In this document: in pieces, positions 1 to 39,139 of the stretch | Position numbering within the stretch: the first letter of the stretch is position 1 | Layout of the letters: every line of letters begins with the position of its first letter | DNA from: Candidatus Woesearchaeota archaeon | GTDB taxonomy: Archaea; Nanobdellota; Nanobdellia; Woesearchaeales; UBA583 | DNA length: 39,139 nt | Direction of reading: 5' to 3' | Assembly: GCA_027858315.1 (NCBI GenBank) | Contig: JAQICV010000058.1 | Span: forward strand, 1-39,139 | The notes under the pieces: model-generated | Told to the model about the DNA's origin: nothing | The model's input: only the letters and a program-made list of their open reading frames with translations | Database searches by the model: none | Program-made: the position numbers and the translations under genes

Positions 1-366
1 ATAATTACTTGTTGTATTGATATTAGTAAACGAACTTAAATTGGCATAAGATGAATAAATGCCTTTATTATAATCACTAATCTCACAATTACTAATATTA
101 ATATTGTTACGATAATTATCACTAGCCCCAAATATATAAATTCCATAACTACTTGCTTGATCGGTGCCATCAATTAAATGACCTTGACAATCAATGCTGA
201 CATTATCAGTTTGAATCTCAATACAGGTAGCACTACTGCTTAAATCAGTAGTTAAAAAATAATCACCAGGAGTAGAAATTACTTGACAAGTAGAGACGTC
301 AATAGAATAAGAACTAACTATTAGACTCAAAAAAAATAAAAAAAATATCAATAACTTCTTTAACAT
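1..366 (-). CDS. Secreted right-handed beta-helix (NosD/pectin-lyase-like) protein, C-terminus off the window
   Basis: An open frame reads leftward from an ATG at 366 off the window edge, 122 codons without a stop. Residues 1-20 are a signal peptide: two lysines, then a Leu/Ile/Phe-rich core ending near SSYS. After it come CQVISTPGDYFLTTDL and NVSIDCQGHLIDG, the opening rung seen in archaeal NosD/PbH1 parallel beta-helix surface proteins, then a second rung NINISNCEISDYNKGIY. Two cysteines flank the first rung. The protein is probably exported and displayed on the cell surface; its ligand cannot be guessed. A TATA box at 388-395 lies 22-29 bases upstream, so the mRNA is probably leaderless. 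The length is unknown because the gene is cut by the window. Confidence 0.8.
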   Translation of the reverse strand, partial: MLKKLLIFFLFFLSLIVSSYSIDVSTCQVISTPGDYFLTTDLSSSATCIEIQTDNVSIDCQGHLIDGTDQASSYGIYIFGASDNYRNNINISNCEISDYNKGIYSSYANLSSFTNINTTSNY

Positions 367-387
367 ACTTTTTTAACGTAAAAATAG

Positions 388-395
388 TTTATAAA
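388..395 (-). promoter_or_regulatory. TATA box for the beta-helix gene
   Basis: TTTATAAA lies 22-29 bases upstream of the ATG at 366. This is the spacing expected for a leaderless archaeal transcript. Confidence 0.55.
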
Positions 396-447
396 TATTC
401 TTCATATAGATTAAAGGTTACAAAAATGTGAATTTTTATCTGATTGT

Positions 448-465
448 TCCTACACAAGTGTAGGA
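448..465. promoter_or_regulatory. Perfect palindrome between divergent promoters (possible operator)
   Basis: TCCTACAC, AA, GTGTAGGA: two 8-base arms around a 2-base centre. It sits between the divergent TATA boxes at 388-395 and 473-480, ending 7 bases before the latter. The position and dyad symmetry fit a binding site for a dimeric regulator. No regulator gene is next to it, so this is inference. Confidence 0.4.
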
Positions 466-472
466 CACAACA

Positions 473-480
473 TTTATAAA
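473..480 (+). promoter_or_regulatory. TATA box for the Yip1-like gene
   Basis: TTTATAAA lies 22-29 bases upstream of the ATG at 502, as expected for a leaderless archaeal mRNA. Confidence 0.55.
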
Positions 481-501
481 TAATTTTAGTAGTAAAATCA
501 T

Positions 502-1122
502 ATGGGAATTATTAATTATATTAAAAATACAACGAGATTATTTTTTGGAAAATTTGAGGAAGGATATGAATATCTTAAAGAAAATACTAATTTTTTAGGT
601 GTGTTTTCATTTGGAATGTTTTTATCTGTTTTGACTATGCTTATTAGCGTGCTATATTTAATTAGCACAGATCCAACTTTTGATGCAATTTACAATACTA
701 TTGGAAATTTATTTATATTGATTGTTATAGTTGTCGGATTAATTCAATTTTCATTTATATATTTTGGAGTTTTTGGATTATTACATTTATTCTTGAAAGT
801 ATTTAAAGCTGAAGGAACATATTTAGAAACAATCAAGTATGTTATTGGTGCATCAACATTTACTTTATTAGCATCTTTAGTTTTAACTATAATACCACCA
901 ACATTTATTCAAAAAAGTGTTATAATTGGAGCAATTTTTGGACTTACTTTATTGGCAATTTTAATTTGGGGAATATATGTTAATATTTCTATTCTCTCAA
1001 AAGTACATAATATTACAAAATTAAAAGTTGTTTATGCAGTTTCTTGTGTTTTTGGAGTATTGATGTTATTTGCTTTAAGTTATATTTGGTATTTTGCATC
1101 GACTCTAATAAGGACAGTATAA
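502..1122 (+). CDS. Yip1-like polytopic membrane protein
   Basis: This 206-residue protein has about five hydrophobic segments (roughly residues 33-54, 68-98, 113-131, 139-163, 175-198). The stretch GVFGLLHLFLKVFKAEGTYLETIKYVIGAS, described here by its pattern (membrane helix, short loop with KAEGTYLET, next helix), and the later WGIYVNISILSKVHNIT resemble the prokaryotic Yip1 domain family (PF04893). Function in archaea is not known; the protein sits in the cytoplasmic membrane. The gene starts at an ATG right after a TATA box, diverges from the beta-helix gene, and is followed 50 bases later by kae1. The family call rests on pattern recognition only; a generic membrane protein is the alternative. 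Confidence 0.6.
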   Translation: MGIINYIKNTTRLFFGKFEEGYEYLKENTNFLGVFSFGMFLSVLTMLISVLYLISTDPTFDAIYNTIGNLFILIVIVVGLIQFSFIYFGVFGLLHLFLKVFKAEGTYLETIKYVIGASTFTLLASLVLTIIPPTFIQKSVIIGAIFGLTLLAILIWGIYVNISILSKVHNITKLKVVYAVSCVFGVLMLFALSYIWYFASTLIRTV

Positions 1123-1172
1123 AATAATAATTTAACTAAAGTCTTATAAATTAAAATTCTTTATCTTTTACT

Positions 1173-2150
1173 ATGTTAATTTTAGGAATTGAATCAACAG
1201 CTCATACTTTTGGAATTGGAATTATTGATGCAAAAAAAAAAGAAATTTTATTTAGTGAAAAATCCTTATTTCAAAATAATGTAGGTATGGACCCTAGAAA
1301 ACTTTCAGATTTTCATGTAGCAAATTTTGATTCAGTTTTAATTAAAGCTAAAAAATTATTAAAATCTATTGATAAAACTTTTTCAGATTTAGATTTGATT
1401 TCTTTTTCTCAAGGCCCAGGTATTGGTAATTCGCTGAAAATTGGAGCTCTTGTAGCTAAGACTCTTTCTCTTAAATATGATGTGAAAATTGTAGGTATTA
1501 ATCATATAAGGTCACACCTTGAAGTTGGTTTAATGCTTACAGGTTTTAAAGATCCTTTATTTTTAAATATTACTGGAGTAAATTCACAAGTTATTGCAAA
1601 AGATGATTTAGGTAATTATAAGGTGTATGGTGAAACTGAAGATATAGGTCTTGGTAACTTATTTGATTCTTGCGCTAAAGATTTTAATTTAGGTTTTCCT
1701 GGAGGTCCTAAGATTGAAGAAGTAGCAAAGAAATCGACTAATTATATTGAAATCCCGTACACAATTAAAGGTATGAATGTTAGTTTTGCAGGCATTCATT
1801 CCTTTGTTAAACAAAGACTCTCAAAAGGAGATAAAGTTGAAGATTTGTGTTATTCTCTTCAAGAAACTACTTTTGCAATGCTTATGGAAGTTGCTGAGAG
1901 AGCTATTGCGTATACAAATAAGAAAGAGTTTGTAATTGTTGGTGGAGTTGCTGCAAATAAGAGATTTGTTGAAATGGCAAAAGAAATGTGTAGAATTAGA
2001 GGAGCAAAGTACGATTCAATTCCTTTAAAATATTGTATGGATAATGGAGCAATGATTGCATGGCAAGGTTTTGTTGACAGAAAAAGGGCTAAAAAAACTC
2101 TTAAAGGATTAATGCCTAATCCTTATATTACTGTTGAGAGTGAGTTATAA
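1173..2150 (+). CDS. kae1: KEOPS subunit Kae1, tRNA N6-threonylcarbamoyladenosine transferase
   Basis: Kae1 transfers the threonylcarbamoyl group from threonylcarbamoyl-AMP to A37 of ANN-decoding tRNAs, as the catalytic subunit of the archaeal KEOPS complex. The 325 residues match the standalone Kae1 length. The ASKHA fold starts with LILGIEST; the metal site is His111 and His115 in NHIRSHLEVG; ETEDIGLGNLFD and GFPGGPKIEE follow; FVIVGGVAANKRF and YCMDNGAMIAW form the nucleotide-binding end. There is no fused Bud32 kinase, which in many archaea is attached at the C-terminus, and no bud32 gene is adjacent. One base separates its stop from the next start (2152), so the pair is probably cotranscribed. 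Confidence 0.95.
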   Translation: MLILGIESTAHTFGIGIIDAKKKEILFSEKSLFQNNVGMDPRKLSDFHVANFDSVLIKAKKLLKSIDKTFSDLDLISFSQGPGIGNSLKIGALVAKTLSLKYDVKIVGINHIRSHLEVGLMLTGFKDPLFLNITGVNSQVIAKDDLGNYKVYGETEDIGLGNLFDSCAKDFNLGFPGGPKIEEVAKKSTNYIEIPYTIKGMNVSFAGIHSFVKQRLSKGDKVEDLCYSLQETTFAMLMEVAERAIAYTNKKEFVIVGGVAANKRFVEMAKEMCRIRGAKYDSIPLKYCMDNGAMIAWQGFVDRKRAKKTLKGLMPNPYITVESEL

Positions 2151-2151
2151 A

Positions 2152-2853
2152 ATGAATATATTTGATAAAAGACGAAACTGGAAAATTATAACATTGAAAT
2201 TGAGTATTATTTTAATTATTCTTTTAATGTTAGTTTTTGTAATTAGTTTTGATAAAAAAATTTATAATAAATATGAGTCATTTACTGGCCATTTTAACTT
2301 GGATTATGATTTGTTAATTGAATCTCCGATAATCACTCCAATTAATGGAATTATAACTTTCGGGAATCCTAATGCAACTCTTACTATTATTGGTTTTATA
2401 GATTATGAGTCTCCTTTCTCTAAAAAATTTCATGAGAAAGTATATAGTAAGATTAAAGAAGAATATATTGATACGGGTCTTGTGAATTATGTTGTTATTG
2501 ATAATCCTCTATTAAATATTCATAAAAAATCTTTACTTTATGCACAAGCAGTTCATTGCGCAGATGAACAAGGTATGTCTGAGGAGTACCACAATTTATT
2601 GCTTACTAAAAAAACAGTTACTGAAATTGATGTTGATATGTTTGCTCAAAATTTATCTTTGAATTATACACAATTTAGAGAGTGTATTAATACAAAAAAA
2701 TATGAATTTGACATTTTAGAAGAAATAGGATATGCAGAGAATAATAATATTATTCGAAATCCTACTATAATTATTGATAATGTGAAAATTGAAGGAGTTA
2801 AAACTTTCAAAGAAATTGATAAAATTATTAAAGAAAAATTAAATATTGATTAA
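2152..2853 (+). CDS. Membrane-anchored DsbA-like thioredoxin-fold protein lacking the CxxC motif
   Basis: The protein has 233 residues from ATG 2152; a TTG at 2134 inside kae1 would add six residues but is less likely. A basic N-terminus and a hydrophobic helix (about residues 13-32) anchor an extracytoplasmic domain. GNPNATLTIIGFIDYES, AVHCADEQGMSEEYHNLL and NPTIIIDNVKIEGVKTFKEID follow the order of the DsbA/Thioredoxin_4 family. Where the family has CPxC, this protein has Ser87-Pro-Phe-Ser90, and the cis-proline motif usually read as TPT is NPT. Both serine codons are TCT, one base away from TGT (Cys). It should not catalyse disulfide exchange; a chaperone or binding role is inference. Its end overlaps the convergent DUF192 gene by 4 bases. 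Confidence 0.8.
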   Translation: MNIFDKRRNWKIITLKLSIILIILLMLVFVISFDKKIYNKYESFTGHFNLDYDLLIESPIITPINGIITFGNPNATLTIIGFIDYESPFSKKFHEKVYSKIKEEYIDTGLVNYVVIDNPLLNIHKKSLLYAQAVHCADEQGMSEEYHNLLLTKKTVTEIDVDMFAQNLSLNYTQFRECINTKKYEFDILEEIGYAENNNIIRNPTIIIDNVKIEGVKTFKEIDKIIKEKLNID

Positions 2854-3209
2854 ATTTCTAGTTTTACTTTTTCTCCAATAGTTATATTTTTAAATTTATC
2901 TTTTGTAGATTCAATTACATATTTGCAAGGTTTTTTTGGTACATATGAAGACTTCCAAGGATTTAGGGTTATATTATCTACTACTTCGAATTCTTTGTTA
3001 ATAAAAATTATATCCATTGGATGAAAACAAAAAAACATTGTAACTGCACTCACATATTTTTGATTTTTTCTTGTTGGCATAACTAAACACATTCCTTTTT
3101 CAATTTTTTTTTTATTTGCAAACATCAAACCTTTACCAATATCAAATATTGATGTAGCATACTTCATCTCAGGTAGAATTACTTTTTTTTTATGTGTTAA
3201 TTTTGCCAT
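2850..3209 (-). CDS. DUF192 family protein
   Basis: The 119 residues show the DUF192 (PF02643) signature: IGKGLMFANKK near the start, then AVTMFFCFHPMDIIFINKEFEVVD (hydrophobic strand, then MDIIFI) and a final PCKYVIESTKDKF..ITIGEKVKLEI. Many DUF192 proteins carry a signal peptide; this one has none and appears cytoplasmic. The biochemical role of the family is unsettled. The gene converges on the DsbA-like gene with a 4-base tail overlap and diverges from the M29 aminopeptidase across 115 AT-rich bases. Confidence 0.8.
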   Translation of the reverse strand: MAKLTHKKKVILPEMKYATSIFDIGKGLMFANKKKIEKGMCLVMPTRKNQKYVSAVTMFFCFHPMDIIFINKEFEVVDNITLNPWKSSYVPKKPCKYVIESTKDKFKNITIGEKVKLEI

Positions 3210-3324
3210 TTTAATAGTATATATTATATTTAAAAGAAAGTTTTATATAAATTTTATGTGTTTATATGTTATATTTGCATACAAAATACATAATATTTAA
3301 AAGTATTTCTTTTCAATTTATTTT

Positions 3325-4524
3325 ATGGAATACAAACCAAGTGATGAAATACTCGAGAAGTATGCTAAATTATTAGTTAATTTTGGATTAAATAATGCAA
3401 AAGGTGTAAATAAAGGAGATATAGTTCTAGTTCAAATTAGTGAATGCGCAAGACCTATTCTTAATTTTGTTAATCGAGAAATAATCAAAGCAGGAGCTAA
3501 CCCAATTATTGATTTAAGAGCAGATGGAATTGCTAGAGATATGTTTGAATTTGGTAATGAGGAACAAATTGGATTTTTTCCAGAGAAGTTTATGAAAGGG
3601 AAAATTGATGAAGCAGATCATTTATTACAAATTATTGGAGATCATGACTTAGATGAATTGAAAGGAATTGAACCTAAGAAAATTCTACTGAAGCAAAAAG
3701 CTTACAGTCCGTATATGAAATGGAGGAATGATAAAGAACATGCAGGTAATTTTTCATGGACTCTAGTTGGGTATGGGACTCCAGCAATGGCCAAAGAAGC
3801 AAATCTGAGTTTAGAGGAGTATTGGGATGAGATTATTAAAGCCTGCTACCTAGATAAAGAAGATCCTGTTTCTGAGTGGAAAAAAATTGATGCTGAAATT
3901 AAAAGGGTAAGTAATGAACTAACTGATTTAAAAATACAAAAAGTTCATGTTGAGTCAGAAGATATTGATTTATGGGTACAATTAGGTTCAAATAGAAAAT
4001 GGCTTTGTGGAGTAGGTATTAATATTCCTTCTTATGAGATTTTTATATCTCCTGATTGGAGAGGTACAAATGGAAAAATTAGATTTACTGAACCTCTTTA
4101 TAGTTATGGAAATAAGATTACAGATATAGAATTAGAATTTAAAGATGGACTAATCATTAATTCTAGTGCTAGTGAAGGAGAAGATATTTTAAAAGAGATG
4201 ATTGCAACGAAAGGAGCCAATAAAATAGGTGAGTTTTCATTGACTGATTCAAGAATATCAAGAATTACTAAATTTATGGCAGATACTCTTTATGATGAGA
4301 ACGTTGGAGGAGAGTTTGGAAATACTCATATTGCAATTGGTTCTTCATATAAGGATTCATTTATCGGAGATTTAGATAAAACTGATGAAGAATGGGATGA
4401 ATTAGGATTCAATTGTAGCGTAGTTCATACTGATATTGTATCAACTGCTAATCGAAAAGTTACAGCTTATTTACCTGATGGATCCACTAAAGTAATTTAT
4501 GACAAAGGAGAATTTAAAGTTTAA
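3325..4524 (+). CDS. M29 family metallo-aminopeptidase
   Basis: This 399-residue protein matches the thermophilic aminopeptidase family M29 (AmpS/aminopeptidase T), which removes N-terminal residues from peptides with a dinuclear metal centre. The C-terminal half holds the expected ligands: Glu in PSYEIFISP, Glu in IGEFSLTD, His and Tyr in NTHIAIGSSY, and His/Asp in VVHTDIV. The N-terminal domain has the usual GDIVLVQ stretch. It is cytoplasmic, with no signal peptide. The M16C peptidase gene starts 3 bases after its stop, so the two form a peptide-degradation pair. Confidence 0.9.
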   Translation: MEYKPSDEILEKYAKLLVNFGLNNAKGVNKGDIVLVQISECARPILNFVNREIIKAGANPIIDLRADGIARDMFEFGNEEQIGFFPEKFMKGKIDEADHLLQIIGDHDLDELKGIEPKKILLKQKAYSPYMKWRNDKEHAGNFSWTLVGYGTPAMAKEANLSLEEYWDEIIKACYLDKEDPVSEWKKIDAEIKRVSNELTDLKIQKVHVESEDIDLWVQLGSNRKWLCGVGINIPSYEIFISPDWRGTNGKIRFTEPLYSYGNKITDIELEFKDGLIINSSASEGEDILKEMIATKGANKIGEFSLTDSRISRITKFMADTLYDENVGGEFGNTHIAIGSSYKDSFIGDLDKTDEEWDELGFNCSVVHTDIVSTANRKVTAYLPDGSTKVIYDKGEFKV

Positions 4525-4527
4525 AAA

Positions 4528-7443
4528 ATGGAAAATATAGAATTGAAAATTAATGAAATATATGAAGGTTTCAAATTAGTTGAAATTGAAGAACTTAAAG
4601 AAGTAGAATCTGATGTTTATATTTTTGAACATGAGAAGACTAGAGCAAAATTAATGTTTATGAAAAATGATTCAGTTGATAAAACATTCTCAATTAGTTT
4701 TAAGACTCCACCTTATGATAATACTGGACTTCCACATATTCTAGAACATAGCGTTTTATGTGGTTCAAAGAATTTTCCAATAAAAGACCCTTTTGCACAA
4801 GTAGTAAAGAGTACAATTAATACATTTGTTAATGCATTTACTTTTCCTGATAAGACAATGTATCCTTTTTCTACAACTAATTCAGAAGAATATAAGAAGT
4901 TGATGGAAGTTTATCTTGATGCAGTTTTATATCCTAATATCTATTCTGAGAAAGAAATTTTTCTACAAGAAGGATGGAGATTTGAGTTGAATGATAAAAA
5001 TGATGAATTGAAATACAGTGGAGTTGTTTATGGTGAGATGAAAGGTGCTTTTAGTACACCTAATAGGCTTCTATGTTCTCATTCTCAGAGAGAATTATTT
5101 CCTAATAATTGTTATGGAGTTGAAAGTGGTGGAGATCCTCAAGATATTGTTAATTTGAGTTATGAAGATTTCTTAGAATTTCATAGAAAATATTATCATC
5201 CAACAAATTCTTATATATTCTTACATGGTGATTTAGAAATTATAGAAGAATTAAAATTAATTAATGATAAATATTTATCTAACTTTGATTTTGATGAAGA
5301 ATTTGTACATAAAATAAAGACTGAAAAACCTTTTGATAATCCTATTGAAAAGGTTATTGAATATCCTTGTTCAAGTAAAGATGGTATTGAAGAAAAATAT
5401 TTATTTGGATGGAATTTTGTGATAGGAGATGCAACTGATTATGAACTAATGCTAGGCTTTGATATATTAGGATCAATTCTTATGGGATTTGAATCATCAC
5501 CTTTGAAAAAAGCTTTATTTAAGGCTGAACTTAGTGAAGATGTTCATGGTGGATTTAGTGAAGAATTGATTTTACAACCTATATTTGATTTAGTTTTAGA
5601 AAATACTAAACTTGAGAATTTGGATAAATTTAAGACTGTTGTTTATGATACTCTAATTGATTTAATAAAAAATGGAATTAATGAAGAGTTAATTCAAGGT
5701 GCGATTAATCAGAGAGAATTCATGCTAAAAGAAGGAAGATTCTACGATGAGAATATGCCTAATGGAATTCTAACAAATATTAAAATTTTGGACTCATGGT
5801 TATACGAAGGGAATCCTTTAGGACATATTAAGTATAATGGATTACTAACTAATATCAAATCAAAAGTTAAAAAAGAATATTTTGAAGAGTTAATAGAAAA
5901 ATACTTGATTAATAATAATCATAATGCTCTTTTAATATTAAAACCTAATCTTGAATTAGATTTTGAGAGTGATGTTAAAGATAAGTTGAAAAAATATAAA
6001 GAGAATTTATCTGAAAATGAAATTGAAGAAATTATTACTCAAACAAAAAGAGTTAATGAATATCAAAATGACGGAGACTCAGTTGAAGGTATGAAAACTA
6101 TTAAAGTTCTAGATAAGGAGAAAATAGATAAAGAACCTAAATTCATTAATACTAATATAAATCAACAGGATAATTTTGAAATAATAGAATATAAAACTAA
6201 TACAAATAATATTGATTATATTAATTTCTATTTTGATGCAACAAAGATTCCTCAAGATAAGATTCAATATTTATCTTTACTTACTGCAATTTTAGAAGAG
6301 AGTGGAACTAAGAATTATTCTCTTGATGATTTTGCTAATTTAATTAATATATATACTGGAGACCTAAGTATCCATTTAGAAGGAATTCAAGATTTAAAGA
6401 AGAATTTGAAACCAAAACTAGTTGTATCAACTAAGATACTCTCTCAAAACTATGATAAATTAGCTGAATTACTAAATGAGACATTTAACAATATAATTAT
6501 AGAAGAAGGTAAAGTTAGTGAATTATTGAAAAAGGTAAAATCAAGATATGAAAATTCAATAGTAAATTCAGGACATTCATATGCAGCAACTAGGATTAAT
6601 TCTTATTATAGTAATTCGGGTAAATACAATGAATTAACAAAAGGAATTGATTTTTATAATTTTATTAAGAATTTAGATAAAAACTTCTCTACTAAGAAGG
6701 ATGAAATTATGAAAACTTTATATGAAGTTTATAATTTGATTTTCAATAAAGATAAATTAATACTAAATATTACCTCAACAAATTTTAATTTCAAGGAATT
6801 AGATAAATTAGATTTGAAATCTGAAACAACTAAAAATTATGAATATAAGTTTGAACTTAAAAAATTAAATGAAGGATTCTTAACTAACTCTAATGTTAAT
6901 TATGTTGGAATTGGATACGATATCAATTTACTTGATTACAAATATAGTGGAACTCACATAGTATTAAAGAACCTATTATCGTATGATTATTTATGGGAGA
7001 ACTTAAGAGTTAAGGGTGGAGCATATGGAGCTATGGCAAATATAACCAGAAATGGTAGCTTTGATTTAATTTCATATAGAGATCCAAATTTAAAAAAGAC
7101 TTATGAAAATTATAATAAATTAGTAGAATATTTAAATAAGTTAGACTTGAGTGAAGAAGAAATTAGGAAAAATATTATAGGTACAATTAGTAGCTTAGAT
7201 AAACCTGTTTTACTTGAAGCTGAGTCTCAAAGATTAACTATGAATTATATTAGAGGGGTTGATTATGAGTATTTGAAGAATGAAAGAAGTGAAATTTTAA
7301 ATACTAAACTTGAGGATTTGAAAGAATTAAAATCTATGGTTAATGATGTTCTTAAACAAGAATATAAATGCAGTATTGGAAATTCAAATTTAATTAAAAA
7401 AGATGAATCTGAATTTGAAAATATTGTAGATATTTTTAATTGA
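4528..7443 (+). CDS. M16C zinc metallopeptidase (presequence protease/falcilysin-like)
   Basis: The 971-residue protein has the size of the one-chain M16C peptidases that degrade unstructured peptides inside a closed chamber. The inverted zinc motif HxxEH is His70-Ile-Leu-Glu73-His74 (PHILEHSVLCGS), and the distal ligand is Glu170 in YGEMKGAFS. Four M16 repeats follow, with a charged linker near residues 490-560 and the late LWENLRVKGGAYGAMA segment typical of the inactive half. There is no signal peptide, so a cytosolic role is likely: long peptides are cut here and finished by the M29 enzyme encoded just upstream. Confidence 0.9.
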   Translation: MENIELKINEIYEGFKLVEIEELKEVESDVYIFEHEKTRAKLMFMKNDSVDKTFSISFKTPPYDNTGLPHILEHSVLCGSKNFPIKDPFAQVVKSTINTFVNAFTFPDKTMYPFSTTNSEEYKKLMEVYLDAVLYPNIYSEKEIFLQEGWRFELNDKNDELKYSGVVYGEMKGAFSTPNRLLCSHSQRELFPNNCYGVESGGDPQDIVNLSYEDFLEFHRKYYHPTNSYIFLHGDLEIIEELKLINDKYLSNFDFDEEFVHKIKTEKPFDNPIEKVIEYPCSSKDGIEEKYLFGWNFVIGDATDYELMLGFDILGSILMGFESSPLKKALFKAELSEDVHGGFSEELILQPIFDLVLENTKLENLDKFKTVVYDTLIDLIKNGINEELIQGAINQREFMLKEGRFYDENMPNGILTNIKILDSWLYEGNPLGHIKYNGLLTNIKSKVKKEYFEELIEKYLINNNHNALLILKPNLELDFESDVKDKLKKYKENLSENEIEEIITQTKRVNEYQNDGDSVEGMKTIKVLDKEKIDKEPKFINTNINQQDNFEIIEYKTNTNNIDYINFYFDATKIPQDKIQYLSLLTAILEESGTKNYSLDDFANLINIYTGDLSIHLEGIQDLKKNLKPKLVVSTKILSQNYDKLAELLNETFNNIIIEEGKVSELLKKVKSRYENSIVNSGHSYAATRINSYYSNSGKYNELTKGIDFYNFIKNLDKNFSTKKDEIMKTLYEVYNLIFNKDKLILNITSTNFNFKELDKLDLKSETTKNYEYKFELKKLNEGFLTNSNVNYVGIGYDINLLDYKYSGTHIVLKNLLSYDYLWENLRVKGGAYGAMANITRNGSFDLISYRDPNLKKTYENYNKLVEYLNKLDLSEEEIRKNIIGTISSLDKPVLLEAESQRLTMNYIRGVDYEYLKNERSEILNTKLEDLKELKSMVNDVLKQEYKCSIGNSNLIKKDESEFENIVDIFN

Positions 7444-7507
7444 TTATATCTTTAACTCCTCTTTAAAAATGACAAATTCTTTTTAATAAATAAATTAATA
7501 AATTTCT

Positions 7508-8344
7508 ATGACTTATATGAGAGAAGTAAATAAAAATTTAGATAAGCTTCAAACAAGAGGTAAAACTTTGTTTTTAGCACAAGACCAAGGTCTTGAACAT
7601 GGTCCAAAAGATTTACCTGGAAAGACTATTGATCCTGATTATATTTTTAATATTGCTGAGAAGGGAGAGTTTGATGGATTTATCTGTCAAAAAGGTTTAG
7701 CAGAGAAGTATTCAAGTTCTTATAAGGTTAATCTTGTGATTAAAGTTAATGGTAAATTGAATCCTTCTTCACCACTTGGACTTGGAGGAGATCCTTATTC
7801 CCCTATTACTTGTAGCGTGAAAAAAGCTGTTGAGCTTGGAGCTAAAGCTATTGGTTTTACTAATTTTCCAGGTTCTGAGTTTCAAAATAAAATTCTCGAA
7901 GATTTTAAACGAGTTCAAGAAGAGGCTCATGATTTCGGATTACCTGTTACTTCATGGATGTATCCTAGAGGTAAAAAAATAGATAAACTAAAAGGAGGAG
8001 ACTTAAATGGAGATGTTCTAGAATATGCTGCAAGAGAAGGTCTAGAGTTAGGAGCAGATATGCTTAAGATGAAGTATAATGGCAATCCTGAAGATATGAA
8101 AAGACAAATTAGAGCTGGTGGAAAGGCAAGAATGCTTATGGCAGGTGGAGCTAAAACAAATACTTCTAAAGAGTTCTTAGCTCAAATTAAAGAAGTTAAT
8201 GAATGTGGAATTCATGGGTTTGCAATTGGTAGAAATATCTGGCAACATGAGAAACCTGTTGAAATGTCAAGAGCTATTAGAGATGTTCAAATTAGAAATA
8301 AGTCTGTTTATGATGCCCTTAAAAGGCTTGAAAATATTCAATAA
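7508..8344 (+). CDS. Archaeal class I fructose-1,6-bisphosphate aldolase
   Basis: The 278-residue protein is a DhnA/archaeal-type class I aldolase, a TIM barrel forming a Schiff base. It interconverts fructose-1,6-bisphosphate with glyceraldehyde-3-phosphate and dihydroxyacetone phosphate. LFLAQDQGLEHGP opens the barrel; the Schiff-base lysine lies in ADMLKMKYNGN (Lys187 or Lys189); MLMAGGAKTNT and GIHGFAIGRNIWQ form the phosphate-binding end. Together with the PGK-PfkB fusion at 27970-30096 it points to lower glycolysis or gluconeogenesis. The gene stands alone with 64 bases before it and stem-loops after it. Confidence 0.92.
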   Translation: MTYMREVNKNLDKLQTRGKTLFLAQDQGLEHGPKDLPGKTIDPDYIFNIAEKGEFDGFICQKGLAEKYSSSYKVNLVIKVNGKLNPSSPLGLGGDPYSPITCSVKKAVELGAKAIGFTNFPGSEFQNKILEDFKRVQEEAHDFGLPVTSWMYPRGKKIDKLKGGDLNGDVLEYAAREGLELGADMLKMKYNGNPEDMKRQIRAGGKARMLMAGGAKTNTSKEFLAQIKEVNECGIHGFAIGRNIWQHEKPVEMSRAIRDVQIRNKSVYDALKRLENIQ

Positions 8345-8423
8345 ATATAATTCTTTATTCTATTTATATTCATAGTAAAATTCTAAGTTCAAGAAATAAT
8401 AATCAAAAAATAAATACCATTAA

Positions 8424-8512
8424 TTTTAGTACTAATTTACTCTAGGAAACTAGACTAAAAATTAATTTTTTAGAATCCAAATTGGATTCTAATCACGGAA
8501 GAAGGGGATTAG
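8424..8512. other. Stem-loop cluster between convergent genes
   Basis: Three stem-loops fill the gap between the aldolase and the surface-protein gene. First, TCTAG-GAAA-CTAGA (8441-8454), enclosed by TTTTAGT (8424-8430) and ACTAAAA (8454-8460). Second, TTAGAATCC with GGATTCTAA around a short loop (8470-8492). Third, CTAATC (8489-8494) with GATTAG (8507-8512), whose right arm includes the stop codon of the minus-strand gene. They may be transcript 3' ends. They are not bacterial terminators, because no clean T-run follows each stem. Confidence 0.5.
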
Positions 8513-10056
8513 TAATATTCCTCAGTTGAGGAAGTTTCTTCATCTGAACCTTCGTTTTTTCTTCTAGCAATAGTTACAACTAATGATAGTAAGATAATAA
8601 TTGCAATCACAAGTAATACAGCTAAAGCAATATTAACATAGTTAACTTGAGCTTTACCTTCTACATATGTGTTTACAGTTAATTCACTTACAGCATTTGT
8701 TCCTTCTTTTACTGTTAATGTTAATGATTTCTCACCTTCAACAGCAGATTTAGGAGTAACTGTTACTTTAAATTGAGCATCACTACCACCTGCAACCATA
8801 GCTAAACTAGGACTAACTTGAACATCTGCCCAAGCGTTCTCTAAAGCTGTGATTGAGATTGGTTTACTCTCTGAGTTAGGGTTAGCAATTACAACATCAA
8901 ATGTTTTTGCATCACCAGCAACTAAATCTACATTGTTATTGAAACTAACAATTAAGTTATCTTCAGCAATTAATCTAGGAGCTAAAATGTTTAAAGCAAA
9001 TGATTCTGTACTTGCAGTATAACCATCATCATAAGTTAATGATACTACTACTTCATATTGACCAGCAACAGCTTCTTCAGGTACGAATAATAACATATCG
9101 TCAGAAGTTACAACTTCATCAAAGTTTAAGTTACTTACATAACTTGATTCAACAATGTTTAATCCAGGAACAGCAATACTTACTTTTACTGAATCTTGAG
9201 ATTGTTGTCCTCTATTTTTTAGTCTTACATTAGCAATAATGTTTTGACCTGGTTCTACACCTGAGCTAGGAGTTAATACTAAATCTAGTACATCTACTCT
9301 ATCTCTTTGTGTATCAACATATAATACATAATCTTTGTAAGTTAAACCAGATAAGTCGTTTGCACCACTTAATCTTAATTTGTAACTCTCTTGAGAGTCC
9401 ATATCAGCTGGCAAGTTTAAAGTTAATGTTTTAACATATGTTTTTCCTTCTACAACAGCAAATACATCAGTTGAAGAGTAAATATCACCATGTTCATAAC
9501 CAACAATTTCAGCTCTTAACCTAGCATCATCAAAGTTACCTAAAGCACTGAATCTTAATTGAATTTCAATTGATTCACCGTTAATTACTTGAAGTTCATC
9601 GTTGTCGTTTAATTCTAAACCATCAACTTCTACTTCTTCAATAATTAAGTCTAATCCTTCAGTATCTTTCTCAGTACCGAATAAAAAAGATTCAGTCATA
9701 CTGTTAGTACTTGTTGATATAGTAACTGTATATGTTTCACCTTTTTTTAGTAAATCATAATTATCAGTTAAGTCTTTTAAATTGAACAATTCAACTTGTG
9801 ATTCGTTTGTTTCAACTTTAAAGAAACCTAAATTCTTTGAAGTTCCAAGCTCTTCAATTTCTACATTTAGCTCGTCTACTATTCCGCTTGCAATATTTGC
9901 ATTACCTAATGAAACTAATACAACATAGTCACCATTATCGTTAACTACATTTAAATCAGTTACACTGATTGGGTCTGCAAAAACACCTGTCATTAATGCA
10001 GCAAATACGAAAATTGCTACAAATAAGCTTTTTATTGTTTTCATCTTTCTAATCAT
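8509..10056 (-). CDS. Surface-anchored protein with Ig-like/CARDB-type repeats (COG1361-like)
   Basis: This 515-residue protein has an N-terminal signal peptide (about residues 1-27, ending GVFA) and one C-terminal membrane helix (about 475-497) followed by RRKNEG and an acidic tail. Between them are several beta-sandwich modules; the clearest is SSGVEPGQNIIANVRLKNRG.., a CARDB/COG1361 pattern, and the last covers residues about 350-460. It is probably an abundant exterior protein: codon use is uniform and its sequence is Ala/Val/Thr-rich compared with neighbours. An internal ATG at codon 5 is an alternative start. A TATA box at 10090-10097 lies upstream. Binding partners are unknown. Confidence 0.8.
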   Translation of the reverse strand: MIRKMKTIKSLFVAIFVFAALMTGVFADPISVTDLNVVNDNGDYVVLVSLGNANIASGIVDELNVEIEELGTSKNLGFFKVETNESQVELFNLKDLTDNYDLLKKGETYTVTISTSTNSMTESFLFGTEKDTEGLDLIIEEVEVDGLELNDNDELQVINGESIEIQLRFSALGNFDDARLRAEIVGYEHGDIYSSTDVFAVVEGKTYVKTLTLNLPADMDSQESYKLRLSGANDLSGLTYKDYVLYVDTQRDRVDVLDLVLTPSSGVEPGQNIIANVRLKNRGQQSQDSVKVSIAVPGLNIVESSYVSNLNFDEVVTSDDMLLFVPEEAVAGQYEVVVSLTYDDGYTASTESFALNILAPRLIAEDNLIVSFNNNVDLVAGDAKTFDVVIANPNSESKPISITALENAWADVQVSPSLAMVAGGSDAQFKVTVTPKSAVEGEKSLTLTVKEGTNAVSELTVNTYVEGKAQVNYVNIALAVLLVIAIIILLSLVVTIARRKNEGSDEETSSTEEYY

Positions 10057-10089
10057 TTTAGAGTGGTAATATTCATTAGTAATTGTTTA

Positions 10090-10097
10090 TTTATAAA
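10090..10097 (-). promoter_or_regulatory. TATA box for the Ig-like surface protein gene
   Basis: TTTATAAA lies 34-41 bases upstream of ATG 10056, which would leave a leader of roughly 10 bases. The 181 bases between the divergent genes hold no other clear feature. Confidence 0.45.
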
Positions 10098-10206
10098 CTT
10101 TACTGATGTTGTTATTTCATAGTAACAATAATAATGAAGATTAATTATTTATAAAACTTATGTTTGTTACTCTCATTTAGGGGCAAACAGTAATAATTGT
10201 GCTAAA

Positions 10207-10216
10207 TTTTATAATA
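10207..10216 (+). promoter_or_regulatory. TATA box for trmI
   Basis: TTTTATAATA lies 22-31 bases before ATG 10238, consistent with a leaderless mRNA. Confidence 0.45.
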
Positions 10217-10237
10217 TAGACTTGAATTATATATTAT

Positions 10238-10969
10238 ATGAAGGTTTTAATTAGTAAAAAAACAGGAAATTATTATTATTATACACAAGAAAATGGAGAT
10301 TTTCATTGTAAAGAAGGATTTATTAAAGAAGAAGACATTAAGTCTGGTAATTCAAGAGCATTAACTCAGACTAATAGAGAATTTATGATTTTTGAAGCAA
10401 ATGGATACGATTTAACTAAAAAGTATAAACGAGGTCCACAATTAATTATGGCTAAAGATTTAGGTTATATTTTATCTAGGAGTGGAATCAATAAGAATTC
10501 TACAGTTGTTGAAGCAGGAGCAGGAAGCGGAGCTGCAACTTGTTTCTTTGCAAAATTTACTAAAAAGGTTTTATCTTATGAGATTAGAGAAGAACATTGT
10601 AAAATTGTTGAGAAGAATATTAAATTTACAGGAGTTGATAATGTTGAACTTGTAAATAAAGATTTAGCTGAAGAGATTGAGAATATTAAAGAGTACGATT
10701 TATTATTCTTAGATATGCCTGAACCTGTTTCAGTTCTAGAAAAAGAGCTATCTGGATTAAAATCTGGCCAGTATGTTGTATGTTATGTACCTTCAATTAG
10801 TCAAATTCAAGAGATTACAAAGTCTATTTCACAAATTAATACATTATATCTAGAAGAAATTTCCGAAGTAATGTTAAGACATTGGAGAGTTTGGGAGAGA
10901 GTTGCCAGGCCTGAACACCAAAAAGAAATTGATCATACAGCATTTTTAGTTTTTATTCGTAAAGTCTGA
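10238..10969 (+). CDS. trmI: tRNA (adenine-N1) methyltransferase TrmI
   Basis: TrmI uses SAM to methylate N1 of A58 (and A57 in archaea) in the T-loop of tRNA. The 243 residues fit the archaeal family. Residues 1-60 form the small beta N-terminal domain; VVEAGAGSGAAT (about 90-101) is the SAM-binding loop; FLDMPEP is the family's DxPxP catalytic motif; RHWRVWERVARPE..HTAFLVFIRK is the diagnostic end. The stop codon lies in the loop of a perfect 11-bp stem-loop (10955-10980). Confidence 0.9.
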   Translation: MKVLISKKTGNYYYYTQENGDFHCKEGFIKEEDIKSGNSRALTQTNREFMIFEANGYDLTKKYKRGPQLIMAKDLGYILSRSGINKNSTVVEAGAGSGAATCFFAKFTKKVLSYEIREEHCKIVEKNIKFTGVDNVELVNKDLAEEIENIKEYDLLFLDMPEPVSVLEKELSGLKSGQYVVCYVPSISQIQEITKSISQINTLYLEEISEVMLRHWRVWERVARPEHQKEIDHTAFLVFIRKV

Positions 10970-11067
10970 ACTTTACGAATCCCATGGAATTTAATTCCAG
11001 GCATAAGAAAGGTTTAAACTTTTCTTGTGTTTAAAAATTTCTTAAATTTTTATTATATTCGTAAAGT
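10955..11067. other. Stem-loop cluster at the trmI stop codon
   Basis: ATTCGTAAAGT (10955-10965) and ACTTTACGAAT (10970-10980) make a perfect 11-bp stem; the 4-base loop CTGA carries the stop codon. Then follow TGGAATT/AATTCCA (10985-10999), an AAGAAA..TTTCTT stem around TTTAAA (about 11004-11026), and TAAAAATTT-CTT-AAATTTTTA (11032-11052). A second copy of ATTCGTAAAGT at 11057-11067 could replace the first arm. Four stems in 113 bases suggest a structured 3' region. Confidence 0.55.
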
Positions 11068-11085
11068 ATAGAATTATAATTTTAA

Positions 11086-11406
11086 CTATTTTATTTTCTC
11101 ATTAATCATTCTTAATGCAGAACATGCCTCATTAAAGAAACTTTTAATTTCTTCTTTTGTAAATCCTACATCAAACTCATCTAGTACAGGAAAAGCACAA
11201 GAATTAGTAAATTTGTTTCTTGCAAAATCAAAATAATAAGATAAAGAGCCTTCGACTAAAGCCTCATTAATATTATATAATTTAGCATATAAAGGACTGA
11301 ATTGTGTTTTCAAAACTCTTAAAGCTTCACTTTTCTTATCCTTTTCAATTAATTCTTTTACCTTAATTAAAATTATATACATATTCGAAATCTCAGCTTC
11401 AACCAT
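11086..11406 (-). CDS. Small helical protein of unknown function
   Basis: The 106-residue protein from ATG 11406 is predicted to be all-helical: a charged helix KVKELIEKDKKSEALRVLKTQ, a Tyr-rich middle LSYYFDFARNKFTN, and a C-terminal helix ending MINEKIK. The frame stays open upstream to 11643, but that extension is Ile/Leu-rich, antisense to the ligase fragment, and upstream of the TATA box at 11429-11436, so I reject it. I do not recognise the family. It diverges from the ligase fragment. Confidence 0.5.
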   Translation of the reverse strand: MVEAEISNMYIILIKVKELIEKDKKSEALRVLKTQFSPLYAKLYNINEALVEGSLSYYFDFARNKFTNSCAFPVLDEFDVGFTKEEIKSFFNEACSALRMINEKIK

Positions 11407-11428
11407 AAGGATATAACAAATAGTAGTA

Positions 11429-11436
11429 TTTATAAA
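11429..11436 (-). promoter_or_regulatory. TATA box that sets the start at 11406
   Basis: TTTATAAA lies 23-30 bases upstream of ATG 11406 and argues for that start rather than the longer open frame. Confidence 0.5.
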
Positions 11437-11521
11437 TCTGATTAATTTAATTATAATAATATATGAATAAAAGAAATATTTGATAATATTTCTAAGCAAT
11501 ATTTTGATTTCAAGAATAAAA

Positions 11522-12247
11522 ATGGACTTAACTAGATTTACCAATAAGAAAACAGAAATTACGAAAGAAGAAGTAATTCTAGATAATTCTGATGTTAGAA
11601 TTGTGAAAAATGGAAATGAAATTAAGTTTAATTTGAAAAACAAGTCAGCTTTAAAGAAATATCAAGATTTATTGTTTTTTTCAGCAACTAATTCAATTGT
11701 TGCTGAAAATGAGAAAGATGCAGAAAATTTTTTTAAAGAGAGTATTAAAAGAGGAACAGAAGGACTTATGGTTAAGAATCTAAATTCAACATATAAACCT
11801 GGACTTAGAACTGGAGCTATGGCTAAACTAAAAGAGACAAAAGAAGATATTGATGTTGTAATTTTAGGAGCAGAACATGGAACAGGGAAAAGAGCAGGAT
11901 TCTACTCTTCTTTTATTGTCGGAGTTAAAAATGATGATTACATTGATGATTCAGATCAATTTTTAGAAATTGGAAAAGTATCTTCAGGAGTTAAAGAATT
12001 AGGAGATGAGGGACATACAATAGATAATTTAACTAAATTACTAGAACCACTTAAAACTTATGAGGAAAAAAATATTACTTATTTTGAACCTAAAATTATA
12101 ATTCAAGTAAAATATCAAGAGATTCAAAAATCACAAACATATAAATCTGGTTATGCTCTTCGTTTTCCACGAATCATCATGCTTAGAAAAGATAAAAATT
12201 TATCTGAAATTAACTCAATTGAAGATATTGAGGAATTTATTTCTTAA
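11522..12247 (+). CDS. C-terminal part of an ATP-dependent DNA ligase, lacking the active-site lysine
   Basis: The 241-residue frame from ATG 11522 carries the second half of an archaeal DNA ligase: EGLMVK (motif IV) with YKPGLRTGAMAKLKET (motif V), DVVILGAEHGTGKRAGF at the start of the OB-fold domain, FLEIGKVSSGV, and KIIIQVKYQEIQKSQTYKSGYALRFPRIIMLRKDK (end with motif VI). Archaeal ligases are about 550-600 residues. Missing here are the N-terminal DNA-binding domain and the KxDG motif whose lysine is adenylated. Residues 1-13 (LTRFTNKKTEITK) look like the motif III region, so an internal deletion is possible. Upstream DNA holds no matching second fragment on this strand. It may be a remnant, or one half of a split ligase. 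Confidence 0.75.
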   Translation: MDLTRFTNKKTEITKEEVILDNSDVRIVKNGNEIKFNLKNKSALKKYQDLLFFSATNSIVAENEKDAENFFKESIKRGTEGLMVKNLNSTYKPGLRTGAMAKLKETKEDIDVVILGAEHGTGKRAGFYSSFIVGVKNDDYIDDSDQFLEIGKVSSGVKELGDEGHTIDNLTKLLEPLKTYEEKNITYFEPKIIIQVKYQEIQKSQTYKSGYALRFPRIIMLRKDKNLSEINSIEDIEEFIS

Positions 12248-12347
12248 AAAACAATAAATTTAAAAACATTAAAGACTACAATTTTATATAAATGGGAATA
12301 GAAATCTAAAAATTGATTTCTAACCAATTTTATTACTATGTAAAAAA

Positions 12348-12521
12348 ATGGAAATTCAAAGTGTATTCTATAGTATTGGATTCTTTTTCCTTTTTACGGC
12401 TATTGGATATTTTATTATAAATTATTTAAATATTACTTTAGCAATAAATGCAATTATATATTTCTCAATTGCAATAATTTTGTTTTTAATTGGGGATTAT
12501 TTAAGGAGGATTGATGTATAA
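12348..12521 (+). CDS. 57-residue two-helix membrane protein
   Basis: Starting at ATG 12348 (preceded by TAAAAAA), the frame encodes 57 residues with two hydrophobic helices (about 6-26 and 32-50) and a C-terminal RRIDV. Its stop TAA shares its last A with the ATG of the next gene (TAATG at 12519-12523), and AAGGAGG at 12503-12509 provides that gene's ribosome site. The tight coupling supports a real gene. Function unknown. Confidence 0.6.
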   Translation: MEIQSVFYSIGFFFLFTAIGYFIINYLNITLAINAIIYFSIAIILFLIGDYLRRIDV

Positions 12522-12817
12522 TGGTGGGAGCTACTTGGTCAATAGGATTAGGGATTTTAGTGTTTATTATAGCAATAGTATTTGCTACATATTATTATTT
12601 AAGATATAAGAAATTCTTCTTAGTTTTATTTGTAGCATCTGTTTCAATTTATATATTTGCAGTATTTTATACTTGGGATGTTTATGATTCAAATAAAAAT
12701 ATAATTATGATAATGCTTGTTATATCTACTATAATAATGTTATTTTTAGGAAAATATTTTTCAAAGTTTAAACTAAAAGCTAATAAATTACATACATCTC
12801 TTAAGGAGAAAGAATAA
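12521..12817 (+). CDS. 98-residue three-helix membrane protein
   Basis: The protein has three hydrophobic helices (about residues 6-26, 32-51 and 62-79) and a basic tail (KFKLKANKLHTSLKEKE). It starts at ATG 12521, 11 bases after a strong Shine-Dalgarno AAGGAGG. It is the middle member of a three-gene set of tiny membrane proteins (12348-12985). I do not recognise the family. Confidence 0.65.
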   Translation: MVGATWSIGLGILVFIIAIVFATYYYLRYKKFFLVLFVASVSIYIFAVFYTWDVYDSNKNIIMIMLVISTIIMLFLGKYFSKFKLKANKLHTSLKEKE

Positions 12818-12820
12818 AAA

Positions 12821-12985
12821 ATGGATAAAATGAAAACTCCTATAATTTATAATTATTTTTTAAAAAATAAAAAAGCAATAACTGAGAGTACAGTAAAATT
12901 AATTTTAATTATAGTTATAATATTTATTAGTCTTGCTCTAATTTTTGGAATGGGAAATGATTTTTTAAGTATTTTTAAACCTTAA
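12821..12985 (+). CDS. 54-residue single-helix protein, possibly pilin-like
   Basis: ATG 12821 follows AAGGAG at 12803-12808, which lies inside the preceding gene. The 54 residues have a basic start, then KKAITESTVK leading straight into a long hydrophobic helix (about residues 26-44) and a short tail. A KK-Ala-x-Thr-Glu stretch immediately before a hydrophobic helix resembles archaeal type IV pilin (class III) signal peptides cleaved by prepilin peptidase. That is inference; a simple membrane peptide is also possible. Secretion genes arlHIJ are 1.6 kb away on the other strand. Confidence 0.5.
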   Translation: MDKMKTPIIYNYFLKNKKAITESTVKLILIIVIIFISLALIFGMGNDFLSIFKP

Positions 12986-12989
12986 AAAA

Positions 12990-14198
12990 TTATACTATAT
13001 TTTTTAATACTCCAACTAATTTTATACAATCTTCTTTAGTATTATAAATATTTAGAGAAATTCGTATTGCATGTTGTTTTTTATATTTGTTAAACCAATT
13101 ATGAACGCAAAAAGCTCCAGCTCTAGTACATATTTTAAATTCATCTAAAATTAATGAGAGTTCGATTGAATCTAAATTATTTGGAATAAATGTGAATATA
13201 CCACAATTGTTTTCTTTTTTTGAAATAATATCAATAGGTAAATCTTTAAGTTCTTTAAATAAATAATTTAAATTTTCTTTTACTCTATTATGTAATTCTT
13301 TAAAGTTTTTATTTAGATAAATAGTAGCTTCCCCTAATCCAACCATTCCCGAATAATTTTGCAATCCTGCTTCAAATTTATTTGGTAAAGGCAAATAACT
13401 ATATTTTGGATAATTTACATCACTTACAGTATCTCCACCAATTAAATTAGGATTCATATTCTCTAATATTTCTTTTTTTGCATATAAAACACCAATGCCT
13501 GACGGACCTAGCATTTTATGTCCAGAGATACACATAAAATCAACATCTAATTTTCGAACATCAATTTTAATATGACCTGCTGCTTGCGCAGCATCTAGAA
13601 GTACTAACGAGTTATATTTATGAGCAATTTGAATTATTTTTTCAACAGGATTAATATTACCATCAACATTTGAAATATAGTTTATTGCAACTAATTGAAC
13701 TTTATTTTTTTTCATGAATTTCTCAAATTCTTTTAAATCTAAATCTTTACAATTAGTTTCAATAATTTTTAGCTTTGTTTTTTTTTGTTCTTCAAGTCTT
13801 ACCCATGGTAGAAAATTAGAATTATGCTCTTTATCTGTAATTAATATGTATTTATCTTTTTCAAAATTAAATGAACTTGCTACTATATTTATTGCTTCAG
13901 TTGTATTTCTGGTGAAAATCACTTCTTCTTTATTCTTAGCTCCAAAAAACTTTTGAATTCTCTTTCTTGCTTGATCTACTTCATTTTGTGCTTGAATGCC
14001 TAAAAAATGAGTACTTCTTCCAGAACATACAGGATATTCATTATAATACTCACAAATTTTATCTACTACACATTTAGGTTTTAGAGTAACACATGCAGAA
14101 TCAAAATAAATAAGATTTTGATTTGACTTATATATTTCAAAATCAGATTTAAATTTATCTAATTTGTTTATTTTGTTTATTTTGTTTAAAAACTTCAT
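12990..14198 (-). CDS. Cysteine desulfurase (SufS/CsdA-like, class V aminotransferase)
   Basis: The 402-residue PLP enzyme removes sulfur from cysteine as a persulfide for Fe-S clusters or thiolated tRNA. NLIYFDSACVTLKP opens the fold; EHNSNFLPW carries the PLP-stacking His; LLDAAQAAGH holds the pyridine-nitrogen Asp; CISGHKMLGPSGIGVLY holds the Schiff-base Lys228; CTRAGAFCVHNWF holds the persulfide Cys364, in the place of the SufS RxGHHC motif. The N-terminus has a short Lys-Ile-Asn repeat encoded by a DNA microrepeat. It starts 2 bases after the stop of the 104-residue gene and ends 4 bases from the convergent small-membrane-protein operon. No SufBCD or IscU gene is nearby. Confidence 0.88.
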   Translation of the reverse strand: MKFLNKINKINKLDKFKSDFEIYKSNQNLIYFDSACVTLKPKCVVDKICEYYNEYPVCSGRSTHFLGIQAQNEVDQARKRIQKFFGAKNKEEVIFTRNTTEAINIVASSFNFEKDKYILITDKEHNSNFLPWVRLEEQKKTKLKIIETNCKDLDLKEFEKFMKKNKVQLVAINYISNVDGNINPVEKIIQIAHKYNSLVLLDAAQAAGHIKIDVRKLDVDFMCISGHKMLGPSGIGVLYAKKEILENMNPNLIGGDTVSDVNYPKYSYLPLPNKFEAGLQNYSGMVGLGEATIYLNKNFKELHNRVKENLNYLFKELKDLPIDIISKKENNCGIFTFIPNNLDSIELSLILDEFKICTRAGAFCVHNWFNKYKKQHAIRISLNIYNTKEDCIKLVGVLKNIV

Positions 14199-14200
14199 TT

Positions 14201-14515
14201 TTAATAAAAATTGATTTTAATTATAGAATACATTTTAATTAATATTGATATTAATAAAATAAAATATATTATGAAAAATATATTAAAATAAATCCTAAAA
14301 TACTTTCTTATATTCTTTGCAAAAGTTGGTAAAATTTTTAATATTCTTCCTACAATCTTGCTTTTTATTTTAGTCTCAAAAATAACCTCACATTTTTTAG
14401 AGGTTATTTTTCCCAGTATACAATCTATTGAATCTTTAAAAAAAATTCTCGAGCTTTTTGAAACTAAACTAAATGGTAAAAATATAAAGAATCCTTGGTA
14501 ACATAAATACTTCAT
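14201..14515 (-). CDS. Hypothetical protein with C-terminal membrane helix
   Basis: The 104-residue protein has a moderately hydrophobic N-terminus with one Cys, a basic middle (TKIKSKIVGRILKILPTFAKNIRKYFR), and a hydrophobic helix at about residues 76-94. It lies immediately upstream of, and almost touches, the cysteine desulfurase gene, so the two are probably cotranscribed. A TATA-like CTTATAAATAT lies about 22-32 bases before ATG 14515. I recognise no family. Its base composition matches the neighbours, but a chance frame cannot be excluded. Confidence 0.45.
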   Translation of the reverse strand: MKYLCYQGFFIFLPFSLVSKSSRIFFKDSIDCILGKITSKKCEVIFETKIKSKIVGRILKILPTFAKNIRKYFRIYFNIFFIIYFILLISILIKMYSIIKINFY

Positions 14516-14584
14516 AAAAAATAAAATTAAGTTATATTTATAAGTGTGAGGATTTTATTCAATTTTACACACTCTAATCTCTCG

Positions 14585-16243
14585 TCATACGAAATATGAG
14601 GAGAACATTGCTTTAAACATTACAGTTAAAAGTATCTCCATAGCAACACCAATCCACATTAACATTACTATATCAAAGAACATACAAAAATAATTTCCTC
14701 CATCAACTAGTTTTACAAAAAATCCTGATCCTACTGCATGGATTAAAAGAATTACAGCTACATAATTTGTCGCAGTATCTAAATTGGCATCTACATCTAG
14801 AGGAAATATCCCTCTTATAAGTTCTGCTGCCATTCCATCTACGCCTGCAGTCATTGATGAGAATATGTTAAGTAAAAGCATACTAATTAAAAGACTAATA
14901 TAAATTGTTAATGCAAATCCGAAGAAAGAACCATAAATATTTCCTTTAAGAGATGAGGTGTACTCTTTTTTAATGTCTCTTAAACCATTGATTCTACTCA
15001 TATTATCACTTACAATTTCTCCTGCAACCTGAGCAGAACCTCCTCTATAGACAACACTTACGAAAATATCCATAAATTCTGCAATTAATGAACTTCCACT
15101 CTCTTTACTAAAATAATACCAAGAAGTAAATTTATTTTTTGTTATTTTTAGCCTTTTATATACTTTAATAAGCATATCATTTAATATTCCAAAATTGTGA
15201 GGTAAAAGAGTTTCTACTGTTGTAGTTAGAGTTCCACCTTTTGACTGATGAACATCACCAAGACTCCTGATAAATGGAGGAAATAAAATATCCCTATTCC
15301 AAACCATCTTTTCTTGAAAGTTAGCATACCAACCTACAATCATATATGGTGTTAAAAATATTGCAAATTTAAGTGCTAAACTTACATCAAAAAAAAATAC
15401 AAAAGGTGCTATAAGTAAACTTAATATTAATGATATGAAAAATGTTACTACTACTTTTTTTCTTCCATCATCATACCCTAATTTATGATAAAGTGTATCT
15501 TCAGGCAAATAAAACTTTGTAAATGCTATAACCATAACATCAAGAATTAAGATTCCAAATATTCCGAATTGTAAAAATACTGTTCCATCAATTCCAGTTA
15601 AAAAAGGCATTAAAAGAATTGTTGATAAAACAAAAGCAAAAGCTAAAACTAAAGATACAAACATATCCTGTGCTACTTTAATTCTCTCTAAACCTTCTTT
15701 ATATACAATTGCATAAGAATTCATAAGAGATTTCTGTTCATCTAAAAAGAATTTTGAAATATTAGCATTAAATGAAAGAGCAATTCCCATACGCTCTAAA
15801 AATCTTGAAAAATGCTCTGATTTGTAAAGAGAAGAAGTTTTGTATGCAGCTGTTGAAAAATCAATTTTAATACTCTCCACAAGATATGTTAATTTCTTGA
15901 AAGCGTTTGCAATTTCCCTATATCTCACTTTTTCAGAAAGATCTTTAAACATCTCTTTTCTTTCTAAATTAACTGTACTTAATGCACCAGCATAAGTGAT
16001 AAAATAATGAAGATTGTCTTCAATATTTCTAGATTGATTATCTATAAGCATTATAGGATATGCGAAGAGTAAAAGAAGAACTCCAAAAAATATTCCAAAA
16101 CCCATAAGTTTGAACATTGTTCCTTGAAAACCAAATAGAAAAATGAAAAGAATAAAAAAATCCATTAAAAAAATAGGTAAAAAATATTTCTCTAAGTATG
16201 ATTTGAAATCATTTACACCAATTGCTGCAAATATTTTGTTCAT
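14585..16243 (-). CDS. arlJ: Archaellum/pilus assembly membrane platform protein ArlJ (FlaJ, TadC-like)
   Basis: The 552-residue polytopic protein has two type II secretion F (T2SSF) domains: residues about 120-230 and 320-440, each followed by pairs of membrane helices, plus N-terminal helices at 26-70. DILFPPFIRSLGDVHQSKGGTL is the cytoplasmic loop typical of FlaJ. It forms the membrane platform for the ArlI ATPase. I choose ATG 16243: AAGGAG ends 8 bases upstream, whereas the longer frame from 16267 would start before that ribosome site. The start overlaps the TGA of a 21-codon frame (ATGA). It is the last gene of arlH-arlI-arlJ. Confidence 0.85.
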   Translation of the reverse strand: MNKIFAAIGVNDFKSYLEKYFLPIFLMDFFILFIFLFGFQGTMFKLMGFGIFFGVLLLLFAYPIMLIDNQSRNIEDNLHYFITYAGALSTVNLERKEMFKDLSEKVRYREIANAFKKLTYLVESIKIDFSTAAYKTSSLYKSEHFSRFLERMGIALSFNANISKFFLDEQKSLMNSYAIVYKEGLERIKVAQDMFVSLVLAFAFVLSTILLMPFLTGIDGTVFLQFGIFGILILDVMVIAFTKFYLPEDTLYHKLGYDDGRKKVVVTFFISLILSLLIAPFVFFFDVSLALKFAIFLTPYMIVGWYANFQEKMVWNRDILFPPFIRSLGDVHQSKGGTLTTTVETLLPHNFGILNDMLIKVYKRLKITKNKFTSWYYFSKESGSSLIAEFMDIFVSVVYRGGSAQVAGEIVSDNMSRINGLRDIKKEYTSSLKGNIYGSFFGFALTIYISLLISMLLLNIFSSMTAGVDGMAAELIRGIFPLDVDANLDTATNYVAVILLIHAVGSGFFVKLVDGGNYFCMFFDIVMLMWIGVAMEILLTVMFKAMFSSYFV

Positions 16244-16305
16244 TTTTTGTTTCTCCTTAAAACACAAAATGTGCTTAAAAATTTAAACAAATTTTTTTTG
16301 TTCAT
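16240..16305 (-). CDS. 21-residue micro-ORF coupled to arlJ
   Basis: ATG 16305 follows GGAGG by 10 bases. The frame encodes a basic 21-residue peptide (MNKKNLFKF... RRNKK) and its TGA (16240-16242) overlaps the arlJ ATG as ATGA. The ribosome site for arlJ lies within this frame. It could be a coupling leader rather than a functional peptide, or the remains of a longer gene. Confidence 0.4.
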   Translation of the reverse strand: MNKKNLFKFLSTFCVLRRNKK

Positions 16306-16409
16306 TCTATTTTAACCTCCAGGAGTAAAATTGTACCGAAAAAAACTTTATTTTTTGACTGTATTATTTTAACCTCCTTGAAATTTATTTTGGATTTTTT
16401 TAGATTCAT
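16302..16409 (-). CDS. 35-residue micro-ORF between arlI and arlJ
   Basis: ATG 16409 starts 10 bases after the arlI stop. The frame encodes 35 residues (MNLKKSKINF... LLLEVKIE) and ends in TGA 16302-16304, which overlaps the ATG of the next micro-ORF as ATGA. Within it GGAGGTTAAAATA occurs twice; the second copy is the ribosome site of the 21-codon frame. The chain lets ribosomes pass from arlI to arlJ with almost no gap. Confidence 0.4.
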   Translation of the reverse strand: MNLKKSKINFKEVKIIQSKNKVFFGTILLLEVKIE

Positions 16410-16419
16410 TTTAATTATA

Positions 16420-18069
16420 TTATAAAGAGAATGGAAGAGAACTTTCTCCATCAGTCCTATATCTCTTTAAAATTTTCACAACTTCAAAATAATCCATAAT
16501 ATTTTTCTGAATTAATTTTTCAATAATTTTTGTCCTATTTTTCATAATATTATAAATATCTCTTGCGTCAGCTAAACCAAGATGCTTTGCAATTTTCTGC
16601 TCTAAGATATAACTATTATATAAACCTCTGAAAAGATGTTGATCTTTACCATGATCCCAATGGAATACTTCTTTTGTTAAAACTTTTCCAACTTCATCAT
16701 TATAATTAATAATCTCAGTTACACTTAACACACGCCTTTCAACTTTCCCTTTAACATATACTGCAGATTGAATAATTACAATATTTAAATTATCAATGAA
16801 AGCAATAGGAATATTAATTGGATCTCCTGTAAGTCTTTGAATCATTGAATGAACGGAACCTGCGTGAAATGTAGATATTACTGGATGACCAGTTTGCATT
16901 GCTTGAAATGTAATATTTGCCTCTTTACCCCTAATTTCACCAACAATAATATAGTCAGGTCTTGATCTTAATGATGCAATAAGTAAATCAAACATTGTAA
17001 CATCAGTTTTTTCTCCAGACTCTCTTGTAACTAAATGTTGCCAAATAGGATGTGGAAGAGTAATCTCTGGAGTTTGCTCTACTGAATACACTTTAAAGTC
17101 AAATGGAATAAATGCAGTCATTGCATTAAGAGTTGTAGTTTTTCCTGATGCAGTTTCTCCACAAACAAACATTGAAACTCCACTTTCACAACATAACCAT
17201 AAATATGCTCCCATCTCTGCACTCCAAGTTCCCCAATTAACAAGCATAGGTACACTAATAGGAGTTTCATTAAACTTCCTGATTGTAAATGATGAACCAC
17301 CAAGACTTACTTTTCTAGAATAGATGTAGTTTACTCTTGAACCATCAGGCATAATTGCATCAACTACAGGTCTTGCTTCAGATACAGGCCTTTCTACTCT
17401 TTCAGAAGATTCTACAATATATTTATTTAATTCAATATCATTATCAAAAACAATTGTAGTTTCAATACTTCCAAAAACTTTATGAATTATCCAAATTGAA
17501 CCTAAACCTACACAAGATATATCTTCAATATACATATCTCTTAATAAAGGCTCTAATTTTCCATAACCTAGTCTATCTTTAATTAAACTGAATAAAATAT
17601 TATGATATTGAGTTTCATTGATTGTTATTTTTTTTCCAAGATTATTTAAAAAATTTGGTTTTTCAGGAGGATGACTAATATGAACTACATCATTATACAA
17701 ACTTACAAGAACATCTTTTAATTCTTCAAGAGTATTTGGAATTTTTGCTGTATGTGCTACTTCAATTATTCTATCTACAATAGCATCATAATACTCTTTT
17801 TCATCTTTAGTTAATTCTGGCATGATTACAGTGTAAATAATACTACTAGAATCTTCACTTTCTTGACTTAAATGAATAAAAATAGGATCACCTACCGGAT
17901 AAATAATGTTTGGATTTTCAACATCTTTTAAACTCCTATCCAATTGTGTTCTAAATTCTGGAACTCCTTTTATTTTAGAAATTTTAGTAACAAATTCTCT
18001 TAAATGGGAAAATTTAGCTTGTGCTTCATTAAAATCTAATGTTTTTGAAAAATGTTGTTTTTCTACCAC
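16420..18069 (-). CDS. arlI: Archaellum/type IV pilus secretion ATPase ArlI (FlaI)
   Basis: The 549-residue VirB11/GspE-type ATPase powers assembly, and in archaella rotation, of type IV pilus-like filaments. The N-terminal domain covers about residues 1-240; GSSFTIRKFN precedes the Walker A GETASGKTTTLNA with Lys310; YIIVGEIRGKEA is the Walker B; GHPVISTFHAGSVHSMIQRL is the His box. The start is GTG 18069; the longer upstream DNA is stem-loop-rich, and GAGGTGG lies about 8 bases upstream of the GTG. Upstream is arlH (gap 175 bases), downstream two micro-ORFs and arlJ. No archaellin gene is in the window, so the filament could be a pilus. Confidence 0.9.
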   Translation of the reverse strand: MVEKQHFSKTLDFNEAQAKFSHLREFVTKISKIKGVPEFRTQLDRSLKDVENPNIIYPVGDPIFIHLSQESEDSSSIIYTVIMPELTKDEKEYYDAIVDRIIEVAHTAKIPNTLEELKDVLVSLYNDVVHISHPPEKPNFLNNLGKKITINETQYHNILFSLIKDRLGYGKLEPLLRDMYIEDISCVGLGSIWIIHKVFGSIETTIVFDNDIELNKYIVESSERVERPVSEARPVVDAIMPDGSRVNYIYSRKVSLGGSSFTIRKFNETPISVPMLVNWGTWSAEMGAYLWLCCESGVSMFVCGETASGKTTTLNAMTAFIPFDFKVYSVEQTPEITLPHPIWQHLVTRESGEKTDVTMFDLLIASLRSRPDYIIVGEIRGKEANITFQAMQTGHPVISTFHAGSVHSMIQRLTGDPINIPIAFIDNLNIVIIQSAVYVKGKVERRVLSVTEIINYNDEVGKVLTKEVFHWDHGKDQHLFRGLYNSYILEQKIAKHLGLADARDIYNIMKNRTKIIEKLIQKNIMDYFEVVKILKRYRTDGESSLPFSL

Positions 18070-18092
18070 TTTTGAGCCACCTCAGAGAGTGC

Positions 18093-18190
18093 AAAAATTT
18101 CAAAGAAATTTTTAGACATACTCAAAAATGAAATATTTTTGGCACACATCAATCTTTGATTGAATTGTGAAGCAATGCTATGCATTTTAC
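18093..18190. other. Stem-loops in the arlH-arlI intergenic region
   Basis: The 175-base gap between two genes of one operon holds AAAAATTTC-AAA-GAAATTTTT (18093-18113), CAAAAAT/ATTTTTG (18123-18141), TCAATC-TTT-GATTGA (18149-18163) and AATGC-TAT-GCATT (about 18173-18185). Inside an operon such stems could be an RNA processing or stability element giving arlH and arlI different expression. No coding frame is seen here. Confidence 0.45.
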
Positions 18191-18244
18191 TTTGTACAAT
18201 TTTTATTAAATCAAATTTTAAAATATTATTTATAATTTCCATTT

Positions 18245-18949
18245 TTATGCATAACTTCCGATTTCGATAATCAATCCTTCTTTAGGCTCTACTCTAAATG
18301 GAATACTATTCTTGTAAATTCCATAGGGTCTTTTGAATCTTTTAACTTCAATGTTCCTAATTACTTCTCCACCTATTTTTTTAACTGCAATACTCAAAAA
18401 TAAATCTGCAACACTTCTTAAAAGATTTTGAAATTTACTATCAAGTTGAGTAGGATCAATTGTGAAAATAACAGTTTTATTTAGATTGTTAAGTTTTCTA
18501 AAAAAATTTATAATATCATAAAATTCACTTTCTTCAGAACCTTGTTTAATTAACAAAAATGAAAGTGTATCAAATATTATTACATCACTTTCAAAAATTC
18601 TTTTATTTTCCATTATTTTTTTTAAAAAGTCTTCATCAAATTTAACTTTTCCTAAAAAAGGAACCATAGTCAAAAATAACATTTGTTGATTCAAAAAATA
18701 ATTATTTATATTGTAATTTAGTGAGTTTAATTGCTTAATAAAATCTAAAGTATTTAGCTCAGTACTAATATAAGAAATTTTTACATTATTTTTTAACATT
18801 GCATATGAAAACCTTTGACAAAGAATACTTTTTCCTGAACCATCCTCTCCTTCTATTAAAATTATCGAGTTTTTAGGGATTCCTCCACCAAAATAAGAGT
18901 TCAACTCATCCCTTGCAAGCTCAATAGAAAAATATCCTTTTTCAAACAT
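18245..18949 (-). CDS. arlH: ArlH (FlaH), KaiC/RecA-like ATPase of the archaellum motor
   Basis: The 234-residue RecA-fold protein binds ATP and docks on ArlI/ArlJ. NSIILIEGEDGSGKS is the Walker A (Lys40 by this start), and ESDVIIFDTLSFLL the Walker B strand without the catalytic Glu, as in FlaH. The ending RFKRPYGIYKNSIPFRVEPKEGLIIE is typical of FlaH. ATG 18949 is preferred over a TTG at 18964, because the TATA-like CTTTATATT near 18972-18980 lies about 23-31 bases upstream of it. It heads the arlH-arlI-arlJ operon. Confidence 0.85.
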   Translation of the reverse strand: MFEKGYFSIELARDELNSYFGGGIPKNSIILIEGEDGSGKSILCQRFSYAMLKNNVKISYISTELNTLDFIKQLNSLNYNINNYFLNQQMLFLTMVPFLGKVKFDEDFLKKIMENKRIFESDVIIFDTLSFLLIKQGSEESEFYDIINFFRKLNNLNKTVIFTIDPTQLDSKFQNLLRSVADLFLSIAVKKIGGEVIRNIEVKRFKRPYGIYKNSIPFRVEPKEGLIIEIGSYA

Positions 18950-19073
18950 AGTAATCTTTCTCAAAATTGTAATATAAAGTTATTTTATTATTAGATAGTA
19001 AGAAAGGAATTATTATCTTATATTATATAGAAAAAAGTTAAAAAAAAAAGGGAGAAAAATATACTAAATAAAA

Positions 19074-20291
19074 TTAAATTTTAATGATTCCGTTACCAAT
19101 AATACGCCATTTATTACCTTCAAATCTTCTAAAGATTACTACTCGGTCTCCTTCAAAAGCCATTACAGGTTTTCTTAATGAAACAGTTGTTTCTTTAGGA
19201 TTGGTTTTGATTACAGCACCAACAGTTGTTAGTGAATTTACAATTAACATTAAAGGTTCACTTGGAACAAAAGGTTTAACTTCAAACTCACCACTACTTG
19301 TAATTACTTTTGGAAATAAATTATTCTCAAAATTTACTTGAGTTAATGGTTCAGGTAAAGAACCTTTTAATCCTACAATTTGACCAACTAATGAGTCAGT
19401 TTTTGTGTTAGTAGGATCAAGTCCAGTCATTACTGCAACACTTCCACCTGGAACTGCAGTTTCTAACTTATCCTTATCAGACATTAAACCTTCAATTTTT
19501 GCATAAATTGATTCATAAAATACTTTACCATCTCTACTATATGCAAATCCAGGTTTAATTTCAATTTCATCTCCAACACTAAAACATCCTTTTTGTATGG
19601 AACCTCCAAGAATTCCACCTTTAAGTTTTAAATAACTATCTCCAGGTTTATTTATATCAAAAGATCTTACAATATTCATTAAAGGTTTATCATCTAAATT
19701 TCTTTGTGGATCTTTAAAATGTTCAACAATACTTTTCAATAATTCAGAGAGATTTGCCCCATATTGAGCAGACATAGGCATAATCGGAGAATCTTGTGCA
19801 ATTGTTCCTTTTAAAAATTTTTTAATGTCTTGATAATTTTCTAAAGCTTCCTCTTTAGATACCATATCAATTTTATTTTGAATAACAATTACTTGTTTAA
19901 TTCCAGCAATCTCTAAAGTTTTTAAGTGTTCAATTGTTTGAGGTTGTGGACATTTTTCATCAGCTGCAATTAGTAATAATGCGCAGTCCATTACTGCTGC
20001 TCCTGAAATCATTGTTGCCATAAAACTCTCATGTCCTGGAGCATCTACAATAGATACTTTCTTTAATGATTTTAGATTATCCTCATTTTTTGAACTGAAT
20101 TTGTTTCCATCAGAATAAATAATAAAGTTCGTATAACCTAGTTTAATTGTAATTCCCCTTTTTTTCTCTTCAGAATGTGTATCTGTCCATTTCCCTGAAA
20201 GAAGCTTAGTTAAAGTAGTTTTTCCGTGATCTACATGTCCAACAATACCAATATTGATTGTTGGTTGAATTGGTAAATTATCTGTACTCAT
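19074..20291 (-). CDS. eif2g: Translation initiation factor aIF2 gamma subunit, zinc knuckle lost
   Basis: The 405-residue GTPase carries initiator Met-tRNA to the ribosome as part of the aIF2 trimer. GIVGHVDHGKTTL (P-loop), RGITIKLGY (switch I), VDAPGHESFMATMISGAA (G3) and NKIDMV (G4) are intact, and domains II and III end with EGDRVVIFRRFEGNKWRIIGNGII. After LGYTNF, where archaeal orthologs carry a zinc knuckle with CxxC pairs, residues 57-77 (SDGNKFSSKNEDNLKSLKK) contain no cysteine. Transcribed with the upstream 99-residue gene (gap 35 bases). Confidence 0.93.
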   Translation of the reverse strand: MSTDNLPIQPTINIGIVGHVDHGKTTLTKLLSGKWTDTHSEEKKRGITIKLGYTNFIIYSDGNKFSSKNEDNLKSLKKVSIVDAPGHESFMATMISGAAVMDCALLLIAADEKCPQPQTIEHLKTLEIAGIKQVIVIQNKIDMVSKEEALENYQDIKKFLKGTIAQDSPIMPMSAQYGANLSELLKSIVEHFKDPQRNLDDKPLMNIVRSFDINKPGDSYLKLKGGILGGSIQKGCFSVGDEIEIKPGFAYSRDGKVFYESIYAKIEGLMSDKDKLETAVPGGSVAVMTGLDPTNTKTDSLVGQIVGLKGSLPEPLTQVNFENNLFPKVITSSGEFEVKPFVPSEPLMLIVNSLTTVGAVIKTNPKETTVSLRKPVMAFEGDRVVIFRRFEGNKWRIIGNGIIKI

Positions 20292-20326
20292 ATAAAAAAT
20301 AAATAATATGTATTATATAAAGGTTT

Positions 20327-20626
20327 CTAGTTATCAGTGTGAATTGTATATGCTAAAATCCTTCTTAGTCCTTTTAAATTTTCATTAGAGAGTTTTTCTT
20401 TTCTCAATTCAGCATTTAAATTAAGCAATTCAGAATAAAAATTTACTAATATATCCTTTTTAACAATATCTAAAGAAGTTTCTAATCCATAATTTCTTGC
20501 AACCCTAATTGTTCTGAGTGAAAAATCATCATTCCCATTTACTAATGAGATATATAACTTATTAACAAGAGCAATAGAATTGTCTTGAGTTAATGAATAT
20601 AGTATGTTCGGATTAGGTTTAAACAT
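20327..20626 (-). CDS. Hypothetical 99-residue helical protein upstream of eif2g
   Basis: The protein is mostly helical and highly charged in its second half (NAELRKEKLSNENLKGLRRILAYTIHTDN), with FSLRTIRVARNYGLETSLDIVKKDI in the middle. I do not recognise it. It sits 35 bases before eif2g and 68 bases after hisS on the same strand, so it is probably part of a translation operon. The codon use matches the neighbours. Confidence 0.6.
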   Translation of the reverse strand: MFKPNPNILYSLTQDNSIALVNKLYISLVNGNDDFSLRTIRVARNYGLETSLDIVKKDILVNFYSELLNLNAELRKEKLSNENLKGLRRILAYTIHTDN

Positions 20627-20694
20627 TTTTCAATGTTATCTATAGCAAAAACTAACTTAAGACAATTTAGTTTAACTTATTAGAGATGAAAATG

Positions 20695-21987
20695 TTAAAA
20701 TTTAACTTTTTCTTCTTTTCCCGAAGAAAGATTTTTTAGAGTATATACTCCTTCTTCAATATCATTTTTACCCAAGATTACTAAATTTTCACAACCCAAA
20801 TATTCTGCATAATCAAAAGCTTTTTTTAGTTTATATCCATAAAACATTTCAACATTTTCATTTTTTCTTAGTTTATTTGCAAGATCAAATGATTTTTCAA
20901 CTAAACTTTTATCTAAAGGAACAATTAAAGTATCAGTTAATCCTTCTTTGTCATCATTTTTTTCTAAACAAATCATTATTGGAACAAGTCCAAAACTTAC
21001 ACCTAAAGCAGGAATTACTTCAGAATTTCCAACATAATCACCTATAACTTTATCGTATCTTCCACCAGAACCTATAGAAGATTTAATTTTCCCATTTTTC
21101 TCATAAGCTTCCCAAATATTGCCTGTATATATATCTAAACCTCTTGACATTGAAAAATTAATTCGGAAATTTGTATAAGATTTAATTAAAATTGTAAGTT
21201 TTTCTAATTCTTCAATTCCTTCTATTAATAAATCATTTTTTGATACTTTTTTGATTTCTTCAAAAGAGTTATTCGATAAAATATCTATTGCGAGTTTGGC
21301 TTTTTCATCATCAAGACTTTTCTTTTTAATTTCTTCTAGAACACCTTTTTCACCAATCTTTTTTAATTTATCAATACTTAAAATTATAGCAGACAAATCT
21401 TTTTCTTCAAAACCAGATTGTAATAAAGCACCTCTTAAAATTTTATTATTATTTAATTCTAAAATTCCATCAATTCCAAGTTTTTCATAAGTTTCATAGA
21501 ACATAATTAAAGCTTCAGCTTCTATTTCTACACCATTTATCCCAACTACATCACCATCACATTGCATAAACTCACGCATTCTTCCTGCTTTAATTGGTCC
21601 ATCTCTGAAAACTTTTCCAATTTGATACCTTCTAAATGGTTTTTTTAATTTTTTATATTCTTGAGCTACAAATCTACACATTGGAACTGTTAAGTCGTAT
21701 CTTAAACCAAGTTCCCTTTCCCCCCTATCAGATAATTTGAATATTTCCTGAACTATCTCAGCATCTTCATCATATTTATATTTTAATGTGTCCAAATATT
21801 CGATTAATGGTGTATCAAAAGGTCTAAATCCGAAACTCTCAAATCCTTGCTTAATAATCTCTAAAACTTTATTAATTTTAATCTGTTCTTTAGGACTACT
21901 ATCTTTAGTACCCTTTAAAATTTCAAAATTCTTCTTTTGAGCCACCGAAAAATCTTTTTCAGATTTCGACTGTGTTTCTAATGTCAT
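20695..21987 (-). CDS. hisS: Histidyl-tRNA synthetase
   Basis: The 430-residue class II synthetase charges tRNA-His. Motif 1 lies near GFESFGFRPFDTPLIE; the histidine-specific loop is GLRYDLTVPMCRFVA; motif 2 is KPFRRYQIGKVFRDGPIKAGRMREFMQCD; SRGLDIYTGNIWEAY is the histidine A motif; and SIGSGGRYDKVIG is the second. The anticodon-binding domain is residues about 335-430. It carries a 20-residue N-terminal extension rich in Ser/Lys. Length is normal. Confidence 0.94.
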   Translation of the reverse strand: MTLETQSKSEKDFSVAQKKNFEILKGTKDSSPKEQIKINKVLEIIKQGFESFGFRPFDTPLIEYLDTLKYKYDEDAEIVQEIFKLSDRGERELGLRYDLTVPMCRFVAQEYKKLKKPFRRYQIGKVFRDGPIKAGRMREFMQCDGDVVGINGVEIEAEALIMFYETYEKLGIDGILELNNNKILRGALLQSGFEEKDLSAIILSIDKLKKIGEKGVLEEIKKKSLDDEKAKLAIDILSNNSFEEIKKVSKNDLLIEGIEELEKLTILIKSYTNFRINFSMSRGLDIYTGNIWEAYEKNGKIKSSIGSGGRYDKVIGDYVGNSEVIPALGVSFGLVPIMICLEKNDDKEGLTDTLIVPLDKSLVEKSFDLANKLRKNENVEMFYGYKLKKAFDYAEYLGCENLVILGKNDIEEGVYTLKNLSSGKEEKVKF

Positions 21988-22030
21988 AATAATACATTAA
22001 AGAGAATTATTTAAAAAGCTACTGAAAAAA

Positions 22031-22357
22031 TTATGAGTTATTAAATTCGACCAAAGTTTTTTCTAATTGATTATAATCTATAATTGGCAATTCTTCTTTG
22101 ATAATTCCAACAATTTCTTCCCTACAATAATTAGAGATTCCTTGAGGCTTATAATATGTTAATTTGTTTTTATCAAATTGACAACAACCAACTGCACCAG
22201 AGACAATATAATTTTTTTTTGAATCAACACTAAGTTCCATACTTTCAACAAATTTTCCATCATTAAATAACACTATAAACTTACCTGCCTCTCCAAAAAT
22301 TTTGAATGAGCAATCTTTACTTATTTCTTTTTCGATTCTATAACTTTTGTTCTCCAC
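22031..22357 (-). CDS. Hypothetical 108-residue protein
   Basis: The frame starts with GTG 22357, 27-34 bases from the TATA box at 22384-22391. It looks like a small alpha/beta protein: an N-terminal beta part (SFKIFGEAGKFIVLFNDGKFVESMELSVDSKKNYIVSGAVGCC, given as a pattern of short strands) with a Cys-Cys pair, then a helical C-terminus. I recognise no family. It is divergent from the NFACT gene and 43 bases upstream of hisS on the same strand. Confidence 0.55.
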   Translation of the reverse strand: MENKSYRIEKEISKDCSFKIFGEAGKFIVLFNDGKFVESMELSVDSKKNYIVSGAVGCCQFDKNKLTYYKPQGISNYCREEIVGIIKEELPIIDYNQLEKTLVEFNNS

Positions 22358-22383
22358 TATAAATTTAAATTAAATTAAAAGCA

Positions 22384-22391
22384 TTTATAAA
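22384..22391. promoter_or_regulatory. Shared bidirectional TATA box
   Basis: TTTATAAA is its own reverse complement. It lies 27-34 bases from GTG 22357 on the minus strand and 24-31 bases from ATG 22415 on the plus strand, so one symmetrical element may serve both divergent genes. Confidence 0.45.
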
Positions 22392-22420
22392 TGTTTTTCT
22401 ATAGTTTATTAGTAATGGTA

Positions 22421-22442
22421 CAAAAATCAAGTAAGATTTTTG
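22421..22442 (+). other. Leader stem-loop with overlapping mini-ORF before the NFACT gene
   Basis: CAAAAATC-AAGTAA-GATTTTTG is a perfect 8-bp stem between the expected transcription start (near 22415) and the NFACT start at 22455. An ATG at 22415 opens a 10-codon frame ending at 22447 within the same stretch. Removing one T from the TTTTT run would join it in frame to the NFACT gene. Confidence 0.35.
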
Positions 22443-22454
22443 AATAAATACAAA

Positions 22455-23588
22455 ATGAAACAGATATCATCATTAGATTTATATTATTTAGTTAGAGAGT
22501 TTAAAATCCTTGAAAATCAAAGAATAGATAGTTTTTATTTTGAAAGTGGAACATTTTATATTAAAGTTTATGTTAAACAAAAAGGTAATAAATATTTAAC
22601 AAACAAGGTTTCTAAATTTATATATTTAGGTAATGAAAAAAAAGATAGTTCTACTCCTCCAAATTTTATTCAATATTTAAGAAAATATTTGAAAAATGCT
22701 TTTATAGAAACAATTGAACAAATGGAAAATGAAAGAATTTTGAAAATTATTATTACTAAAAAAAATGAAAAAGAGGAAATGGATACTTTTTATATATTCA
22801 TCGAATTATTCTCAAATGGTAATGTTATTTTGACAGATGAAAATTTAAATATTAAAAATTCCCTTACAAAAAAAACATATAAAGATAGATCAATTAAAGT
22901 ACATGAAAAATATGAATTACCACCACAAAAAGAAATTTCAATTTTTAATTTAGATAAGGAAAAATTTATTTCAATGTTTGAAAAAGAAGATTTAGAGATA
23001 GTAAAATTTTTAGCTACTAGGTTTGGAATTGGAGGTAAATTTGCAGAAGAAGTTTGTTTTAAAGCTAAAATCGATAAGAATGCTAAAGATCTCAAACCTG
23101 AAGAATTTAATAATTTGATTGAAAATTTAAAAAAATTACCAAATGAAGAAGTAAAATCATATGGAGTTTACAAAAATGAAGAATTAATAGATTTTATCCC
23201 CTTTGATTTTAGCTCAATTATTTATCACAAGAAAGAATTTACAAATTTTAATGATGTAATAAAAACTTATTTTGAACATTTTTTAGATGAAGCAGATAAA
23301 CATGAAGAAGAACTAAAAAAAGAGCTAGAAAAACTTAAAAGAAGGCTCAAAACACAACAAAAACAAAAAGAGATGGTCTTAAAAGATTATGAAAAATATA
23401 ATGAAATTGGAAATAAGATTTATGAACATTATTCCCTCATAGAAGAATTACTTGAATCAATTAATAAAGCTAGTAAAGAAAAAGGATGGGATTCTGTTAA
23501 AAAAACTATAAAAGAAAATGAAAAACTATCGAAAATTATTAAAGTTCTAAATTATAAAAACAATGAAATTATTTTGAATCTTGAATAA
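22455..23588 (+). CDS. Shortened NFACT/RqcH-type protein (NFACT-N, HhH, half coiled coil)
   Basis: Archaeal RqcH (Rqc2/NEMF homologs) bind stalled large ribosomal subunits with tRNA and add C-terminal alanine tails. From ATG 22455 there are 377 residues. ISSLDLYYLVREFKIL opens NFACT-N; FIQYLRKYLKNAFIETIEQMENERILKI is the tRNA-contact region, where the usual Asp-Arg pair reads Glu-Arg; FLATRFGIGGKFAEEVCFKA is the HhH part; a coiled coil runs from about residue 277 to 340. The chain stops at YKNNEIILNLE, just where the second coiled-coil half and the NFACT-R domain normally follow (full-length proteins are about 650 residues). A TTG at 22440 is an alternative start. Confidence 0.75.
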   Translation: MKQISSLDLYYLVREFKILENQRIDSFYFESGTFYIKVYVKQKGNKYLTNKVSKFIYLGNEKKDSSTPPNFIQYLRKYLKNAFIETIEQMENERILKIIITKKNEKEEMDTFYIFIELFSNGNVILTDENLNIKNSLTKKTYKDRSIKVHEKYELPPQKEISIFNLDKEKFISMFEKEDLEIVKFLATRFGIGGKFAEEVCFKAKIDKNAKDLKPEEFNNLIENLKKLPNEEVKSYGVYKNEELIDFIPFDFSSIIYHKKEFTNFNDVIKTYFEHFLDEADKHEEELKKELEKLKRRLKTQQKQKEMVLKDYEKYNEIGNKIYEHYSLIEELLESINKASKEKGWDSVKKTIKENEKLSKIIKVLNYKNNEIILNLE

Positions 23589-23985
23589 TTGATTCTCTCA
23601 AATATAACCAATAAGAAATAGGTTCACCTTCACTTGTTTGTCCTATAGGGACGCCGCACATAATTTTACTTTTAGCAAAATTTTCATAAAAATGATTGGA
23701 AGTCTCTTGATCTAGTGTTATAAAACCTTTACAACTATATTGATTAGATTTCTTTTTAATGAATTTCTCTAATTTAGAATCATTTTTAATTAAAGGTAAA
23801 TTATCTTTGTTTAAATCTTTTGATGAAGTAGTAGAATAATTTCTTTGAATTGAATGAAAATCTTTACTTATAAAATAAATTGTCCCAGTAAAACTCATAA
23901 GATTTAAAAATGGACCAATAGATTTTAAACCATTTTCCAAACTAACTTTGTGTTCTCTAAGTTCTTTTTCTTTTTTTCTAAACAT
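23569..23985 (-). CDS. Hypothetical 138-residue protein
   Basis: The protein has a basic N-terminus (MFRKKEKELREHK), a short hydrophobic stretch (about residues 25-40, FLNLMSFTGTIYFIS), and a C-terminal part with KGFITLDQETSNHFYENF, CGVPIG and SYWLYLRES. Ser/Asn-rich in the middle. I do not recognise the family. It converges with the NFACT gene and overlaps its last 20 bases. The cysteines at CKGF and MCGV might bind metal, but that is speculation. Confidence 0.5.
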   Translation of the reverse strand: MFRKKEKELREHKVSLENGLKSIGPFLNLMSFTGTIYFISKDFHSIQRNYSTTSSKDLNKDNLPLIKNDSKLEKFIKKKSNQYSCKGFITLDQETSNHFYENFAKSKIMCGVPIGQTSEGEPISYWLYLRESIIQDSK

Positions 23986-24067
23986 ATATATTAGATTTTA
24001 AATTTATTTATAAATTATTTGAATTGAAAAATAATTGATTTATCTATACTCACTTTATACTAAAAAT

Positions 24068-24544
24068 CTATTGTTTTGATAATTTCTCAAAACTTTGAGC
24101 TAAACTACCAGCTTGAGTTGTTAGAAAACTAATTAAATATTCATTAAATAAGATATAATCAATGTCTTTTGTTGCATTTTCATTGTCATCAACTACAGTT
24201 ACAGTAAAATTCTCAATATCCATATCTATACTTATTTCTTGTTTTTTAAATCCCCAATTTACTTCAATTACAATAACTAAATTCTCGGTATCATAGAACC
24301 ATATTTTAATTTCTTCTTCTGAATCATTTAAAATTTTTATAGAAACAAAATCTTTAAATTCATTTGGAAGAAATTTTTTAAAAAAACTCTCAAGCATCAA
24401 TTCATCATCTATTACTAAAAATTCTAATGCTCTTCTATTTTTGTTTAAATAGAAAAATTCAGTATAAAGGTCTTTATTTATAACTCTTTTACTCTTCTTT
24501 CTAAATTGTCTTAATATTGAATTAGTTTTTTCAGATCTTTCCAT
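24068..24544 (-). CDS. Hypothetical 158-residue protein
   Basis: A basic N-terminus (LRQFRKKSKRVINKD) leads into an acidic alpha/beta domain (LVIDDELMLESFFKKFLPNEF, then strands KIWFYDTENLVIVIEVNWGF and ISIDMDIENFTVTVVDD) and a final helix ISFLTTQAGSLAQSFEKLS. It has no signal peptide. It could be a DPANN-specific protein; I recognise no family. It is 93 bases downstream of lysK on the same strand. Confidence 0.55.
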   Translation of the reverse strand: MERSEKTNSILRQFRKKSKRVINKDLYTEFFYLNKNRRALEFLVIDDELMLESFFKKFLPNEFKDFVSIKILNDSEEEIKIWFYDTENLVIVIEVNWGFKKQEISIDMDIENFTVTVVDDNENATKDIDYILFNEYLISFLTTQAGSLAQSFEKLSKQ

Positions 24545-24637
24545 TTTTAAATTTCTCCATTAAATTTTTAATTTGTGAATGCGCCATTTAGACACCTTAT
24601 AATACTTTAAGTTTTTTATATTTAAAAATATTGTTAT

Positions 24638-26221
24638 TTATTTAATTTGATTTAACAAATTTAATACTTTATCTTTGTTCTCTAAAATTAAGTTTGGCAG
24701 TCTTGGTCCTTTTTCTTTACTAATTATCACTGTATAAGCTAGTTTGAAAAAATTTTTTACTTCAATTGAATTGTTTTCACAAATAATTTTGAATTCCGAC
24801 ATTAAGTCTTTGGAATCTTTATATTTATTTACAGCATCCCTCAAGTCTGTTAATGACTTTTTTTCTGATTCTAAAAACTCCATATCAATTGATTCTTGGA
24901 ACTTAAAAACCATATCTTCAGGAGCATAATTTTCTAACCAATTTTTTGCGCATTCGAATCTATCTTTTAATCTATTTAAATCATAAACAGTCTTAATTTC
25001 ATTTTTATAGAAAAAATTTACTTTTTCAAAATTAAAATTATTTGATTGTATAACTGTAGATAAATGCCTAAAACTAGGTTGAAATGGTATTGTTTTTTGA
25101 ACTTCACTATCTCCAACCATACTAAGTTCATAAATTCTCTTATAAGTTGCTAATTTTTTTGCGTTCTTCTCTTCTTCTAAACCATAGTATAATCTCTCAA
25201 GTTTATCGAAATCTTCATAAATTTTTATTACATCTAAATCAAAACTAATCTCAAATTCAGCATTAGGTCTTGTTCCTGCAAATAAGAATAAGACCAATTC
25301 AGGTGTATATATTTTTAGAACATCAGGAATTGTTGCACCATTTCCTGAAGAACTAGAAACTTTACCTCCTTGACCTTTCATAGCAATATTAGTATAAAAT
25401 GTGTCTACAGGACCTGATACACCAAATACTTCTTTTACTATTTCTTTTCCCGTAGTCCAACTTCCTCCAGTAGATGCATGATCTTTTCCTGAAGGCTCAA
25501 AAGTTATATTGTAAAAATCCCATCTCATTGGCCAATCAAGTCTCCACGATAATTTCACAATATGCGTTTTCTTGAAGTTAATTCTATTTTTAAAACCACA
25601 ATTACAAACATAATCTAAACTGTATTCTTTATCATAATTAGATACATTAGTAGTATCTTTACCACATTTTTCACAAAAAACGCTCAAAGGAAACCAATTT
25701 TCATTAAGAGGTTCTTTCCTATATTTATCTAAAATTACTCTTACTTTTTCCTTTTCATTTAAAGCTTTTTTAATCCCATCAGCATAAATCCCTGAAGTTT
25801 GAAGTAAATGTTGCCTTTGAAATTGAATTGGAAATTTGAAAACTTCTAGAGATTCTTCTGCTTCTTGCATAAAATGCTCTGCAAAACTCTCATGACAACC
25901 CCAAGGATCTGGAACTGCAGCATTAGATAGTCTTAAGTATTTATCCCATTCTTCAGGAATATTTTTAGGTACTTTTCTAAAAGCATCATAACTATCCCAT
26001 GAATAAATAAAATTAGTTTTTTTACCTTTTTTAACTAGTGCCCTTCTTACTAACTCAGTCGTAATTATCTCCCTAAAATGTCCTACATGCACGATTCCTG
26101 AAGGAGTGATGCCTGAGGCTACATTATATATTTTCTCATTAGGGAATTCATTCAATACTCTTTGAGCAGAGTTGTCTGCCCAGTGAACATTATCAAAATT
26201 TGGACTTTCTTTATTAGACAT
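24638..26221 (-). CDS. lysK: Lysyl-tRNA synthetase, class I
   Basis: The 527-residue class I LysRS, found in most archaea and few bacteria, charges tRNA-Lys. HVGH at residues 45-48 is the HIGH motif; KVSSSSGN starting at Lys287 is the KMSKS motif in its class I LysRS form. A zinc ribbon CEKCGK..CNCG lies about residues 187-217. SGKDHASTGGSWTTGKEI is the lysine-binding region, and the C-terminal alpha-helical cage follows. Length is normal and it is complete. Confidence 0.95.
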   Translation of the reverse strand: MSNKESPNFDNVHWADNSAQRVLNEFPNEKIYNVASGITPSGIVHVGHFREIITTELVRRALVKKGKKTNFIYSWDSYDAFRKVPKNIPEEWDKYLRLSNAAVPDPWGCHESFAEHFMQEAEESLEVFKFPIQFQRQHLLQTSGIYADGIKKALNEKEKVRVILDKYRKEPLNENWFPLSVFCEKCGKDTTNVSNYDKEYSLDYVCNCGFKNRINFKKTHIVKLSWRLDWPMRWDFYNITFEPSGKDHASTGGSWTTGKEIVKEVFGVSGPVDTFYTNIAMKGQGGKVSSSSGNGATIPDVLKIYTPELVLFLFAGTRPNAEFEISFDLDVIKIYEDFDKLERLYYGLEEEKNAKKLATYKRIYELSMVGDSEVQKTIPFQPSFRHLSTVIQSNNFNFEKVNFFYKNEIKTVYDLNRLKDRFECAKNWLENYAPEDMVFKFQESIDMEFLESEKKSLTDLRDAVNKYKDSKDLMSEFKIICENNSIEVKNFFKLAYTVIISKEKGPRLPNLILENKDKVLNLLNQIK

Positions 26222-26332
26222 ATAGAAAATATAAGAATAATTACTTTAAAAACTTATTTAAAATTCAAGCAATTTTAATTAATTTCTAAACTTGTCAAAA
26301 ATCTGCATGATAAATATCACACAAAAAAAGAA

Positions 26333-26340
26333 TTTATAAA
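26333..26340 (+). promoter_or_regulatory. TATA box for the 26364 gene
   Basis: TTTATAAA lies 24-31 bases before ATG 26364, the leaderless spacing seen across this window. Confidence 0.5.
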
Positions 26341-26363
26341 CAATTTCCAATCTCATTAATAAA

Positions 26364-26678
26364 ATGCAATTCATTCACTCAGTTATTGTTGATACTAAAG
26401 AGTTTTTAGAAAATGGAAATATTAGACCTGAAACTATTAATCAACAATTAAATATGCATGAACTTAGTTATCATGTTACTCAAGATGATAAAGAATATGC
26501 TTTTGAGAGATTAATTCTTCACGCAAATAAATACAAATGCTTAGTTGCAGCAGTAAAAGGACATATTAAGAGAAAAGAGAAACATTTAGCATTAGATAAA
26601 GTGAATGTTTTAGATGAGACCACTCAAGAAATTTTAAAATATGCAAAAGAGATTACCAAATTTTTAGAAAAGAAATAA
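26364..26678 (+). CDS. Hypothetical 104-residue helical protein (UPF0058-like at best)
   Basis: The protein is compact and helical: FIHSVIVDTKEFLENG, then NMHELSYHVTQDDKEYAFERLILHANKYK with several His, then a Lys-rich helix VAAVKGHIKRKEKH and a C-terminal helix ITKFLEKK. The His-rich centre faintly recalls UPF0058 proteins of archaea, but the match is not strong enough to name. It has its own promoter and converges with the surface protein at 26687. Confidence 0.55.
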   Translation: MQFIHSVIVDTKEFLENGNIRPETINQQLNMHELSYHVTQDDKEYAFERLILHANKYKCLVAAVKGHIKRKEKHLALDKVNVLDETTQEILKYAKEITKFLEKK

Positions 26679-26686
26679 AAAATAGG

Positions 26687-27844
26687 TTAGTTAAAACTTG
26701 AATCTGAAATTGTCCAAGTAGCATAACCTCTACTAGTACTAGTTCCACCTTTACAATCTCCTCTTTCAAATAATGGAGGCAAATTAGATTGATAGTTCAA
26801 TCTAAACCACGGTTCGTCTCTACCATAATCATAATTATCACTAAAAGTGTAATCTATCCATCCAGTATCACTAAATGATGATTGCCAGTGATAATCTGCA
26901 GCTAATTTATATCTTATTTTATATTCATATTCACCTACTCCATTGATAATTCTTTGAATTTGTACATTCATTCCAGCACCAGAACAACCACCATAAGCAT
27001 AAGTATAATAACTATAAGTTCCAGCATTCATTACAAAATCACAAGTTCCACTTTGACAAGTTTGACCAGTCCCACATGAAGTACCATCTGAATATAGACT
27101 ACTTGTTTGAGAAGAACTATCACAAGAAGAAATATAATCACAAATACTTGCAGTTGCAACATTAGTAGATGAAATACTGCCATCTGAACTTAAATCAAAT
27201 TTAGTACAATAATTTGTATCCGAAGGTGAATTTGTACCAACCATAGCATAAAAAGTACCTGGGGTCATAATTGAAGTTACACCACAATTAGCATTTCCTC
27301 CAGCAGTCGTACAAATAACATCGTCACTTAAAGAGCCACTTAAAGAGCTACTTGGGCCGAAAGTTATTCCTTCCCTTACATTTGAAGCTTGCGAACCCGA
27401 GATTCCTAAATTTCCAATACTAAAATAATTAGTGTCATATCCACTAAGCCCCGAAATAAGTGGACGATCAGTGGGACTAATCAAATCGCCCTTATGAAAA
27501 GGTAATTGCCCCAAAGGAACTTTACCTGATGCATCAAGTGTTGCAACATCATCTCCATTTTTGTATATCTCAATGCTATCTATTCTTGATGCGTTAATTG
27601 TGTCTGCGTTAATATCATTTACATTAATTATATCTGCACCAATATCATTCACATCAAAAGTGTCTGCAATAAGGGGATTAGTAAACTCATATGCACTAGA
27701 GTTTCCCTCATCACTCCCAAAAACTCCTGGCCTTAAATCTTTTGCATAATTCCAAATTCCATTTCCATCTGCAAAAGTTAGTCCTAACATTAGTATGATT
27801 ATTACTAATGAGCTAATAAAAATCGCTTTAATTGTTTTAACCAT
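26687..27844 (-). CDS. Secreted surface protein with Asn-Asp-Ile repeats
   Basis: From ATG 27844 (385 residues) the protein has a signal peptide (KTIKAIFISSLVIIILMLGLTFA). A preceding in-frame ATG at 27859 is less likely because the TATA-like TTTTATATT at 27868-27876 would be too close. After the signal comes a short repeat of VNDI/GADIIN/VNDI/NADTIN (about residues 62-85), a Ser/Gly-rich middle, a cysteine cluster CGTGQTCQSGTC, and a Tyr/Trp-rich C-terminal domain with two further Cys. It is probably an extracellular protein; the repeat resembles linkers in archaeal tail- or fibre-like surface proteins, which is inference. Confidence 0.65.
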   Translation of the reverse strand: MVKTIKAIFISSLVIIILMLGLTFADGNGIWNYAKDLRPGVFGSDEGNSSAYEFTNPLIADTFDVNDIGADIINVNDINADTINASRIDSIEIYKNGDDVATLDASGKVPLGQLPFHKGDLISPTDRPLISGLSGYDTNYFSIGNLGISGSQASNVREGITFGPSSSLSGSLSDDVICTTAGGNANCGVTSIMTPGTFYAMVGTNSPSDTNYCTKFDLSSDGSISSTNVATASICDYISSCDSSSQTSSLYSDGTSCGTGQTCQSGTCDFVMNAGTYSYYTYAYGGCSGAGMNVQIQRIINGVGEYEYKIRYKLAADYHWQSSFSDTGWIDYTFSDNYDYGRDEPWFRLNYQSNLPPLFERGDCKGGTSTSRGYATWTISDSSFN

Positions 27845-27969
27845 AGCAAAATCCAACAATAATACAATATAAAATTACTTACTTAGAGAAGAGTAGTAAA
27901 AAATTATTTTGTAATTATACAGCCACCCATTACATTAGTTTGGCGTAATTTAAATTTATCAATAAAAGT

Positions 27970-30096
27970 TTAAATTAAATCATCATAATACAATAAACCG
28001 TCCTGTGCACCTTTATAGGAAACTACATTTGATGAATTTTTAGCTGCACATTGAAGAGATTTTTGAATCCCGAATGACTTAGAATAAAAGTAAAAAAAAG
28101 TTCCTGCAAAACAATCTCCTGCGCCAGTTGTATCAACGATTCTTTTAGGAGTATTTGCATTAACATGATATTCATTTTTTCCATCATATGCGTAAGCACC
28201 ATTTGAACCATCAGTTATTACTACAACTTTAGATACTAAAGTTTTAATTTCTTTGAAACAATCAGTAATCTTTTCTTTTTTTGTAAACATTTCAGCTTCT
28301 TCAAGGTTTAATACTAAAATATCACAATATTTAACTAAATTTTTTAGAGATTTTTCATTTTGAATTAAATGTGAACTTAAATTAAAACAAATTAAAGAGT
28401 CCTTATGTTTTGATTTGATTTTTTTAGCTATTGAACACAAAGTTCTGAAACTCTCCCCAGAAAGAGATGAAAAATAATAATTCTTAGCTTTAATTTTATC
28501 TAAATCAAAATCTTTTTCTTCAAGATATGCATTTTGACCACGATACGTTAAAATTACTCGATCATTATCTTTTGTTTCAATTAATATTGATTTTGCTGAA
28601 GGTCTTTTTGAAAGTTTAGACTCTACTAAATCCACTCTATCTCTTTGAAGGACTTCTTTGACTTTATCAATATTCTCAAATGATAGCTTTCCTAAGTAAG
28701 CAACTTTTGAACCTAATCTTTTTAGACAAATACTAACATTTATTCCTCCTCCACCAACTGTTGTTTTGAAGTCTTCTTCGATTTTAATTTTATCGCCTAG
28801 ATGGAAATCGCTGAGCTGACATGGCGCACTAATCCCAGTATCTATTGTATTTGAACCTAATACTAAAAAATCTTCATAATCTCCTTCAAATTTTGCAAAG
28901 CTTTTTTCAAGTACTTCAACACCTGGAAGAGACTCACCACTTAAAAATTTAACAAGTGCTCCACCAGCTAAACTTATATAAGAAAAATCACTTAAGTTTG
29001 CAAATTTATCTATTGCAGTTACACTATGGCCTCCACCCATGTAAGTATATGCTTTACTTTTAGTTATTGCTTTAATTAATTCTGAAGTTCCATAAGTAAA
29101 ATTTTTATCTTCAAAATTTCCGGGAGGGCCTTTGAAATAAATTGAACCTGCATCTCTTAAAAAATGATTAAAATAAGTTATTGACTTTGTTCCTACATCT
29201 TGAATCATATACTTGTTTAACAAGTCAGTTTTGTTCTCAAAATTATCTACTGAAATCTCAACTCTTTTCTTACCATCAAATAATGCAACATCTTTTGGTA
29301 AAATGAATTTTTCTTTATGTTTTTCAATTATATTTTTTATCCTATCATAACTTTCCAAAAAACCTTTCTCTTTTAGAAAATCTTTTTTTTTTCCAATATC
29401 ATATCCTTTTGTCATTAAAGCAATCTCTCCAATAACACCACCCAAAATTACAAAATCTATTTTATTTCTATTAATATTTTTTTCAAGTATTTCAATTAAA
29501 TCATCAGGCTTTGCTCCACCTAAAACATAAATGCTTGGAGTTTTTACTTCAGATATGTTATTTAAACCAGAGATTTCTTTTTGCATTACTCTTCCAGCAA
29601 CAAGAGGAACTTTTGAGAATCCAATCATTGATGTTTGTTTTCGGTGCGCCACAGAAAATGCATCTATCACATAAAAATTAAATAATTTTTCAAGTTTAAG
29701 TATTAAATTGTCTTTTTTTTCTAAGTTCGTTTCATCATCTAAAAATCTTAAATTTTCTAAAACTAAAACATTTCCTGCCTTTAATGTTTGTATTTTTTTT
29801 TCAACATCTTGAGAATAAGTTTTATTTATGAAATCTACTTTTATTCCTAATTGTTTACTTAGAAGATCTGCATGAGATTTTAAAGAAATACAATCATCTT
29901 TTCCTTTTCTTCCTTGATGAGCTAAAATTACTACTTTTGCACCTTTTTCACATAGCTCTTTTATGGTTTTTGCATGAGCTACAATTCTTTCATTTAAAAC
30001 AACTTTTCCATCAATTATAGGAGAATTCAAGTCTACTCTGATTCCTACTACTTTCTCATTAAAATTGAAATCATCTAATTTAAAATACTTAAACAT
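27970..30096 (-). CDS. pgk: Fusion of phosphoglycerate kinase and a PfkB-family sugar/nucleoside kinase
   Basis: One uninterrupted 708-residue frame encodes two enzymes. Residues 1 to about 400 are archaeal phosphoglycerate kinase: GIRVDLNSP, AHQGRKGK, LENLRFLDDE, DAFSVAHRK, VLGGAKPDDL, and GGGHSVTAIDKF near the end, in the archaeal GGGHT style. From about residue 408 a PfkB (ribokinase) domain begins with DFLVLGSNTIDT, followed by TTVGGGGINVSICLKRLGSKVAYLGKL (motif 1) and VDTTGAGDCFAGTFF (motif 2) with catalytic Asp661. PGK links 3-phosphoglycerate to 1,3-bisphosphoglycerate; the PfkB substrate (ribose, nucleoside, ribose-1-phosphate or fructose-phosphate) cannot be read from sequence. No frameshift is seen at the join. 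Confidence 0.92.
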   Translation of the reverse strand: MFKYFKLDDFNFNEKVVGIRVDLNSPIIDGKVVLNERIVAHAKTIKELCEKGAKVVILAHQGRKGKDDCISLKSHADLLSKQLGIKVDFINKTYSQDVEKKIQTLKAGNVLVLENLRFLDDETNLEKKDNLILKLEKLFNFYVIDAFSVAHRKQTSMIGFSKVPLVAGRVMQKEISGLNNISEVKTPSIYVLGGAKPDDLIEILEKNINRNKIDFVILGGVIGEIALMTKGYDIGKKKDFLKEKGFLESYDRIKNIIEKHKEKFILPKDVALFDGKKRVEISVDNFENKTDLLNKYMIQDVGTKSITYFNHFLRDAGSIYFKGPPGNFEDKNFTYGTSELIKAITKSKAYTYMGGGHSVTAIDKFANLSDFSYISLAGGALVKFLSGESLPGVEVLEKSFAKFEGDYEDFLVLGSNTIDTGISAPCQLSDFHLGDKIKIEEDFKTTVGGGGINVSICLKRLGSKVAYLGKLSFENIDKVKEVLQRDRVDLVESKLSKRPSAKSILIETKDNDRVILTYRGQNAYLEEKDFDLDKIKAKNYYFSSLSGESFRTLCSIAKKIKSKHKDSLICFNLSSHLIQNEKSLKNLVKYCDILVLNLEEAEMFTKKEKITDCFKEIKTLVSKVVVITDGSNGAYAYDGKNEYHVNANTPKRIVDTTGAGDCFAGTFFYFYSKSFGIQKSLQCAAKNSSNVVSYKGAQDGLLYYDDLI

Positions 30097-30223
30097 TTTA
30101 ATAAAATTTCATATTAATTAATTAAAAGTAATTGTCTGAACTAAAAAGGGAAGAAAAAACTAACAATAAATATAAATCTTGAAATTTACTTAAAATTTAT
30201 AAATGGGCCCAGTTTCTTTTTAC

Positions 30224-30236
30224 TATATATATATTA
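30224..30236 (+). promoter_or_regulatory. TATA-rich promoter of the EF-2 transcript
   Basis: The run TATATATATATTA lies 23-35 bases upstream of the uORF ATG at 30259, so transcription probably starts at or near that ATG rather than at the EF-2 ATG. A second TTTATAAA at 30196-30203 is farther upstream. Confidence 0.45.
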
Positions 30237-30250
30237 AGTATATAACAATT

Positions 30251-30270
30251 TAAAAAAAATGGCTAAAGAT
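30251..30270 (+). repeat. Direct repeat copy 1 (around the uORF start)
   Basis: A 20-base stretch, T, seven A, then ATGGCTAAAGAT, occurs here and again, identically, at 30322-30341. The two copies contain the start codons of the uORF and of EF-2. Confidence 0.8.
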
Positions 30271-30324
30271 GCAGTCAAAACCACTAAAAATGGTTTTTCG
30301 GTATCTTTAGCACCAAAAATATAA
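30259..30324 (+). CDS. 21-residue upstream ORF of EF-2
   Basis: ATG 30259 opens a 21-codon frame (MAKDAVKTTKNGFSVSLAPK and a final Ile) ending in TAA 30322-30324, 5 bases before the EF-2 ATG. Its first four residues, MAKD, and its start context are identical to those of EF-2. A TATA box upstream fits a transcript starting at this ATG. Codons contain a stem-loop, so the peptide may be less important than the RNA. Confidence 0.45.
   Translation: MAKDAVKTTKNGFSVSLAPKI
30262..30311 (+). promoter_or_regulatory. Leader stem-loop of EF-2 with a possible alternative pairing
   Basis: GCTAAAGAT (30262-30270) pairs perfectly with ATCTTTAGC (30303-30311), and inside it AAAACCA (30277-30283) pairs with TGGTTTT (30291-30297). 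Because EF-2 starts with the same sequence (GCTAAAGAT, 30333-30341), the arm at 30303-30311 can instead pair there across a 21-base loop that holds the EF-2 ATG. Confidence 0.45.
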
Positions 30325-30341
30325 AAAAAATGGCTAAAGAT
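30322..30341 (+). repeat. Direct repeat copy 2 (around the EF-2 start)
   Basis: Exact second copy of the 20 bases at 30251-30270; the EF-2 ATG (30330) lies inside. Confidence 0.8.
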
Positions 30342-32501
30342 TTAGGACAAGCTGTAGTTGAGGCAATGAAAAAACCTACTTTGATTAGGAACATTGCAAT
30401 CGCAGCACATATTGACCACGGTAAAACAACACTTTCAGATAATTTATTATCTGGAGCAGGTATGATCTCAGAAGAACTTTCTGGTAAACAAAGATTTATG
30501 GATTTCCACGACGATGAAGCTGAAAGAGGAATTACAATTGATAGTGCAAATGTATCAATGATTCATTGTGTTGAAGGAACTGATTTTCTAATCAATCTTA
30601 TTGACACACCAGGTCATGTCGATTTTGGTGGAGATGTAACTAGAGCTATGAGAGCAGTAGATGGTGCAGTAGTATTATCTTGCGCTGTAGAAGGAATTAT
30701 GCCTCAAACTGAGACTGTATTAAGACAAGCTTTGAAAGAAAAAGTTAGACCTATTTTATTTATTAATAAAGCTGACAGACTTATCAAAGAACTTAAACTT
30801 ACTCCAGAGATGATGCAAGAGAGATTTATTAAGATTATTAATCAATTAAATGTGTTAATTGAAAAAATTGCTCCTCCAGAATTTAAACAAAAATGGAAAG
30901 TTAATGTAAATGATGGTTCAGTAATTTTTGGTGCTGCATTCTCAAATTGGGCTTTATCAGTTCCTTACATGCAAAAGAAATCTTTAAATTTTAAGACAAT
31001 TATTGATGCATATGAAACTGAAGATCCTGAAGAAATTAAAAAATTAGCAAAATTAGCTCCATTACATGAAGTTTTATTAAATTCAGTTGTAGAGCATTTA
31101 CCTAACCCAGTTGAAGCTCAAAAATACAGAATTCCACTTATTTGGAGAGGAGACAAGGATAGTAGCGAAGGTCAAGATTTAGCTGGATGTAATCCTTTAG
31201 GAGAATTAGGTTTTGTTGTAACTAAGATTACACAAGATAAACATGCTGGTGAAGTTTGTACTGGAAGAATGTTCTCAGGTACTGTTAAAAAAGGTATGGA
31301 AGTTGTAACTTCTTCAGGTAAGAAGGGAAGAATTCAACAAGTATTTGTTTCCAAAGGACCTCAAAGAGTACAAATCGAATCTGCGGTTGCAGGTAATATT
31401 GTAGGAATTGCAGGTGTTAAAGATATCACTGTAGGAGAAACAGTTAGTACTAAAGTTATTACACCATTTGAAGATATTCAACATATTTTTGAGCCAGTTG
31501 TTACTGTTGCTGTTGAAGCTTCAAAACCGGCTGATTTACCTAAATTAGTAGAAGTTCTAAAAATTATAGGTAAGGAAGATCCTTCTCTTAAAGTAACTAT
31601 TAATGAAGAAACTGGTGAATTTTTAATTGCAGGTATGGGAGAATTACATCTAGAAGTTACAACTAACAGAATTAAGGAAGAAAAGAAAATGGAAATTAAA
31701 GTATCACCACCTATTGTTGTATACAGAGAGTCCATTGCTAAATTATCTCCTGAAGTTGAAGGAAAATCACCTAATAAACATAATAAGTTCTACATGACTG
31801 TTGAACCACTAGAAGAGAGCTTTGTTGAAGCTGTTGCTAATGGAGATATTCATGGTGGAAGAATTAAAAAGAAAGACAGAGAGTTATGGGATTTATTTGT
31901 TTCTAAAGGTTTACCTAAAGAAGAAGCTGAAAAAATTAAAGACATTTTCCAAGGAAATGTATTTATGGATATGACTAGAGGTGTTGTTGCTTTGAATGAA
32001 GTAATTGAATTAGCATTAGACGGTTTTGAAGAAATTATGAAATCCGGTCCACTTGCTAGAGAAGGCTGTGTTAAATTAAAAATCAAATTACATGATGTAA
32101 CATTGCATGAGGATTCAATTCATAGAGGTCCTGGTCAAATTTATCCTGCAATTAGAGATGGTCTAAAACAAGCTATGGCTGAAGGAGGAGCAATGCTTTA
32201 TGAACCTGTTCAAGTTATTCAAGTTGATTGTCCACAAGATATGATGGGTAGTGTTTCTTCAGTTGTTCAAAACAGAAGAGGTCAAATTTTAGATATGATT
32301 ATTGATGAAGATAATATGGAAATTATTGCTAAAGTTCCTGTTGCAGAAACTTTTGGTATGACTGGAGATATTAGATCTGCTACTGGTGGTAAAGGATCAT
32401 TTTTTGTTAAGTCTCAAACTTTTGAGATGCTTCCAAGAGATTTACAAAGTAATATTATTAAACAAATTAGAACTAGAAAAGGTCTTGGTGAAAATCAATA
32501 A
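30330..32501 (+). CDS. fusA: Translation elongation factor EF-2
   Basis: The 723-residue GTPase drives ribosomal translocation. AAHIDHGKTTLSDNLL is the P-loop; DDEAERGITIDSANVSM is switch I; DTPGHVDFGGDVTRAMR is G3; FINKADRLIK is G4. Domain IV ends with DSIHRGPGQIYPAIRDGLK: His598 is the diphthamide target. Length and domain order are those of archaeal EF-2. Codon use and ending suggest very high expression. The first codons also appear in the uORF upstream, and six stem-loops begin at its stop codon. Confidence 0.96.
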   Translation: MAKDLGQAVVEAMKKPTLIRNIAIAAHIDHGKTTLSDNLLSGAGMISEELSGKQRFMDFHDDEAERGITIDSANVSMIHCVEGTDFLINLIDTPGHVDFGGDVTRAMRAVDGAVVLSCAVEGIMPQTETVLRQALKEKVRPILFINKADRLIKELKLTPEMMQERFIKIINQLNVLIEKIAPPEFKQKWKVNVNDGSVIFGAAFSNWALSVPYMQKKSLNFKTIIDAYETEDPEEIKKLAKLAPLHEVLLNSVVEHLPNPVEAQKYRIPLIWRGDKDSSEGQDLAGCNPLGELGFVVTKITQDKHAGEVCTGRMFSGTVKKGMEVVTSSGKKGRIQQVFVSKGPQRVQIESAVAGNIVGIAGVKDITVGETVSTKVITPFEDIQHIFEPVVTVAVEASKPADLPKLVEVLKIIGKEDPSLKVTINEETGEFLIAGMGELHLEVTTNRIKEEKKMEIKVSPPIVVYRESIAKLSPEVEGKSPNKHNKFYMTVEPLEESFVEAVANGDIHGGRIKKKDRELWDLFVSKGLPKEEAEKIKDIFQGNVFMDMTRGVVALNEVIELALDGFEEIMKSGPLAREGCVKLKIKLHDVTLHEDSIHRGPGQIYPAIRDGLKQAMAEGGAMLYEPVQVIQVDCPQDMMGSVSSVVQNRRGQILDMIIDEDNMEIIAKVPVAETFGMTGDIRSATGGKGSFFVKSQTFEMLPRDLQSNIIKQIRTRKGLGENQ

Positions 32502-32647
32502 TCACATTTAGTGATTATTGGTCATTGTGAACAAGCTCACAATAAACCAGTAAATTTCTGAAAAGAAATTTCTGGACCTAAAAATCTTTGATTTTTTAGG
32601 AATCAATAATTGCGGTGCAATTATTGGTGTCTGCTTATTCGCAGACA
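32496..32647 (+). other. Six tandem stem-loops at the EF-2 3' end
   Basis: Consecutive perfect or near-perfect stems: CAATAATCAC/GTGATTATTG (32496-32520, containing the TAA stop), ATTGTGA/TCACAAT (32524-32543), CCAG-AAATTTCT/AGAAATTT-CTGG with a GAAA loop (32547-32575), CCTAAAAATC/GATTTTTTAGG (32577-32600), CAATAATTGC/GCAATTATTG (32604-32626), TGTCTGC/GCAGACA (32628-32647). The arms share no sequence with each other. There is no coding frame here. Confidence 0.65.
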
Positions 32648-32684
32648 ATCAATAAATTAAATTTTTTAGTTTTTTATTCTAAAA

Positions 32685-32693
32685 TTATATAAA
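32685..32693 (+). promoter_or_regulatory. TATA box for the APH-like kinase gene
   Basis: TTATATAAA lies 22-30 bases before ATG 32715. Confidence 0.5.
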
Positions 32694-32714
32694 CAAATAT
32701 CTCTTAATTTTATT

Positions 32715-33518
32715 ATGTATGAAGAACTAATAAAAAAAATAATTCTAAAGAACTTTAAAACTAAAACATTTGACTTAAAGGATTTATCTAAACTTGGAAA
32801 TTCTAAAGTTTTTCTTGTTAAAATAAAGTATAAAAAATATATCTTAAGAATTACTAAAGATATTTATTCAATTAAGAATAATTCATATTCATTAAAGCTA
32901 CTTGCTAAACTTGAGATAACTCCTAAATTAATTTCTAATGGAACAATGAATGAATTTCAATACAGCATTGAAACTTTTTTAGAAGGAAGAGAAATTAAAG
33001 AAATAGGATTCAAAGAAATTAAATCAATACTAAACACTATTCCTAAAATCCAGAGTCATGAGAGTATTAAGTGTGGATATTTGAACGATTTAAACTCCAA
33101 TTGGAGTGATTTTATTAGTAGTAAATTAATAAGGCCATACATTAAAGAATTTAATGCGAAATATGAATCTGAGAAAATTATTCCATATCTATTGAACAAT
33201 TTGCCTAAAAATAATACAAATTACGCTTTACTACATGGAGATTTAAATAAAAAAAATATTTTGATGAAAAGAAAGGATTGTTTGCTTTTTGATTTTGAAG
33301 AAGCTTTTTATGGAGAAAAGGAATATGATTTAGGATATTTTCTATTTAAGATTGGAATTAATAAAGAATACTTAGATATAATTAAAGAGAAGTACGATAT
33401 AAGAAAAGTATTGTATTATGCCCTTTGTGTAGGAGTTAGAAAAATAGCCTTATCTAAAGATTTTGAATTGAAAAATAGAATTGAAAAATTAAATGAAATT
33501 TACAAAAGATTATTCTGA
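32715..33518 (+). CDS. Aminoglycoside phosphotransferase/choline kinase-like small-molecule kinase
   Basis: The 267-residue protein has the APH/choline kinase fold: an ATP-binding N-lobe (KVFLVKIKYKKYILRITKD with the Lys), then YALLHGDLNKKNILM (catalytic loop HGDxxxxN) and CLLFDFEEAFYGEKEYDLGYFLF (the DFE replaces the DxD/DFG metal motif). It phosphorylates an unknown small molecule; choline/ethanolamine, sugar and antibiotic-type substrates are all possible. It converges with PRPP synthetase; the two frames overlap by 9 bases if the PRPP synthetase is read through its stop. Confidence 0.7.
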   Translation: MYEELIKKIILKNFKTKTFDLKDLSKLGNSKVFLVKIKYKKYILRITKDIYSIKNNSYSLKLLAKLEITPKLISNGTMNEFQYSIETFLEGREIKEIGFKEIKSILNTIPKIQSHESIKCGYLNDLNSNWSDFISSKLIRPYIKEFNAKYESEKIIPYLLNNLPKNNTNYALLHGDLNKKNILMKRKDCLLFDFEEAFYGEKEYDLGYFLFKIGINKEYLDIIKEKYDIRKVLYYALCVGVRKIALSKDFELKNRIEKLNEIYKRLF

Positions 33519-33680
33519 ATAGAAGTCTCTTAAACTCAAATTAGAATTTAGTGTCAATATTGCTCTAGAAAATAATGGAGCCATAGACACCTCTCTATAC
33601 CAAGAATTTGCTTCCATAAAAGAACTATCACGATAAATAGTATCAGTACCATAAACAACCACACCAAGATCAGATAATCT
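33510..33680 (-). other. In-frame C-terminal continuation of PRPP synthetase beyond a TAA
   Basis: Directly after the TAA at 33681-33683 the same frame stays open for 56 codons to a TAA at 33510-33512. It reads RLSDLGVVVYGTDTIY at first and later REVSMAPLFSRAI and NSNLSLRDF, which match the normal C-terminal end of PRPP synthetase (TDTI, VAPLFAEAI and SVS-type segments). The stop replaces one residue in the conserved PAx-RL stretch. Confidence 0.75.
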
Positions 33681-34538
33681 TTAGGTAGCAGGATTATTAA
33701 ATAGGGGATGAGTTGCCATAACATAGATATCCTTAGCTTTTTCGTCTCGTAATTTTTCCACAACTGCTTTAATTGTTCCCACGGTATCAATCATATCATC
33801 AATTATCAATATATCTTTGCCTTCAAAATCTCCTACAACATTTAATTCCTCAACATGATTTGCTTTTGCATATGATCTCTTCTTAAATGCTAAAGCAGTA
33901 TTTGCACACAATTGTTTTGCATAGTATTGTGCTCTAGGAGTACCTCCAGCATCAGGACCCATCACAACCATATCTTCTAACCTGTCTTTAGAAAATAAAC
34001 TTCGAATCTCAGGCAAAAATACTTTTGAAGCTCTCAAATTATCAATTTTAGTAACTGTTGGGTCGAAAAATCCTGAAATTTGATCTGCATGTAAATCAGC
34101 AGTTAAAACATTTGTAGCTCCTGCTGTAGATATAAAATCAGCAACCATCTTTGCAGTAATTGGCTGTCTACCACTAGGTTTTTCCTGTCTTGCATAAGGA
34201 AATTCAGGAATTATTAAATTTACATATGCTGCTCCTGCATGTCTCAAAGCATTAACTGTAGCTAAACTTTCAAATAGATTATCTTGGATACTACGCTTAC
34301 TTGTAGGATCAAAACAGTTTTGAACCAAATACACATCTGAACCCCTTACAGATTCCTGTGCTTCGGGTCTAATCTCACTATTTGCAAAATCTAAAGTTTC
34401 CAGAGGACTCAATCTAAATCCTGGATTAATTAAAGGATTTGCTGAAATATGTGAAACAAGCCTATTAGCAAAGCCTTCACCAGATCTATTTGCAAAAAGC
34501 TTCAAATCTCCTCTTGCACCTAAATTATTTTTTACCAT
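33681..34538 (-). CDS. prs: Ribose-phosphate pyrophosphokinase (PRPP synthetase), ended by an in-frame TAA
   Basis: The enzyme makes 5-phosphoribosyl-1-pyrophosphate from ribose-5-phosphate and ATP. The 285 residues before the stop include GSDVYLVQNCF, NLIIPEFPYARQEKPSGRQPITAK (flexible and ATP loops), VLTADLHADQISGFFD (metal), VVMGPDAGGTPRA, and the PRPP loop ILIIDDMIDTVGTI. Most of the catalytic core is present, but the chain ends at HPLFNNPAT where orthologs continue for another 50 or so residues. Those residues are encoded, in frame, after the TAA (33510-33680), so the gene would give 342 positions with one stop at codon 286. A TATA box at 34561-34568 precedes ATG 34538. Confidence 0.88.
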   Translation of the reverse strand: MVKNNLGARGDLKLFANRSGEGFANRLVSHISANPLINPGFRLSPLETLDFANSEIRPEAQESVRGSDVYLVQNCFDPTSKRSIQDNLFESLATVNALRHAGAAYVNLIIPEFPYARQEKPSGRQPITAKMVADFISTAGATNVLTADLHADQISGFFDPTVTKIDNLRASKVFLPEIRSLFSKDRLEDMVVMGPDAGGTPRAQYYAKQLCANTALAFKKRSYAKANHVEELNVVGDFEGKDILIIDDMIDTVGTIKAVVEKLRDEKAKDIYVMATHPLFNNPAT

Positions 34539-34560
34539 AAATATGAGAACAAATTAAACA

Positions 34561-34568
34561 TTTATAAA
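34561..34568 (-). promoter_or_regulatory. TATA box for prs
   Basis: TTTATAAA lies 23-30 bases upstream of ATG 34538. Confidence 0.5.
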
Positions 34569-34641
34569 TCTTACTTAGAAGTAGTTAAATAGTAAAATTA
34601 AGCACCTAAATTTTAAGTTAAAAGAAATAATATTTATTCTG

Positions 34642-34922
34642 CTTTAAGATTTTCTTAAAGTGGTTAAAATTGCTTTAGCAATTTTATTCTTCGCCAGCTT
34701 CTTGAGAAGCTCCAAAGTCAATATCTTAAACCTGCTCCACAGAGGCACCCATGTGATACAACTTAAAATTTTGATAGTAAAATTTTAGTTATATGATTTA
34801 AGTTAAAAGAAATAAGTATTTTTATTCTGCTTTAAGTAAAACTTAAAGTTGTTAAAAATAATTTTGTATTTTTATTCTTTAAATCTTAATTTAAAGTGGT
34901 TAAAATTGCTTTAGCAATTTTA
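34642..34922. other. Stem-loop family with covarying arms between prs and the PRC-barrel gene
   Basis: Three stems share one pattern but differ in compensating bases: CTTTAAGA/TCTTAAAG (34642-34660), CTTTAAGT/ACTTAAAG (34830-34848), CTTTAAAT/ATTTAAAG (34877-34896). Alternating with them are AAAATTGC/GCAATTTT (34666-34685 and 34902-34921; the latter overlaps the PRC-barrel stop) and AAAAATA/TATTTTT (34854-34873). This 380-base gap holds no gene. Confidence 0.6.
34655..34727 (-). repeat. 73-base duplicate of the PRC-barrel 3' end (copy A)
   Basis: These 73 bases are identical to 34891-34963, which cover the last 14 codons, the stop and the first 3' bases of the PRC-barrel gene. Beyond 34727 the copy diverges. 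It is a gene-end fragment left by duplication. Confidence 0.85.
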
Positions 34923-34963
34923 TTCTTCGCCAGCTTCTTGAGAAGCTCCAAAGTCAATATCTT
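34891..34963 (-). repeat. 73-base direct repeat (copy B, in the PRC-barrel gene)
   Basis: The parent copy of the exact repeat at 34655-34727. It spans the end of the PRC-barrel coding region. Confidence 0.85.
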
Positions 34964-35189
34964 GAACAATAATAATGTCTCCAAATGCTTTGAAGAATTT
35001 TTGAGGAATTATTACACCTTTTGCATCTTTTACTTTGCTTGATAGTAAAGAACCTGGAACTGCTTTTATTTTCCAGCTTTTAATTCTGTTTTCTTCGATT
35101 AGTGCTTCTTCGATTTCTCCGAAAAAGTAACCAGTGTCTGTGAAAACTTTCATCTCGTACACATCTGAAATTCTTTTGAATCTTGCCAT
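34920..35189 (-). CDS. PRC-barrel domain protein
   Basis: The 89-residue protein is a single PRC-barrel: MARFKRISDVYEMKVFTDTGYFFGEIEEALIEENRIKSWKIKAVP shows the paired strands with a central Gly, and GVIIPQKFFKAFGDIIIVQ the last strands, followed by an acidic tail QEAGEE. Archaeal PRC-barrel proteins of this size include the CdpB cell-division proteins that bind SepF, and RNA- or stress-related proteins; the exact role is not settled here. It is the last gene of a cluster with a membrane protein and a second PRC-barrel. Confidence 0.75.
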   Translation of the reverse strand: MARFKRISDVYEMKVFTDTGYFFGEIEEALIEENRIKSWKIKAVPGSLLSSKVKDAKGVIIPQKFFKAFGDIIIVQDIDFGASQEAGEE

Positions 35190-35280
35190 ATTAAATCACC
35201 TTATTAATTATTTATAAACTTTTTGAATTTATTAAAAAGCTCTTAAAAATGCTTTTATGCATTTTTATTGAACTTTTTGA

Positions 35281-35871
35281 CTAAGCCTTATCCTTCTCAA
35301 CAGGATGACTTGAGCCTGAGTCTTTACTTATCCAGTATAATACTGCTCCAATTGCAATTACTATTACAAATGTCCAAAAACTGTCTGAGTCGAAATCACC
35401 TAAATCATCAAAAAAGTCAGTTATTGAATCTTCCATACCTGTAGCATATACAAGAGCAAATATTGATACAATCAATACTACTGCTGCAATTGCCCAAACT
35501 AGACCAGTTCTCAATTGAGTTTTGTCTTTATCTTTATATAAAAAATGATTCATATAATCTTCACCAAATATGAATCCTAGTGCGATTAATACTACTAGAA
35601 TAAATACTAAGAATACAGATATATTTACAATTAGATTTTCAAGATAAATAACAGTTTGAAGTGATGCTACAACAAAAAGTCCAAATACAAGTGAAATCAC
35701 TGAATTTACACTTTTAACATGAGATTTCTCATTATCTCCTTCTTTTACACTAAAGATTTTAGATTTTTCAAGGATTGCAAAAACTATTACATAAACTAAA
35801 AGAAAAGGCAAAATTACATCGTAAAAATGCATATCTTTCAAGTTATCAATAATAGCTCTAAAATCAACCAT
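35281..35871 (-). CDS. Four- to five-helix membrane protein between two PRC-barrel genes
   Basis: The 196 residues hold hydrophobic helices at about 19-35, 56-76, 82-101, 123-146 and 164-181, an Asp-rich loop (DSITDFFDDLGDFDSDSF), and a charged tail. The opening MHFYDVILPFLLVYVIVFAILEKSKIF is a pattern I associate with DPANN membrane proteins of unknown function. It starts 7 bases after the upstream PRC-barrel gene stops, so they are cotranscribed. Possibly a membrane partner of the PRC-barrel proteins. Confidence 0.65.
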   Translation of the reverse strand: MVDFRAIIDNLKDMHFYDVILPFLLVYVIVFAILEKSKIFSVKEGDNEKSHVKSVNSVISLVFGLFVVASLQTVIYLENLIVNISVFLVFILVVLIALGFIFGEDYMNHFLYKDKDKTQLRTGLVWAIAAVVLIVSIFALVYATGMEDSITDFFDDLGDFDSDSFWTFVIVIAIGAVLYWISKDSGSSHPVEKDKA

Positions 35872-35878
35872 CTGTAAT

Positions 35879-36145
35879 TTATAATATATCCTCTTCAGAG
35901 ATTACAACAAAGTCGCCGATTGCAATTACGGAATGGAAGGGTACTAAGAAATCACCATTAGTATCTTTCTCAAGACTTACATCTTTTACATACTTAGTAG
36001 GATTTACCAATGTGAAATCGATAATCTCACCTGTTTTAGTATCAAATACTAAATCTCCTACCTCTCCAAATTTTTTCCCGCTCTTACTTACAACAACTCT
36101 GTCAAGTAGTTTTTTTGCTAAAATTTTCTCTTTTGCTTCAGCCAT
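35879..36145 (-). CDS. PRC-barrel domain protein
   Basis: The 88-residue protein has the classic PRC-barrel pattern: LLDRVVVSKSGKKFGEVGDLVFDTKTGEIIDFTLVNPT followed by LVPFHSVIAIGDFVVISEED. It is distinct in sequence from the PRC-barrel at 34920-35189. Order of transcription: this gene, the membrane protein, the second PRC-barrel gene. A scaffold or division-related role as in CdpB is possible. Confidence 0.82.
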   Translation of the reverse strand: MAEAKEKILAKKLLDRVVVSKSGKKFGEVGDLVFDTKTGEIIDFTLVNPTKYVKDVSLEKDTNGDFLVPFHSVIAIGDFVVISEEDIL

Positions 36146-36292
36146 TTTTAAATTAGTTGATAGTAAATTTAGTTTTATATCATTTAAATACTTTGTGGTA
36201 AATGAGGTTTTTAGGGTTAGAATTAAGATAGTTAGTATTAGATTATTTTATCTTATTTAGATAGTTTCTTTTTAATATCAATTTGATACATT

Positions 36293-36475
36293 CTAAAGTC
36301 TAATACAATTACTTTTATCGTAATCTTCAGAATTCAAGGATTCATCATATAACTCTTCTAATTCTAACTGCTCTTTATCAGATACATTTACTACTTCATT
36401 TAGTTCATCTCTAACAGCTTCTCGAATTAATTTATATAAATCATCTCTACTAATGTTAATAATATCAGTTCCCAT
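36293..36475 (-). CDS. Orphan antitoxin-like protein
   Basis: The 60-residue protein (NISRDDLYKLIREAVRDELNEVV, then VSDKEQLELEELYDESLNSED) matches the layout of small archaeal antitoxins whose partner gene usually follows. Here the 147 bases after its stop (36146-36292) contain no toxin frame. A TATA-like CTTATAAATA lies 22-30 bases upstream. It may act on a toxin encoded elsewhere, or be a remnant. Confidence 0.55.
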   Translation of the reverse strand: MGTDIINISRDDLYKLIREAVRDELNEVVNVSDKEQLELEELYDESLNSEDYDKSNCIRL

Positions 36476-36510
36476 ACTATAATTATGATTTTATTATTTA
36501 TAAGCTTTTT

Positions 36511-36582
36511 TAGAATATTATCTTGTGTTAGTTATTTGTTTTAGAAAAGAGTTTTGGTATTCAAAAAAGTTAAGGCAAGAAT
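36511..36582 (+). repeat. Dispersed repeat copy R1
   Basis: Contains the 36-base core (36545-36580: AAAAGAGTTTTGG...TTAAGGCAAGA). Matches R2 over 55 bases (36528-36582) with about three differences and R3 over 64 bases (36517-36580) with about four. It has an imperfect outer dyad CTTG..TTA/TAA..CAAG and an inner TTTTG/CAAAA stem. It lies 3' of the MazF toxin gene. Confidence 0.8.
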
Positions 36583-36632
36583 ATAAAAAATTTACGAATC
36601 GAAGCCGAGAGTATCCTAAAAGAACGATTTTT

Positions 36633-36968
36633 TTATTTTGAAATAATTTGATTTATTCTTTTACAAACTTCTTTATATTTTTCATTATTTAAGCTACAAA
36701 CTTTAAATTCAATAGTCTTTTTCTCACCAGTAAATAACATATTACATCGAATATAACTATCCTTATGCAAAGAGCCTTCTATTGTTTCATTTTTTCCTAA
36801 ATTAATTGTAAATTCATCTTTCTGAATTCCTAAAGAAGTTAGTTGACAAAGTAAAATATCATTTCTCATCTCATTTGACAATATCAAACAAGGTCTTAAT
36901 TTTGTACCTTTTAAATTTGTAAAAGGAAAAGGATACATTACTATTTGACCTTTTGTAAATGTGCCCAA
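36633..36968 (-). CDS. mazF: MazF/PemK-type toxin
   Basis: The 111-residue toxin is an mRNA endoribonuclease of the MazF/PemK family: GQIVMYPFPFTNLKGTKLRPCLILS carries the beta-barrel and the conserved Arg-Pro, then DILLCQLTSLGIQ, and EGSLHKDSYIRCNMLFTGEKKT, the later Ser-x-Ile region. It begins with TTG 36968; GGAGGA lies 9 bases upstream within the antitoxin gene, supporting this start. The gene overlaps its antitoxin by 28 bases. Repeats R1 and R2 flank the pair. Confidence 0.85.
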   Translation of the reverse strand: MGTFTKGQIVMYPFPFTNLKGTKLRPCLILSNEMRNDILLCQLTSLGIQKDEFTINLGKNETIEGSLHKDSYIRCNMLFTGEKKTIEFKVCSLNNEKYKEVCKRINQIISK

Positions 36969-37183
36969 GCTTCATCTTCCTCCTTAGATAGCCAATTTTT
37001 TGCTAAAGAGTTTTCACTAGCCAAAGCAGTTTCCATCCCAGACAATTCATCTTCTTCAAATAATTTTTCTCGAAGAGTTTCTCTAATAAAATCTTGTATA
37101 CTATCATATCCATGCATATCTACATATCCTTTAGCAGAATTCAACATTTTATCTGAGAGTTTTATACTTATTTGCGTACCCAT
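36941..37183 (-). CDS. Ribbon-helix-helix antitoxin of the MazF pair
   Basis: The 80 residues start with QISIKLSDKMLNSAKGYVDMHGYDSIQDFIRETLREKL, an RHH DNA-binding domain like other CopG-type antitoxins, and end in a Glu-rich toxin-binding tail (SGMETALASENSLAKNWLSKEEDEAW). It should repress its own operon and neutralise MazF. Transcribed first, with TATA-like TTTAAATAC at 37208-37216. Confidence 0.78.
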   Translation of the reverse strand: MGTQISIKLSDKMLNSAKGYVDMHGYDSIQDFIRETLREKLFEEDELSGMETALASENSLAKNWLSKEEDEAWAHLQKVK

Positions 37184-37270
37184 AAATACTAATATGTATT
37201 CTTAAGTATTTAAATGTATTCATTCCAAGAAAAAAGTTTTATTAATATCCATTATAAGTCTTAGCATTTT

Positions 37271-37329
37271 ATGTTTAGAAATTTGTTTTAGAAAAGAGTT
37301 TTGGTATTCAAAAAAGATAAGGCAAGAAT
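37271..37329 (+). repeat. Dispersed repeat copy R2
   Basis: Core at 37292-37327 (one base different from R1). It lies 3 bases 3' of the RelE toxin stop and upstream of the MazF pair, so it separates the two toxin-antitoxin modules. Confidence 0.8.
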
Positions 37330-37331
37330 TT

Positions 37332-37580
37332 TCATTGAATGTATTTATGATAAAGATCTAAGAATATTAGTAAATTTTCTTTCTCTATATAGATATAAGA
37401 TAAACGATAAGGTGATATGTAAAGTTCTCTAGTTCCCTTTCTTGTATATTTCATAGGTTTTCCTAATTCAGGATTATCTTTTAATTTACTTACTTGCTTG
37501 ATAATTTTATCTTTCATTAATTGGTCTTTTATTTTTGAAAACTTTTTTTTGAAATGAGGATCATAATTTACATTTACCAC
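37332..37580 (-). CDS. relE: RelE/ParE-family toxin
   Basis: The 82-residue protein has the RelE/ParE fold: YDPHFKKKFSKIKDQLMKDKIIKQVSKLKDNPELGKP (two helices), MKYTRKGTRELYISPYRLSYIYI, and LLIFLDLYHKY in place of the usual ILxLxHR. RelE toxins cut mRNA in the ribosomal A site. It starts with GTG 37580, overlapping the antitoxin by 7 bases. Confidence 0.82.
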   Translation of the reverse strand: MVNVNYDPHFKKKFSKIKDQLMKDKIIKQVSKLKDNPELGKPMKYTRKGTRELYISPYRLSYIYIEKENLLIFLDLYHKYIQ

Positions 37581-37840
37581 TTTTTCATATCTTCAATAAA
37601 GTCGTCAAATTTAATAGCAGTATCTTTGCTTGCATCAATTCTTTTATATGCTTCTTCAGTCTCTTTGGCAAATTCCAGATCTTCCTCTAGGTTCTTACTA
37701 AAATCTGAGACTTTCTTGATTATAAATTGATTATCTGATTTAATTAAAACTAACTTATCTCCTTCTAATAAATCTCCTCTAAGTTCTGAGGGAATAACTA
37801 TTTGACCTTTAGAACTAACTTTAGTTATTGCAATATCCAT
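37574..37840 (-). CDS. AbrB/SpoVT-type antitoxin of the RelE pair
   Basis: The protein (88 residues from ATG 37840) begins MDIAITKVSSKGQIVIPSELRGDLLEGDKLVLI, the AbrB/MazE swapped-hairpin DNA-binding domain, and ends with an acidic toxin-binding part. The ATG at 37852 is rejected because the TATA box (37862-37869) would then be too close. AbrB antitoxins with RelE-type toxins are common in archaea. Confidence 0.82.
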   Translation of the reverse strand: MDIAITKVSSKGQIVIPSELRGDLLEGDKLVLIKSDNQFIIKKVSDFSKNLEEDLEFAKETEEAYKRIDASKDTAIKFDDFIEDMKKW

Positions 37841-37861
37841 AGTAAGATACATCTTACTTAA

Positions 37862-37869
37862 TTTATAAA
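37862..37869 (-). promoter_or_regulatory. TATA box for the AbrB-RelE operon
   Basis: TTTATAAA lies 22-29 bases upstream of ATG 37840 and fixes that start. Confidence 0.5.
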
Positions 37870-37881
37870 AGTATCTTTTTA

Positions 37882-37952
37882 CATAGAATTATCTTGTGTT
37901 AGTTATTATTTTTATAAAAGAGTTTTGGTATTCAAAAAAGTTAAGGCAAGAC
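37882..37952 (+). repeat. Dispersed repeat copy R3 (head of array unit 1)
   Basis: Matches R1 over 64 bases (37888-37951), core 37916-37951. It stands upstream of the AbrB-RelE operon and is also the first part of tandem unit 1 (37882-38140). Confidence 0.8.
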
Positions 37953-38140
37953 TTTCTGAATATTCTATTCAGAATGCATCAAAATTGTATTTTGATAAGT
38001 TGATAATTCATAATCTTTCTCACCTTGTTCAAAAACACCATATCAACAATATCTATGATATTATTGGAATAGATTTTAGAATTGACATTCTAAGACCATA
38101 ACTCGATAAAGTTTAGCTGTAAATAAAATTATTTATTTTG

Positions 38141-38226
38141 CATAGAATAATCTTTTTTATTAGTTATTTGTTTTTAGAAATAAAAAAAATTTGTTGGTCA
38201 TAGTATTTTAAAAAATAAGGTAAGAC
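38141..38226 (+). repeat. Diverged repeat copy R4 (head of unit 2)
   Basis: Starts CATAGAATAATC like R3's CATAGAATTATC, then TTAGTTATTTG..TTTTAGAAA, and ends ATAAGGTAAGACTT. The central GGTATTC core is replaced by an A-rich stretch. It is almost identical to R5. Confidence 0.65.
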
Positions 38227-38416
38227 TTTATGAATATTCGTATTCAGAATGCATCAAAATTACATTTTGATAAGACGAAAATTCATATTCTTTCTTACCT
38301 TGTTCAAAAACACCATATCAATAATATTTATGATATTATTGGAATATATCTTAGAATTAACATTCTAAGACTATAACTCGATAAAGTTTAGCTGTAAATA
38401 AAATTATTTATTTTCG

Positions 38417-38502
38417 CATAGAATAATCTTTTTTATTAGTTATTTGTTTTTAGAAATAAAAAAAATTTGTTGCTCATAGTATTTTAAAAAATAAAGCAAG
38501 AG
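38417..38502 (+). repeat. Diverged repeat copy R5 (head of unit 3)
   Basis: Nearly identical to R4 for about 80 bases, then ATAAAGCAAGAGA. It ends the array of five R-type elements. Confidence 0.65.
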
Positions 38503-38573
38503 AAATAATTCACATCATTCTCTTACCTTGTTCAAAAACACCAACTCGATAAAGTTTAGCTGTAAATAAAAAA

Positions 38574-38652
38574 AGAAATTCTTTTCAGAATTTCTAGTCA
38601 TTGTTTCAAAATTGAAACAACAAATTGATGTTTAAAAAAGGATAAATCCTTT
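38574..38652. other. Three stem-loops at the S-layer gene stop
   Basis: AGAAATTC/GAATTTCT (38574-38595), TTGTTTCAA-AA-TTGAAACAA (38601-38620) and AAAGGAT-AA-ATCCTTT (38637-38652). The last overlaps the stop codon of the minus-strand S-layer gene (38651-38653), so the stems begin at that gene's 3' end. Confidence 0.55.
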
Positions 38653-39139
38653 ATTGAACATTAACATTATCACCAGATAAACCACCAGCGTTTAATTCAG
38701 TTACAGCAGCAACAGTGTCTGCTTTAGTGTAACCATAAACTAATACGGACTTGGAATCTTCGAAGTATCTAATAACTCCTTCACCAGCTGAAACTCCAGC
38801 TTGCTCAGGTGTGTATACTTCAATATCTAATAATTCTCTAGCAGCAGCGTTAACAGCAGGACCACCAACAACAATTGCATTTTCAATTGAAGCTTCACTG
38901 TCCATCATAGGAGCAGCAACATCAAACTCAACAGCTTCAGAAGACATAGTCTCTTGATCTACAATTGAGTAACCAGCAGCTTCTAATTCAGCTAATTTAT
39001 CTTCAACATCTGCAGCATCTACAGTTGCAGACATTGTTGTACCAGTTTCACCAAAGTTAAAGGAAACTTCTCCATAAACTTCTTCTTCTGGAACTTCAAT
39101 TTTAACTGAATCTAATTTGTCAGTATCTACAGTAACTCT
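38651..39139 (-). CDS. S-layer protein, C-terminal part (N-terminus off the window)
   Basis: The frame is open from the right edge to the stop at 38651-38653, giving the last 162 residues. IENAIVVGGPAVNAAARELLDI, AGVSAGEGVIRYFEDSKSVLVYGYTKADTVAAVTEL follow the C-terminal S-layer domain of archaeal (MJ-type) S-layer proteins, a VGGP-N motif, then GEG-I and a G-x-DT-AA stretch. Its Ala/Glu/Val-rich composition and codons stand out from neighbouring genes and fit a very abundant cell-surface protein. An internal ATG at 39034 is not the start; the frame continues upstream. Confidence 0.8.
   Translation of the reverse strand, partial: RVTVDTDKLDSVKIEVPEEEVYGEVSFNFGETGTTMSATVDAADVEDKLAELEAAGYSIVDQETMSSEAVEFDVAAPMMDSEASIENAIVVGGPAVNAAARELLDIEVYTPEQAGVSAGEGVIRYFEDSKSVLVYGYTKADTVAAVTELNAGGLSGDNVNVQ

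Follow-up and report, generated by a model that had tools for sequence, protein, structure and literature searches.

How do two unrelated toxin-antitoxin (TA) modules come to lie, in one direction, between copies of the same short repeat on an archaeal contig? The window, by which we mean the whole 39,139-nt contig under analysis, carries near one end three direct repeats of 57-72 bp, R1 (36511..36582), R2 (37271..37329) and R3 (37882..37952), and on the minus strand the order reads U3/R3 - AbrB-RelE - R2 - RHH-MazF - R1, where U3 is a structured non-coding unit. A sequence-only reading of this DNA had placed the three copies at these positions, had described the R copies as alike in orientation and both modules as read in one direction, which is the minus strand throughout, and had likened the layout to the cassette arrays of TA-rich superintegrons. 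With moderate confidence, we read the locus as a small accretion array, in which minimal TA cassettes lacking an integrase entered by site-specific insertion and R would serve as a locus-specific, att-like site.

Two modules between copies of one repeat

Both type II TA blocks are small, same-direction units bounded by direct repeats, and neither contains an integrase. Cassette 1 (37330..37881, minus strand), which extends about 550 bp from R2 to R3, holds an AbrB-RelE module with its own promoter and operator palindrome and encodes an AbrB/MazE-type antitoxin (37574..37852, minus strand; PF04014, 9e-8) and a RelE/ParE toxin (37332..37580, minus strand; PF05016, E=4.8e-8; TIGR02385). Cassette 2 (36583..37270, minus strand), about 690 bp from R1 to R2, holds an RHH-MazF module with its own promoter, comprising an RHH-type antitoxin (36941..37183, minus strand; DUF6290 at 1.5e-4, below the cut-off, with weak RHH/NikR/RelB matches) and a MazF/PemK toxin (36633..36968, minus strand; PF02452, E=2.3e-11). 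The gene content proposed from the letters alone, AbrB-RelE within R2-R3 and RHH-MazF within R1-R2, was thus borne out, with PF05016, PF04014 and PF02452 all above cut-off, and the gene stops do sit close to R copies, 2 bp separating relE from R2 and 50 bp separating mazF from R1. By eye, a TATA-like box could be recognized for each module, downstream of an R copy. With RelE in one module and MazF in the other, the two are unrelated, and simple tandem duplication cannot account for the array. Judging by where homologs in relatives begin, abrB probably starts with the ATG at 37840 (MDIAITK...); the palindrome AGTAAGATGTATCTTACT spans this start and resembles the AGTAAGATTAATCTTACT operator in relatives. 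Directly behind R1 lies a 60-aa ORF (36293..36475, minus strand) with its own TATA-like element and no Pfam or NCBIfam match above cut-off, possibly an orphan antitoxin, a guess from its length and position. At the other end of the array is the 3' part of an S-layer-like protein gene (38651..39139, minus strand), cut by the contig end.

The longest string exactly shared by R1, R2 and R3 is 25 bp (AAAAGAGTTTTGGTATTCAAAAAAG), whereas 200 shuffles of the region yielded no exact repeat of any kind longer than 16 bp, and the repeats are therefore not a product of chance. R1 and R3 are 90% identical across about 70 bp, and R2 has 53-55 bp in common with them at 89-95% identity, its promoter-side arm being unlike theirs; conservation within R is highest in the half adjoining the stop of the preceding toxin gene and not in the promoter half. 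The 36-base core ascribed to the three copies is present, apart from a single mismatched base in R2. The dyads also ascribed to R, inner and outer, fared less well, since R1-R3 fold into hairpins as single-stranded DNA no better than shuffles do (z -1.2 to 0). That the element lacks the attC consensus was confirmed: neither RYYYAAC nor GTTRRRY occurs in R1-R5 on either strand, and no suitably spaced pair of these motifs exists within 36000-38700.

Beyond R3 the array continues as three tandem AT-rich copies of a non-coding unit (37882-38571, minus strand), which form a 275-bp tandem repeat: U3 (37882..38139), U4 (38143..38415), which is 93% identical to U3 and includes R4 (38143-38225), and U5 (38419..38571), a shortened copy that lacks two hairpin blocks and includes R5 (38419-38501). 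These stretches are structured, as first supposed, with fold z-scores of -6.6 (minus strand) and -5.8 (plus strand) for U4, -3.8 for U3 and -2.3 for U5. R4 and R5 are indeed diverged relatives of R, 96% alike and both 64-68% identical to R1/R3, but they belong to the 275-bp tandem unit. Read on the minus strand, U3-U5 start with TTTATTTACAGCTAAACTTTATCGAGTT and close with the stem AAGGTRAGA/TCTTRCCTT, and their 3' strands are R3, R4 and R5, respectively. R1 and R2 correspond to the 3' half of the U stem only, with TA genes in place of the 5' half, and look like extra copies of a U 3' end. On the minus strand, the closing stem pairs in all three units through G-U changes, yet the changes are one-sided and none is compensatory, and it is for this reason that we call it only plausible that U is a transcribed RNA. 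No Rfam family matched U, searches elsewhere in the genus returned weak AT-rich matches only, and the 26-base 5' end of U had no match in viral contigs.

That R is instead a shared upstream regulatory or non-coding RNA element, selected in front of each TA promoter, we consider improbable: R does lie upstream of each module's TATA-like element, the repeats of two congeners described below likewise include or adjoin promoters, and U folds far above shuffles (z -6.6), but the conserved half of R adjoins the preceding toxin stop, the promoter half of R2 differs, AbrB-RelE occurs elsewhere without R, and R alone has no significant fold.

Distribution of R and repeats around related modules

In its own 1.77-Mb draft genome R occurs at this locus only; searches of 99 relatives, five of them congeneric, gave nothing above AT-rich chance matches, and exact patterns of the R core were absent from viral contigs and GTDB genomes. 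The idea that R is an element spread through related archaea is therefore not upheld. Confinement of R to this locus, with no gain or loss of R-to-R blocks in relatives, had been named beforehand as the outcome that would speak against a cassette array; the first half is what we found in the own genome and the 99 relatives, and since those relatives lack R, no empty site and no gain or loss of blocks could be seen. Nor is a tyrosine recombinase, for which a search had been proposed, linked to the element: inspection by eye of the ORFs in the window revealed no recombinase, and the four PF00589 matches in the own genome are all on other contigs, where R does not occur.

AbrB-RelE is patchy in the order, being present in 145 of 353 genomes, and the closest relative (63% identical) comes from outside the genus. 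We compared 350 bp upstream of each module with 60 bp past the relE stop at 77 loci, the own locus excluded, and counted matches scoring at least 26. The flanks were made this narrow because, in a random-segment control with wide flanks, local repeats were commoner than cross-locus ones (14/348 at score 31). Direct repeats surrounded AbrB-RelE at 11 of the 77 loci, whereas the controls stood at 1.5% for cross-locus pairs and 2% for random segments taken from the same loci (12 of 616; p=7e-6), and in eight of these 11 the right copy began 1-10 bp from the relE stop, as against 27% of chance matches (p=0.002); both p-values are somewhat optimistic, since the score threshold and flank sizes were set after a first look with wider windows. 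The excess was present at every threshold tried. About 85% of the AbrB-RelE loci have no detectable repeat, and the genomes used are nearly all draft assemblies, in which repeats may be misassembled. Evidence from RHH-MazF is weaker, with five of 29 loci, the own locus included, at or above the 99th percentile of controls and several of these repeats of low complexity or promoter-like.

From locus to locus the AbrB-RelE flanking repeats are unlike in sequence and range from 17 to 125 bp, and several are the 3' end of a host gene, either a tRNA or a protein gene. At one locus (L162), AbrB-RelE lies between a complete, intron-containing tRNA-Leu and, on the far side, a second copy of that tRNA's 3' end; when we asked which copy is ancestral, the acceptor stem favored the distal copy and the T-stem the proximal one, an ambiguous outcome. 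In genome G047 (L195/L196, G047:C16:40072-54382), a complete tRNA-Phe is followed by five tRNA 3'-end fragments (at 49140, 49734, 51545, 53752 and 54366) that delimit blocks of 9.0, 0.6, 1.8, 2.2 and 0.6 kb in that order, the last of which is AbrB-RelE. A Phage_integrase gene (8.9e-20), encoding a tyrosine recombinase, stands beside the tRNA-Phe at the start of the first block. This 9-kb block also carries an ERCC4-domain gene, and later blocks carry RHH and RelE-type genes. Among protein genes, the repeat corresponds to the terminus of an oppositely oriented UDG-family gene (L194), to that of an amino-acid permease gene (L179), or to the last codons of the upstream gene (..SLMVKVK*, ..IDESLGL* and ..YSKK* at L158, L151 and L102, respectively). 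In the 1.16-Mb genome G167, a 17-bp repeat has only three copies, all inside 3.2 kb, and these bound AbrB-RelE together with a second block of 2.5 kb, in which an RHH gene and a PIN-type ORF were recognized by eye (L160).

The window holds a further gene-end repeat, away from the array. A gene at 34920-35189 ends in ..DIDFGASQEAGEE*, and this 3' end plus the region downstream of it has a second copy about 236 bp further along, 88% identical (34631-34731 and 34867-34967), the two copies enclosing a non-coding stretch, a duplicated gene end like those described above.

Two congeners carry repeat-separated TA arrays of their own. In G003 (L065, G003:C26:5650-7430), the ortholog of the S-layer gene is followed directly by three copies of another repeat, one that is confined to this place in its genome, and each copy precedes a TA pair or TA remnant; the R array occupies the same place, and the position behind this gene is possibly an insertion hot spot. 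A common origin of R and the G003 repeat was rejected (p 0.3-0.9). G002 has a cluster of 16 ParE/RelE genes, and its contigs C12 (L229) and C20 (L228) consist almost entirely of head-to-tail TA pairs with shared intergenic repeats; these contigs may be pieces of a larger TA array broken across several contigs. The TA pairs on these two contigs have a common promoter motif, AATTAAACCAAAGNTTTTTATA, and a downstream repeat. Some G002 modules are paralogous, and duplication thus also contributes there.

Proposed site-specific insertion and its alternatives

Under the reading that we favor, each cassette would comprise a promoter, an antitoxin and a toxin only (0.55 and 0.69 kb), and site-specific recombination would have brought the two in successively at the U3 3' end on the minus strand, presumably through a circle. 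Every insertion would leave one more copy of the U3 3' end, namely R, which would act as an attachment site specific to the locus and not as a family-wide attC. A tyrosine recombinase would act in trans, or would once have sat beside the cassettes; we propose action in trans because the cassettes lack a recombinase, and the tRNA-Phe array of G047 suggests the same. Once inserted, the addictive TA genes may keep the array from loss.

Several observations argue for insertion. Tandem duplication alone would not set two non-homologous modules in one register relative to R, and in R1 and R2 the 5' half of the U stem is missing. The scattered occurrence of AbrB-RelE across the order points the same way, as do the repeats that flank it at 11 of 77 other loci and that are often gene 3' ends. 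Congeners G003 and G002 have repeat-separated TA arrays built on other repeats, and insertion explains why other cassettes carry other repeats. Against it count the lack of a recombinase on the contig and the absence of R from the contigs with PF00589 matches, its absence from the relatives searched, the roughly 85% of AbrB-RelE loci without a detectable repeat, the ambiguous ancestral-copy result at tRNA-Leu and the lack of compensatory base changes in U. A different target for each bare cassette, if real, also weighs against it, as the att site must then change with the host, unlike that of a classical integrase.

Two other explanations are, in our judgment, unlikely. In the first, staggered breakage with subsequent repair, or a transposition-like process, places modules at gene 3' ends, and the repeats are long, variable target-site duplications rather than attachment sites. 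Repeats of 17-125 bp whose sequence is new at each locus fit this proposal well, as does a boundary fixed at the toxin stop with a free target, which would let one TA family use many targets. Such a process would not be expected to give two unrelated modules the same R in the same register, nor to place an integrase next to the tRNA in the tRNA-Phe array; moreover, the repeat copies at L158 differ at two sites only, both seemingly synonymous, as if the second copy had come from another host's gene.

In the second, homologous recombination alone suffices: an older R-TA-R segment was duplicated in tandem and one module was later replaced or captured via the shared flanks, with the G002 and G003 arrays arising likewise. 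The 275-bp tandem duplication of the U units, the paralogy of many G002 modules, with their common promoter and downstream repeats, and the confinement of the R copies to the array are all accommodated by this scenario. It sits poorly with the unrelatedness of the RelE and MazF modules and with the shortness of R as a substrate for homologous exchange, and most repeat-flanked AbrB-RelE loci are single gene-end insertions, not duplicated arrays.

Known arrays and the possible movement of TA pairs

The cassette-array layout is real: unrelated modules share the R array, congeners hold similar arrays, and AbrB-RelE elsewhere shows an excess of flanking repeats. The likeness to superintegrons proved geometric only, as R has neither attC motifs nor a significant hairpin and is not a site shared across the family, and no recombinase was recognized by eye on the contig. 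Missing attC motifs, together with folding of R that equals that of shuffles, indicate that the array is not an integron. Integrons with TA cassettes have been described in archaea (PMC9668308), and like these integrons and CALINs the R array has small, same-direction, TA-rich cassettes that are separated by repeats, often with no integrase nearby; unlike them, it has cassettes with their own promoters and a repeat that is unique to one locus and lacks an attC core or significant hairpin.

Accretion of integrase-less elements at gene 3' ends appears to be the better comparison. In CIMEs and the tandem accretion of ICEs and IMEs, elements without integration genes lie between attachment repeats and are stacked at one site (Pavlovic 2004; reviewed in PMC5704250), and the R array resembles CIMEs in its repeat-bounded blocks, which lack integration genes and stand in tandem at one site (PMC5704250). 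Whereas CIMEs are described as decayed larger elements, each block here is one TA pair of 0.55-0.7 kb, the targets are many, and the distance from repeat to toxin stop is often 1-10 bp. As in CIMEs, the repeat is the 3' end of the target gene at several homologous cassettes, while at R the target would be the structured unit U, a putative gene; a candidate helper integrase at the same site is present in the G047 tRNA-Phe array and not at R. The ssrA islands of Dehalococcoides (PMC3146451) are likewise built of tandem blocks, some of them devoid of an integration module, with the repeated 3' end of an RNA gene at the block boundaries, but they are large and use a serine recombinase and one fixed target, whereas the archaeal TA blocks are small and their targets locus-specific. 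Clusters of unrelated TA pairs also occur in TAS islands (Makarova 2009, PMC2701414), which tandem duplication could not explain and for which preferential incorporation was proposed; that proposal named no site, whereas at the R array both the site of incorporation and the ends of the cassettes can be seen.

TA modules are routinely called mobile, and bare TA pairs of 0.5-0.7 kb that, in related archaea, appear often to sit at duplicated gene ends hint at a route by which they move. We tentatively suggest, with more doubt than conviction, that bare type II TA pairs in this archaeal order may be mobile cassettes with fixed ends, from the promoter side to the toxin stop, which duplicate the 3' ends of genes or RNA genes on insertion, stack, and are moved in trans by a recombinase acting on changing targets, a form of integron-like capture without a universal site. 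If fixed cassette ends at duplicated gene 3' ends hold true, the movement of TA pairs would become directly testable, a TA island could be taken to record one insertion after another, and archaea would possess an attC-free parallel to TA-rich integrons.
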